Origin: a virus | Length of the DNA: 29,240 nucleotides | IMG/VR virus record: IMGVR_UViG_3300010938_000115 | Coordinates: 1 to 29,240 of that record | Reading direction: 5' to 3' (one strand) | Shown here: positions 1 through 29,240 of the stretch, in pieces | Position numbering within the stretch: position 1 is the stretch's first letter | Layout: each line of letters opens with the position of its first letter | Made by a program: the position numbers and the translations under genes | The notes under the pieces: model-generated | Databases searched by the model: none | What the model saw: only the letters and a program-made list of their open reading frames with translations | Told to the model about the DNA's origin: nothing

Positions 1-566
1 CTATCTTTTAATATCCTCCAAGTTTCTTTATTATTATGAACTTGACTGTGACAACGATTACATAATAAAACTAAATTGCTTAATCTATTGTCATATGGTC
101 TTTTATTTATATGATGAATAACAAGAATACTATCAATATTATTTGCCCTCTTATCACATAAAAAACATTTATTAAAAAACAAAAATTTAACTATTTTTTT
201 AATTCTGTTGCTTAAATCAATTCTTTTACCTCGTTTAATTCTTTCTTTTATTTTATCTTTTTTTGATGCTAAATAACATCTATTAGAACAAAAAACTTGA
301 ACAGCTTTTTTAGTTGCCTCAAATTCTTTTCCACATCTTTTACAATTCCTTTTTTCTCTTTTTATTTTAGACTTATTAGAACATTTAAAAGAACAATAAA
401 CTTGGTTTTTTACGTTTGTTTTAAAATCTTTCCCGAACAATTTACATCTTTTATTAAACCTATATATCTTGGTATTTCTACATTTATCGCAAAGAAACTT
501 TTTTCCTGCTATTTCACTGGCAAATTTTTCACCACATCTTGGGCAAGTTGCTATATAGTTTTTCAT
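1..566 (-). CDS. HNH endonuclease with tandem zinc-finger-like repeats (3' end cut by window)
   Basis: Reading the minus strand from the ATG at 566 gives 188 codons without a stop to the window edge, so the 3' end is missing. The N-terminal half has Cys-pair modules of the type CxxCGxxF followed by CxxxC: C8/C11 with C26/C29, a second with C58/C62, and a third with C75/C78 and C93/C97. The second module has lost one cysteine of its first pair (CKLF instead of CxxC near residue 41). The C-terminal part is an HNH nuclease core: C134/C137, the His pair 151-152, Asn around 160-164, C169/C172-H173 and H177. The start overlaps the upstream peptidase stop as ATGA, so translation is probably coupled. 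Free-standing HNH genes are common in phages as homing or packaging-associated nucleases; which applies here cannot be told. The family is confident, the role is not. Confidence 0.85.
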   Translation of the reverse strand, partial: MKNYIATCPRCGEKFASEIAGKKFLCDKCRNTKIYRFNKRCKLFGKDFKTNVKNQVYCSFKCSNKSKIKREKRNCKRCGKEFEATKKAVQVFCSNRCYLASKKDKIKERIKRGKRIDLSNRIKKIVKFLFFNKCFLCDKRANNIDSILVIHHINKRPYDNRLSNLVLLCNRCHSQVHNNKETWRILKD

Positions 567-1594
567 TTCTTTACTGCCTCATAAATTTTAATTAAAAGTG
601 TTTTTATTGGGCTTTTATAATTCTCTATTTTAGTCTCCAAATACTTAATTCTTTTAACATATTCTTGTTCTTTTAATATCCAGTTATTTTTAGCCGTGTT
701 ATATTCTAATGATAAATCATTTAATTGCTTTTTTATAACAGTAGTATCATCATTGTTTTTTGATATTTCCTCTATCTTGTCCTGACAATCTTTCAACTGG
801 TCTTGAAGTTGCCTGTTTTCATCGTTAATAAGCGTGTTTTTAGCATTTAAGTCTTTAATCTGTTGATTAAGATTTTTTATTGTCTCATCTTTTTGAGATA
901 ATTGATTTTGTAAGTTCTGATATTCTGACTTTAAGACATAGTTATTCTCCACTTCTTTTTTTTCAATAAATTCTTTTTTATTGACAACCCTATCCCACAT
1001 CTCAACACATACTTTAACGCTATCAATATTTGATAAATCAATTCCAAGATAATAGTTATCCTCAAATGGCAAAGTCTTGTCATACGCTCTAAATCTATAA
1101 AGTGTTCGTCTAACACCTCCATATACGGACAAATCAATTTCAGTTCCAGTATAGGGGTCAATCGCAAAAAAAGTCTCCTCTTTTGTCTCATCGTAGCCGT
1201 GAATTAAAACAAAGTGCATATCCTCTACAATAGTTGCTGGATTAAAATCAATTTCGGCAATTAGTGGTCTTCCCTCATCTATCAATTGTTTCATCTTGGC
1301 AAGCCCCTGTGTTGACACCGCATCATCATATCGAGGGGAGGAGTAAACTTCTGTCAGTCCTAATACTGTTGATTTTAACCAAATAAAATTTCCGCTGTCT
1401 TTTTCAAAACCCTGATTTGCTTTTAAGATGTCATTTATTTCAATCGGAGTTTTACCAAGATAGTTAGCAAAGCAAGTGATTAAACAACCATAATTTCCTA
1501 TGTTATAGACTGCGTTGGTGTTATATCCTAACAAAACACTTGCCCACCTGCTATCTCTTTGTGATTGTCTTGCTGGGATTTTGAGTTTTTTCAT
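563..1594 (-). CDS. C39-like (papain-fold) cysteine peptidase with C-terminal coiled coil, possible lysin or virion-associated hydrolase
   Basis: This 343-residue protein begins with a motif typical of Peptidase_C39-like domains: QSQRDSRWAS, then YGCLITC with candidate catalytic Cys37. Cys37 is followed by MHFVLIHGY (candidate His127) and AIDPYTG (candidate Asp146). Residues about 205-330 are Glu/Lys/Gln/Asn-rich with heptad character and look like a long coiled coil, ending in a basic tail. There is no signal peptide. The gene starts 3 nt after the stop of the fibre-like gene and closes the tail module, where a lysin or tail-associated peptidoglycan or protein hydrolase is expected. The coiled coil could trimerise it or attach it to the tail. 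Family assignment is by motif; the substrate is inferred. Confidence 0.72.
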   Translation of the reverse strand: MKKLKIPARQSQRDSRWASVLLGYNTNAVYNIGNYGCLITCFANYLGKTPIEINDILKANQGFEKDSGNFIWLKSTVLGLTEVYSSPRYDDAVSTQGLAKMKQLIDEGRPLIAEIDFNPATIVEDMHFVLIHGYDETKEETFFAIDPYTGTEIDLSVYGGVRRTLYRFRAYDKTLPFEDNYYLGIDLSNIDSVKVCVEMWDRVVNKKEFIEKKEVENNYVLKSEYQNLQNQLSQKDETIKNLNQQIKDLNAKNTLINDENRQLQDQLKDCQDKIEEISKNNDDTTVIKKQLNDLSLEYNTAKNNWILKEQEYVKRIKYLETKIENYKSPIKTLLIKIYEAVKK

Positions 1595-1597
1595 AGG

Positions 1598-2833
1598 TTA
1601 AAAAGGAAACGACACTATTCCTTGAACTGCCTTCATACCACTTGCTGTAAATCCTCCAAAAGCGTTAGCGGCAAATGTTGTTGCGTCTATCCCAAATTTT
1701 AGTAAGCCATCTGTTATTTGGACTCCACATACTCCTGATGTAGCTTTCCACACTGAATTATCAAGAACACCTAAGCCAGATTGATAATAGAAAGGTGTTG
1801 ACCCGAATGTTGCAGGAATAAAAGGTTGAGTGCAGTTGAATGTAGAGGAATTACTTGTTCCAGTAAAATTATATAAAAAGATATAAGTCATTCTTCCTAT
1901 TGTTGTAAAATAAAGAGTCGCTGTTGATGTTGTAAATCCAGTAATAGTAGATGTAAAAGAGAACAAAGAAGGAAAACCCATTGGGCTTGATTGATGTGAA
2001 TAGTAATTATTTGTTATAGCACTATTTGCTACAACATAATCATTGTTAGACGCTAATGTAAGTAATGTGTCAGCTATATTGGTGATTGTTCCATATTTTA
2101 CAGTTGAGCTTTGAGTAAATTTTACTTTATCTCCTTTTTTATATTTGTTGCCCGCACCAGATGGAACATTTATTGTATTAGATGAAGCATAAGTCCAAGT
2201 TTCATTAGCGTCAATCCAGCCGTCTACACTTCCTTTGAATAGAGGAGAAACAAGTGTTTTGTTGGATACTTCCTGTGTTGCTGACAACAAAGCCACTGTA
2301 TCATCTGCTACATTTGGTACTGTATGACCATTAGTTGTATTTGACCCTGCTTTTATTTTAGTTGTAGTTGTGGTATTGCCAACTGTTAAAACATCAGAAC
2401 TATCAATTTTAGCAACATCTCTTGCCGTCCCAGTGCTGTCTTTTTGAGTAATAGCCTGATTGTTATCAAGTCCTTGAACTTTTGCGTGAGTGCCGTCTGT
2501 ATTATGTTGAGTTTTATAACTATCAAGCAAATCATTCCAATGTTTTGCGGTAAAAAGAATTTCTACCACTGCCCCAGCCGAGTGAGCCTGTGCTGTTCCT
2601 TCTACTCCTCTGGTGCAATTAATAACATTTGAACCAGAAAGTGTGCCAACAATCACTTCTTTTTTGCTTGGTGTTTTTGTGCCGTTAGCATCTACTCTGT
2701 CAATTGTAAAAACATAAGTTTCACCGTCTGTCAAACCTGATGATGAGGTTAAAGTAAAAGAGGTAGTTGCTCCATCAGGTATCGATGATGCCAGTGTTCC
2801 TGTCCAAACCTCTTTTGCTCTATATAGTCCCAT
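1598..2833 (-). CDS. Tail fibre or minor tail structural protein
   Basis: The protein has 411 residues when started at the ATG at 2833. An upstream TTG at 2902 would extend it by 23 residues into the preceding gene, but the ATG has the TATATG context seen at many other starts here and leaves a 17-nt gap. Composition is Thr/Ser/Gly/Asn-rich and beta-prone, with TAKHWNDLLDSYKTQHNTDGTHAK in two parts as a linker and a KNKT-like stretch SNKTLVSPLF. Such segments are typical of phage fibre and baseplate proteins. The C-terminal 120 residues are aromatic-rich and hydrophobic, plausibly a receptor-binding tip. It lies between the tail-tube protein and the C39 peptidase. The fibre role is inferred from composition and position. 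Confidence 0.62.
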   Translation of the reverse strand: MGLYRAKEVWTGTLASSIPDGATTSFTLTSSSGLTDGETYVFTIDRVDANGTKTPSKKEVIVGTLSGSNVINCTRGVEGTAQAHSAGAVVEILFTAKHWNDLLDSYKTQHNTDGTHAKVQGLDNNQAITQKDSTGTARDVAKIDSSDVLTVGNTTTTTKIKAGSNTTNGHTVPNVADDTVALLSATQEVSNKTLVSPLFKGSVDGWIDANETWTYASSNTINVPSGAGNKYKKGDKVKFTQSSTVKYGTITNIADTLLTLASNNDYVVANSAITNNYYSHQSSPMGFPSLFSFTSTITGFTTSTATLYFTTIGRMTYIFLYNFTGTSNSSTFNCTQPFIPATFGSTPFYYQSGLGVLDNSVWKATSGVCGVQITDGLLKFGIDATTFAANAFGGFTASGMKAVQGIVSFPF

Positions 2834-2850
2834 ATAAGTTTGATTAACTT

Positions 2851-4830
2851 TTAATTGATTTTCCAGCTTGATGGACTGCGTTTTAACATCGCAAATCCCC
2901 AAGCCTCCAAACCTAATAACTCAAAAACAGTATTTGCCGTTGTTGAATAAATTTTAATCTGTAAAGCATATAACTTCTTATTGACTTTTAGATATTTTTT
3001 AATAACATCTGCCACAAAAACAGAGGGAGTATCGTTGGTATCGGAGAAAAGCATATCTGAAAAAAAGTCATCCCCCCAACCAGATGTGCCTAAAGTTGAT
3101 AAGATGGTGGCTGTAGCAAGCGTTGATATCTGTCCGTCTTTAGTAACCCCAACTACCTCAATCGTTGCCCCTCCTCTAAAAGAACCTAACTCTGCTATAA
3201 CCTCCTTTATTTTAGCAATAACTCTATAGTCTTTGTCAATAGGAATAAGAGGTGAGGTGTAAAGTTGGTAAAAATAACTGCCAAAATCAGAGGTATAACT
3301 TTCTGATAACTCAACCAGTTTATTTCCCGTTGGTGGAACTATCAAAAAGTGAGTAACTCCGCTACTATCAGTATATTCAAAAAAGTCCTTTGCTCCAAAA
3401 TCCCAATACCAAGTCCAGTTGTTTCGCTCCATATCAAAAATAGCAATCTTATACTCATTTGCACCAGAGGGAATTGAAAAATATATCCGTGGTGGGTTGT
3501 AATAACTAACGATATTTTCAACATATTGAGAGGGAATATCCTCATATTGATTTCTAATAGGTGCGGTCATATCATCATTTGATAAAACATTAAACATCTG
3601 TTGCTTGTTTCTTAAAGCAAAAATTCCTTTTTTATTAGCAAAGAAAATATTATCTAATACTTTAACCACTGATTTTGCCCCATCTGCCCCAGCCGCCCCA
3701 ACCAGTTTATATGCCGCAGGAACAACGGCTGTCTCGTTTCCTATGGTAACTGTGGTTAAATCAACTTGAAAAATCGTCCCATTTCCGTCAGCCGACTTAC
3801 ATAAAACGGTAATAATCGGGTCTCCTTTTCCTGTCCTGTAATGAGTAACTGCAACTGGCTTATTTTTTCCTCCTAACTCCAAATCAATCCACACTCCACC
3901 ATAAAAAGGTGAGAAGGCGGGATTAGTAAAGTATTGACCTGTGCCTGTGGCATATACCCGATACTCGTTATCAGGGTCACCTGTCCCCCAAAGTCTGTTT
4001 TGAGAGATTTCCAAAGAACCTAATTTTGGTCCGCCAGTTGTATTATCATCTGGCGTCTCAACATAGATATTGGCAGGATAGGTGACATTGCCATAGTCAT
4101 TAAAAGTGGTAGTTGTAGTTTCTGCGATTAAAACCTCTTCTCCATCAAACTCTCCCCAGTATATTTGATAACCATCTGCCCCAGTTACAGCCGTCCAGGA
4201 TAGAGAAACATAATTTGATGTGTCCCAATTGTCTCTGTGTTTATTGGTTGTTTTATTAACAGAAGGCGAGGGATTAGTATTACCGATTTTATTTGTTGCA
4301 ACAATTCTATAATAGTTATTATACGAACCTGTAGTTAAACCTGTTAGTGATCCAGTCGGAGCTGATGAGGGATCGGATATTGCGGTATATCGTGTAAGGG
4401 TGCTTCCATCATATACTGTTAATCTTTCGGTGCTGTTTCCTATAAAAAGTTTTCCGCCTATTTGAGCAAAGTAATATTTTTTTCCTGTTGTAAAAGTAAT
4501 AGAAGTTGATATTTTCGTCCAGCTTCCTCCGTCAGTTGATTTATAGGCATAGCCATCTGATGCGATAGCGACAATTTCCCTTATTCCTCCGTTATCAAAC
4601 TCGGTTGCCCCGTCTATATTAGAAGCACCAGAAATAGCCTCTCCATAATACGCTCTTCCTGGTCTTGTTTTCCATATCCCATCTTGAACTTGATAAAGAT
4701 TTCTAATATCAGGTGAAAAAATAGGTTTTAGGCGTCCAGGATTAATAAGGGTATTTGAACCACCTCTAAAACTGTCAATTTTAATTGACCAAGTCTTTAA
4801 GTTTGCTTGTTGTTCTCTTGGAACTATCAT
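2851..4830 (-). CDS. Tail tubular/nozzle-like protein (T7 gp12-type role) with Fn3-like insert
   Basis: This 659-residue beta-rich protein overlaps the upstream adaptor gene as ATGA, a tight pairing like the tail tubular A/B pair of T7-like podoviruses. The N-terminus has FRGGSNTLINPGRLKPIFSP and repeated short blades ending in phrases such as DGYAYKSTDGG and GGKLFIGN, suggesting a beta-propeller body. Residues about 155-260 read like a fibronectin type III insert (NYYRIVATNKIGNTNPSPS, then SWTAVTGADGYQIYWG). The later part includes FDMERNNWTWYWDFG and a membrane-free beta-rich C-terminus. No catalytic motifs were seen. The nozzle or stopper assignment rests on order, size and fold impression, not on a search. 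Confidence 0.6.
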   Translation of the reverse strand: MIVPREQQANLKTWSIKIDSFRGGSNTLINPGRLKPIFSPDIRNLYQVQDGIWKTRPGRAYYGEAISGASNIDGATEFDNGGIREIVAIASDGYAYKSTDGGSWTKISTSITFTTGKKYYFAQIGGKLFIGNSTERLTVYDGSTLTRYTAISDPSSAPTGSLTGLTTGSYNNYYRIVATNKIGNTNPSPSVNKTTNKHRDNWDTSNYVSLSWTAVTGADGYQIYWGEFDGEEVLIAETTTTTFNDYGNVTYPANIYVETPDDNTTGGPKLGSLEISQNRLWGTGDPDNEYRVYATGTGQYFTNPAFSPFYGGVWIDLELGGKNKPVAVTHYRTGKGDPIITVLCKSADGNGTIFQVDLTTVTIGNETAVVPAAYKLVGAAGADGAKSVVKVLDNIFFANKKGIFALRNKQQMFNVLSNDDMTAPIRNQYEDIPSQYVENIVSYYNPPRIYFSIPSGANEYKIAIFDMERNNWTWYWDFGAKDFFEYTDSSGVTHFLIVPPTGNKLVELSESYTSDFGSYFYQLYTSPLIPIDKDYRVIAKIKEVIAELGSFRGGATIEVVGVTKDGQISTLATATILSTLGTSGWGDDFFSDMLFSDTNDTPSVFVADVIKKYLKVNKKLYALQIKIYSTTANTVFELLGLEAWGFAMLKRSPSSWKIN

Positions 4831-5507
4831 TGTCCGATAATAAAGCCGTCATCGTAATCGAGCTCGGCTAAATTATAACTTTGATTAAATGGTTTTGTCT
4901 CGTTTTCAATAATCATATAATCCAAAGCCTGCTTGGCTAAGGCTTGATATTGAGCCACCTTATCATTTCTTAAATCCTGCTCATATAGTTGTCCTAATAC
5001 AAAGTAAACAATAAAATCGGGATTTAGCATCTCGGCAACATCAGTTGAGTTTGATAATTTAGTGGCTGTTTTATAATAAGAGTAGTAAATAGTCCCGTTT
5101 ATCGGATTAACAATATTTATTTTTTTAGAAGAGCCCCCGCCTGTCTCATAAAAGAATTTTGAGGCACTATTAATTTTATCTGTTTTAATTACATCATCTG
5201 GTCTTTTATAAACATAGTAAGTTTTATTGCTGTTTGTATCTTGAATATACAAAAAAGATGAGATAAATCGATAATCGGAGGGAGTTGAGTAGGATGTAGT
5301 TGAGGTAGTTGCTGTTTTATCTCCATCTGACGCATCAGGTAGATTTTTAAATAATTCTCTCCACCTGATATTTTCCTGCTCCCAGACATCTATTGCCGCA
5401 TTTACCAGTCCTTTTCTTAATTCATAATCCTCACTCCCCTCTGCTGGATAATCAGTATCCCCCTCGTATAAAAGGTGAATTTTGTTTAAGATTTCAGATA
5501 GTGTCAT
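4827..5507 (-). CDS. Head-tail adaptor/tail tubular A-like protein
   Basis: The protein is 226 residues from the ATG at 5507. An in-frame TTG two codons upstream lies inside the T-tract context and is rejected. The helical N-terminus (TLSEILNKIHLLYEGDTDYP, then LRKGLVNAAIDVWEQENI) is followed by a beta section and a helical C-terminus around NPDFIVYFVLGQLYEQDLRN. That pattern of early helix, dimension-checking beta core and YxLGxLY helix is common to podoviral gp11-type adaptors. It overlaps the tail-tube gene by ATGA. Its start codon lies directly after a hairpin plus T8 element, so expression probably requires read-through or antitermination. Function is inferred from order and overall pattern. 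Confidence 0.58.
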   Translation of the reverse strand: MTLSEILNKIHLLYEGDTDYPAEGSEDYELRKGLVNAAIDVWEQENIRWRELFKNLPDASDGDKTATTSTTSYSTPSDYRFISSFLYIQDTNSNKTYYVYKRPDDVIKTDKINSASKFFYETGGGSSKKINIVNPINGTIYYSYYKTATKLSNSTDVAEMLNPDFIVYFVLGQLYEQDLRNDKVAQYQALAKQALDYMIIENETKPFNQSYNLAELDYDDGFIIGQ

Positions 5508-5511
5508 ATAC

Positions 5512-5540
5512 AAAAAAAAGACAGGAGAACTTCCCCTGTC
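5512..5540 (-). terminator. Intrinsic-terminator-like hairpin with T8, directly before the tail adaptor start
   Basis: On the minus strand GACAGG (5540-5535) pairs with CCTGTC (5525-5520), with two further inner pairs and an A-C mismatch. It is followed at once by eight T residues (5519-5512) and then GTATATG, the start of the adaptor. A second perfect hairpin, TTCCGA/TCGGAA (5545-5561), lies just upstream. The promoter at 5581-5609 is upstream of both, so the element sits in the mRNA leader. It may also stop transcripts coming from the 1369-residue gene. Confidence 0.72.
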
Positions 5541-5580
5541 TACGTTCCGATTAGCTCGGAAAAGACTAACTTTTAATAAA

Positions 5581-5609
5581 ATAATACACCTCTTTTTTTA
5601 ACCTGTCAA
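5581..5609 (-). promoter_or_regulatory. Sigma70-type promoter for the tail adaptor operon
   Basis: TTGACA (minus strand, 5609-5604), a 17-bp spacer and TATTAT (5586-5581). The -35 box lies in the last codons of the upstream 1369-residue gene. The -10 box is followed by TTTATTA, the same discriminator seen at the promoters at 12203 and 19475. The predicted start is near 5574, giving a leader of about 66 nt that includes two hairpins and a T8. Confidence 0.7.
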
Positions 5610-8600
5610 TACTTTTATTTTTGGTTTCTTTGATTTAGTTTTTATCTTTTTCAAACTTATCTTAGCTATTTTTGAACTAATCTTAATCTTTGGCATTCTA
5701 ACTGCTTTTGGTTTAATTGAGATTTTTTTAGTTTTTGGTGGTTTAAGAGATATTTTTATTTTTTTAGTTTTCCCTCCACCAAATGAAAAACCTTTTGTTC
5801 CCTCAATATTGCCGTATTGGTCAAGTGATGGTAATCCTAATTTTATTCTTTGAGTATTTTGCCACTCTCTTAAAACATTTAAATAATCTTTTACCTCAGG
5901 GTCACTCCAGTTTTTCTCATCCATTTTCTTTTTAACACTTTCTGATGGTTGAGGTTGGGTCATTGCTAACTTTTGTCCAACATCCTCCATTGGATTTCTT
6001 TTAAAATACTCTGCTCTTTTTTCAAATAAGACTTTTAATTCTGGATAAACATTATTCATTGCTTTTCTTTCGGGAGAGCCTTCAGGTAGCGTCTCATACC
6101 TCATATATTTTTTTGCTGTCTCATAATCAACTAAATATAACGGGTCTATTTCTCTGTTTAGTTTTTGAGCCATTGCTATTTCAGTTGCCTGCTTGGCTTT
6201 GAAAACATTAGGATAGGTTAAATAAATCTGATATTTTAAAATCCGTCTGTTTGGGTCTTGAGGGTCTTGCTCATCTATTTTTGGTATTGAGTTATAGGCT
6301 GATTTTTCCTTCGCATCAAGTCCTCTTAATACTTCATTTTGGAATTGAAAAAAATATTTAGCATTTAATGATTTTTCGGTATAAAATCTTAAAGGAAGCT
6401 CCATTGCTCTTGCTAATCTCTGATAGGCTGGGTCTTTTTGATTTCTTGGATCAAAAATCTCAGCAATATAAGGGTGCTGTGTTTGAGTAAACAAATATTG
6501 TCCTATTTTTTTAGTTGCGGTTGGTAAATCGTCTCCTTCATTATAAATAGGTTTACCAAAATAATCAGAATTCATCGCAATATCTCCAAGTGTTTTTAAT
6601 CCCATTGATGAGGCTGTTGAAACAACATCCCCTATTGCTCCTTTTATATCCCCTTTTGCCACTCTCAAAACCGCTCTTGCTCCTGCTCTTGGTAAAGTTA
6701 AAACACTTGGTCCAATTGGTATCCCTATAACCGTTTTATCATTTTCATTCCCTGTTATATTTGAGATTGGGATTAAAAGTTTATCCTCTGTGCCTGGTGG
6801 ATTTTCAGCTAAACCTTTTCTATTAAACATTCTGTTTAACTTATCATAGGCTAAATAAGTTAAGACTGTTCCAATAATATAGCGAGTGTTATAAATATTT
6901 TCTGGCGATAATGGATTTTTTAGGGCTTTGATGTTATTTAATTGAAAGTTTAAAATACCTTCTCTATACTTTGGAGCAAAAAAGACTGTTGTTATTAAAT
7001 CCTCTATATTTTTATCTCTTAAAGCCTTCTCGCCATAATCCACTATTCCATAAAAGTTTTTAGTTGCTTTTGCCGCTATATCAGCCGCTAACTCTTTATC
7101 ATATCCTTTATTAATTAACTCATTTTTTACTCTTGAAAAAAAATCAATTTGAAGCATTGGTGAAAATCTTTTGAAAGTTGGGTCATTAACTACAGCGTGC
7201 CATACACCACCCAATCCTTTTTCTTTAAAAATCTCTCCTATATTTTTTACTCCTGTAAGATTTTCTAAATTTAATGAGGTTGAGCCACTTATTCCTCTTT
7301 TTTCCATTGCTAAAATATCATCTATATGCTCTTGGAAAAATTTATTAGTCCCTTCTTCTGTCATTGAGTTGACAACTACTTTTATGGCGTGAATAGGTCT
7401 TCCTGCCGTTATCTCTTTTATCACCTGTCCAAAAGTCCAAGCATTTAATGGTGTTCCTGGTACTCCACCTGCTAACTTTATATCCTGCCATAAAGACATA
7501 ATTTTTGCTGGTAAAGAAAAAGGTCTTGGTCCTTGCTCCCCAAAGGCCCGTCTTAAAACTGATGCTACCTCAGGCGGGGCATAATACACTCCTTCTCTTA
7601 TTTTATTCTCACCTATGATTTTTGTTTTTGGCTCAATCCCCGATACTGTCACTGGCTCAAAACCTGGCATTCTTTTTGCTACCAAAAATCCTTCTTTTTC
7701 TAAATCTCTTAAAAGATTTACTTTTTCAATTGTTTGTTTTAATCTTGATGTATAATCGGCAATAATTTGAGCTGGGTTTGAGTATTTTGGCGTAAGTCCC
7801 ATTTTAATACCTTCCTCATAAGTTGGTAAAGTCCTTTCATTTGAAAATTTAAATTTAGTTTTGTATTGTTTATAAAGTTGAGCTACTTCCTCTTGTGGTC
7901 TGTCCCAAATATGGGTTAAATAGTTTTTAACATACTTCATATCAATCCCCTCTTTTTGAGCTAAGTTATATAACTGGTCATACACCTGTCTTACTTCTTT
8001 TATATATGGTTCTAATTTTTTAGGTGCGTTCTCTGGGTTCTCAATAAACTTAATAACATCTACTGGTGATACATCTTTTGGTAAATCCTTAAATTGTAAT
8101 CCTGTTTTTATCCCTTCTGTTTTTGAGGCGTTAATATTATTTAAGGCTTGAATAAGTCTTTGTTTAAATCTATCAAAATTTAAGGCAGTATTGATATTTG
8201 CCCTGTCTCCTGCCCCACCTTGTCCTAAATTTAGTCTTTCAGGTGGAGGTGGAGGTTGTGGTGGCTCGCTTTGAAGTTTTTTCATATCCTCTTCCAACCC
8301 TTTCAAAAACTCATCTGTTTGTGGCTTTGTAGAGCCCTTTATCTTAATTTTTCCCACCTCTCCCCCGCTCTCCCCTACTGGTAAAGTTGTTGGTGGGGGA
8401 GTGGTTTTTCCCTTTATTTTAATCTTCCCACCCTGTTTTGCTAAATCCTCCAAAATTGCCTGTCCTTCCTCTGCTGTAATATGACCTTGTTTGACTGCTT
8501 CTGATACCATTCTAACATTCTCATCTTTTGTTGGTTTGATAGATAATCCAACATTTACATCTTTCAAAACATTCCATTTTTCCTCGGGCGGAAGTTTGAT

Positions 8601-9707
8601 AAAATCACCAATAAAGTTTTTCACTTTTTCAACCATAGGTTTCCCTGCCATTCCAACTGCCTCTGCTCCCATATCAAATAATGCTCCTTGAATAGCATTA
8701 TCAATTGTGTCTTTTATTCTTCCTTGTCCAGTTTTATCAGAGGTTAAATAACCAAAAGTTCCAAAACCAGCAGCCCCACCAAGTCCTTTTACTGCCAATC
8801 TTTTCATAACATCTACCGCTGTTTTAATCTCTTGTGGATTGTATTTTTCAAAAATAGCAGAGGTTACTGGTGTTGTTACTTTTGTTATTGGAGCAAATTT
8901 TGAGCCAAATTCTATCCCTTCAGAATATGACTTCATCAACTCATCTTTTGTTGGTAGTCTTCCTTTTGTAATTAAAGTGCCAACTGATGTAAAGACTGGA
9001 TTTAAGGCGGCAAAACCAACTGTCTCACCAGCCAAAGCCGTTGAGCCAATCCCACCGACAATATCACCTATTTTAGATGGTAATGGTTTTGAGGTAAAAG
9101 GAGACATTAAGGCGGTTGTAAAGCCTTTTTCAAGTCCGCCTATTGTTCTTCCTGCCAACTCACCAACTGTTGCTCCTGTATCACCGCCTAATTTTTGTCC
9201 TGTGTCTTTTCCTAATTTAGTTAAAGTGTCCTCCATTGATTGAGGAATAGACTGTATCATTTTATCTGGTGCTTTCTTAATTAGTTGAAGATTTAGTTTT
9301 AAGTTTTCTAATGGTTTTGGTGTTTCTGGTATAAAACCAGATAACCAAGTTCCTCTTGACTGTGGATTTGATAATAAGGATATATTTTGCTTTAAGTTTG
9401 ATATCGGCTGGCTAATTGACTGTGGTGTTTGTGGTGTAAAACCCCTAAACCAATCCGTTCTTGTTTGAGGATTGGCAATCATTCCAATATTGGTTTTTAG
9501 ATTAGACAAGCCTGTATTTATGGTTTGTGGGATATTAGCCAAAGTATTAGCTACCTGATAATTTTGAGGTTGCGATGCCCAGTCTGTTATTGCCTGTTGT
9601 ATCGGTTGTAGTGTTGGTCTTCCTTGCTGGAAAAATCCCTGATTATCAGTAAATTTGGATGTAAAGTCAGAGAGGCTTTTTTTAAGCCTTTTTATTAGCT
9701 CGTCCAT
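5598..9707 (-). CDS. Giant internal virion/ejection-type protein with basic repeat tail
   Basis: At 1369 residues this is the largest gene of the window. Parts of the N-terminal 150 residues repeat a pattern (QPIxNLKxNIxLxxNPQxRxxW, then FxPxTP). Residues about 170-350 are Gly/Ala-rich and amphipathic, as in membrane-active ejection proteins. A proline-rich linker near residue 480 and two KIKIKG blocks separate it from a long helical body that includes YLTHIWDRP. The last 60 residues are extremely basic and repetitive (KKIKIS, KKISIKPK, PKIKISSK, AKISLKK, KPKIKV), suiting DNA contact. Size and position beside another Gln-rich virion protein and the tail genes suggest an internal protein ejected with DNA. 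No enzymatic motif was recognised. Confidence 0.6.
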   Translation of the reverse strand: MDELIKRLKKSLSDFTSKFTDNQGFFQQGRPTLQPIQQAITDWASQPQNYQVANTLANIPQTINTGLSNLKTNIGMIANPQTRTDWFRGFTPQTPQSISQPISNLKQNISLLSNPQSRGTWLSGFIPETPKPLENLKLNLQLIKKAPDKMIQSIPQSMEDTLTKLGKDTGQKLGGDTGATVGELAGRTIGGLEKGFTTALMSPFTSKPLPSKIGDIVGGIGSTALAGETVGFAALNPVFTSVGTLITKGRLPTKDELMKSYSEGIEFGSKFAPITKVTTPVTSAIFEKYNPQEIKTAVDVMKRLAVKGLGGAAGFGTFGYLTSDKTGQGRIKDTIDNAIQGALFDMGAEAVGMAGKPMVEKVKNFIGDFIKLPPEEKWNVLKDVNVGLSIKPTKDENVRMVSEAVKQGHITAEEGQAILEDLAKQGGKIKIKGKTTPPPTTLPVGESGGEVGKIKIKGSTKPQTDEFLKGLEEDMKKLQSEPPQPPPPPERLNLGQGGAGDRANINTALNFDRFKQRLIQALNNINASKTEGIKTGLQFKDLPKDVSPVDVIKFIENPENAPKKLEPYIKEVRQVYDQLYNLAQKEGIDMKYVKNYLTHIWDRPQEEVAQLYKQYKTKFKFSNERTLPTYEEGIKMGLTPKYSNPAQIIADYTSRLKQTIEKVNLLRDLEKEGFLVAKRMPGFEPVTVSGIEPKTKIIGENKIREGVYYAPPEVASVLRRAFGEQGPRPFSLPAKIMSLWQDIKLAGGVPGTPLNAWTFGQVIKEITAGRPIHAIKVVVNSMTEEGTNKFFQEHIDDILAMEKRGISGSTSLNLENLTGVKNIGEIFKEKGLGGVWHAVVNDPTFKRFSPMLQIDFFSRVKNELINKGYDKELAADIAAKATKNFYGIVDYGEKALRDKNIEDLITTVFFAPKYREGILNFQLNNIKALKNPLSPENIYNTRYIIGTVLTYLAYDKLNRMFNRKGLAENPPGTEDKLLIPISNITGNENDKTVIGIPIGPSVLTLPRAGARAVLRVAKGDIKGAIGDVVSTASSMGLKTLGDIAMNSDYFGKPIYNEGDDLPTATKKIGQYLFTQTQHPYIAEIFDPRNQKDPAYQRLARAMELPLRFYTEKSLNAKYFFQFQNEVLRGLDAKEKSAYNSIPKIDEQDPQDPNRRILKYQIYLTYPNVFKAKQATEIAMAQKLNREIDPLYLVDYETAKKYMRYETLPEGSPERKAMNNVYPELKVLFEKRAEYFKRNPMEDVGQKLAMTQPQPSESVKKKMDEKNWSDPEVKDYLNVLREWQNTQRIKLGLPSLDQYGNIEGTKGFSFGGGKTKKIKISLKPPKTKKISIKPKAVRMPKIKISSKIAKISLKKIKTKSKKPKIKVLTG

Positions 9708-9717
9708 ATTTATTTTT

Positions 9718-10959
9718 TTATTGAGCTAATCCCAATTTTTTTCTTATTTGCCCAACTAATACTGGATTATAAAACTCGTATGAGGCTTGTGGTTGTCCTT
9801 GTAATCCTTGTAAAGCATCATAGGTTAATTCTGTTGGATTAAAATTTGCTGACTGGGATAGCTGTATTTTGTAATTTTGTAATTGGCTAACTCTATCCCT
9901 GACCCATTGGTCAAGACCCATTTTATACTGGTTGGCAGTCTGCTCGTAATAATTTGCCATTTGTAAAGCGTTTTGTAGCAAAGTTTGGTCAAGGTTATTT
10001 AGAGCATTCATCTTATCAAGCGGAGCATTTGCTTTTGCCTGTTCTATCTTAAATTTAAGGTCATTATAAGTATTACCAATCTCTGCCATTTTATCTGTTT
10101 TCCATTGCTCTATTTGTGACTTTTGAGTATCGTATGTTTTTTGGACATCTATTGTTTTTCTATCAAGCTCTGATAACTGGTCATTTGCTCCTTTAATTAC
10201 CTGTGCCTGTGCCCTTGATCCTTGTTTGGCTAAGGCGTATGGGGCAATAACTTGTGAGGCAGATGAAGAACCAGCCCCCATTGCTCCAAGTTGCATACCA
10301 GTTGCCTTCATTAAATTTCTTAAATTTTGAGCGATTTCTTCCATTCCAGTTTGTTTTCTTGACTGGATATCTGTTTTATAAGTTCCAAGTTGTTGTTCAG
10401 CCGCCTGTTTTTCTGTCCCTAACTGTCCAAGCATACTGTCAAACTGTTGACCAACATATCCTTGTTGTTCCTGTTGCATTTGTGGAACAAGTCCAGCTAA
10501 TTTATCAAGATTTGATAAATAATCATTAAATCCGCTTTCAATGTTAGACCTAATTCGGTTGTAATATTCATCTTGTGGAGATGGACCAGTATTTCCACCA
10601 GAATAAACAGGATCTCCGTTTGCGTTATAACCAACAAGCTTTTCTCCACGAGAATTAACCGATGGTGCACCCCCTCCACCCGTATTGGTGGTTTGAGTTG
10701 TTGGTTTTGATGTTGATGTTACAGTCGGACCATAAGGATTAAATCCTGTCCCTTGCTGATAATTAGAATAAAGTTTATTTGTTGATAAAGTATTAGCATA
10801 CGCTTGCGGTGTTGTTCCAATTGCCTGATAAACATTTGGATTGTTAATAAAGCTTGATTGGCCAGTATTTTTACCTAATAACAATTCTGTTACTCCGAAA
10901 TCTGGTATTTTAAATCCTCCAATACCCCAAGTTCCTTGAACTGAGTTGAAAAGTGCCAT
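9718..10959 (-). CDS. Internal virion-like structural protein, Gln/Ala-rich and helical
   Basis: This 413-residue protein has a low-complexity Thr/Gly/Asn/Ser N-terminal third (to about residue 130) containing a GGGG run. A long helical region (about 130-370) is rich in Gln, Ala, Lys and Glu, with a Gly/Ala/Ser hinge around residues 215-235 (MQLGAMGAGSSSASQV). The C-terminus ends with a short FYNPVLVGQIRKKLGL motif. Ten nucleotides separate it from the 1369-residue gene downstream, so the two are one transcription unit. Long Gln/Ala-rich helices beside a giant protein are typical of podoviral internal core proteins. A divergent promoter for the plus-strand gene at 10981 overlaps its first codons. 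Confidence 0.55.
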   Translation of the reverse strand: MALFNSVQGTWGIGGFKIPDFGVTELLLGKNTGQSSFINNPNVYQAIGTTPQAYANTLSTNKLYSNYQQGTGFNPYGPTVTSTSKPTTQTTNTGGGGAPSVNSRGEKLVGYNANGDPVYSGGNTGPSPQDEYYNRIRSNIESGFNDYLSNLDKLAGLVPQMQQEQQGYVGQQFDSMLGQLGTEKQAAEQQLGTYKTDIQSRKQTGMEEIAQNLRNLMKATGMQLGAMGAGSSSASQVIAPYALAKQGSRAQAQVIKGANDQLSELDRKTIDVQKTYDTQKSQIEQWKTDKMAEIGNTYNDLKFKIEQAKANAPLDKMNALNNLDQTLLQNALQMANYYEQTANQYKMGLDQWVRDRVSQLQNYKIQLSQSANFNPTELTYDALQGLQGQPQASYEFYNPVLVGQIRKKLGLAQ

Positions 10960-10974
10960 ATTTTTTGATATAAT
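10946..10974 (+). promoter_or_regulatory. Promoter for the leaderless DUF5658-like gene
   Basis: TTGAAA (10946-10951), 17-bp spacer, perfect TATAAT (10969-10974). Only six bases separate the -10 box from the ATG at 10981, so the normal start distance puts +1 at or next to the A of the ATG. The -35 box lies inside the 5' end of the oppositely oriented 413-residue gene. Confidence 0.75.
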
Positions 10975-10980
10975 AGAGTT

Positions 10981-11262
10981 ATGTCTTATTTAGCGTTTCT
11001 AATATTACGCTTTACTGACATAACTACAACTTATAATTGTTTAAAAAACAATTGTTCTTCTGAACTTAATCCTTTTAATGCTTTTTTAATCAATAATTTC
11101 GGATTAAATCTATTTTCTGTTATTAATCTTTCTTTATCTTTGTTAGCACTGTTTATTTTTTACAAAACAAGAAAATACTTTATTAGTAAAGCCACTTTTT
11201 ATGGCTTTATTTTGCTAAATTTTCTTGTTGTGATATTAAATTCCTTTATATCACTCTTTTAG
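10981..11262 (+). CDS. DUF5658-like small membrane protein
   Basis: This 93-residue hydrophobic protein has about three membrane segments (roughly residues 1-12, 44-62 and 72-92). The N-terminal pattern DITTTYNCLKNN with ELNPFNAFLI matches the DxxTTxxxL...ExNPxxxxL signature I associate with DUF5658 proteins, whose function is unknown. It is on the plus strand inside the minus-strand virion arm, with its own strong promoter, and would be translated from a leaderless message. Its end overlaps the convergent gene at 11251 by 12 bp. It behaves like a moron: an autonomous gene inserted among late genes, perhaps altering the host envelope. Function is unknown. Confidence 0.68.
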   Translation: MSYLAFLILRFTDITTTYNCLKNNCSSELNPFNAFLINNFGLNLFSVINLSLSLLALFIFYKTRKYFISKATFYGFILLNFLVVILNSFISLF

Positions 11263-11436
11263 TTTCTCTAATTCCTTGATAGCAATTTTAAGAAAACCAA
11301 TCCTTTTTGCTATTTTAGGATTGCCTTCCTGTAAAAAAGCTTTTTCAAGCATTCGGTAAAAGGCTACGGAGGAAGTTAAAGCCTCCATAATCAACGCCTT
11401 CCCTTTTAGCTCTTTTTTTTCTTTTTCATCTTCCAT
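11251..11436 (-). CDS. Small charged helical protein, unknown function
   Basis: 61 residues from the ATG at 11436. A longer reading to 11478 would overlap the preceding gene and is not preferred. The sequence starts MEDEKEKKELKGKAL and continues with amphipathic helices (MEALTSSVAFYRMLEKAFL, then RIGFLKIAIKELEKLKE), consistent with a helical hairpin. It follows the small basic protein by 25 nt in what is probably one transcript from the promoter at 11756-11784. I do not recognise the family. It could be a small structural or regulatory partner. Confidence 0.55.
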   Translation of the reverse strand: MEDEKEKKELKGKALIMEALTSSVAFYRMLEKAFLQEGNPKIAKRIGFLKIAIKELEKLKE

Positions 11437-11461
11437 ATCAAAATATATCAAACTTATAACT

Positions 11462-11656
11462 TTATAAGCTTTTAGCAATTCTGTTTCTTACTTTTTTCCA
11501 AAATATTTTTCCAGAAACTTTTTGCCCTGCCTCTTTTGAACCATACTTTTTAGCGGCTTTTTGGGCTATTTTATTAAACATTCCTGTCTTATAATTTCTT
11601 CCCAGTTTCCTAACCATTGCTTTTCCTCTTTTTCCTTTCGGTTTCATTTTAGCCAT
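11462..11656 (-). CDS. Small, very basic protein, possibly DNA- or RNA-binding
   Basis: 64 residues from the ATG at 11656, which has the AAAATATG context common here. An upstream in-frame ATG at 11695 would start inside the terminator stem and is rejected. About a third of residues are Lys or Arg, as in MKPKGKRGKAMVRKLGRNYK and KKVRNRIAKSL, with Gly between them and no acidic clusters. Such proteins in phages are often nucleic-acid-binding or minor virion components. It is the first gene behind the promoter/hairpin/T8 leader at 11677-11784, so its expression may depend on terminator read-through. The family was not recognised. Confidence 0.58.
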   Translation of the reverse strand: MAKMKPKGKRGKAMVRKLGRNYKTGMFNKIAQKAAKKYGSKEAGQKVSGKIFWKKVRNRIAKSL

Positions 11657-11676
11657 ATTTTTATAATTAAACTTAT

Positions 11677-11730
11677 AAAAAAAAGGCAACCTCAAACAGA
11701 CAATATACTTGCCTGCTTTTTGGTTGCCTT
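11677..11730 (-). terminator. Intrinsic-terminator-like element in the leader of the small basic gene
   Basis: On the minus strand AAGGCAACC (11730-11722) pairs with GGTTGCCTT (11691-11683), with an inner hairpin CAGGCAA/TTGTCTG, followed by eight T residues ending at 11677. The first AAGG can instead pair with an upstream CCTT (11740-11737), giving a mutually exclusive hairpin at 11727-11740, which is an attenuator-like choice. The start codon is 20 nt beyond the T-tract. Confidence 0.75.
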
Positions 11731-11755
11731 CTTAAAAAGGAAAACCTATATATTA

Positions 11756-11784
11756 AATATACGAAAATAATTTACAGTTGTCAA
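11756..11784 (-). promoter_or_regulatory. Promoter for the small basic protein operon
   Basis: TTGACA (11784-11779 on the minus strand), 17-bp spacer, TATATT (11761-11756). The -35 box shares five bases with the -35 box of the divergent promoter at 11778-11806, so the two cannot easily be occupied together. The transcript runs straight into the hairpin/T8 leader at 11677-11740. Confidence 0.7.
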
Positions 11785-11806
11785 GAGGAATTTTTTGTAG
11801 TATGCT
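11778..11806 (+). promoter_or_regulatory. Promoter for the RNase HI-like gene
   Basis: TTGTCA (11778-11783), 17-bp spacer, TATGCT (11801-11806), with the ATG 14 bases further on. It is a weaker match than the others. Its -35 box is nearly the reverse complement of, and overlaps, the minus-strand -35 box. The next bases (TATAAA) offer an alternative -10 placement. Confidence 0.5.
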
Positions 11807-11820
11807 TATAAAGTAATCAA

Positions 11821-12195
11821 ATGGAAAAAGCGATACACTGCGATGGTGGGTTAGTTGTTAATCCCTTCTTTTTTAAGGTTAGTCATCCTCGTGGAAGAGC
11901 AACGGCTAAAATTAATTTTTCTCCAACTGATAGAATAATAATTTCTCTTGATAGTGATGATAATACTAATAATGAGGCTGAACTATTTGCCTTACTTACT
12001 GCTATCATTGAGGCGTATAAAAGAGGAATAAAGACTATTTATTCTGATAGTAAACTTATGGTTGGAATTGCTATGGAAAACTATAAAGTGAAAGAAGAAA
12101 GATTAAAATTAACTGCCTCCATTATTAAAAGGCTGGTAAAAGAGTATCAGATAGAAGTTAAGTGGTGTCCTCGTGAAAAACTTTGGGCTACTTAA
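11821..12195 (+). CDS. RNase HI-like protein, C-terminally short
   Basis: This 124-residue protein carries three of the four RNase H-fold acidic positions: CDGG (Asp8), NNEAELFALL (Glu52) and YSDSKL (Asp76). It then has KWCPRE, the segment that in relatives precedes the last acidic residue. The frame stops six residues later (KLWAT end), so the final Asp/Glu helix is absent and the protein is about 10-20 residues short. RNase HI cleaves RNA in RNA-DNA hybrids; loss of the fourth acidic residue could weaken activity or leave a binding protein. It is a plus-strand gene inside the minus-strand arm with its own promoter. A perfect promoter for a non-coding RNA begins 8 nt after its stop. Confidence 0.78.
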   Translation: MEKAIHCDGGLVVNPFFFKVSHPRGRATAKINFSPTDRIIISLDSDDNTNNEAELFALLTAIIEAYKRGIKTIYSDSKLMVGIAMENYKVKEERLKLTASIIKRLVKEYQIEVKWCPREKLWAT

Positions 12196-12202
12196 AATAA
12201 TA

Positions 12203-12231
12203 TTGACAAATAATTTTTTCCATACTATAAT
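12203..12231 (+). promoter_or_regulatory. Perfect-consensus promoter driving a non-coding RNA
   Basis: TTGACA (12203-12208), exactly 17 bp, TATAAT (12226-12231). This is a full-consensus sigma70 promoter and the strongest in the window. The discriminator TTTATTAG is shared with the promoters at 5581 and 19475. No plausible open reading frame follows for about 400 bp, so the product is taken to be RNA. Confidence 0.82.
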
Positions 12232-12237
12232 TTTATT

Positions 12238-12480
12238 AGTCGTGGGGGTAATTAGGGGATAGCGACTTAAAACAAGCCCTTATAGGTGTATACTGTTCTT
12301 GCCTGGTTCTAACAGATGAAAAAGAACGCTCGTATGCCAAATCTTTGAATAAGAGAAATAGGTTTATTAAGAGTATTAAGGAAAACACTCGTGAGTTTTG
12401 ATAGTTTCGCAAGGTGTCCATCCTGCTGAAATAGAGCAGGAAGGTTTTCTGAAAAACTATCCTATTATTGTCTTTCTTTC
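12238..12480 (+). ncRNA. Putative structured non-coding RNA of about 240 nt
   Basis: The transcript starts about 7 nt after a perfect promoter and has no credible gene on either strand. Stems seen: AGTCG/CGACT (12238-12242 with 12263-12267), GTTCTT/AAGAAC (12295-12300 with 12322-12327), and a small AAAA..TTTT hairpin around 12382-12399. At the 3' end is a two-tier hairpin with outer stem GATAGTTT/AAACTATC (12400-12407 with 12454-12461) and inner stem TCCTGCT/AGCAGGA (12421-12427 with 12435-12441). A T-rich stretch (12462-12489) follows and may end the transcript. It does not look like tmRNA, RNase P RNA, a group I intron or a tRNA. The exact ends are guesses. The intergenic stretch 12196-12594 holds this RNA, the G-rich tract and nothing else I can name. 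Confidence 0.55.
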
Positions 12481-12492
12481 TTTATCCTTCTT

Positions 12493-12512
12493 GGAGGGGG
12501 GAGGGGGGGTGG
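12493..12512 (+). other. G-rich tract with G-quadruplex potential
   Basis: The plus strand reads GG-A-G6-A-G7-T-GG, 17 G in 20 bases, in an otherwise AT-rich genome. It lies between the 3' end of the putative RNA and the end of the convergent glycosyltransferase gene. It could form a quadruplex in RNA or DNA and act as a transcriptional roadblock. Confidence 0.5.
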
Positions 12513-12594
12513 CTATATCCCATCCAAATCTCTCTATTCTATTAATAAGAGTATGTATCCGAGAGAGTGATTGTCGGAAAAAAAACTATAAAAG

Positions 12595-13677
12595 TCAAGA
12601 GGATTTTATTTTCTCAAAAACTTCCTTCCATAAATGAATTTTGCCCTTTATTGTCCAGTCTTTTAATACCTCCTGTTTTATTATCTCGCCTGTTTTTAAT
12701 CTTTTTTCTTTATTTTCAATTAAATCTTCAAAACAATTTATCCAGTCTTTTACTGTTTTAGCAAAATAGCCGTTTTTTTTGTCTTTTATGATTGATAAAT
12801 ATGGTCCAACTGGGGAGGTTATGGTTGGCACTTGTGATATTCCATACTCCATAACTTTTATAGGCGACTTATAGATACTAAAATCATTCTCTTCTAAGGG
12901 AGCAACTCCAATATCCCAAAATGGAGAATATTTTTTATAAATCTCAATCCAATCATAAAAATCCACTTTTCCTTCTATGTGCTCAACGTATGGCAAACTG
13001 TCTAACTCGGTTGGCAAAAAACCAAAGATTTGAAATCTTACCTTTCCTTGATATTTTCCCAAGATATATGCCAAGGCAGAGTGAAATTCAGTAAACAGCA
13101 AATCACCAACGTGAGATGTCCCTCCTTGATAAACAATGGTAATAACATCATCCTCAATATGTTTTGCTGGTATATAAACCTCCTCATCAATTAAATTTGG
13201 TAAAACAAAGATATTTCCTTTCTCATTTATTTTTTTTAGTTCTTTTTTTAATCTGCTGTTTGTGACTGTTATAAATGGTAAATCATTTAATATAGCCTTA
13301 TAGTTTCCTTTATTTTTCATAACCTCATCATAAACAACATTATAAGGTCTAACGGTTAGAGGATTATCATCTAAGTCATAAACATACTTCATTCCAGTTT
13401 TTTTTGAAACAACCGCCATATAAGAGTAGGCGATAGGATTATGATAATAGGAAGAAAAAACAATGTCATATTCTCCAAGTTTAAGCCAGGCCTCATCTAC
13501 CTCCTGTTGTGTTGCTTTTTTATTATTTATTACTCCCTTTTGAATATCAATCTGCCAGTCTGTTATTTTTTTTAAGTTGTTTAAGGGATTAATAATTCTC
13601 CACCAGTCAACGGCAGAGGTTCTTGTTTTTTTCTCGTTTGGTATCGTGTATTTCGTCTCAATCCCTAAAATTTTCAT
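12595..13677 (-). CDS. Glycosyltransferase, GT4/GT-B type
   Basis: This 360-residue protein has GT-B architecture: an N-terminal half with YDLDDN (about 100-105), then VLPNLID (158-164), YQGGTSHVGD (183-192) opening the donor-binding half, and APLEENDFSIYKSPIKVMEYG in two parts (259-279). The last carries the conserved Glu and the K-x-MEYG motif typical of family 4/1 transferases, which transfer sugars from nucleotide donors. The start is one base after the stop of the upstream gene (TAATATG). In phages such enzymes may glycosylate virion proteins, modify DNA bases or change host surface sugars. Being inside the virion arm favours a virion or surface target, which is inference. Confidence 0.82.
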   Translation of the reverse strand: MKILGIETKYTIPNEKKTRTSAVDWWRIINPLNNLKKITDWQIDIQKGVINNKKATQQEVDEAWLKLGEYDIVFSSYYHNPIAYSYMAVVSKKTGMKYVYDLDDNPLTVRPYNVVYDEVMKNKGNYKAILNDLPFITVTNSRLKKELKKINEKGNIFVLPNLIDEEVYIPAKHIEDDVITIVYQGGTSHVGDLLFTEFHSALAYILGKYQGKVRFQIFGFLPTELDSLPYVEHIEGKVDFYDWIEIYKKYSPFWDIGVAPLEENDFSIYKSPIKVMEYGISQVPTITSPVGPYLSIIKDKKNGYFAKTVKDWINCFEDLIENKEKRLKTGEIIKQEVLKDWTIKGKIHLWKEVFEKIKSS

Positions 13678-13678
13678 A

Positions 13679-14011
13679 TTAGCTATAAGAATAGCTTAAT
13701 ATCGTTGGGTCAGTGGCTACATTGTCATAGTTTGGGTTAGCATCCGCATACATTTTATTTCCCGTTGAGTCAATTCTATAAATTTGCCATTTTGCTTGTG
13801 ACTCTGAGATGCCAACAGGCGCTTTACAAATATAAGTATATCCTCCGCTTTCAACTATTTTTGTTTGTCTTGTTGGTGATTCTTTTCTAACTAACTTTTC
13901 CCCATCAAATTCAACTAACTCTGTTGCCATAACATTGAAATCTTCATCAAATGTTTGATTTAAGATATTCTGCTCGCTTTCTTTAATTTTATGCGTCCTT
14001 ATATTTACCAT
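13679..14011 (-). CDS. Small conserved-looking virion-arm protein
   Basis: This 110-residue protein has a beta-rich C-terminal half: GGYTYICKAPVG, then SQAKWQIYRID and ending NPNYDNVATDPTILSYSYS. I have seen this type of phrase in small phage proteins near tail genes, but no function is known. The ATG at 14011 has AAAGGAG immediately upstream, spaced unusually close (1-2 nt), and overlaps the previous gene by 23 bp. A second ATG at 13930 is possible but has no better signal. It could be a decoration or tail accessory protein. Confidence 0.6.
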   Translation of the reverse strand: MVNIRTHKIKESEQNILNQTFDEDFNVMATELVEFDGEKLVRKESPTRQTKIVESGGYTYICKAPVGISESQAKWQIYRIDSTGNKMYADANPNYDNVATDPTILSYSYS

Positions 14012-14420
14012 ACTCCTTTGCTTTTTGAATAGTTTTAATAAAATCTGCTATTTTTTCAAGTTTTGATAAGACTGGTTGATTTCTCACCGAGACTATATTT
14101 TCCAAATATGAGAAAAATTCTTTATAAGATGTCTTGTCGTTTGCCCTTTTCCCTTTTCTCACCAAACTTTGAAAATAATCTTCTATGGTATCAGTTGCTG
14201 ATAAAACCTCTGGTGATAAATCCTCATAAACATTCTCAAGTCCCAGCATTTTAGCTAAATATGGCTTGCCTTCAGTCTTACTATAAAGCTCTGGTGATAG
14301 CTCTGTTTCTTTTTTATCACTTGATAATACTGCCCCCTCTTTTTTTTCAGGAGCAATATTTTCAACAGGAGTATTTTCTCCTATACTTGATACTTTTGTT
14401 CTAAAAGTTAAATCACTCAT
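13989..14420 (-). CDS. Acidic/charged hypothetical protein of the head operon
   Basis: 143 residues, starting at an ATGA overlap with the preceding 105-residue gene. The N-terminal 50 residues are polar and low complexity (NIAPEKKEGAVLSSDKKETE). The rest is helical (LSPEVLSATDTIEDYFQSLV, then SYLENIVSVRNQPVLSKLEKIADFIKTIQ). There are no cysteines, membrane segments or catalytic motifs. It belongs to the run of small genes between the capsid and the glycosyltransferase. The family was not recognised. Confidence 0.6.
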   Translation of the reverse strand: MSDLTFRTKVSSIGENTPVENIAPEKKEGAVLSSDKKETELSPELYSKTEGKPYLAKMLGLENVYEDLSPEVLSATDTIEDYFQSLVRKGKRANDKTSYKEFFSYLENIVSVRNQPVLSKLEKIADFIKTIQKAKEYGKYKDA

Positions 14421-14734
14421 TTTAGATGCGGATAATTAAATAAAAAATCCTCATCAATTAAGGCTTCAATTGACATAACATCCACTCTTAATTTTTCGGC
14501 AATCATCTGATAATTTAAAGCTCCAGACTGCCAAGCTTCCTTTAATATTTCTCTTACCTCATTTCTTTTTTTCTTTGCTTCATCATCATTTTCACCCCAT
14601 TTATATGTGTGTCTTCCGCCTTCTTTAACAAGTGAAATATTTAAAAGGGCTGGTTTTGAGACCATAACCTCATTTACCTTCATTATCGCCTCATTTAGAG
14701 TTAATCCTTTTTTTTCCTGTTTTTTATCTTCCAT
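14417..14734 (-). CDS. Hypothetical protein with the strongest SD of the window
   Basis: 105 residues, helical and charged, with LNEAIMKVNEVMVSKPALL and a helix-turn-helix-like C-terminus (LNYQMIAEKLRVDVMSIEAL). Its ATG is preceded by an 11-nt full Shine-Dalgarno (14740-14750) encoded in the last codons of the upstream gene, which it overlaps by 11 bp. That suggests high or independently controlled translation. The C-terminal part could be a small DNA-binding domain, but this is weak. The family was not recognised. Confidence 0.62.
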   Translation of the reverse strand: MEDKKQEKKGLTLNEAIMKVNEVMVSKPALLNISLVKEGGRHTYKWGENDDEAKKKRNEVREILKEAWQSGALNYQMIAEKLRVDVMSIEALIDEDFLFNYPHLK

Positions 14735-15053
14735 TTGGTATCACCTCCTTCCTAATAAATATATCTGCTTCTTTTTGACTGACCCTTGCTCTTGCTTTTA
14801 TTCTATTTTTCAAAAATGCTTCCGATTTAGCATAACTTTCAACCTTTTTTCTTATCTCGTTAAATTTTACCACGTCCTGTCTTTTCAAAGCGTTTATTAA
14901 AGCGACTCTCATTCGTTCTAAAAACGGATCTTTCATCTGTTCATAAACATCCTCCAATATGGCTTTTCTATGTTTTTTCCCCTCCGCTGTTTCTGCTTTT
15001 GATGCGGCCTCCTCTAGGGAGGCTAAATCTAAATCTCTTGTTGTTTTTCTCAT
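14724..15053 (-). CDS. Small basic helical protein after the capsid gene
   Basis: 109 residues, rich in Lys, Arg, Glu and Ala, predicted almost entirely helical (LASLEEAASKAETAEGKK, then RVALINALKRQDVVKFNEIR). It is the first gene after the major capsid gene, separated by a strong hairpin (15066-15091). Its last codons also encode the SD of the next gene. It could be a head-completion or minor capsid component given its place, but nothing in the sequence proves it. Confidence 0.6.
   Translation of the reverse strand: MRKTTRDLDLASLEEAASKAETAEGKKHRKAILEDVYEQMKDPFLERMRVALINALKRQDVVKFNEIRKKVESYAKSEAFLKNRIKARARVSQKEADIFIRKEVIPNGR
14740..14750 (-). promoter_or_regulatory. Exceptionally strong ribosome binding site
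   Basis: AAGGAGGTGAT on the minus strand, 5 nt before the ATG at 14734. It is fully complementary to the 16S tail and to the loop of the small RNA candidate at 22184-22203. Most genes of this window have no SD, so it stands out. Confidence 0.85.
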
Positions 15054-15065
15054 AATAGCTTGCTT

Positions 15066-15091
15066 TTGGGGGATAGAAAACTACCCCCCAA
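15066..15091 (-). terminator. Strong hairpin between capsid gene and downstream genes, without T-tract
   Basis: On the minus strand TTGGGGGGTAG pairs with CTATCCCCCAA around a TTTT loop: 11 pairs, one of them G-U. An outer AGCTT/AAGCT pairing is possible. No T-run follows. It may be a partial terminator or an RNA-stabilising 3' end that raises capsid mRNA relative to the downstream genes. The 'terminator' label is the nearest class, not certain. Confidence 0.55.
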
Positions 15092-15102
15092 CTTGTAAGC
15101 TT

Positions 15103-16014
15103 TTATGCTGTCGCACCAGTTTTTACATTCAAAACCCAAGTAGAAATCAAAACTTTGGCAACATAAGCACCCGCCCAACCAATAGTTGAGTATCGGTCAG
15201 TTGGGTTTGAGGTATCGGACTCTGATGGAACTTTGACGTAAAGTCTTGGCACATCACCCGATAGATCGTATTTAGCAAAAGCGTTAGCACCATGAATGAA
15301 GTTTGAGTAAACAGTTACTGTTGAAGACTCAGTCTTCTGATTGGTAACGTTTACAAACCTAACTCCATATAAAGCACCAACCTCTCCAGCGTAAAGTTTT
15401 TTTACATCGGAGTATGTAGCGGCATTTACCCAAGTTGTATCACCTTTTATATCATATTCGGTGTATGGACCAATCTTACCAACAAAGTATCCATCTGGAT
15501 ATTTCATAGCTTTGTTTACTTGTAAGGTTCTTACAGCTTTTCTAACTTCAGTTGCCGACATAGTATCGGTTGCGGCGACGTCAGTTAAAGCAGATTTTCC
15601 ACCAGCCAGTTGAGCTGTAGCACCAGAGTATAAAGCGTCTCTATCAAGAGTATCGATTGTTTCACCCATATTTTGTCCAAGAACCTCAACTTTTTCAGTT
15701 GCGTCCTTGTCAATAGAGGTTAATTTCAAGAGTTTGCTGATTTTAATAACATTTCCATACTCAGCAAGTTGAGCGGTGACTTGGTCTGCGGTTAAATTAA
15801 CCTCTGATGGGTTTGAGCCTTCGGATAAAGGAGTTGTAACAGCACTCAAAGGAGAGTATCTATTCCATTGAATCGTTTTACCCTCTCCTTTTGGATGGGT
15901 GTTTTTTTGAGCTCCTTCACCGTGCATTATCTGGTATTTTGCTCTTTCAAGAAACTTACTTTCGTAAAATGTTTTTACCTCACCTGATAAACCAGATGTA
16001 GTTTGGACTGCCAT
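15103..16014 (-). CDS. Major capsid protein, N4-gp56 family
   Basis: The 303-residue protein matches the N4-gp56-type capsid pattern. The N-terminal FYESKFLERAKYQIMHG is followed by QKNTHPKGEGKTIQWNRYSP, LSAVTTPLSEG, the ADQVTAQLAEYGNVIKISKL segment, and LGQNMGETIDTLDRDALYSG. The C-terminus carries VYSNFIHGANAFAKYDL and GWAGAYVAKVLI. It forms the icosahedral shell. A scaffold-like gene precedes it by 31 bp and it has one of the few clear SDs (GAAAGGGGGTGA, 9 nt from the ATG), suiting high expression. Length is on the short side for the family. Confidence is high from several motifs and from order. Confidence 0.9.
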   Translation of the reverse strand: MAVQTTSGLSGEVKTFYESKFLERAKYQIMHGEGAQKNTHPKGEGKTIQWNRYSPLSAVTTPLSEGSNPSEVNLTADQVTAQLAEYGNVIKISKLLKLTSIDKDATEKVEVLGQNMGETIDTLDRDALYSGATAQLAGGKSALTDVAATDTMSATEVRKAVRTLQVNKAMKYPDGYFVGKIGPYTEYDIKGDTTWVNAATYSDVKKLYAGEVGALYGVRFVNVTNQKTESSTVTVYSNFIHGANAFAKYDLSGDVPRLYVKVPSESDTSNPTDRYSTIGWAGAYVAKVLISTWVLNVKTGATA

Positions 16015-16023
16015 ATTATTTTT

Positions 16024-16035
16024 TCACCCCCTTTC
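16024..16035 (-). promoter_or_regulatory. Capsid gene ribosome binding site
   Basis: GAAAGGGGGTGA on the minus strand with a 9-nt A/T spacer before the ATG at 16014. Apart from one G-U position it is complementary to the extended 16S tail and to the small RNA loop at 22186-22197. Confidence 0.75.
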
Positions 16036-16045
16036 CTTGAAACTT

Positions 16046-16894
16046 TTAACTTTTAATCAGCTTTTTTTCAAGGATGGATGCCACTTTACCAGGATTATCC
16101 CAAAGGTCTTTTTTAAGCTCCTCGATTGAGACCTCCTGTTGTTGTGGCTGTAATGAGGGTGATACTGCCGAACTGCTAACCTGGTCAGTTAGTTTTTGAG
16201 CAACCTGACCTGATAGTTTTTGTTTTAATTTTTCAAACTTTTGTTTTACAAGCTCATACGCTTCCTTTGGACGAACCGCCCCAAGAAAAACTGGCTGGCC
16301 GTCTAAACCCAAGATAAAGTTATTTTTTTCGTATAAATCTTTTACTTCGTTTGAAAAATCTTCATCTTCCATCATCGGAAGCTTTTTTACTTCTTCCAAT
16401 TCTTGAACATGGGATTGAATTGTCTGCTTGTACTGTTCCTGCTTTTGCTTTAAATCAAGCTCTTGCCTGACCTCGCTTTTAATCTGCTCTCGTAGGGCCT
16501 GCTCTCTTGAGGCAATTCTTCGTTCAAGCTCATCAGGTGCTATTTCTGTCTCACCAGCTTGTAAAATCGGTGGGATTTGCGGATTATCCGTCCTTAAAAA
16601 TTCAGGCGGTATCTCACCCCTCTGCACCGTTTCCTGCTCTTGCTTTTTTTGAGTTAGGGTCTGCAAAAGCGTTTCAATCCCCTGTTTTTTATTTTCAAGA
16701 TTTTTAACTCTTTTATCAATTCTTGATGGTTTTTGTGTTTCGGCTTCACCCTCTTTTTGTAAAGGTTCCTGTGTTATACCTTCTGTTTTCGGTTTTGTTT
16801 CGGTATTAACTTTTAAATCCTCTTGAGGTTTAGTTGTTTCCTCTGGCGATGAGGTGGTGGCAACCTCTTCCACCTTTTTTTCTTCGTCTGCCAT
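16046..16894 (-). CDS. Capsid scaffold-like protein
   Basis: This 282-residue protein is dominated by Glu, Lys, Gln, Thr and Pro. The N-terminal 60 residues are disordered and acidic. A coiled-coil-rich middle follows (KRVKNLENKKQGIETLLQTL, then ELERRIASREQALREQIKSE and KQEQYKQTIQSHVQELEEVK). The C-terminal 60 residues contain VSSSAVSPSLQPQQQEVSIE and a final helix ending KKLIKS. That composition, length and position directly before the capsid gene are what tailed-phage scaffolding proteins show. It would be expelled or degraded on maturation; no protease domain is seen. Confidence 0.75.
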   Translation of the reverse strand: MADEEKKVEEVATTSSPEETTKPQEDLKVNTETKPKTEGITQEPLQKEGEAETQKPSRIDKRVKNLENKKQGIETLLQTLTQKKQEQETVQRGEIPPEFLRTDNPQIPPILQAGETEIAPDELERRIASREQALREQIKSEVRQELDLKQKQEQYKQTIQSHVQELEEVKKLPMMEDEDFSNEVKDLYEKNNFILGLDGQPVFLGAVRPKEAYELVKQKFEKLKQKLSGQVAQKLTDQVSSSAVSPSLQPQQQEVSIEELKKDLWDNPGKVASILEKKLIKS

Positions 16895-16945
16895 ATGTTT
16901 TTAAATAATTTTTAACTAACCATTTAAGGATTGGTCGTCCGCTCC

Positions 16946-16966
16946 CTTGCTCTTTAAAAGAACAAG
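16946..16966 (-). other. Hairpin in the gap before the scaffold gene
   Basis: On the minus strand CTTGTTCTT pairs with AAGAGCAAG around a 3-nt loop, nine pairs with one G-U. A T6 lies before rather than after it, so it is not a normal terminator in this direction. The 82-nt gap 16895-16976 shows no good promoter. It may be an RNA-processing site between the portal and capsid segments. Confidence 0.35.
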
Positions 16967-16976
16967 AAAAAAGCCT

Positions 16977-17243
16977 CTATCGTTTAAAGACTTCCTTTTT
17001 GTCCTTTAATATCGGGTTTCCCTCATCATCTACTCCTACTAAAACTTTATTTATCCCAACATAAAATCCGTGTCTGAATTTACAGCTCTTACATTCAAGC
17101 CATATTCCCTTTTGAACCCATCGATGTTTTGAAAGTGCTTGTTTTTTAGCCTCCGCTCTTATCTCATCTAAATCAAACTCATAAATCGACTGCCCCAATA
17201 TCAACTCCTCTTTCGATTTGTTCTCCTGTTTTTCTGGCTTCAT
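16977..17243 (-). CDS. Small hypothetical protein with CxxC and His, between portal and scaffold
   Basis: 88 residues with a charged N-terminus. The core is SKHRWVQKGIWLECKSCKFR followed by HGFYVGINKVLVGVDDEGNP. His40, C51, C54 and H58 could bind one metal ion, like a small zinc knuckle. It overlaps the preceding gene by 65 bp, long for this genome, but the internal motif organisation supports it as real. Small zinc-binding proteins between portal and capsid genes occur in other phages; the role is unknown. Confidence 0.65.
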   Translation of the reverse strand: MKPEKQENKSKEELILGQSIYEFDLDEIRAEAKKQALSKHRWVQKGIWLECKSCKFRHGFYVGINKVLVGVDDEGNPILKDKKEVFKR

Positions 17244-17577
17244 TTATAATTTCTGGCAAACTTATCATTTGTCGCAATTGATAAATAGCAAATGAGATTA
17301 TTAAATATTTCATTCCAATCCTATCTGGTGTGTCGTTAATATCAACCAAAGATGCCTTGCTTTCTGGATCAACCAAGTTTTTCAAAAACTCTATTCTTTT
17401 TTCAGCCAACTCTTTAAACTTTTCAAAACTTTTATTACCAAGCAAATTTAATACTTCCTCATCTTCTTTTTCTGCTTTTGAGACAATCTCTTTATAACTT
17501 GCGTCCTGAACATTATTGATAAAGTCAGCCACTGTCCAGGTGGCAACTGGTGGTATCGCCTGTTGTCCTTTTAACAT
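17179..17577 (-). CDS. Hypothetical head-module protein
   Basis: 132 residues, start two bases after the portal stop (TAAATATG). It is mostly helical and acidic, with WTVADFINNVQDASYKEIVS, a Lys/Glu-rich centre and IGMKYLIISFAIYQLRQMIS near the end, which is hydrophobic but probably a buried helix. Position directly after the portal suggests a portal-associated, head-completion or assembly factor. The family was not recognised. Confidence 0.6.
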   Translation of the reverse strand: MLKGQQAIPPVATWTVADFINNVQDASYKEIVSKAEKEDEEVLNLLGNKSFEKFKELAEKRIEFLKNLVDPESKASLVDINDTPDRIGMKYLIISFAIYQLRQMISLPEIINEARKTGEQIERGVDIGAVDL

Positions 17578-17579
17578 AT

Positions 17580-19400
17580 TTATCTGTTTATAATTTCATA
17601 AAACAATCTTTTTTGATCCTCTGGTAGGTTTGCTATCAAAGGATTTTCGTTTTGTGGTTGTGGTTGAGGTTGAGCCTGTTGTGGCATCCCCTCTCCCATA
17701 CCTTGTTGTTGTGGCATTTGAGCCGTCCCCATAGCCTGGGGCTGAGTTTGGGCATTATTAACTGTTAATGCCTCCTTCGGTGCTTCTTTTATAATCTTGT
17801 CATACCCTTCTACTCCAGCTGTTGCTATAAATCTTTTAAGAAGTTCTGAAAAATCAATCTCAACTGAACCGTATTTTGCCTTTCCCTGCTGGGCTACCTG
17901 CTCCATAAAACCAGGTAGTTTTAGGAAAAAGCCTAAAATAGAAGTTAAGTTTTGATTTTCAATCATCTCATCCTGTTTCATTGTGGATGAGGCATCAATA
18001 AAGAATTTAACCGATAAGTTTTTAATGTCTTTGTTTTTAATCTTAATCTTCCCTCCCTCACCGCTTTCGTATAAATCTAAAATATCAGGATACTGCTCTT
18101 TTATCATATTAAACTCATCACCGAAGATATCAAACTCAATATCAGCTTCTTGTTTATGAGTTAGAAGGTCAAGAAACCTGTCATAAATCTCTGATATTGC
18201 CTGCTCTAACATTTTTCTGTCAAATGAAGTGTTTAATGTTATAAACATCTGTTGCATCTTCAAAGCCTCTGGTGTTTTTCCCTGTGCTGGTTCAACTGAA
18301 GATGATACAGTTGTGTCAGTTGTGCCAAGAGAAGATAATAAAGCCCCCTTCAATACTCCGTATAAAGAATTAAATGTTTGAAGCGGTGCGGGTGAGAATT
18401 GCTCCTGTGTTATAGCGTTTGGATTTGGATTTTTCAAAACCCATACTGCTCCAGGTGATAAAGAGAAAGATGGCATATGAACGTCAGTTGGATAGATTTT
18501 AGTTGGCGGATAAAGATGTTTTTTTAAGGCATCAAGCGATAGATTAACAGTTGAATTTAGTGCTTTTTGCTGGCTAATGTTTCTGTCATACTCGGATGTT
18601 CCAAAATAATTATCAAGTGTTGGATAGCATACTTTTGAAACAATTGGTAGTTTTCCGTTCTGATGAGGATTTTCAATATCTCTTAAAATCACCCTTGCCT
18701 GTCTTGAGAAGGTAATCCAGCGTTTTGGAGTATATAAGGTAATAAGTTCGTATTGGTCTTTATATAAATCGCTATCTTCTCTTTCTTTTGTAGTTGATGT
18801 ATCTCTTTCATCTGTTTTATTCTTTTTTCCTTTCTCAATAACTTTATCAATATTTTTCCAGTATTTTAATCCCTTTCTTTTTTTCAAGAAATCCTCTGCA
18901 ACATAAGATAAAACAAAGTAGCGGGACATATCATTTGTTGATATAACACCAGGCTCGGGTATCCCTAACTTTGGCGGGATTAAAAAGAAGTCTGGTCCTG
19001 TATAACCTTCCTTTACAACCCAGTCAACTAAAACGTCCATTTTTCCGTATACTAAAGATAAAAACTCCATAAGCCAAAACTTTGTGTAGATATCAGCCTG
19101 TGAGTTGGCGTTGGGGATAATATAGTGGTCTAAGATTAAGTTTAGGAAAACTCCTTTCCCTTTATCCTCTTTTGATAAAACTCTAACAACACCTGTTGGC
19201 ATCTTTGCCATAACTTGATTAGCTCGTCTTATTAAAGACGTCATTAAGGTTTGGTCTAAAACCTGTGATTTTAAAATTCCTTTTCCACTATCTATTATTT
19301 TGTTTTTAAGAAAGTCTTCTTTCTCGTCAAAGGAAGAAAAGATATTGAAGTAAGCCTGTTTGTCGCTTTCAAATTGTTTTAGGATTTTATCTATGTCCAT
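17580..19400 (-). CDS. Portal protein
   Basis: 606 residues from the ATG at 19400; an in-frame TTG two codons before lies in the terminator T-tract context and is rejected. The N-terminal half is helical. The middle has SKVCYPTLDNYFGTSEYDRN and QQKALNSTVNLSLDALKKHL, then SLSPGAVWVL and SSSVEPAQGKTPEAL, a typical portal clip/stem region. The C-terminal 60 residues are a Gln/Pro/Met-rich tail (MPQQQGMGEGMPQQAQPQPQ). It forms the ring through which DNA is packaged. Order (terminase, portal, scaffold, capsid) supports this. Its start follows a promoter, two hairpins and a T8, suggesting leader control. Confidence 0.82.
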   Translation of the reverse strand: MDIDKILKQFESDKQAYFNIFSSFDEKEDFLKNKIIDSGKGILKSQVLDQTLMTSLIRRANQVMAKMPTGVVRVLSKEDKGKGVFLNLILDHYIIPNANSQADIYTKFWLMEFLSLVYGKMDVLVDWVVKEGYTGPDFFLIPPKLGIPEPGVISTNDMSRYFVLSYVAEDFLKKRKGLKYWKNIDKVIEKGKKNKTDERDTSTTKEREDSDLYKDQYELITLYTPKRWITFSRQARVILRDIENPHQNGKLPIVSKVCYPTLDNYFGTSEYDRNISQQKALNSTVNLSLDALKKHLYPPTKIYPTDVHMPSFSLSPGAVWVLKNPNPNAITQEQFSPAPLQTFNSLYGVLKGALLSSLGTTDTTVSSSVEPAQGKTPEALKMQQMFITLNTSFDRKMLEQAISEIYDRFLDLLTHKQEADIEFDIFGDEFNMIKEQYPDILDLYESGEGGKIKIKNKDIKNLSVKFFIDASSTMKQDEMIENQNLTSILGFFLKLPGFMEQVAQQGKAKYGSVEIDFSELLKRFIATAGVEGYDKIIKEAPKEALTVNNAQTQPQAMGTAQMPQQQGMGEGMPQQAQPQPQPQNENPLIANLPEDQKRLFYEIINR

Positions 19401-19404
19401 ATAC

Positions 19405-19435
19405 AAAAAAAACCACGCCTTTAATAGTGCGTGGT
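19405..19435 (-). terminator. Intrinsic-terminator-like hairpin with T8, directly before the portal start
   Basis: On the minus strand ACCACGC (19435-19429) pairs with GCGTGGT (19418-19412), followed by eight T residues, then GTATATG, the portal start. A second hairpin, GGTGTA/TACACC (19462-19457 with 19445-19440), is immediately upstream. This is the same architecture as at 5512-5561. The promoter at 19475-19503 lies upstream, so the element is in the portal leader; it may also end the terminase transcript. Confidence 0.75.
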
Positions 19436-19474
19436 ACTGGGTGTAATCGCAAAGACTACACCTAACCTAATAAA

Positions 19475-19503
19475 ACTCTATCAAAATATTTCTTTCTTGT
19501 CAA
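19475..19503 (-). promoter_or_regulatory. Promoter for the portal/capsid operon
   Basis: TTGACA (19503-19498 on the minus strand, overlapping the stop of the upstream gene), 17-bp spacer, TAGAGT (19480-19475), then TTTATTAG. The -10 box is weak but the discriminator matches those of the promoters at 5581 and 12203. The predicted leader is about 68 nt and contains two hairpins and a T8. Confidence 0.6.
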
Positions 19504-19847
19504 GGGGAATATATCTTCTCGTAAAAACTATCCCAGTAAATCCCCGTGATAAAGCCACCTTTTAAGTCAACTAAAAAATGAAGTTTACAGTTTTGTTTGT
19601 TTTTTTTGGCAATTGCTATTTTCTCTGCCAAGTCTTTTACTGCTTTTTCTTGGTCTTGCTCTGATTTTCCATATGTTATTGTCTTCCACCCCTTAAACTC
19701 TGCTTTTTTAATAGATTTTCTATGGATGTTAAGTTTTAGGTTGAATACTCCATACTCCACTCCATATGATATAGCTAATAAGTCAAGGATAAACTGTTTT
19801 GTTTCGGGTGAAACATTTTTTAATATTTCAGTTAGTTTATCGTCCAT
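19500..19847 (-). CDS. Hypothetical protein between terminase and portal
   Basis: 115 residues from the ATG at 19847, one base after the terminase nuclease stop (TAATATG). An alternative start at 19871 would overlap that gene. The protein has a helical N-terminus (DKLTEILKNVSPETKQFILD) and a C-terminal alpha/beta part with KTITYGKSEQDQEKAVKDLA and LHFLVDLKGGFITGIYWDSF. No family is recognised. It is the last gene before the portal leader. Confidence 0.6.
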   Translation of the reverse strand: MDDKLTEILKNVSPETKQFILDLLAISYGVEYGVFNLKLNIHRKSIKKAEFKGWKTITYGKSEQDQEKAVKDLAEKIAIAKKNKQNCKLHFLVDLKGGFITGIYWDSFYEKIYSP

Positions 19848-19848
19848 A

Positions 19849-20514
19849 TTAATAAAATCCCTGCTCATCAAATAACTTTTTATGTAAATCCTCTATCTGG
19901 TCATAATATACCTGTGCCTGCTTTTCTGTTACTGGCTCTTTAGCAAATAAAGAGACTTGATAAGAAATTCCCAAACTCATAACTAAATCGTCCTTTGCTC
20001 CCTTATCAGCCTGTGCTTTCCAAGATGATGAGGTTTGAACAACGACAAAAGAGTATAACTCGTTTATTGTCTCCTTGTCATAAATTCTTATAACTTTGTT
20101 ATCAATCGCCTGTTTTAAGTCCTGAAGCATCTTTGGTCTTGTTGATGATGAGGTAGTCCAGCCGTATTGAACCGCCTCTGGTGGATCAATTCTTCCAAAT
20201 GAGGGCATCTTAAATAAATCGTATTTATTAAGTCTATTTAAAGCCGCAAGCCTGTCCATCTCAAATGCTCCACCGTTGTTTCGCTCATATGCGACAACTG
20301 GTTTAATTCCTGTCCTGTCATATATTTTCTCTAAAACTGGAACAAGTAGATTGGTAAATTCGGTAGTTGTTATAGGTGAGTGATAAACTAATGGAACATC
20401 CAGTTTTGTTTTTGAAAGAAACTGGGCGGCAGTATAATCACCACCGCCTGATGCGGTGTCAACGCCAACAACAATGAATTCTCCTCGCTCTATTTGTCTA
20501 AACTGTTTGAACAT
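19849..20514 (-). CDS. terL: Terminase large subunit, nuclease part (separate ORF)
   Basis: 221 residues forming the RNase H-fold nuclease of a TerL, as a separate reading frame. Motif I is VGVDTASGGGDYTAA (Asp19), motif II VAYERNNGGAFE (Glu77), motif III KGAKDDLVMSLGI (Asp175/176). This domain cuts the concatemer at packaging. Its ATG at 20514 overlaps the end of the ATPase frame by 17 bp, and the frame is +1 relative to it. It has its own TATATG start context, so it may be a true split subunit made by coupling. A programmed +1 shift at GTT-TAG or a sequencing or assembly frameshift are alternatives. Confidence 0.85.
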   Translation of the reverse strand: MFKQFRQIERGEFIVVGVDTASGGGDYTAAQFLSKTKLDVPLVYHSPITTTEFTNLLVPVLEKIYDRTGIKPVVAYERNNGGAFEMDRLAALNRLNKYDLFKMPSFGRIDPPEAVQYGWTTSSSTRPKMLQDLKQAIDNKVIRIYDKETINELYSFVVVQTSSSWKAQADKGAKDDLVMSLGISYQVSLFAKEPVTEKQAQVYYDQIEDLHKKLFDEQGFY

Positions 20515-21340
20515 ATATCAAATCATTTTTAATTGGTTCTTTTATGTTATCCAAATACCATTTTAATGCCTGCTTATCAAAATAGTTTTGTCCACTTGAG
20601 ACAAAAGCATCAATATCAGTCTCGGGATACTCCTGGCTGTAAAACTCTTTTAACTCCTGTTTCTTTTGATTTAAGAAGTCCTGTGAATAAAAATCAGATG
20701 CTTTGAAAAATAATGGCTTAAATGGTCGCTCTTTCCTTTTACACTCTTCCCAGAATGTTTTGAAGAAATTGAAGCCGTTACTAGTTGTCTCAATAAAAAT
20801 CTTCCCTTCTGGAACTACTGCCTGGAGGGCAGATCGTAATATTGCTTCAGGATCAGGATAGTAGGCAAACTCGCTGGCGTGTAGTCCTGTAAGACTTTTA
20901 CTTCTTCCTACCTCCTTATTCTCTGCTGTTCCTATTTTGTAAGTTGAGTTTATTGCTTCGTTATAAAGTTCGTATTTTGAGTTGTATTTCAGGTTTAGTT
21001 TTACTTGGTTTATTTCCTCAAATGACTTGATGTAAAACTTCACTCTTGACAGTAAATCCTCCGCATTATCTGACTTATCAGCAATAACCATAGAATAAGA
21101 GTTATCTTTTAGCAAAAAATCAGTTGTAAAAATAGCAAGAATAATTGATGAAAATCCTAACTGTCTTGATTTTAAGATTACATCTCTTCCCGTTGCTTTG
21201 TTCAAAATAAAATCTTCCTGTATTTTCCAATGGTTTGTATCCTCATAAAATCTTTTAATTGTGCCGTCTTTGGCAACAAGCATAAAATTATCCTTGATGA
21301 AGTTGACATATATATTTGCTTTCTCTCTAAAGTTGGCCAT
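20498..21340 (-). CDS. terL: Terminase large subunit, ATPase part (separate ORF)
   Basis: 280 residues comprising the packaging ATPase. The Walker A-like KSRQLGFSS is at residues 57-65, VIADK near 86, LTGLHASEFAYY (150-161) gives the Walker B/catalytic Glu157, and IETTSNG (183-189) the coupling motif. It powers DNA translocation through the portal. A complete TerL would continue into the nuclease; here the frame stops after DLIYVQTV and the nuclease follows in another frame. The gene starts at an overlap with TerS. Identification is strong; the split is the odd point. Confidence 0.87.
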   Translation of the reverse strand: MANFREKANIYVNFIKDNFMLVAKDGTIKRFYEDTNHWKIQEDFILNKATGRDVILKSRQLGFSSIILAIFTTDFLLKDNSYSMVIADKSDNAEDLLSRVKFYIKSFEEINQVKLNLKYNSKYELYNEAINSTYKIGTAENKEVGRSKSLTGLHASEFAYYPDPEAILRSALQAVVPEGKIFIETTSNGFNFFKTFWEECKRKERPFKPLFFKASDFYSQDFLNQKKQELKEFYSQEYPETDIDAFVSSGQNYFDKQALKWYLDNIKEPIKNDLIYVQTV

Positions 21341-21704
21341 ATTTTTGTTTTAGTTGTCCAAAAACATTTATCTGGGTGTTTACCTGTGTTTGTCCTTTTC
21401 CTTCCAAATACTCCAGTCCCTTTACCAACGGCTCTATCCTTCTTTCCTTTGGTAGAAGTTCAAGCAATCTTTTTACTCCCAACGCCACTCCCTTCATTTT
21501 TTCATTTTGGATTGCTAATTTAAATTCCGCTTCAAACTGCTTCATTTCTTCTGGCGTTGGCTGTTTTACTGCTCTTTGAATTGTATTATCAGAAAGCCCT
21601 AACCATCGCTCAAGTTGATAAGATGACCAACCCATATCATATAAAGTTTTAGCAATGACTTTTTTTTCCTCTTTTGAGTAGTTTTCAAGTCCTTTTATCG
21701 TCAT
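21327..21704 (-). CDS. Terminase small subunit-like protein
   Basis: 125 residues from the ATG at 21704; three codons earlier is only a TTG. The N-terminus is a helix-turn-helix (KTLYDMGWSSYQLERWLGLS, then DNTIQRAVKQ) suited to recognising the packaging site. A helical oligomerisation region follows, with a C-terminal TQINVFGQLKQKYGQL tail that could contact TerL. It overlaps the TerL ATPase gene by 14 bp. Assignment rests on the HTH, the size and the position directly before TerL. Confidence 0.72.
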   Translation of the reverse strand: MTIKGLENYSKEEKKVIAKTLYDMGWSSYQLERWLGLSDNTIQRAVKQPTPEEMKQFEAEFKLAIQNEKMKGVALGVKRLLELLPKERRIEPLVKGLEYLEGKGQTQVNTQINVFGQLKQKYGQL

Positions 21705-21864
21705 ATGTTTCAATATTAACTTTTACTAATGTATCTGGTGGTAATTTTCCTAAATCTAATATTTGACTATTGTCTGTTATAAGACGAACGGAGTATTGAT
21801 TGTCAAGTGAGACTAACTTTTGTTGTTTTACTTCCTTGATTTCGGCAATGAAAGAAAGTGTCAT
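21685..21864 (-). CDS. Small leaderless gene heading the virion arm
   Basis: 59 residues from the ATG at 21864; the frame extends upstream but that would cross the promoter. The protein is probably a small beta fold (TLSFIAEIKEVKQQKLVSL, then YSVRLITDNSQILDLGKLPP). The ATG is seven bases from a good -10 box, so the mRNA should be leaderless. It overlaps TerS by 20 bp. The family was not recognised. As first gene of the leftward operon it could be regulatory. Confidence 0.6.
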   Translation of the reverse strand: MTLSFIAEIKEVKQQKLVSLDNQYSVRLITDNSQILDLGKLPPDTLVKVNIETYDDKRT

Positions 21865-21871
21865 ATAAAAA

Positions 21872-21900
21872 ACTATAACAAAGTATATCGTTGTTGTCAA
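21872..21900 (-). promoter_or_regulatory. Main leftward promoter (virion arm)
   Basis: TTGACA (21900-21895 on the minus strand), 17-bp spacer, TATAGT (21877-21872), with the ATG seven bases beyond. It is back to back with the rightward promoter at 21947; the 46 bp between them, and both boxes, are where a regulator choosing between the arms would bind. Confidence 0.75.
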
Positions 21901-21946
21901 GAAAGTTTAATTTTAGATTATTACAAGACTATAAACAAAATACCTC

Positions 21947-21976
21947 TTGACAAAATAGAAAGGATATGTTTATACT
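21947..21976 (+). promoter_or_regulatory. Rightward promoter upstream of the acidic small gene
   Basis: TTGACA (21947-21952), 18-bp spacer, TATACT (21971-21976). The predicted start is near 21983, giving a leader of about 23 nt rich in A and T with no SD. Confidence 0.65.
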
Positions 21977-22005
21977 GAATTTAGTTATAAGTTTTTGAAA
22001 AAAAT

Positions 22006-22140
22006 ATGGACAATCTTAATCCCGAACTTATGGAGGATTTAGATACACGAACAGAGGAAGAGATTGGCTATTTTCTAAAAGAGAAAGAAGAAGTAGAAAA
22101 GGTAGAAGAAGAACTTGACAATAGGGAGGTTTTTTGCTAA
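22006..22140 (+). CDS. Small, very acidic protein, first gene of the rightward arm
   Basis: 44 residues, starting MDNLNPELMEDLDTRTEEE, with about 18 Asp/Glu and 6 Lys/Arg, predicted as a single charged helix. The frame begins at an AAAATATG context 30 bases after a good -10 box and ends in TAA. After the TAA the same frame stays open for 33 codons to 22242, without a start codon; this is probably chance. Early, tiny, acidic phage proteins often bind host enzymes or mimic DNA, but nothing here proves that. The family was not recognised. Confidence 0.6.
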   Translation: MDNLNPELMEDLDTRTEEEIGYFLKEKEEVEKVEEELDNREVFC

Positions 22141-22143
22141 TCT
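22115..22143 (+). promoter_or_regulatory. Possible promoter for the small RNA candidate
   Basis: TTGACA (22115-22120), 17-bp spacer, TAATCT (22138-22143, four of six). It lies within the 3' end of the acidic gene. The predicted start, near 22150, coincides with the first paired base of the RNA described next. Confidence 0.45.
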
Positions 22144-22149
22144 CTTAAT

Positions 22150-22250
22150 AAAGACGAGGTAGCGAATTGGGATGAAGGGAATCAATCACCTCCTTTCTAT
22201 CAAGATTTCCCACTTATCCTACCCGCTCGTATAGGGGATTAAGTCTTTTT
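22150..22250 (+). ncRNA. Putative small RNA displaying an anti-Shine-Dalgarno loop
   Basis: The 100-nt region can fold as a closed three-way junction: AAAGAC (22150-22155) with GTCTTT (22243-22248); GGGAATC (22177-22183) with GATTTCCC (22204-22211, one bulge); and ATCCTA (22216-22221) with TAGGGGAT (22232-22239). The 20-nt loop of the second hairpin is AATCACCTCCTTTCTATCAA, which contains the 16S rRNA 3'-tail sequence ATCACCTCCTTTCTA. A T-rich stretch follows the closing stem. A promoter-like pair precedes it. It may be an RNA that pairs with SD sequences. A short in-frame peptide or a chance SD complement on the other strand are alternatives. Confidence 0.4.
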
Positions 22251-22254
22251 CTTT

Positions 22255-22285
22255 CTCAATCTTTGTCAGGGCGGCAAGGATTGAG
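22255..22285. other. Inverted repeat just upstream of the early promoter
   Basis: CTCAATC (22255-22261) and GATTGAG (22279-22285) are perfectly complementary, extendable by about three pairs outward (one of them G-U). The repeat ends 11 bp before the -35 box of the promoter at 22297. It is not followed by a T-tract in either useful direction, so an operator or RNA hairpin is more likely than a terminator. Confidence 0.4.
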
Positions 22286-22296
22286 GAAAAAAGAGA

Positions 22297-22325
22297 TTGA
22301 CAAACAGATTGGTTTTTGGTATAGT
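22297..22325 (+). promoter_or_regulatory. Promoter of the replication operon
   Basis: TTGACA (22297-22302), 17-bp spacer, TATAGT (22320-22325). The predicted start is about 22332, with a 20-nt leader made almost only of A and T before the ATG at 22353. Confidence 0.75.
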
Positions 22326-22352
22326 GATTTATAAATTTAAATTAAAATTAAA

Positions 22353-22619
22353 ATGAAAAAAAATCTTTCAATAATAACAACAGAAAACATTTTTAGACTT
22401 CGTAACTATCTTCAACAAATATCATCAATAAGTTTTACTTTTTCAAAAGTTAATCAAAGATATCCTATTGATAAAATATCAGAAGAAGAAGGACAGCAAG
22501 TAATAAAAGTATATGAAAATCTTTTAAAAGACACAGAAACTGTTATAAACACTTATAAAAATTTTAATTTAAATTTAAATAACAAAAATGGAAAACAAAC
22601 AACAAACTCCACAACTTGA
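22353..22619 (+). CDS. Small hypothetical protein at the head of the replication operon
   Basis: 88 residues, predicted helical: NIFRLRNYLQQISSISFTFS and EEEGQQVIKVYENLLKDTET, with an Asn/Thr-rich end. It overlaps the initiator gene by 32 bp, so the two are probably co-translated. No motif or family is recognised. Its leader lacks an SD. Confidence 0.6.
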   Translation: MKKNLSIITTENIFRLRNYLQQISSISFTFSKVNQRYPIDKISEEEGQQVIKVYENLLKDTETVINTYKNFNLNLNNKNGKQTTNSTT

Positions 22620-23394
22620 AAACGGTTTTATAAGAATAGCTACAGGTAAAGAAGAAAACGATATTTTAATGGCTCTTATTAAAGCAGATCTTAATTCTAC
22701 TGAATATCAAATAGTCTTGCTTGTTATAAGAAAAACTTGGGGATATGGTAAAAAAGAAGATTGGATAAGCATAACTCAATTTATGAAATATACAGGAAAA
22801 GGAAGAACAACTATAATAGAAGCTTTAAACAAACTAGTACGGAAAAGCGTACTAGTACGGAAAAGCGGACGAGGGATTAGGTCTTTGTATCGCTTAAATA
22901 AAGATTTTAATACTTGGAATAAACTAGTACGGAAAACTGGACTAGTACGGAAAACCGACAAAAGTAGTACGGAAAACCGTACTCCACTAGTACGGAAAAG
23001 CGTACTTCGTACTACAAAAGATAATATTACAAAAGAAACTATTACAAAAGATAATATAAATAATGAAAAAGATGAAATCATTCAATACTTCAATCAAGTG
23101 ATGGGCAAGCGCTTCAAAACACTGCCCGAGGCTAACCTTGAATATTGGCGGTCAATTTATTCAATTGACGAGATAAAGCGGGCGATTGATTTTATTCCCA
23201 CCCACGACTTCTGGCGGGATAAAATGGACTTGACTATTCTTTTCAGGCGTAAAAATCCAAAAGGAGAACCCGTTGATTATATTGGTCAATTGCTAAACAC
23301 TAAAAAACCCACCCAGCAAGCACAGGAGGGATTGAGTTCTTTTATGAACAGAATTGAAAAATGGAGAAAATTACAAGTTGATAAAAAAGTATGA
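22588..23394 (+). CDS. RepO-like replication initiator with the origin inside its gene
   Basis: 268 residues. The N-terminal 85 residues have the phage replication protein O pattern (NGFIRIATGKEENDILMALI, then STEYQIVLLVIRKTWGYGKK and ISITQFMKYTG), a winged-helix DNA-binding domain. Residues about 82-140 are a low-complexity region translated from six iterons (LVRKS/T repeats), followed by a TKDNI/TKETI/TKDNI section from three 15-bp AT-rich repeats. A C-terminal helical domain (about 170-268) could recruit the replisome. The arrangement copies lambda O, where the initiator binds iterons in its own gene. Here the partner downstream is a PrimPol-helicase, overlapping by ATGA, rather than a helicase loader. 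Confidence 0.82.
   Translation: MENKQQTPQLENGFIRIATGKEENDILMALIKADLNSTEYQIVLLVIRKTWGYGKKEDWISITQFMKYTGKGRTTIIEALNKLVRKSVLVRKSGRGIRSLYRLNKDFNTWNKLVRKTGLVRKTDKSSTENRTPLVRKSVLRTTKDNITKETITKDNINNEKDEIIQYFNQVMGKRFKTLPEANLEYWRSIYSIDEIKRAIDFIPTHDFWRDKMDLTILFRRKNPKGEPVDYIGQLLNTKKPTQQAQEGLSSFMNRIEKWRKLQVDKKV
22833..22999 (+). repeat. Iteron array, core ACTAGTACGGAAAA, six copies
   Basis: Copies start at 22833, 22851, 22923, 22941, 22963 (AG in place of AC at the start) and 22986. Spacings are 18, 72, 18, 22 and 23 bp; the first pairs share an 18-bp period. Several copies continue into an inverted half: the fifth reads AGTACGGAAAACCGTACT, a perfect 7-bp-arm palindrome around AAAA, while copies one and six have one mismatch. 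This suits dimeric initiator binding. Confidence 0.85.
23013..23057 (+). repeat. Three tandem 15-bp AT-rich repeats (unwinding element)
   Basis: TACAAAAGATAATAT at 23013-23027 and 23043-23057 flank TACAAAAGAAACTAT at 23028-23042. The period is exactly 15 bp and A+T is about 87 percent. They lie immediately downstream of the iterons and are read in frame as TKDNI, TKETI, TKDNI. Confidence 0.85.
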
Positions 23395-24956
23395 ACCCAC
23401 CCAATCTAACTTTACAGGAATATGCAAAAAAGTATTTTGACTTTGGCTGGAATATTATTCCACTTTTCAAATACAGCAAAAACCCAGCCTCCGCTTCCCA
23501 TCTTTTTCCACAAGGCGGCTGGCTTGAATATCAGAAAAGAAAAATAACAAAAGAAGAGTTTAATAAGTTTTTTATTGAAAATAAACCAACAGGAGTAGGA
23601 TTAATCACAGGAAAAATAAGCGGAGTAGTTGTAGTTGACGAGGATAACTACAAGCAGGGAGGAATGAAGTTTGAGCTTGATAGTCCTCTTAAAGTAAAAA
23701 CCGCATCTGGCGGGAAACATTATTATTTTAGATATGAGGAGCAGGTAAAATCATCAGGATTTAGGCAAGGAGTTAATATTGAGGTTAAAGGGGACGGGGG
23801 ATTTGTTGTTTTGCCGCCAAGCGAGGTATTAAACAAAGAAGGAAAAATTGGAAAATATGTATGGGAGAAGGCGGCTACAAAAATCCACGAAATACCCACA
23901 ATAAGAGAAAGCCAGCTGTCAAAATACAAAAATGCCTTTAATGAATACCAGCGTCTTCACGACTTGGTAAATGCGGATTTAGGGACAAGACACAACAACT
24001 TACTAAAAATTGCCTTAAAGATGTTTTTGCGGTTTAGAAAGGAAGAGTGGGATTTAGCCGCAGACTACATAAGAGACGCCGCCTCTAAATTCAACCCGCC
24101 TTATGATACAAAAGACACCGAAAGAATAATAAGAGACGCCGCCAACTTTATATCAACCCACTCAAAAGAAGAAGTGGAGGAGAGAATTCAAAAACAGATT
24201 GAGATAAAAGTATATTCATCAAAGCAGGCAGAGGAGTTATATCTTAAAAAACAAAAAGAGTATGGAGAAGGACTAACAACTGGATTTGAGAAACTTGATG
24301 AATATTTTAAGTTTTTACCCGAACAGATATATATGCTTTCAGCATCAACTCATATTGGAAAAACAACCTTTGCTTTAAATACAGCCTCAAATATTGCCAA
24401 AAGTGGACATAAGGTTTTATTTGCCTCACTTGAACAAGGGCTTCAAATTGTTCCACGAATAAAATCAATTTTAGGCGAGAACAAACTACCAGAAAAATTC
24501 TCAATTTTAGACACCGACGGTTTTCCAACTGCCGATGATTTTATAACCACCATTAACGAACTACCAGATAAACCAGAGATTTTGTTTTTAGACCATCTCC
24601 ATTACTTTGCCAGGGGCAATAAAAAATCAAATGAAGAGATTGATAGGATTATTGTTGAAATTCAAGTTATGGCTAAAAAACTTAAAATCCCAATCTTTGT
24701 CATATCACACGTTAGAAAGTTAAATGACAGCAAAGCACCAACTATGGATGATTTAAAAGACAGCGTCTCATTATCACAAATACCAGCCGTTGTTATGCTT
24801 TTACATCGGGAAACAATTGATCAGGAATTACAACTTGAAGGACAGGGAATTTATGATCCAGAAGGGAGGCTGTTTATTAACAAAAACAGAATTCAAGGAA
24901 AAACTGGCTCATTAAAAATTAAATTGGAAAATGACGGAAAAATAATTTTCTTATGA
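23391..24956 (+). CDS. Primase-polymerase/helicase fusion protein
   Basis: 521 residues with two enzyme domains. The N-terminal part (about 10-145) is a bifunctional primase-polymerase (AEP/PrimPol): VVVVDED (Asp83, Asp85), SGGKHYYF (His110) and IEVKGDGGFVVLPPS (Glu131 to Asp135). The C-terminal part (about 290-521) is a RecA-fold, DnaB-like ATPase: SASTHIGKTT (Lys324, with the first P-loop Gly replaced), ILFLDH Walker B (Asp401), IPIFVISH and a DDLKDSVSLSQIPAVVMLL segment. It should lay primers and unwind DNA at the fork. It overlaps the initiator stop as ATGA and the next small gene likewise. Domain calls are strong. Confidence 0.88.
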   Translation: MNPPNLTLQEYAKKYFDFGWNIIPLFKYSKNPASASHLFPQGGWLEYQKRKITKEEFNKFFIENKPTGVGLITGKISGVVVVDEDNYKQGGMKFELDSPLKVKTASGGKHYYFRYEEQVKSSGFRQGVNIEVKGDGGFVVLPPSEVLNKEGKIGKYVWEKAATKIHEIPTIRESQLSKYKNAFNEYQRLHDLVNADLGTRHNNLLKIALKMFLRFRKEEWDLAADYIRDAASKFNPPYDTKDTERIIRDAANFISTHSKEEVEERIQKQIEIKVYSSKQAEELYLKKQKEYGEGLTTGFEKLDEYFKFLPEQIYMLSASTHIGKTTFALNTASNIAKSGHKVLFASLEQGLQIVPRIKSILGENKLPEKFSILDTDGFPTADDFITTINELPDKPEILFLDHLHYFARGNKKSNEEIDRIIVEIQVMAKKLKIPIFVISHVRKLNDSKAPTMDDLKDSVSLSQIPAVVMLLHRETIDQELQLEGQGIYDPEGRLFINKNRIQGKTGSLKIKLENDGKIIFL

Positions 24957-25090
24957 AAAACGCTATAAAAAAATATCTGGTAAAAAGAATAAGGGAACTT
25001 TTAAAAAAAGAAAAACTAAACAGATTTGAGACAAAACTATTGGATTTTTTTATTAATAAGTTTTTTGATTTAGAGTATGGCAGGATATAA
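24953..25090 (+). CDS. Tiny basic protein after the PrimPol-helicase
   Basis: 45 residues starting MKNAIKKYLVKRIRELLKKE, strongly basic and amphipathic helical, ending FFDLEYGRI. The start overlaps the PrimPol-helicase stop as ATGA and the end overlaps the next gene by 14 bp, the tight packing usual for this operon. It could be a nucleic-acid-binding or helicase accessory peptide. The family was not recognised. Confidence 0.55.
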   Translation: MKNAIKKYLVKRIRELLKKEKLNRFETKLLDFFINKFFDLEYGRI

Positions 25091-25475
25091 ACCAATAATC
25101 ACCAATAAATCCATAATTTTCAATCTTGAACGCCCTATTTATGGCTCATTCTATGCCATTTGGCAGAAGTGGTTGGACATTGCTAAAGAAAGAAATTTAA
25201 ATATCGTAGTTAATACCAAAGAAGGAACAGCCACCTATACCTACAAAACCTATATGGACGGGGCTAAAAGACTAGAAAGGTACTATAAAAATCCAAATGA
25301 ACCAATGATTTTTTGGGGCAGACATATTTATCCTGATGTAGTTAAAAGAGAAGAAAGAAAGAAGGTAGAAAAGAAAATAGAAGTATCGGGCGGTCTGTGG
25401 GCGTATTTGGAAAACTTAAAAGAAAAGAAACCAGAGGAGTTTAATAAGTTAAAGCAAAGATTAAATATCTCTTGA
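25077..25475 (+). CDS. Hypothetical protein of the replication operon
   Basis: 132 residues. The N-terminal half is mixed alpha/beta (SIIFNLERPIYGSFYAIWQK, then NIVVNTKEGTATYTY), with a charged helical C-terminus (KREERKKVEKKIEVSGGLWA). No cysteines, membrane segments or known catalytic motifs. It ends just before the promoter at 25472-25500, which overlaps its stop. The family was not recognised. Confidence 0.62.
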   Translation: MAGYKPIITNKSIIFNLERPIYGSFYAIWQKWLDIAKERNLNIVVNTKEGTATYTYKTYMDGAKRLERYYKNPNEPMIFWGRHIYPDVVKREERKKVEKKIEVSGGLWAYLENLKEKKPEEFNKLKQRLNIS

Positions 25476-25500
25476 CAAATTGTAAAAGATATGCTATTAT
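25472..25500 (+). promoter_or_regulatory. Internal promoter giving a leaderless transcript
   Basis: TTGACA (25472-25477), 17-bp spacer, TATTAT (25495-25500), with the ATG at 25509 eight bases beyond. The -35 box covers the stop codon of the upstream gene. It splits the rightward arm into two transcription units. Confidence 0.75.
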
Positions 25501-25508
25501 ATAATTAT

Positions 25509-25703
25509 ATGATTACTACAAAACTTTTAGATAAATCAGACCAGATTTTTGAAGAAATAATCATTTCAATTGTTAAGTTATCAAGAGAGGAAAATATTGA
25601 AAAGAGATTGAAGATTAAAGAAATATTAGCAGATAAATTAAATAAAGTTGTTTTAATTGAGGATAGAGATTTCTTAAAGTTAGCAGTTGAATTAAATAAA
25701 TAA
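25509..25703 (+). CDS. Small helical protein translated from a leaderless message
   Basis: 64 residues from the ATG at 25509; the frame extends upstream but that would start inside the -10 box. The protein is predicted all-helical (DQIFEEIIISIVKLSREENI, then RLKIKEILADKLNKVVLIED). The next gene begins one base after its stop (TAATATG). The family was not recognised. Its own strong promoter suggests a distinct expression level or time. Confidence 0.6.
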   Translation: MITTKLLDKSDQIFEEIIISIVKLSREENIEKRLKIKEILADKLNKVVLIEDRDFLKLAVELNK

Positions 25704-25704
25704 T

Positions 25705-25884
25705 ATGTCAGCACAGGTTCAACCAAAAGTCTGTCCTAAATGTGGGAGCGATATGGAGTTAGAATTTCAAGATGCTGTTCAACAAGGACAAAGAAGCAGG
25801 GCTTGGTTTTTTGAATGTGTATCACCAAGCTGTGATTATTACGAGGAAGATAAAAACGATTACGAGCCTGAACCAGAGTTATGA
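25705..25884 (+). CDS. Small zinc-ribbon protein
   Basis: 59 residues with VCPKCGSDMELEF (C10, C13) and ECVSPSCDYY (C38, C43), a four-cysteine zinc ribbon like those in transcription or recombination accessory proteins. The C-terminus is a short acidic tail (EEDKNDYEPEPEL). The start is at the TAATATG junction after the previous gene. Candidate roles are nucleic-acid binding or protein docking. The structure is clear, the function is unknown. Confidence 0.72.
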   Translation: MSAQVQPKVCPKCGSDMELEFQDAVQQGQRSRAWFFECVSPSCDYYEEDKNDYEPEPEL

Positions 25885-25898
25885 ATTAAAAAAATAAT

Positions 25899-26213
25899 AT
25901 GATAAAAAAACTATCTGATTTAAAAAATTTAGCTAATTTAATAGGTGAGGAAAAATATTTTATTCAAGAGGGGACTTGTAAAAATAAATATGAGTGGAGG
26001 ATAAAAAAAGTAAAAATTACAGGGATTAATATTAGTGAAAACAAAAAAATATATTTTGAGCTTGACATTAACTATGTTAGATATACATATCCTTTAGAAT
26101 ATTTATTGGAATATTTAAAAGACACTCTTGAAGAAGCCAAGAAATTTGCTTTAGAACAAATAATAAAGGAAAAAAACAAACAAATAGAATTTATAAATTC
26201 TATTAAAGAATAA
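25899..26213 (+). CDS. Hypothetical protein
   Basis: 104 residues. The N-terminus is helical, then about 60 residues of beta character (YEWRIKKVKITGINISENKK, then IYFELDINYVRYTYPLEYLL), then a long charged helix to the end. This could be a small SH3-like barrel with a helix. It lies two bases before the lysozyme-like gene. The family was not recognised. Confidence 0.58.
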   Translation: MIKKLSDLKNLANLIGEEKYFIQEGTCKNKYEWRIKKVKITGINISENKKIYFELDINYVRYTYPLEYLLEYLKDTLEEAKKFALEQIIKEKNKQIEFINSIKE

Positions 26214-26215
26214 AT

Positions 26216-26800
26216 ATGATTAAAAAACTTAATTTTGAAAAAAAAGGATTGAACTTAAAAACAAAGATTTTGGTATTTTTACTTTTATTTATGATTTTTG
26301 AATACTTGAACTATAAGTTTTGGAGCAACTATTCAATCCAAAGTCCTATTTTAATAAAGATACAATCACCAATCATTAAAAAAAAGAGTGGCTATCCCTA
26401 TAGGCAAACAAACAATCCCCCCTTAAAATCGTCTAAAAATGGGCAAAATTTAAATGTTTTTGGGCAGGAGAGAGAAGAGAAAGAATTCCGTCCAGAGTTA
26501 GAAGCCATTTATATTCATTTCGGAAAAGATATTACCGCCTATGCTATAGCGTTAGCAGAGAGTGGGTTAAATTGCCAAAGGGTATCAAAGACAAATGACT
26601 ACGGACTTTTTCAAATCAATCAAGTTCATTTACCAAAGTTTAAGGAAGATAAGTTTAATTGCTGGGAGAATGCTCGGGTGGCAAAAAAAATATATGATGC
26701 TTCTGGCTGGAATGCTTGGGTAGCATACTCCACAGGAGTATATAAAAACCATTTAGAACAGGCCAAATTATTAGTTAATAGTTATTTTCAAAATAAATAA
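26216..26800 (+). CDS. Membrane-anchored lysozyme/transglycosylase-like protein
   Basis: 194 residues. An N-terminal hydrophobic segment (about 18-34) after a basic start predicts a signal anchor with the enzyme outside the membrane. A proline/Ser/Asn linker leads to a lysozyme-like domain from about residue 90: YAIALAESGLNC (Glu115 as the catalytic acid), NDYGLFQIN and WNAWVAYSTG, with Cys120 and Cys149 possibly disulfide-bonded. This pattern is that of SLT/C-lysozyme-like enzymes cutting peptidoglycan glycan strands. It is unusual in being among recombination genes rather than late lysis genes. It could be a lysin with delayed activation, or act on the wall early. Confidence 0.8.
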   Translation: MIKKLNFEKKGLNLKTKILVFLLLFMIFEYLNYKFWSNYSIQSPILIKIQSPIIKKKSGYPYRQTNNPPLKSSKNGQNLNVFGQEREEKEFRPELEAIYIHFGKDITAYAIALAESGLNCQRVSKTNDYGLFQINQVHLPKFKEDKFNCWENARVAKKIYDASGWNAWVAYSTGVYKNHLEQAKLLVNSYFQNK

Positions 26801-26801
26801 T

Positions 26802-27431
26802 ATGGCAGACTTAATAAAAAAGGAGGAAAACCAGTTAGCACCACCTAAAACTTTATATACGGTGTTAAACAAAAAAACACCACCAAAATTTATTAAAAAA
26901 AGAGTTGGAAGGGGCGGAAAATATTTTGATTATGTTGAGACAGGTTTTGTAATTGAACAACTAAACAAAGCCTTCAATAATATGTGGGACTTTGAAATAA
27001 TAGATAAACAAATCGGACAGGAAAAGATTTGGGTTTTGGGAAAACTGACAGTTAAATTCATTACTCCATTTGGAATTCAGACTATATCAAAATCCCAGTT
27101 TGGCGGGTCAGATGTTAAAAGGTCAAATGGAATTGTTATTGATATTGGAGACGACTTAAAAGCCGCCGCATCAGACAGTTTGAAAAAATGCGCCTCGCTT
27201 TTGGGAATAGCGAAAGACGTTTATTTTAGAGAAGACTATTCAGATGAGGCAGTAAAAGTAGCAAAGTTTGATGAAATGGTAGAAAAAGAAAAACCAGCAA
27301 CAGACAAGCAAAAGTATGCTATTAAAAATTTAATGAAGGAAGGGAAAATAAATCATAGCACAGATGTTGAAAAACTAACAATAAAGCAGGCGTCAGAACT
27401 ATTATCAGTTGCATTAAAATTAAAAAAATGA
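26802..27431 (+). CDS. Rad52-family single-strand annealing protein
   Basis: 209 residues. Residues about 40-145 match the Rad52/Sak annealing fold: YFDYVETGFVIEQLNKAFNN, WVLGKLTVKF, KSQFGGSDV, then IDIGDDLKAAASDSLKKCAS and LLGIAKDVYF. After a charged linker (about 145-165) a small helical domain (DKQKYAIKNLMKEGKINHST) may bind a partner such as SSB. It anneals complementary strands in phage recombination. The PD-(D/E)XK nuclease two genes on provides the likely resection partner. The start is one base after the lysozyme stop (TAATATG). Confidence 0.85.
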   Translation: MADLIKKEENQLAPPKTLYTVLNKKTPPKFIKKRVGRGGKYFDYVETGFVIEQLNKAFNNMWDFEIIDKQIGQEKIWVLGKLTVKFITPFGIQTISKSQFGGSDVKRSNGIVIDIGDDLKAAASDSLKKCASLLGIAKDVYFREDYSDEAVKVAKFDEMVEKEKPATDKQKYAIKNLMKEGKINHSTDVEKLTIKQASELLSVALKLKK

Positions 27432-27868
27432 AAAAACAAATAATCATTTATCCAGATGAGATTACTAAATTAGCTGAAGAAGGCGGGAAATTAGTCTTTA
27501 AGAAAGAAGCAGAAGATGAATTGGTAAAATTATTGGAGATTAAAAACAAAATAGATGAGGCAATAGAAAAAGTAAAAGAGCAGATAAAACAAGCAGGAGA
27601 AAGCATTTTACCTAACTTTAAGGGAGTGGAGGGGAAAATGGTAAAAGCCGTTTATTCTTATCACGGAGCAAAATACGAGATACAAGACAAAGAAAAAGCA
27701 AAGGGTTTTTATCAAGAGGTTGTTTATAACAAACCCGACACAAAAACAATAGATAATTATGTTAAAGAAGTTGGAGAGTTGCCAGAAGGAATAATTACCA
27801 AAGAAAGGGAAAAGAGTTTGTCTTTGAGATTAAAAGAAGAAGTTAAAAGTTTACCAGAAGGAGTATGA
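27428..27868 (+). CDS. Hypothetical protein between annealing protein and nuclease
   Basis: 146 residues, ATGA overlaps on both sides. It has an N-terminal Lys/Glu-rich coiled-coil-like segment (ELVKLLEIKNKIDEAIEKVK), a short beta part (EGKMVKAVYSYHGAKYEIQD) and a helical tail. Its position strictly between the annealing protein and the nuclease suggests a recombination partner, for example an adaptor or an inhibitor of host nucleases. The sequence alone does not show this. Confidence 0.62.
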   Translation: MKKQIIIYPDEITKLAEEGGKLVFKKEAEDELVKLLEIKNKIDEAIEKVKEQIKQAGESILPNFKGVEGKMVKAVYSYHGAKYEIQDKEKAKGFYQEVVYNKPDTKTIDNYVKEVGELPEGIITKEREKSLSLRLKEEVKSLPEGV

Positions 27869-28401
27869 AACTTAGACTATCGTATACGCTTTTAGACTTT
27901 TGGCGACGGGGAAGAGTAGATGATGCTTTAAATTATTATTTAGGATTAAAAGAAATTACCAGCAAAGCAATGGAGTTTGGGAAGGAAAAACATAAAGAAA
28001 ATGAAGATGTGGTTAAAACTTTAAATAAGTTATCAAAAGAATTTGGTGGGTTGAAACTTAAAAATCCAAAGTCGGAGTTAAAAATAAATATGGAGTATAA
28101 CGAGTTATGGGACTTGGTAGGCGTTGTTGATGTTTATGATGAAGGGATTATTTACGAGTTAAAGACAGGAAAAATACCCTCTGTCTCTTATTTAGCCAGT
28201 CCCCAGTTATCAATCTATGCTTTACTTTGTCAATCTCAAAAACTACCAGTAGAGAAGATATATGTTATTCGGTATGACGGTCAAAATACCGACTGGGCAA
28301 TGAAATGGTTTTATGATGAGATGGTAGAAGAGGCAAAAGATTTTATTGATGGGATAGGATATGAGATTTATAAGTTTTTTAAAGAGAAGAAAATAATATA
28401 A
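27865..28401 (+). CDS. PD-(D/E)XK family nuclease (RecB/Cas4-like, without Fe-S cysteines)
   Basis: 178 residues with the PD-(D/E)XK signature: MEFGKEKHKE (His43), WDLVGVVDVYDEG (Asp89), YELKTGK (Glu98, Lys100) and SPQLSIYALL (Gln114, Tyr118). The order H...D...ExK...QxxxY matches RecB-type and Cas4-like exonucleases; the cysteine cluster of Cas4 is missing. In phages such nucleases resect DNA ends for the annealing protein. It overlaps the 146-residue gene by ATGA and the next gene starts one base after it. Confidence 0.83.
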   Translation: MKLRLSYTLLDFWRRGRVDDALNYYLGLKEITSKAMEFGKEKHKENEDVVKTLNKLSKEFGGLKLKNPKSELKINMEYNELWDLVGVVDVYDEGIIYELKTGKIPSVSYLASPQLSIYALLCQSQKLPVEKIYVIRYDGQNTDWAMKWFYDEMVEEAKDFIDGIGYEIYKFFKEKKII

Positions 28402-28402
28402 T

Positions 28403-28657
28403 ATGGGATATCTAACGGTGCCACAACTGGCTAAAAAATACGGTTTTTATCCTAATCTAATTTACAGACTGATAAGAGAAGGTCTGCCTTTCAAATGGCA
28501 GGAGGTTAGATTAGAGGCTAAAAGAAAAAGAGATAGCGTTTCGATGAAATATCCACCTCGTAAAGTTATGATGGTAAAAGAGGAAGATTGGCTTGAAATA
28601 CCTACCTTTATTAGAAACAAATGGAGAAGGGGAGAAAATAGGTTAAAAGTTAAATAA
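28403..28657 (+). CDS. Small helix-turn-helix protein (MerR/excisionase-like)
   Basis: 84 residues. The N-terminus LTVPQLAKKYGFYPNLIYRL is a MerR/excisionase-type helix-turn-helix (about 4-28). A strongly basic middle (LEAKRKRDSVSMKYPPRKVM) and a VKEEDWLEIPTF motif follow, the latter resembling the wing of such domains. It should bind DNA and could regulate the early operon. No integrase is visible, so an excisionase role is not supported. Confidence 0.72.
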   Translation: MGYLTVPQLAKKYGFYPNLIYRLIREGLPFKWQEVRLEAKRKRDSVSMKYPPRKVMMVKEEDWLEIPTFIRNKWRRGENRLKVK

Positions 28658-28669
28658 CTAAATACTTAT

Positions 28670-28858
28670 ATGAAATTCCATTTTCCTCATAAAGTAAATA
28701 AATTAACCAAAAAACTTGAACCTTATGAGAAGTTAATATTCACAACTGCTGGAACTTTTAAGAGAAGAAAAAATGGTCGTATTATTATGAAAATAGATGG
28801 TGGAGTAAATGAAGAAATATTAAGAGTTACGCCAATTAGCCCCCCAAAGGGTAGTTAA
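28670..28858 (+). CDS. Small hypothetical protein
   Basis: 62 residues, basic at the N-terminus (KFHFPHKVNKLTKKLEPYEK) with a beta-rich C-terminus (GRIIMKIDGGVNEEILRVTP). No family recognised. It is preceded by the GTTAAAAGTTAAA direct repeat that also stands before the next two genes. Confidence 0.5.
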   Translation: MKFHFPHKVNKLTKKLEPYEKLIFTTAGTFKRRKNGRIIMKIDGGVNEEILRVTPISPPKGS

Positions 28859-28873
28859 AAGTTAAAAAATAAT

Positions 28874-29056
28874 ATGAGGTATAAATTTAAATTTACAGGC
28901 AAGCCAGACAAAATATTTCCATTTTTGAAAACAGGTAAAGTGTATGATTTGAAAGTAAAGGAGTATTATGAAGGCAAACCAGTAATTGTTTCACCATTTA
29001 TGTGTCCATATTCTAATTGGACTATGTTTTTTAAAAATTGGAAAGTTAAAAGTTAA
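28874..29056 (+). CDS. Small hypothetical protein, probably a small beta barrel
   Basis: 60 residues beginning RYKFKFTGKPDKIFPFLKTG, followed by YDLKVKEYYEGKPVIVSPFM, consistent with a small beta barrel of the kind in many short phage proteins. No motif is recognised. The preceding A-rich leader contains GTTAAAAGTTAAAA. Confidence 0.5.
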   Translation: MRYKFKFTGKPDKIFPFLKTGKVYDLKVKEYYEGKPVIVSPFMCPYSNWTMFFKNWKVKS

Positions 29057-29065
29057 AAAATAACT

Positions 29066-29149
29066 ATGACACCACTTGAAAAAACACTTTGGTTTATTTT
29101 AGGAGTATTAGTCACATTATTAATTTTGAGAAATACGAGATTTTTTTAA
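29066..29149 (+). CDS. Single-pass membrane micropeptide
   Basis: 27 residues: MTPLEKTLWFILGVLVTLLI then LRNTRFF. One membrane helix (about 8-21) with a basic C-terminus. It follows the GTTAAAAGTTAAAA leader and the next gene starts one base after its stop (TAATATG), which supports translation. A holin-like or membrane-regulatory role is possible but not shown. Confidence 0.45.
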   Translation: MTPLEKTLWFILGVLVTLLILRNTRFF

Positions 29150-29150
29150 T

Positions 29151-29240
29151 ATGAAAAGAATATTTGTAAAAATAATATTGCCTAAAACAGCATCAACCAG
29201 CATTGAAATGGACTTGGTTAAGTTGACTGAGTTTTTATCA
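29151..29240 (+). CDS. Partial gene running off the window end
   Basis: The 30 visible codons read MKRIFVKIILPKTASTSIEM followed by DLVKLTEFLS, with no stop. The start is at a TAATATG junction as for neighbouring genes. Too little is present to name it. Confidence 0.5.
   Translation, partial: MKRIFVKIILPKTASTSIEMDLVKLTEFLS

Follow-up and report, generated by a model that had tools for sequence, protein, structure and literature searches.

The locus

The window analysed here is a phage record from IMG/VR with a length of 29,240 bases. The major head protein is similar, at 31% identity, to that of Bacillus phages including Page and Pony. Inside the late module, a gap at 12196-12594 separates an RNase HI gene on the plus strand from a glycosyltransferase gene on the minus strand (12595-13677). 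A first-pass annotation had described this gap as about 400 bp free of genes, and the stretch indeed holds no conserved reading frame. The gene layout likewise confirms the direction proposed for the RNA encoded there, which runs opposite to the late genes and towards the glycosyltransferase gene.

Table 1. Features of the RNase H-RNA locus in the window.
Feature	Position	Strand	Evidence or remark
Left copy of 34-nt imperfect direct repeat around the RNase H-RNA cassette	11763-11796		74% identical to right copy, spacing 814
RNase HI gene, 124 aa, directly upstream of the RNA	11821-12195	+	Pfam RNase_H 1.5e-7; PHROG 531 RNase H 4.8e-6
Sigma-70 promoter TTGACA-17-TATAAT	12203-12231	+	12/12 match, sole such site in the window
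Conserved non-coding RNA, core of the element (class A)	12238-12513	+	homologues in L030 and L041/L054
Stem P1, AGTCG...CGACT, G-rich loop, at the 5' end	12238-12267	+	arms identical in window, L030 and L054
Stem P2 (12285-12291/12332-12338) around hairpin P3 (12306-12310/12323-12327)	12285-12338	+	covariation in P3
Two-tier hairpin P5	12400-12461	+	z -3.15; conserved internal loop CGNAAGNUGUC / GUUUUCUGA
G-tract GGAGGGGGGAGGGGGGGTGG, with G6AG7 at 12496-12509	12493-12512	+	pattern count, R-loop score
Downstream segment: TATAT, TCCCATCCAAATCTCTC (common to L054), imperfect stem CTCTCT/AGAGAG, AT-rich loop	12514-12567	+	alignment; stem by eye
Right copy of 34-nt imperfect direct repeat	12577-12610		pairs with 11763-11796

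The exact consensus promoter noticed earlier is present, and neither strand of the window holds another 12/12 site. By composition, such sites are expected at a mean of 0.025 per first-order Markov genome, and 5 of 200 simulated genomes contained at least one. Conservation of the RNA sets in at A12238, 7 bases past the -10 hexamer, which is where a start site is expected.

Related phages lack such a promoter. The best candidate for the RNA of locus L030 matches at only 9 of 12 positions, and a search close to the RNA of L054 found none of at least 9/12. The strong dedicated promoter is peculiar to the window phage and is not a family trait. Because it is specific to the window, high abundance does not characterise the family, and the "very abundant product" proposed in the first-pass annotation would at most be a trait of this one phage. 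Emphasis should be placed on the combination of RNase H, RNA and G-tract, not on the promoter.

The element is best explained as a movable cassette with three parts: the RNase HI gene, about 275 nt of structured RNA and, at the end, G6AG7. In L008 the matching place has no cassette, and a single GTCAAGAGG copy leads into the next gene.

A conserved non-coding RNA

The RNA was originally thought to span about 240 nt and to end at 12480. This end is too early, since conservation continues through the G-tract to 12513, and the 3' end of the RNA is the tract sequence itself. The first-pass annotation was right about a structured RNA, and it overlooked the two most telling features, the RNase HI gene next to the RNA and the G6AG7 just beyond 12480.

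Two homologues were found. An exact search of viral contigs with the G-tract (12493-12513) led to L030, which aligns with the window from 12238 through the tract at about 70% identity (277 columns, E 8e-28 to 1e-29). A protein search with RNase H led to L041/L054, with 66% identity over 274 columns (E 2.7e-8). L054 repeats the layout of the window in a much more distant phage, with RNase H and RNA on one strand and the structural genes on the other. The class A element lies inside the late module in the window and in L054; in L030 the RNase H-RNA pair adjoins replication genes.

RNase HI is the neighbour of the RNA in all three class A loci (window, L030 and L054). In both L030 and L054, the start of the RNA coincides with the RNase H stop codon. 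The RNase H proteins of L030 and the window share only 33% of their amino acids, which makes the RNA the more strongly conserved of the two, and because the RNA begins at the stop codon of so divergent an RNase H, RNA and tract travel with that gene.

A coding role was considered and rejected: in the window, L030 and L054 alike, stops interrupt each of the six frames across the aligned region, and the insertions and deletions that separate window from L030 have lengths not divisible by three. Since these break the frame, a conserved reading frame is ruled out. Together with homologues that carry compensatory stem changes, this supports a structured non-coding RNA. The first-pass annotation had named missing stem conservation or a conserved frame as grounds for rejecting one; the stems are kept, and no frame is shared.

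Several other searches sought further members. A gapped core pattern matched at 5 places in a genome scan, in unrelated and mostly protein-coding contexts, and these were taken as chance. A viral scan with AGTTTCG...TTCTGAAAAACT returned 13 stretches: 2 are the known homologues and 11 are chance matches, by eye mostly in coding DNA. The exact G-tract occurred in 6 viral contigs, one of which is the homologue L030; the other five are GC-richer (52-67% G+C) and share nothing but the tract. The RNase H of L034 is 71% identical to that of L030, yet neither RNA homology nor a G-tract was found there.

The earlier impression that the RNA resembles no recognised class agrees with an Rfam search of the window, which gave no match at the gathering score to GOLLD, ROOL or any other family; the best sub-threshold match, at E 1.1, is at chance level. 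No meaningful DNA matches were found in annotated phages for the elements of the window, L030, L054, L003 and L061, or in plasmids for that of the window, and the few weak phage or plasmid matches cover 6-13% of the query. Among titles and opening abstracts of the literature, no description of a phage RNase H-linked G-tract RNA was found. Judged by its sequence, this is a new phage RNA family whether or not it serves as a primer; it matches nothing in Rfam at the gathering score, and it accompanies RNase H in podovirus-like phages that are uncultured.

Structure of the RNA

The structural comparison rests on three sequences (window, L030 and L054), whose signs agree. In P3, a C-G pair has become U-A in L054, and a U-A pair has become C-G in L030. 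P2 shows one A-C mismatch in L054, and its G-U pairs are compatible with the plus strand only. In the window, P2 and P3 compete with an alternative fold.

The two-tier hairpin noticed earlier, P5, is present and unusually stable, none of 200 shuffles being as stable. Its outer stem pairs 12400-12407 with 12454-12461, and its inner stem pairs 12421-12427 with 12435-12441. The inner stem is retained with different letters in all three sequences. When the 23-26 nt between the conserved flanks were compared with shuffles, p was 0.0002 for the window, 0.0062 for L030 and 0.08 for L054. The internal loop is nearly invariant, and besides the tract, the best-conserved letters of the RNA are those of internal loops and hairpin loops.

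As a whole, the 243-nt region is not unusually stable on the plus strand (z -0.38; 64 of 200 shuffles as good). On the reverse strand the fold is somewhat more stable than in shuffled sequence (z -2.0). The T-rich stretch that had been read as the end of the RNA is not a canonical terminator.

The G-tract and the exchange of its RNA

The pattern GGGGGGAGGGGG has one match in the window, and none of 100 shuffles contains any. On nearest-neighbour parameters, the tract is also the most R-loop-favourable 20-mer of the window (ddG -14.6, against -11.1 for the next). It ranks first in 7 of 13 loci including the window; in L054 it does not, and a tract of this kind is missing from the remaining five. 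Window and L030 agree in all 24 nt of CTTGGAGGGGGGAGGGGGGGTGGC, and GGGGTATGGGGGGATGATAGGGGGG stands at the same position in L054.

In four close relatives, whose RNase H genes are 89-94% identical in DNA, the space between RNase H and the next gene is filled by an unrelated element of about 400 nt. This element is strongly conserved among the four, with a mean column identity of 89%. On the minus strand the element finishes with GAGGGGGGAGGGGGAGGC (G5AAG5 in L005), close to the stop codon of RNase H, so that the G6AG5 tract of the relatives lies on the strand opposite to that of the window. The minus-strand promoter candidates of L003 and L005 match at 9 of 12 positions, and those of L004 at fewer than 9. 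The G-tract strand has a fold z of +0.47 and the plus strand one of -1.72, and 1 of 82 predicted pairs covaries. Compared with Rfam, the L003 element gave no match at the gathering score.

Structural kinship between this element and the window RNA was rejected. Among 23 sources, a covariance model of the window family (R1) recognises 3, all of them training sequences, and the best match outside training reaches 12 bits (E 2.8). The window and its close relatives have unrelated elements at one and the same place. The surrounding genes vary too: two additional genes are present in L003, the glycosyltransferase is missing from L005, and L008 has neither RNase H nor RNA.

An RNase H match was found in 10 of the 22 records examined. 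The tract, with at most one mismatch, occurs in the window and five others of these ten (G001-G004 and G017), and a G-rich variant in G021 brings the count to 7 of 10; G018, G019 (a fragment) and G020 lack it. Among the 12 records without an RNase H match, the tract occurs in one, G014, where G6AG7 stands behind a third, different non-coding sequence. The records were collected with RNase H, head protein, RNA and tract as baits and, being fragmentary and in part closely related, yield counts that are descriptive and not a test. In G020, which contains L037, the only G-run is a G9 run about 300 nt upstream of the RNase H gene; it follows a stretch (L037 2380-2700) that looks tRNA-like by eye.

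What stays constant is a G-tract, an RNase H and an RNA that is variable but conserved, while orientation and place vary. Since the tract is kept and the RNA and its orientation are not, the comparison points to a self-contained cis function.

The RNase HI protein

The window protein ends in WCPREKLWAT, and all RNase H proteins considered here terminate in (A/V/S)T followed by the stop codon. In an alignment to the RNase H of Sulfolobus (ST0753), the aligned part reaches only as far as chain residue N121; we take the catalytic Asp of ST0753 to be Asp125. The window RNase HI stops before what is presumably the position of the fourth catalytic Asp. Because the proteins end ahead of this residue, RNase H activity of the phage enzymes is uncertain.

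The group of minimal RNase HI genes comprises 11821-12195 of the window, L030 300-653 and L054 1461-1832, as well as genes in L034, L037 and L065. A second minimal RNase HI is found in the early region of G004.

Possible functions

What the sequence establishes is a promoter, an RNA with covarying stems, a conserved G-tract, linkage to RNase H, and a plan that is reused with different sequence. Because the terminal G-run resembles the tract at which human mitochondrial DNA synthesis starts, the RNase H-adjoining RNA may be a primer system.

The steps of such a system, from transcription through R-loop and quadruplex formation to trimming and priming, are ones we infer. RNA polymerase would transcribe the RNA, in the window phage from its own consensus promoter. 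At the G-tract, an rG:dC hybrid together with a G-quadruplex would tether the nascent transcript to its template, forming an R-loop at which transcription would stop. Trimming of the anchored RNA by the phage RNase H could then leave a 3' end that primes DNA synthesis, with the duplex opening in AT-rich sequence past the tract. Folding of the upstream RNA might control how well the tract hybridises, in the way that folding of RNA II governs hybridisation in ColE1.

The start of replication made in this way would be an auxiliary one. A RepO-like gene (22588-23394) contains six copies of AGTACGGAAAA at 22836-22999, and its homologue in G001 contains GTCGCTTTTTT four times. The repeats are likely lambda-type iterons, and because of them the main, lambda-type origin probably lies in the RepO-like gene. 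This would leave the cassette as an auxiliary start, or as no origin at all. Of the features of an origin, the hybrid- and quadruplex-favouring sequence is present (G6AG7 is the top R-loop 20-mer of the window, 0 of 100 shuffles), and a promoter upstream of the tract is found in the window without being general (9/12 in L030). The cassette is not the only recognisable candidate for a main origin, given the six iteron-like repeats.

A transcript anchored by R-loop and G-quadruplex and trimmed by RNase H into a primer is ranked first among the explanations, because it accounts for the constant tract and RNase H, the parallels with human CSB II and Ceduovirus, and the R-loop score; the case for it falls somewhat short of an even chance. 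Against it stand the iteron-like repeats, RNase H proteins that end before the presumed fourth catalytic Asp, the tract of L054, which is not the best R-loop site there, the tract of G014 without an RNase H match, the RNase H of G018 without a tract, the lone G9 run of G020, and an RNA that as a whole is no more stable than its shuffles. In the close relatives, the poor fold of the G-tract strand, promoter candidates of 9/12 at most and a single covarying pair also count against it. Alternatively, the RNA could act in trans as a regulator, which is a serious rival though a less probable one. Its G-tract would then be a quadruplex 3' end that stops transcription and protects the end, and its conserved internal loops would act on messengers or proteins of host or phage. 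Such an RNA would be cut from the 3' part of the RNase H messenger in L030 and L054, where it follows the RNase H stop without a strong promoter, and would have its own promoter in the window phage. The concentration of conserved letters in internal and hairpin loops, as for protein or RNA binding, fits this explanation, and the lambda-type iterons make a second origin unnecessary. Left unexplained are the RNase H neighbour in 3 of 3 class A loci and the near-identical G-tract in the unrelated replacement element of close relatives. If the RNA does act in trans, it would add a quadruplex-ended regulator to the known phage RNAs.

Other explanations have a lower probability. Transcription beside a G-quadruplex could open the DNA and provoke gene exchange, for which the pilE locus of Neisseria offers a precedent. 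The turnover of genes beside the element in L003, L005 and L008 and the imperfect 34-nt repeat around the cassette would suit such a hotspot, but ordinary cassette exchange through the repeats can explain the turnover as well, no donor copies were seen, and the L030 element adjoins replication genes; the idea is improbable. The same low standing is given to local control of transcription, in which an R-loop or antisense RNA would limit RNase H, glycosyltransferase or late transcription. The window RNA does head towards the glycosyltransferase gene, and the G-rich strand of the relatives towards RNase H; however, the classes vary in orientation and in the gene faced, and in L030 the element occupies a different region. 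A plain intergenic sequence in which the promoter arose by chance would agree with the unremarkable fold of the whole region, but conservation of 66-70% in two distant phages and covarying stems make it very improbable indeed.

Comparison with known systems

The ColE1 plasmid provides one comparison for the primer explanation. Its RNA II is structured, hybridises to the template through a G-rich stretch, and is cut by RNase H. The phage RNA is alike in being structured and in having a G-rich stretch. In ColE1 the RNase H is that of the host, whereas here it is the phage's own. No counterpart of RNA I was seen in the window, where promoter-like sites on the opposite strand are weak. A role of the R-loop in ColE1 is named in the available part of PMC5333043.

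Another example is the human mitochondrial system of LSP, CSB II and RNase H1. According to the accessible text of PMC8780183, G6AG7 is the commonest human CSB II sequence, at 37%. At CSB II the transcript stops and an R-loop forms, and processing by RNase H1 is needed to obtain the primer for DNA synthesis, as the available part of PMC6317783 describes. The phage locus is alike in its promoter, predicted short transcript, G6AG7 and possible R-loop-processing RNase H. It differs in that the transcript before the tract is longer, about 255 nt compared with about 120, and is conserved as a structure. A sigma-70-type polymerase would make the phage RNA, and R-loop and priming are proposals here. 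The phage RNase H also ends before the presumed fourth catalytic Asp.

It is conceivable, though doubtful, that tailed phages carry a CSB II-type primer system, consisting of a structured transcript, G6AG7 and their own RNase H, as the bacterial-virus counterpart of that in animal mitochondria. The mitochondrial replication machinery is itself phage-derived. Were the correspondence real, it would be one of convergence, descent from the mitochondrial machinery being far less likely. The cassette would then offer a compact system for studying what G-tract, RNA folding and RNase H each contribute when a transcript becomes a primer.

Among phages, T4 provides a further comparison. The RNase H of T4 belongs to a different protein family. 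At oriF and oriG, a phage transcript serves as R-loop primer with the viral RNase H as its likely processor, and the origins have little sequence in common, so that the transcript/RNase H scheme is alike (PMC3016281, available part). Unlike the phages studied here, T4 has an AT-rich unwinding element instead of a G-tract, and a structured RNA is not described in the accessible portion of that source (PMC3016281).

The origins of lactococcal Ceduovirus phages (c2-type) fall into sequence types without similarity between groups, arranged around a non-coding transcript (PMC7150918, in its available part). Both systems have unrelated sequence types at one place in related phages; the Ceduovirus transcript is promoter-driven and non-coding. 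Ceduovirus origins lie between the early and late modules and support plasmid replication, whereas the window element lies inside the late module, and the available text of PMC7150918 mentions neither RNase H nor a G-tract.

Neighbouring features of the late module

Within the late module, the plus strand also encodes a small membrane-like protein of the DUF5658 family (PF18902) at 10981-11262. On the minus strand, 11672-11784 holds a TTGACA-17-TATATT promoter followed by a perfect terminator-like hairpin, GGCAACC...GGTTGCC-T8, ahead of the next late gene; this leader looks attenuated or antiterminated. Similar leaders precede the RNase H operon in L054 (1040-1175) and L034 (about 2820-3000), each consisting of a promoter, a GCAAGTATAAAA motif, a hairpin and a T-run that ends at the ATG. 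The GCAAGTATA of these leaders is also present in the minus-strand leader of the window.

Follow-up and report, generated by a model that had tools for sequence, protein, structure and literature searches.

The window, the whole 29,240-base viral record IMGVR_UViG_3300010938_000115, derives from an uncultivated phage and has a G+C content of 34%. The minus-strand genes encode, among others, the terminase parts, the portal, the major capsid protein, an SU10-type adaptor and tail-like proteins, while the plus-strand genes include those for replication. Among cultured phages, the portal protein has only weak matches (Arthrobacter phage MissAmericana, 22.6%; Microcystis phage MaAM05, 24.2%), and relatives of the capsid protein are found at 31–34%, for example in Bacillus phage Page. 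A possible clue to the host comes from relatives on a Saccharibacteria MAG contig (L032). Relatives were found in 4 of 379 genomes of the phylum to which the L032 genome belongs, and one further relative lies in a Vermiphilus MAG. The terminase large subunit (19849-21340, minus strand) seemingly consists of two ORFs, one ATPase-like and one nuclease-like; two ORFs are also present in G008 and a single ORF in G007 and G010.

The leader of the portal gene is located on the minus strand between a small gene, here called gene X, and the portal gene. It may be considered in terms of the following features:

19500..19871, minus strand: gene X, encoding a small protein and lying immediately before the portal leader, with a profile match in most portal loci
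19475..19503, minus strand: portal late promoter, with -35 TTGACA (19503-19498), a 17-nt spacer and -10 TAGAGT (19480-19475)
19465..19467, minus strand: GGT, 5' strand of the proposed antiterminator outer helix, invariant in relatives
19440..19462, minus strand: hairpin 1, GGTGTAGTC/GATTACACC, from folding and covariation
19412..19435, minus strand: terminator hairpin, ACCACGC/GCGTGGT, predicted from sequence; its foot ACC (19435-19433) also pairs with GGT 19467-19465
19405..19412, minus strand: T8 tract, a T8 in 8 of 8 relatives
17580..19400, minus strand: portal ORF, with its ATG at 19400-19398, 4 nt 3' of the T-tract; PHROG head-tail adaptor/portal matches and a distant portal match

The promoter, the element TTTATTAG, the two hairpins, the T8 and the GTATATG that the initial annotation had described at the portal gene were all found in place on the minus strand. 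TTTATTAG directly follows the -10 TAGAGT and precedes hairpin 1. The GTATATG after the T8 carries the portal ATG, and there is no space for a second promoter between the T-tract and the ATG. Compared with shuffled sequences, the leader folds with a z-score of -4.3.

TTTATTAG was rejected as a hairpin-specific signal. Since it also follows a perfect promoter at 12203 (plus strand) and is lost elsewhere, it seems to be a feature of the promoter or start site. At the plus-strand location (12203-12480), TTGACA-17-TATAAT is followed by TTTATTAG and by about 240 nt with no clear gene, possibly a noncoding RNA. The region was not found in G004, G005 or G011, and it has no Rfam match.

Gene X lies between the terminase and portal genes and is predicted to fold into two helix-plus-beta-hairpin units (pLDDT = 81). 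A search of the predicted fold against the PDB identified no match (best E 0.17). Single homologues gave sub-threshold Pfam matches to DUF2292 and to antiterminator Q (PF03589, E 0.039). Gene X was rejected as an antiterminator on account of these sub-threshold matches, the missing PDB match and its presence in clades with no T-tract leader; it is a candidate regulator by position only.

Late promoters with predicted terminator leaders in the window

The initial annotation had claimed two matching leaders, one at the portal gene and one at 5512-5609. Both are present, but the window holds three, the third at 11784-11677. The features of the adaptor leader (5609-5505) and of the third leader are as follows:

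5581..5609, minus strand: adaptor late promoter, TTGACA-17-TATTAT, from sequence
5563..5566, minus strand: GTCT, 5' strand of the proposed antiterminator outer helix, adaptor leader, pairing with AGAC
5545..5561, minus strand: hairpin 1, adaptor leader, TTCCGA/TCGGAA, with covariation (AU/UA/CG and CG/UA pairs)
5519..5541, minus strand: terminator hairpin, adaptor leader; AGAC (5541-5538) at its base is also able to pair with GTCT (5566-5563)
5512..5519, minus strand: T8 tract, adaptor leader, from sequence
4827..5507, minus strand: SU10-adaptor-like tail/neck gene (PF24175, E 6e-12)
11756..11784, minus strand: third late promoter, TTGACA-17-TATATT, from sequence, absent from the initial annotation
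11722..11746, minus strand: proposed antiterminator, third leader, GGTTTTCCTTTTT/AAGAAGGCAACC, overlapping the 5' arm of the terminator
11677..11731, minus strand: nested terminator hairpin and T8 (11684-11677), third leader, z-score -6.7
11462..11656, minus strand: first ORF of the third late unit, 64 aa, basic, kept in 4 relatives

Order and spacing are common to the portal and adaptor leaders, as had been noted, and in both the -10 and the terminator stem are separated by 39 nt. The adaptor leader folds with a z-score of -3.7 relative to shuffles. The arms of the nested terminator in the third leader are AAGGCAACC...GGTTGCC; its proposed antiterminator, taken as an isolated 27-nt hairpin, is not significant alone (z-score -1.2). 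The 64-aa ORF starts 20 nt after the T8 and is positioned ahead of tail-like genes.

Fixed criteria were applied to the minus strand of the window: a hairpin of -9.5 kcal/mol or lower with a T6, a promoter matching at least 10/12 positions upstream and an ORF of at least 60 aa downstream. All three strong hairpin and T-tract elements had both the promoter and the ORF, and none was obtained in 80 shuffled sequences made from four genomes. This control rules out chance as the explanation of the layout.

Promoters matching at least 10/12 positions near an ORF start were also listed, with "late" assigned by gene function and not by timing. A terminator precedes the first codon at all three late promoters of the window and at none of the four non-late start-proximal promoters (10946, 22297 and 25472 on the plus strand; 21900 on the minus strand), where the -10 is only 6–27 nt from the ATG. 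The pattern repeats in G004 and G005: all late promoters, and none of the other promoters listed, have a terminator ahead of the ORF. Two further promoter matches, at 13550 and 13469, lie inside a glycosyltransferase gene and are probably due to chance. At 21900 (minus), 25472 (plus) and 10946 (plus) the -10 is only 6–8 nt from the ATG, and the mRNAs from these promoters are probably leaderless.

Conservation in close and distant relatives

The portal leader is kept in eight close relatives, in which TTGACA is invariant and the -10 is TAGAGT, TATAGT or TACATT. The portal hairpins are paired in 100% of the aligned cells, and the terminator stem and the T8 are invariant. Compensatory changes, which the initial annotation had proposed to look for across relatives, were found in hairpin 1 of both leaders: two double-compensated pairs (GC to AU and UA to CG) in the portal set of eight, and two pairs changed on both sides among four sequences in the adaptor set. 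The covariation score was matched in 9 of 500 shuffles for the portal set and 23 of 500 for the adaptor set, where both sets are small and the controls moderate. Together with distant relatives that have the same layout and unrelated stems, these pairs support the earlier suggestion of selection on structure.

A portal profile search of viral contigs returned 80 loci. An automatic rule, which called for a strong hairpin with a T-run of 5 or more and an ATG no further than 15 nt away, identified a portal leader at 26 of the 57 loci surveyed. Three more (L073, L074 and L081) were added by eye; the rule had missed them because the folding program placed the T-run into a stem. The portal leader is found at 29 of 53 portal genes, with 29–40% identity across lineages, and the layout is shared by distant lineages while the stem sequences are unrelated. 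On a tree of the 53 portals, the 29 leader-bearing members need 6 changes compared with a shuffled mean of 17.8, which is consistent with an old trait that was lost several times. Two peculiarities of portal genes were encountered: that of L013 (4896-7826, 976 aa) is interrupted by an apparent intein, and that of G397 (15344-17131) has one in-frame TAG that may be a mutation, an error or recoding.

The comparison bears on whether the hairpin and T-tract are a plain terminator of the upstream gene beside an independent promoter. Such a terminator could block read-through from the terminase operon; however, in all portal leaders of the T-tract type the promoter comes first and the terminator after it. 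A terminator followed by a promoter, the arrangement that the initial annotation had set against its own reading, was seen at no portal gene examined, and in relatives it occurs only before another gene (G011 13196, G013 7419), which serves as an internal contrast. A plain terminator is highly improbable as an explanation.

The tree also contains a sister clade of 15 portals with no T-tract, an absence that weighs against the attenuator favored below. A T-tract is absent from the portal leader of the sister clade with L089, L096, L100, L102 and L112. In L089, L100, L102 and L112, the predicted fold pairs the region of the TTG start (z-scores of -3.2 to -5.4), which might represent the same control acting on translation. 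In another clade (L065, L066 and L068-L072), CATAGGAGAGGGACTCCACGATTCTAA is common upstream of the portal gene, before AAAGGAG, and a CTCC is able to pair either with an upstream GGAG or with the SD sequence. This choice of pairing is a possible translational switch.

Structured leaders of this kind, in some of which the start codon can be paired, would also suit a 5'-UTR element for mRNA stability or SD-free translation, in which the hairpin guards the 5' end, the U-rich stretch before the AUG binds ribosomes and no termination takes place. The ATG that abuts the T-tract with no Shine-Dalgarno sequence points the same way. However, T7-8 placed right after a hairpin is what typifies a terminator. 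The major capsid gene and other genes that are probably highly expressed lack a hairpin and T-tract start, and in several leaders the ATG is 24–32 nt further on, in some of them with an SD-like motif. An element of this type is very unlikely to account for the leaders.

Terminator leaders also precede other late operons in the whole contigs G006, G007, G008, G392, G393, G394, G395 and G396. The similar late leaders include:

G006: 17155, 19684 and 21945
G007: 7380, 16363 and 23270
G008: 5098, 7510, 16057, 21699 and 24453
G392: 21689, 11026 and 4030
G393: 4019, 6584, 8904, 10554 and 24694
G395: 21775, 18051 and 9656

The promoter match is weak at G007 23270, at G008 16057 and 24453, and in G396. 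The portal leaders of G394 to G396 have no T-tract, which is present at other operons of these phages. The leaders at 10554 and 24694 of G393 have an identical 38-nt terminator hairpin and a different hairpin 1. Between 22643 and 23391 of G006 there are several hairpin and T-tract elements in about 750 nt, none directly before an ORF, perhaps a structured RNA region.

A predicted alternative fold of the terminator foot

When the transcript was cut before the 3' arm of the terminator and folded again, the first bases of the terminator were predicted to pair upstream, usually as an outer helix around hairpin 1. The pairs are GGU/ACC in the portal leader, GUCU/AGAC in the adaptor leader and GGUU..CCUUU/GAAGGCAACC in the third leader; other lineages have, for example, GUUC/GAAC, UCUUU/AAAGA and GGGU/ACCC. 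At least 3 pairs between the terminator foot and the upstream segment are present in 30 of 35 leaders, leaving five with no clear antiterminator. This predicted pairing, which resembles a classical antiterminator, is newly recognised here; the initial annotation had not considered a competition between the outer helix of hairpin 1 and the terminator base.

In a swap test, a leader's own foot fits its own upstream segment better than feet from other leaders do (0 of 20,000 permutations; median 0 of 500 with one leader per lineage, 20 lineages). Against dinucleotide-shuffled upstream sequence the foot pairing has a z-score of 4.8, or 2.9 with one leader per lineage. The leader set and the 7-nt foot behind these values were chosen after the pattern had been seen, a bias that the controls only partly remove. 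A broader statistic, the first one used for pairing, has a mean rank of 0.35 against an expected 0.5, in the same direction. The portal helix is only 3 bp (GGU/ACC) and alone is no better than with shuffled upstream sequence, and for this reason the antiterminator claim concerns the leader set. In the G006/G393 group, the antiterminator taken by itself shows no significant covariation (77 of 500 shuffles).

As in an attenuator, a promoter is followed by a leader with an intrinsic terminator upstream of the gene. An alternative fold exclusive with the terminator is seen statistically across the leaders and weakly, with 3 bp, at the portal gene. The full-length fold prefers the terminator in every leader; the default state would thus be off, and a factor must be assumed.

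A constant leaky terminator that only lowers the output or noise of the late promoters would agree with the wide range of terminator strengths, about -10 to -33 kcal/mol. Neither the late-only distribution nor the maintained alternative pairing is expected from a mere damper, however, and we regard unregulated attenuation as quite unlikely.

Proposed late control and its counterparts

The reading that we favor, and consider reasonably probable, is that each late operon has a transcription attenuator, off by default, which a putative factor relieves by stabilising the antiterminator. Each virion operon would be transcribed from a strong sigma-70-type promoter, with the first 60–75 nt or so of the RNA serving as the attenuator. 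By default, an intrinsic terminator with U7-8 would form directly before the first codon and keep the structural genes off. Alternatively, the foot of the terminator 5' arm would pair with a short upstream segment, usually around hairpin 1, shortening the terminator stem and parting it from the U-tract. A late-infection factor, in the simplest case a phage RNA-binding protein, would stabilise the antiterminator on all late leaders such that the head and tail genes are switched on together.

The promoter, hairpins, T-tract and start codon, along with their conservation and late-only distribution, can be read directly from the DNA. The case is strongest when three lines are taken together: restriction to late promoters, deep conservation despite unrelated stems, and the alternative pairing. 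From these we infer termination, regulated antitermination and the factor. The common switch of head and tail operons put forward in the initial annotation is supported in part: the restriction to late promoters, and the similar leaders that several late operons have in other phages, favor shared late control, and a regulated switch is predicted from the sequence.

A broader reading, which we offer tentatively, is that a large group of uncultivated phages, possibly in Patescibacteria, uses an attenuator regulon abutting the start codons of the virion operons as an early-to-late switch read by a putative factor, and that one sister clade has replaced the portal terminator by a fold in which the start codon or ribosome site is concealed. 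The timing of late genes in these uncultivated phages seems undescribed in the open-licence literature searched, and no description of such leaders in phages was found there. If the broader reading is true, a whole phage group would use RNA attenuation at many operons in place of one late activator or Q-type site, and the conserved leaders would be ready reporters for finding the factor. Unrelated stems with the same two exclusive folds also make a good test case for structure-first RNA discovery.

Attenuation with a common factor was proposed because stabilisation of an outer helix is the described action of LicT and ANTAR proteins. By analogy, the leaders would work like LicT/RAT or ANTAR leaders and fall outside every known family tested; Rfam gave no match at the gathering score and only chance-level matches below it. 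In the RAT leaders of LicT, SacY and BglG, an imperfect upstream stem-loop shares bases with the terminator foot, and its stabilisation leads to read-through (PMC3369936). In the phage leaders, likewise, a predicted upstream helix and the foot of the terminator have bases in common. Unlike RAT leaders, they precede virion operons, their terminator abuts the start codon and they have no Rfam match. No BglG/LicT-like protein was matched among the window proteins scanned with Pfam, where early-region proteins were scanned with PHROGs only and the record may be incomplete. ANTAR leaders (nasF, eut) present hairpins P1 and P2, with A1/G4 in the loops, before a terminator, and in eut they occur at four genes (PMC3369936). 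Shared with these are a hairpin with an overlapping terminator and repetition before several operons of one regulon. In contrast to the two hairpins with A1/G4 loops, the phage leaders have one hairpin before the terminator, with various loops (5 nt in the portal and adaptor leaders).

A rival that we consider unlikely is processive antitermination of the lambda Q/AlpA or HK022 put type. Here RNA polymerase would be altered close to the promoter, by a factor or by the leader RNA itself, and would then pass the leader terminator and those further on, with the alternative pairing being secondary. In lambda Q, 21Q and AlpA systems, a late promoter is followed by a promoter-proximal intrinsic terminator and a -10-like pause element is needed (PMC9371919). 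The late promoters of the window have this layout; however, each of several late operons has its own terminator leader, and the pairing of the terminator foot is not predicted by such a mechanism. A Q-type pause element seems unlikely: across 43 leaders, the sequence transcribed first after the -10 shows no enrichment of NANNNT/TANNNT, with NANNNT at single positions only. No Q-family protein was matched in the window, which is weak evidence because Q families share no sequence similarity. Leader motifs shared within a phage, such as CGTAACC...GGGCGACC in G006/G393, would suit a loading site.

The HK022 put sites, located at early genes, consist of two stem-loops within about 70 nt downstream of the promoter, both of which form the antiterminator (PMC9378689). 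The two-hairpin RNA of about 70 nt just 3' of the late promoters resembles putL. Unlike put sites, which have no terminator directly after them, the phage leaders precede late genes, and their second hairpin is itself the terminator, followed by U8.

Compared with the attenuator that we favor, the mycobacteriophage SAS and ESAS offer a further parallel, as elements that recur immediately before selected start codons within a group of phages. The SAS is a fixed 13-bp sequence with an SD core, and the ESAS repeats do not support RNA pairing (PMC3203893), whereas in the leaders described here the sequence varies and the pairing is kept.

Follow-up and report, generated by a model that had tools for sequence, protein, structure and literature searches.

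In phage T7, RNase III processing hairpins lie between early genes. The loops of c4 RNA, found in phages P1 and P7, are thought to pair with the region of the ribosome binding site (PMC12197685), and the Gram-positive small RNAs RoxS and FsrA possess a C-rich region able to pair with an SD (PMC8216469). The putRNAs of HK022, about 70 nt in length and consisting of two stem-loops, follow its early promoters (PMC9378689). The present locus resembles T7 in having a long hairpin of double-stranded RNA between its early transcription units; this hairpin differs in having its own promoter-like site, P3, directly behind it, and its cleavage is putative. By analogy, an anti-SD principle may be shared with c4 RNA and the C-rich small RNAs, a resemblance that falls short of demonstrated membership in either group.

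The DNA analysed here (the window) is the whole of one virus record of 29,240 bases, belonging to a tailed phage. Late genes, including those for terminase and the major capsid protein, occupy the minus strand up to 21900, and early genes, including an O-like replication initiator and a DnaB-like helicase, occupy the plus strand from 22006. The large terminase consists of two overlapping genes (19849-21340), one for an ATPase-like part of 280 aa and one for a part of 221 aa, and the same split is found in L003. Five copies of CTAGTACGGAAAA, resembling the iterons of the lambda O origin, are present at 22834-22999 within the gene for the O-like replication initiator (22588-23394). Elsewhere, at 12203-12594, about 360 bases with no clear gene lie behind a perfect promoter-like site (TTGACA-17-TATAAT) and end at a convergent gene; this stretch shows no unusual fold (z -0.37) and holds a short protein-like open frame at about 12260-12400, the start of which is unclear.

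The interval 22150-22250, which the initial annotation had placed between early promoters, is indeed flanked by the promoter-like sites P1 and P3 (Table 1). The DNA around P1 is present in four contigs, representing three independent relatives, and the P3 pattern also has matches in four contigs. P2 overlaps the 3' end of the 44-aa gene and is absent from the computed promoter list because its -10 box falls under the threshold. The 44-aa gene itself is real: of the codon changes that separate it from its homologue in the relative L005, 13 are synonymous and 8 are non-synonymous. Two further relatives, L002 and L008, keep P1 and P3, have promoter-like boxes of their own at the place of P2, and carry other genes instead of the 44-aa gene. 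The slot after P1 thus holds 44 aa in the window (22006-22140), 106 aa in L002 (5859-6179) and a pentapeptide-repeat-like 141 aa in L008 (1625-2050), and is likely to be an accessory-gene hotspot.

Table 1. Features of the early promoter region and the two strong late SDs in the window.
Feature	Position	Strand	Basis or remark
Promoter-like site P1, TTGACA-18-TATACT	21947-21976	+	precedes the first early gene
44-aa early gene, variable cargo slot	22006-22140	+	L005 homologue
Promoter-like site P2, TTGACA-17-TAATCT, TG before -10	22115-22143	+	read from sequence
5' part of putative RNA, alternative stems around a pyrimidine-rich patch	22150-22241	+	folding; comparison with L005
Possible closing helix, 5' strand ACGAGGUAG	22154-22162	+	potential partners 22219-22222 and 22226-22230
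Loop of the drawn hairpin, 20 nt, holding 22185-22199	22184-22203	+	sequence, folding
3' strand CTACCCGCTCGT	22219-22230	+	partly common to L002
25-pair hairpin, U-rich 5' arm, A-rich 3' arm	22242-22298	+	z -6.06; kept in three phages
Promoter-like site P3 of the early operon, TTGACA-17-TATAGT	22297-22325	+	computed list
Strong SD of gene 14417-14734	14740-14754	-	complementary to the drawn loop
Strong SD of the major capsid gene 15103-16014	16024-16037	-	complementary to the drawn loop

Among 19 loci related by their terminase, the DNA of the element is kept only in L005 and L011, which are identical over 8,493 bases and therefore count as one phage. Pattern and protein scans of the viral collection found the element only in these two and the locus in L002 and L008 besides, and no DNA match to the window was found in phage records. 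Identity between L005 and the window is 85-94% along the whole stretch, and the loop is not its highest point, with 16 matches and 2 substitutions that remove the exact identity with the 16S tail. The initial annotation had proposed a non-coding plus strand RNA here and named translation of 22141-22242 as the opposing case. Downstream of the 44-aa gene, the frame in L005 contains several stops and indels that are not multiples of three, so that the element is non-coding, and P2 would provide such an RNA with a promoter of its own. No intrinsic-terminator-like site was found on the plus strand between 21500 and 23000. A different candidate for a large ornate phage RNA is predicted on the minus strand of L004 (1-800), upstream of the terminase genes, at the place that the early leader occupies in the window; it extends over at least about 600 nt, includes repeats of GGGACGCTCTTAAA(A)CATTAC, has no Rfam match and is computed to be very stable (MFE -270.9 vs -187.4 for shuffles, z -10.7).

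The most solid feature of the locus is the long hairpin at 22242-22298, most of which lies beyond 22150-22250. In the alignment of the window with L005 and L002, all 71 of 71 cells are paired, and slid registers of that alignment are paired to only 56-69%. Eight of the 25 pairs vary, one of them on both sides, and all remain standard; with three sequences the shuffle control is powerless, 341 of 500 shuffles reaching the score. In the comparison of related phages that had been suggested, this hairpin is kept in three phages; the 16S-like loop differs at two bases in L005. Several of the hairpin pairs are G-U on the plus strand and would be A-C if read on the minus strand, and therefore selection, if any, presumably acts on the plus strand RNA. 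With 25 pairs and one mismatch, the hairpin is a near-continuous double strand of at least about two turns, as expected of RNase III hairpins, and it is this geometry that suggests RNase III action; no U tail lies behind it. In L002 and L008 this place is taken by another short hairpin and, behind it, a long one with U-rich and A-rich arms (z -4.7 and -5.5); in each phage the two hairpins lie between a promoter-like site and the same P3. No 16S-tail letters occur in this region of either phage.

Upstream of the long hairpin, three stems forming a closed junction had been drawn. Their letters are complementary (ACGAG/CTCGT, GTAG/CTAC, GATGA/TTATC and, around the 20-nt loop, GGGAATC/GATTTCCC), but the fold itself is not borne out: the stability of the 103-nt region does not exceed that of shuffles (z -0.24), and the fold with an open loop is less favourable by 1.6 kcal/mol than the best one, which pairs UCCUUUC with GAAGGGA. 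Both folds are possible, since energies computed in this way may err by 1.6 kcal/mol. In the ensemble the CCUUUC half of the patch is about 90% paired and ACCU is open, and the cost of opening the patch is just 1.8 kcal/mol. A helix between CTACCCGCTCGT and ACGAG(G)TAG, the sides of which are swapped between the window and L002, was rejected; the chance of its exact letters is 1e-4, and it was given no weight because its energy does not surpass that of shuffles (p 0.44).

Given the observed architecture, non-coding nature and long-hairpin conservation at 22150-22298, we put at about an even chance the reading that this stretch is a structured non-coding plus strand leader of the early operon, processed or cis-acting, in which the match to the 16S tail was not selected. 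Transcription would start from P2, where the first early gene ends, and the transcript would comprise a 5' part with one or two variable hairpins and a 3' part with the long, nearly perfect hairpin just ahead of P3. Such an RNA would be mainly cis-acting, and its constant part across phages, the long hairpin, would most likely be a double-stranded processing or stabilising site of the RNase III type, which would separate the early message downstream from the leader and the cargo gene. On this view the copy of the 16S tail would be a pyrimidine-rich patch in the 5' part, its exact match probably unselected.

The match itself is real, as initially annotated: ATCACCTCCTTTCTA at 22185-22199, within the drawn loop, is an exact 15-mer and the sole exact copy in the window. 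Some 1e-4 copies would be expected on both strands under a first-order Markov model, a figure that counts against an incidental copy and that applies to a motif picked post hoc. Fourteen of its positions equal the 16S 3' end GGATCACCTCCTTTCT, a tail taken from the MAG of a distant relative that may not be the host of the window. This bacterial MAG, which contains L028 (54% terminase identity), was the only close cellular match and has a 16S gene with that ending, which supports, although it does not prove, the same tail in the host of the window. Its 16S rRNA gene (L044) is about 1,820 bases long, contains insertions and lacks the standard 515F primer site, traits that resemble those of some candidate phyla.

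The use of SDs in the window is bipolar. Those of the gene at 14417-14734 and the capsid gene, with strengths of -22.6 and -21.0 kcal/mol, are near full-length and are the only strong and well-spaced ones; three other genes have short purine runs too near the start codon, and nearly all that remain, early ones included, are SD-free, in agreement with the scarcity described at first. Both late SDs were correctly recognized as complementary to the loop. Computed with the site length limited, since without this limit the duplexes had spread over long stretches, pairing of the patch with the SD at 14740-14754 covers 15 positions with one G-U (-23.0 kcal/mol) and that with the capsid SD 13 positions (-21.5 kcal/mol), leaving a net -17.8 and -8.1 kcal/mol, respectively, after opening of both partners. 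Only 0.4% of shuffled elements match the window on the 14417 leader and 3% on the capsid leader, which also counts against an incidental copy.

These duplexes, and the fact that their two targets are the only SDs of this quality in the window, argue for a trans-acting small RNA whose anti-SD patch would repress capsid and 14417 early, in the manner of C-rich small RNAs or c4 RNA. In L005 and L011 the element still forms 11-12 pairs with their own late SDs (-17.8 and -18.1 kcal/mol), but this pairing is 3.4-5 kcal/mol weaker than in the window and no better than that of shuffles (p 0.12 and 0.31). Moreover, the strong late SDs are also kept in the element-free relatives L008 and, as far as its contig reaches, L004, half of the patch is mostly paired, and the plus strand offers no terminator-like site here. 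A small RNA of this kind is consequently judged unlikely, although the two late genes with strong SDs may be repressed early in the window's own lineage; that an early phage RNA with a 16S-tail copy delays their translation until late infection is improbable. A phage RNA presenting the 16S tail was not found reported in the open-access literature. A likeness to c4 RNA may lie in the complementarity of the patch to SDs, here two late ones, which in L005 is at the level of shuffles; c4 differs in that no Rfam family scores above its gathering score in the window, and a permissive scan of 21880-22400 lacked the c4 family even among weak matches. No antirepressor target is known for the element, and any strong SD would be a pairing partner of the patch. 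RoxS and FsrA likewise resemble it in a C-rich patch capable of pairing with SDs, and differ in that the patch is partly sequestered, is not exact in L005 and is not followed by an intrinsic terminator.

An alternative role in cis would be antitermination as by HK022 put, in which hairpins of the nascent early transcript modify RNA polymerase. The position of the hairpins downstream of an early promoter-like site is similar, and L002 is predicted to have two of them straight after that site (91 nt, z -4.7), like the two stem-loops of putRNAs. The version in the window, however, is longer, its first hairpin being unstable and its long hairpin a single 25-pair stem; a sequence likeness to put is not established, and transcription would restart at P3 right behind the hairpins. 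We regard this role as quite unlikely.

The patch could also be the remnant of a gene start on the minus strand, where its complement, TAGAAAGGAGGTGAT, reads as a full SD and precedes a TTG and a frame of 36 codons. The frame is open (22075-22185), and the letters resemble the SDs of the 14417 homologues in L004 and L008 (TTAGAAAGGAGGTGAT). The spacing from GGAGG to TTG is just 3 nt, however, no promoter-like site serves the frame, and L005 lacks the TTG and has a stop in the aligned frame. A minus strand gene with an SD is not kept in L005 and was rejected, and the remnant reading is distinctly improbable.

The initial annotation had gone further, suggesting that the RNA masks SD-dependent messages of host and phage while SD-free early messages escape. 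In computed duplexes the RNA copy equals the 16S tail in pairing with SDs, and the early genes of the window are nearly all SD-free. In L005, however, which bears the element, three early genes are preceded by strong SDs (-12.7, -12.9 and -18.1 kcal/mol), so that a masking phage would there shut off early genes of its own; in L002, too, a strong SD (-17.0) precedes the first early gene. To mask host messages, the RNA would presumably have to match the ribosomes in number. Global masking is thus not supported and is very improbable, and because L005 and L011 behave contrary to what it requires, the 16S-tail copy may well be incidental. That the 44-aa gene continues beyond its stop through codons 22141-22242 is scarcely credible. 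In favour of this, the frame is open in the window and the segment FPLILPARI is retained in one L005 frame; against it, several stops ahead of that segment in L005 with no start codon between, together with frame-shifting indels, rule it out unless it is read through.

Returning to the proposed structured leader of the early operon, this locus illustrates how a striking match to the rRNA tail can lie within a non-coding RNA whose better supported structure is elsewhere. If the narrower reading, early repression of capsid and 14417, were true, the phage would time the synthesis of its structural proteins through the near-exclusive use of SDs by capsid-region genes, a simple translational switch. 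The bipolar use of SDs, conserved among relatives for these two genes, merits study.

Follow-up and report, generated by a model that had tools for sequence, protein, structure and literature searches.

A predicted lambda-type replication origin inside the O-like initiator gene of an uncultivated phage

We analyzed a window of 29,240 nucleotides, the whole record of an uncultivated phage, in which an open reading frame (ORF) on the plus strand at positions 22588-23394, coding for 268 amino acids, very probably holds the replication origin of the phage, an origin of the lambda/P22 type lying inside the gene of an O-like initiator. Four features by which a lambda-type origin is recognized are present, namely, a Phage_rep_O domain, A-spaced dyads after the winged helix, an adjoining AT-rich element and a downstream helicase gene (Table 1). 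The first-pass annotation had proposed a lambda-like origin in this initiator gene, and that reading is upheld by the PF04492 protein, the neighboring helicase gene and the lambda/P22 geometry of the elements. As a predicted lambda-like origin, the locus is a well-supported further example of a known arrangement, and its uncommon trait is the presence of iterons inside the coding sequence of the DNA-binding domain itself.

Table 1. Features of the predicted origin and of its surroundings, in window coordinates
Feature	Position	Strand	Basis
Promoter-like site TTGACA-N17-TATAGT	22297..22325	+	consensus match only
Phage_rep_O (PF04492) initiator gene, predicted origin inside	22588..23394	+	Pfam, PHROG O-like families, ORF
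Folded winged helix-turn-helix coding part	22648..22896	+	AlphaFold2 model, pLDDT mostly above 90
Iteron 1, AGTACGGAAAAGCGTACT, codes end of recognition helix	22836..22853	+	sequence, AlphaFold2 model
Iteron 2, AGTACGGAAAAGCGGACG, codes first wing strand	22854..22871	+	sequence, AlphaFold2 model
Iteron 3, first of four at canonical linker position	22926..22943	+	
Iteron 4	22944..22961	+	
Iteron 5, perfect dyad, different frame (STENRT)	22966..22983	+	
Iteron 6	22989..23006	+	
Extra half-site CGTACT between iteron 6 and AT element	23008..23013	+	sequence
AT-rich element, three 15-bp repeats TACAAAAGATAATAT	23013..23057	+	TRF, GC content
PrimPol + DnaB-like helicase gene, 521 aa	23391..24956	+	PF09250 E=2e-19, PF03796 E=1.7e-24

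The product of the initiator gene matches the Pfam family PF04492 with an E-value of 1.5e-18 and 67.5 bits (cut-off 28.7), and its best matches in PHROGs are O-like replication initiators; as these fit best, we rejected an assignment to the DnaD-like initiator/loader class. We also rejected the iteron-plasmid (Rep_3/RepA) class of origin, since the Rep_3 profile gave no match to the protein at an E-value of 0.01, and since the iterons are dyads inside the gene. Directly downstream, and overlapping the initiator gene by 4 bases, lies the gene of the PrimPol and DnaB-like protein, which is presumed to be the helicase loaded at the origin, and for which only distant relatives (23% identity) were found among viral contigs. 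The promoter-like site upstream could drive transcription through the predicted origin, but sites of this kind are about as frequent in shuffled sequences (nine found versus 6.4 expected). A small ORF at 22353-22619, overlapping the start of the initiator gene, has a match below the cut-off (E=0.0082) to PF11417, the loader and inhibitor of the phage G40P helicase; it could be a helicase loader, for which PHROGs and the PDB gave no confirmation. The replication module also contains a gene for a Rad52/22-type annealing protein at 26802-27431 (PF04098, E=1.4e-8), and a glycosyltransferase-like gene is found among the structural genes at 12598-13677 (phrog_7162, E=2.9e-27).

Exact copies of AGTACGGAAAA occur six times, all on the plus strand, each at the start of one of the iterons of Table 1; the remainder of the 29,240-base record has no copy. 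The count of six iterons in the coding sequence of a RepO-like protein had already been given by the first-pass annotation, and it holds for the PF04492 ORF. The start-to-start distances are 18, 72 (four times 18), 18, 22 and 23 bp, hence the 18-bp-based spacing put forward for the array applies to the first three distances and not to the last two. Some of the iterons are indeed extended into AGTACGG-AAAA-CCGTACT dyads, as had been claimed: the dyad is perfect only at 22966-22983, the copies at 22836 and 22989 depart from it at 1 of 18 positions, and the three other imperfect copies have 2-4 mismatches. The AT-rich repeats that follow were likewise correctly described as three repeats of exact period, with a period of 15, 3.0 copies and 86% matches according to TRF, and ACAAAAGA starts within them at 23014, 23029 and 23044. 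The 60 bp from 23013 have a GC content of 15%, placing them in the lowest 0.7% of such windows in the record, and we presume this AT-rich element to be the unwinding element.

This layout can be compared with those of known origins. In lambda (NC_001416, iterons at 39034-39118), the origin likewise lies in the gene of an O-type initiator with all elements coding, and four A-spaced dyads follow the winged helix, as here. In P22 (M10074), the initiator gene 18 is directly followed by the partner replication gene 12, as the initiator gene is by its helicase neighbor here, and it similarly contains four dyads and ACAAAAGA repeats. The four downstream iterons are spaced 18, 22 and 23 bp centre to centre here, compared with 20, 24 and 23 bp in lambda and P22; counted from the final winged-helix codon, the first linker iteron has its centre at 17 bp here, 12.5 bp in lambda and 18.5 bp in P22; and the step of ACAAAAGA is 15 bp both here and in lambda, and 14 bp in P22. 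The AT element starts 16 bp beyond the midpoint of the final iteron here, but 10.5 bp beyond it in lambda, P22 and L278 (the closest initiator found, see below), and the half-site CGTACT sits in this excess of about 6 bp. On the other hand, the arms differ, being TCCCTC/GAGGGA in lambda, TTTACC in P22 and AGTACGG here; the downstream gene in lambda is P, a helicase loader, whereas here it is a helicase gene and not a P-type loader; and no iterons were found inside the winged helix of lambda or P22, whereas two are found here. The Stx phages P27 and 933W resemble the present phage in having six iterons, not four, before the AT-rich tract (PMC7466680), and their O can bind each single iteron, binding four of the six efficiently in the whole origin (PMC7466680). 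However, O is 13 residues longer in the Stx phages because of the two additional iterons (PMC7466680), whereas the two additional ones here fall in the winged-helix coding part. In both lambda and the Stx phages, iterons of this kind next to an AT-rich tract are bound by the O protein (PMC7466680, PMC5043065).

The initiator shares only about 30-42% identity with the other initiators found. The closest of them, L278 (IMG/VR contig 3300025117_000102), with 42% identity over the winged helix, keeps an in-domain iteron, although one rather than two, as well as the linker iterons and the three AT repeats, and its arms read AGTAGCC instead of AGTACGG. In this pair, the layout stays and the DNA word differs.

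An AlphaFold2 model of the initiator, built on 53 family members, has a mean pLDDT of 69.5, with values above 90 over most of residues 31-110. The modelled winged helix-turn-helix spans residues 21-103, with the recognition helix at residues 73-85 and the wing strands at 89-93 and 99-103, whereas residues from about 111 to 153 are of low confidence and unstructured in the model. Within the DNA coding for this unstructured stretch, in a linker that is predicted to be disordered, lie iterons 3-6 and the greater part of the AT element. Thus, the earlier placement of the repeats in the linker can be kept for the AT element and iterons 3-6. It does not apply to iterons 1 and 2, which fall in the region of the recognition helix and the wing. 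An in-domain copy with at most 2 mismatches in 14 positions is found only in this gene, L272 and L278, among 65 family genes with linker iterons. Iterons 1 and 2 code for the last part of the recognition helix and the first strand of the wing, respectively, so that the DNA-reading surface and part of the DNA that it reads would be the same nucleotides. Combined with arms that vary along with the recognition helix across the family, this could mean that PF04492 genes keep a record of their own recognition code, and that specificity and site are physically locked here, as well as in L278 and L272, and change only together; we regard this idea as tentative and rather unlikely.

A search of solved structures by sequence with the initiator gave no meaningful match, and a fold search gave weak MarR/CodY-like winged-helix matches, none with an E-value below 0.001. 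This weak resemblance to repressor domains would suit a reading in which the repeats are not an origin but operators for autorepression of the operon by the O protein, and dyads bound by a winged helix are typical of operators, too. We nevertheless consider such a reading improbable, since the upstream promoter-like sites have no copy nearby, all six being about 250-420 bp inside the gene, and since an AT-rich element follows the dyads as in lambda, where this layout is an origin.

We examined whether the six copies are explained by the peptide. When synonymous codons were resampled 100,000 times according to the codon usage of the genome, 98% of the trials contained no copy and 1.9% contained one copy, with a maximum of 3, and the same maximum was reached in 20,000 shuffles of the gene's own synonymous codons; the observed number is 6. 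The arginine codon CGG accounts for 8 of 21 arginine codons in the initiator gene versus 9 of 238 elsewhere. The first-pass annotation had described the repeat as translated into LVRKS units, which is borne out by five copies reading LVRK[ST], but not by the one at 22966, whose frame differs and gives STENRT. Based on the resampling, CGG and frame counts, we infer that the repeats are held as DNA, and that the repetitive peptide is a by-product. The alternative, that the repeat was selected as a peptide, an LVRKS basic linker contacting DNA or helicase, its likeness at the DNA level being due to recent duplication, would agree with the five of six units that read LVRK[ST] and with the predicted disorder of the linker. 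It is nonetheless very improbable given the unit in another frame, a codon choice far from random, and the family at large, in which copies lie in more than one reading frame in 63 of the 67 genes with repeats.

For the family survey, we collected PF04492 genes from phages, plasmids, prophages and viral contigs and reduced them to 87 non-redundant genes differing in the origin region, in which repeats were scored as at least three copies of a 14-mer, allowing 3 mismatches, in the 180 bp that follow the winged helix. By this measure, 75% of the 87 genes have repeats, compared with 3% and 5% for control segments of 180 bp before and after, respectively, and 60% of the 87 beat their own synonymous-codon shuffles. 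Relatives that have the protein but lack the repeats had been named as evidence against an origin of this kind, and both situations are encountered: L278 and the 75% just mentioned keep the repeats, whereas about a quarter of the 87 genes show none to the repeat finder, therefore a PF04492 protein alone is no guarantee of repeats. The motif ACAAAAGA is present in the linker of 33 of the 87 genes, but in only 1 and 3 of the control segments, and it is read in another frame in the Arsenophonus plasmid L122 and in L098. The commonest repeat spacings in the family are 24, 23, 19 and 20 bp. The arms vary by lineage, with TCCCTC in lambda, TTTACC in P22, TTAGC in many enterobacterial-type genes, and AGTACGG in the present gene and in L092/L093. 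These results suggest that in-gene origins are the rule in PF04492. The more alike two recognition helices are, the more alike are their arms, also when the rest of the domain is partialled out (partial r 0.41; 0 of 2000 permutations). Among pairs with less than 50% identity, however, the plain correlation is no more than 0.17, and the covariation of helix and arm partly reflects descent, which is not fully removed.

We rejected the idea that GTACGG-AAAA is one conserved word across unrelated replicons, as the layout is general and the letters are not. A paired-word scan for the GTACGG-AAAA iteron returned 31 viral and 30 genome stretches, most of the latter being simple tandem repeats in non-replication genes, and a stricter dyad pattern had 7 matches, whereas a control arm with the same base composition had 4. 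Among these 4, the match at L070 4494-4561 on the reverse strand lies in a phage initiator-like gene, where ATGTCAGTAAAAGCTGACAT dyads read MSVKADI; this gene has the same architecture with other arms. Two or three dyads of the AGTACGGAAAA type with a 24-bp step were also seen in L006 (119-190), L009, L010, L019, L027 and L066, outside initiator genes and just before or at the start of a small ORF, which by eye is terminase-small-subunit-like in most of them, and a different ORF in L066.

The dyads could also act at the RNA level, as mRNA hairpins controlling translation or stability, and the RNA does fold better than shuffles (z -5.4). But what is conserved is the directly repeated half AGTACGGAAAA, the second arm being degraded in iterons 2, 3 and 4; there is no Rfam match; and the family spacing of near two helical turns, together with the AT element, fits DNA binding better, making this reading just as improbable as that of a selected peptide. 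Least likely of all is a derelict or accessory origin, with the main replication elsewhere and the array a relic or decoy, for which the roughly 6 extra bp between the array and the AT element might speak, but the six identical 11-mers, the intact gene and the strong AT element look undecayed.

The phages most closely related by capsid, with 74-91% identity, have most of their structural-gene DNA in common with the record at about 80-92% identity, and with about 88% DNA identity outside the initiator they carry another initiator gene. In L073, the DNA match extends up to position 22,337 of the record and then stops, and another initiator is found at 3-575, with only loose CAACAGA-like repeats. 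At 315-1085, L075 has a DnaD-like initiator (phrog_2514, E=1.3e-35), whose winged helix is followed by four AACTAACAA repeats, and the homology of L075 to the record resumes with the gene at 26216. Searches of the capsid relatives, the records of which may be fragments, found no O, helicase or PF04492, and a search of viral contigs with the initiator protein found no relative. Since the capsid relatives carry a different initiator, in L075 one with its own repeats, the exchange appears to involve initiator and origin together, as a single cassette, and a joint replacement of initiator and repeats is what an in-gene origin would lead one to expect.

We infer binding, melting, helicase loading and actual initiation at the predicted origin from the lambda model (PMC5043065, PMC7466680, PMC3985674). 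Dimers of the initiator would bind the AGTACGG-AAAA-CCGTACT dyads through the winged helix and assemble on the array, and the resulting complex may, by analogy with lambda, bend or wrap the DNA. This assembly would open the adjacent 15-bp AT repeats, helped by negative supercoiling and probably by transcription across the gene, and the primase/DnaB-like helicase from the adjoining gene could then be placed on the opened strand. The GC skew, which the first-pass annotation had proposed as a check of the origin, turned out to be uninformative: it has a minimum near 22 kb, but this coincides with the place where the genes switch strand, and because it is confounded by gene strand, the minimum provides no independent support.

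The open-access papers that we searched cover the lambda and Stx origins well, and we found among them no survey of in-gene iterons across PF04492. If our reading is right, the lambda-type origin is extended to an uncultivated phage in which the geometry has been kept and the arm sequence replaced. Moreover, if in-gene origins are the rule in PF04492, as the survey suggests, the gene itself may reveal where many phage initiators are likely to bind, and a protein-DNA recognition code becomes testable. A layout that is family-wide, with letters that change with the protein, is more useful in this respect than a single case. An in-gene origin would also explain how initiator modules could move between phages as self-sufficient cassettes.
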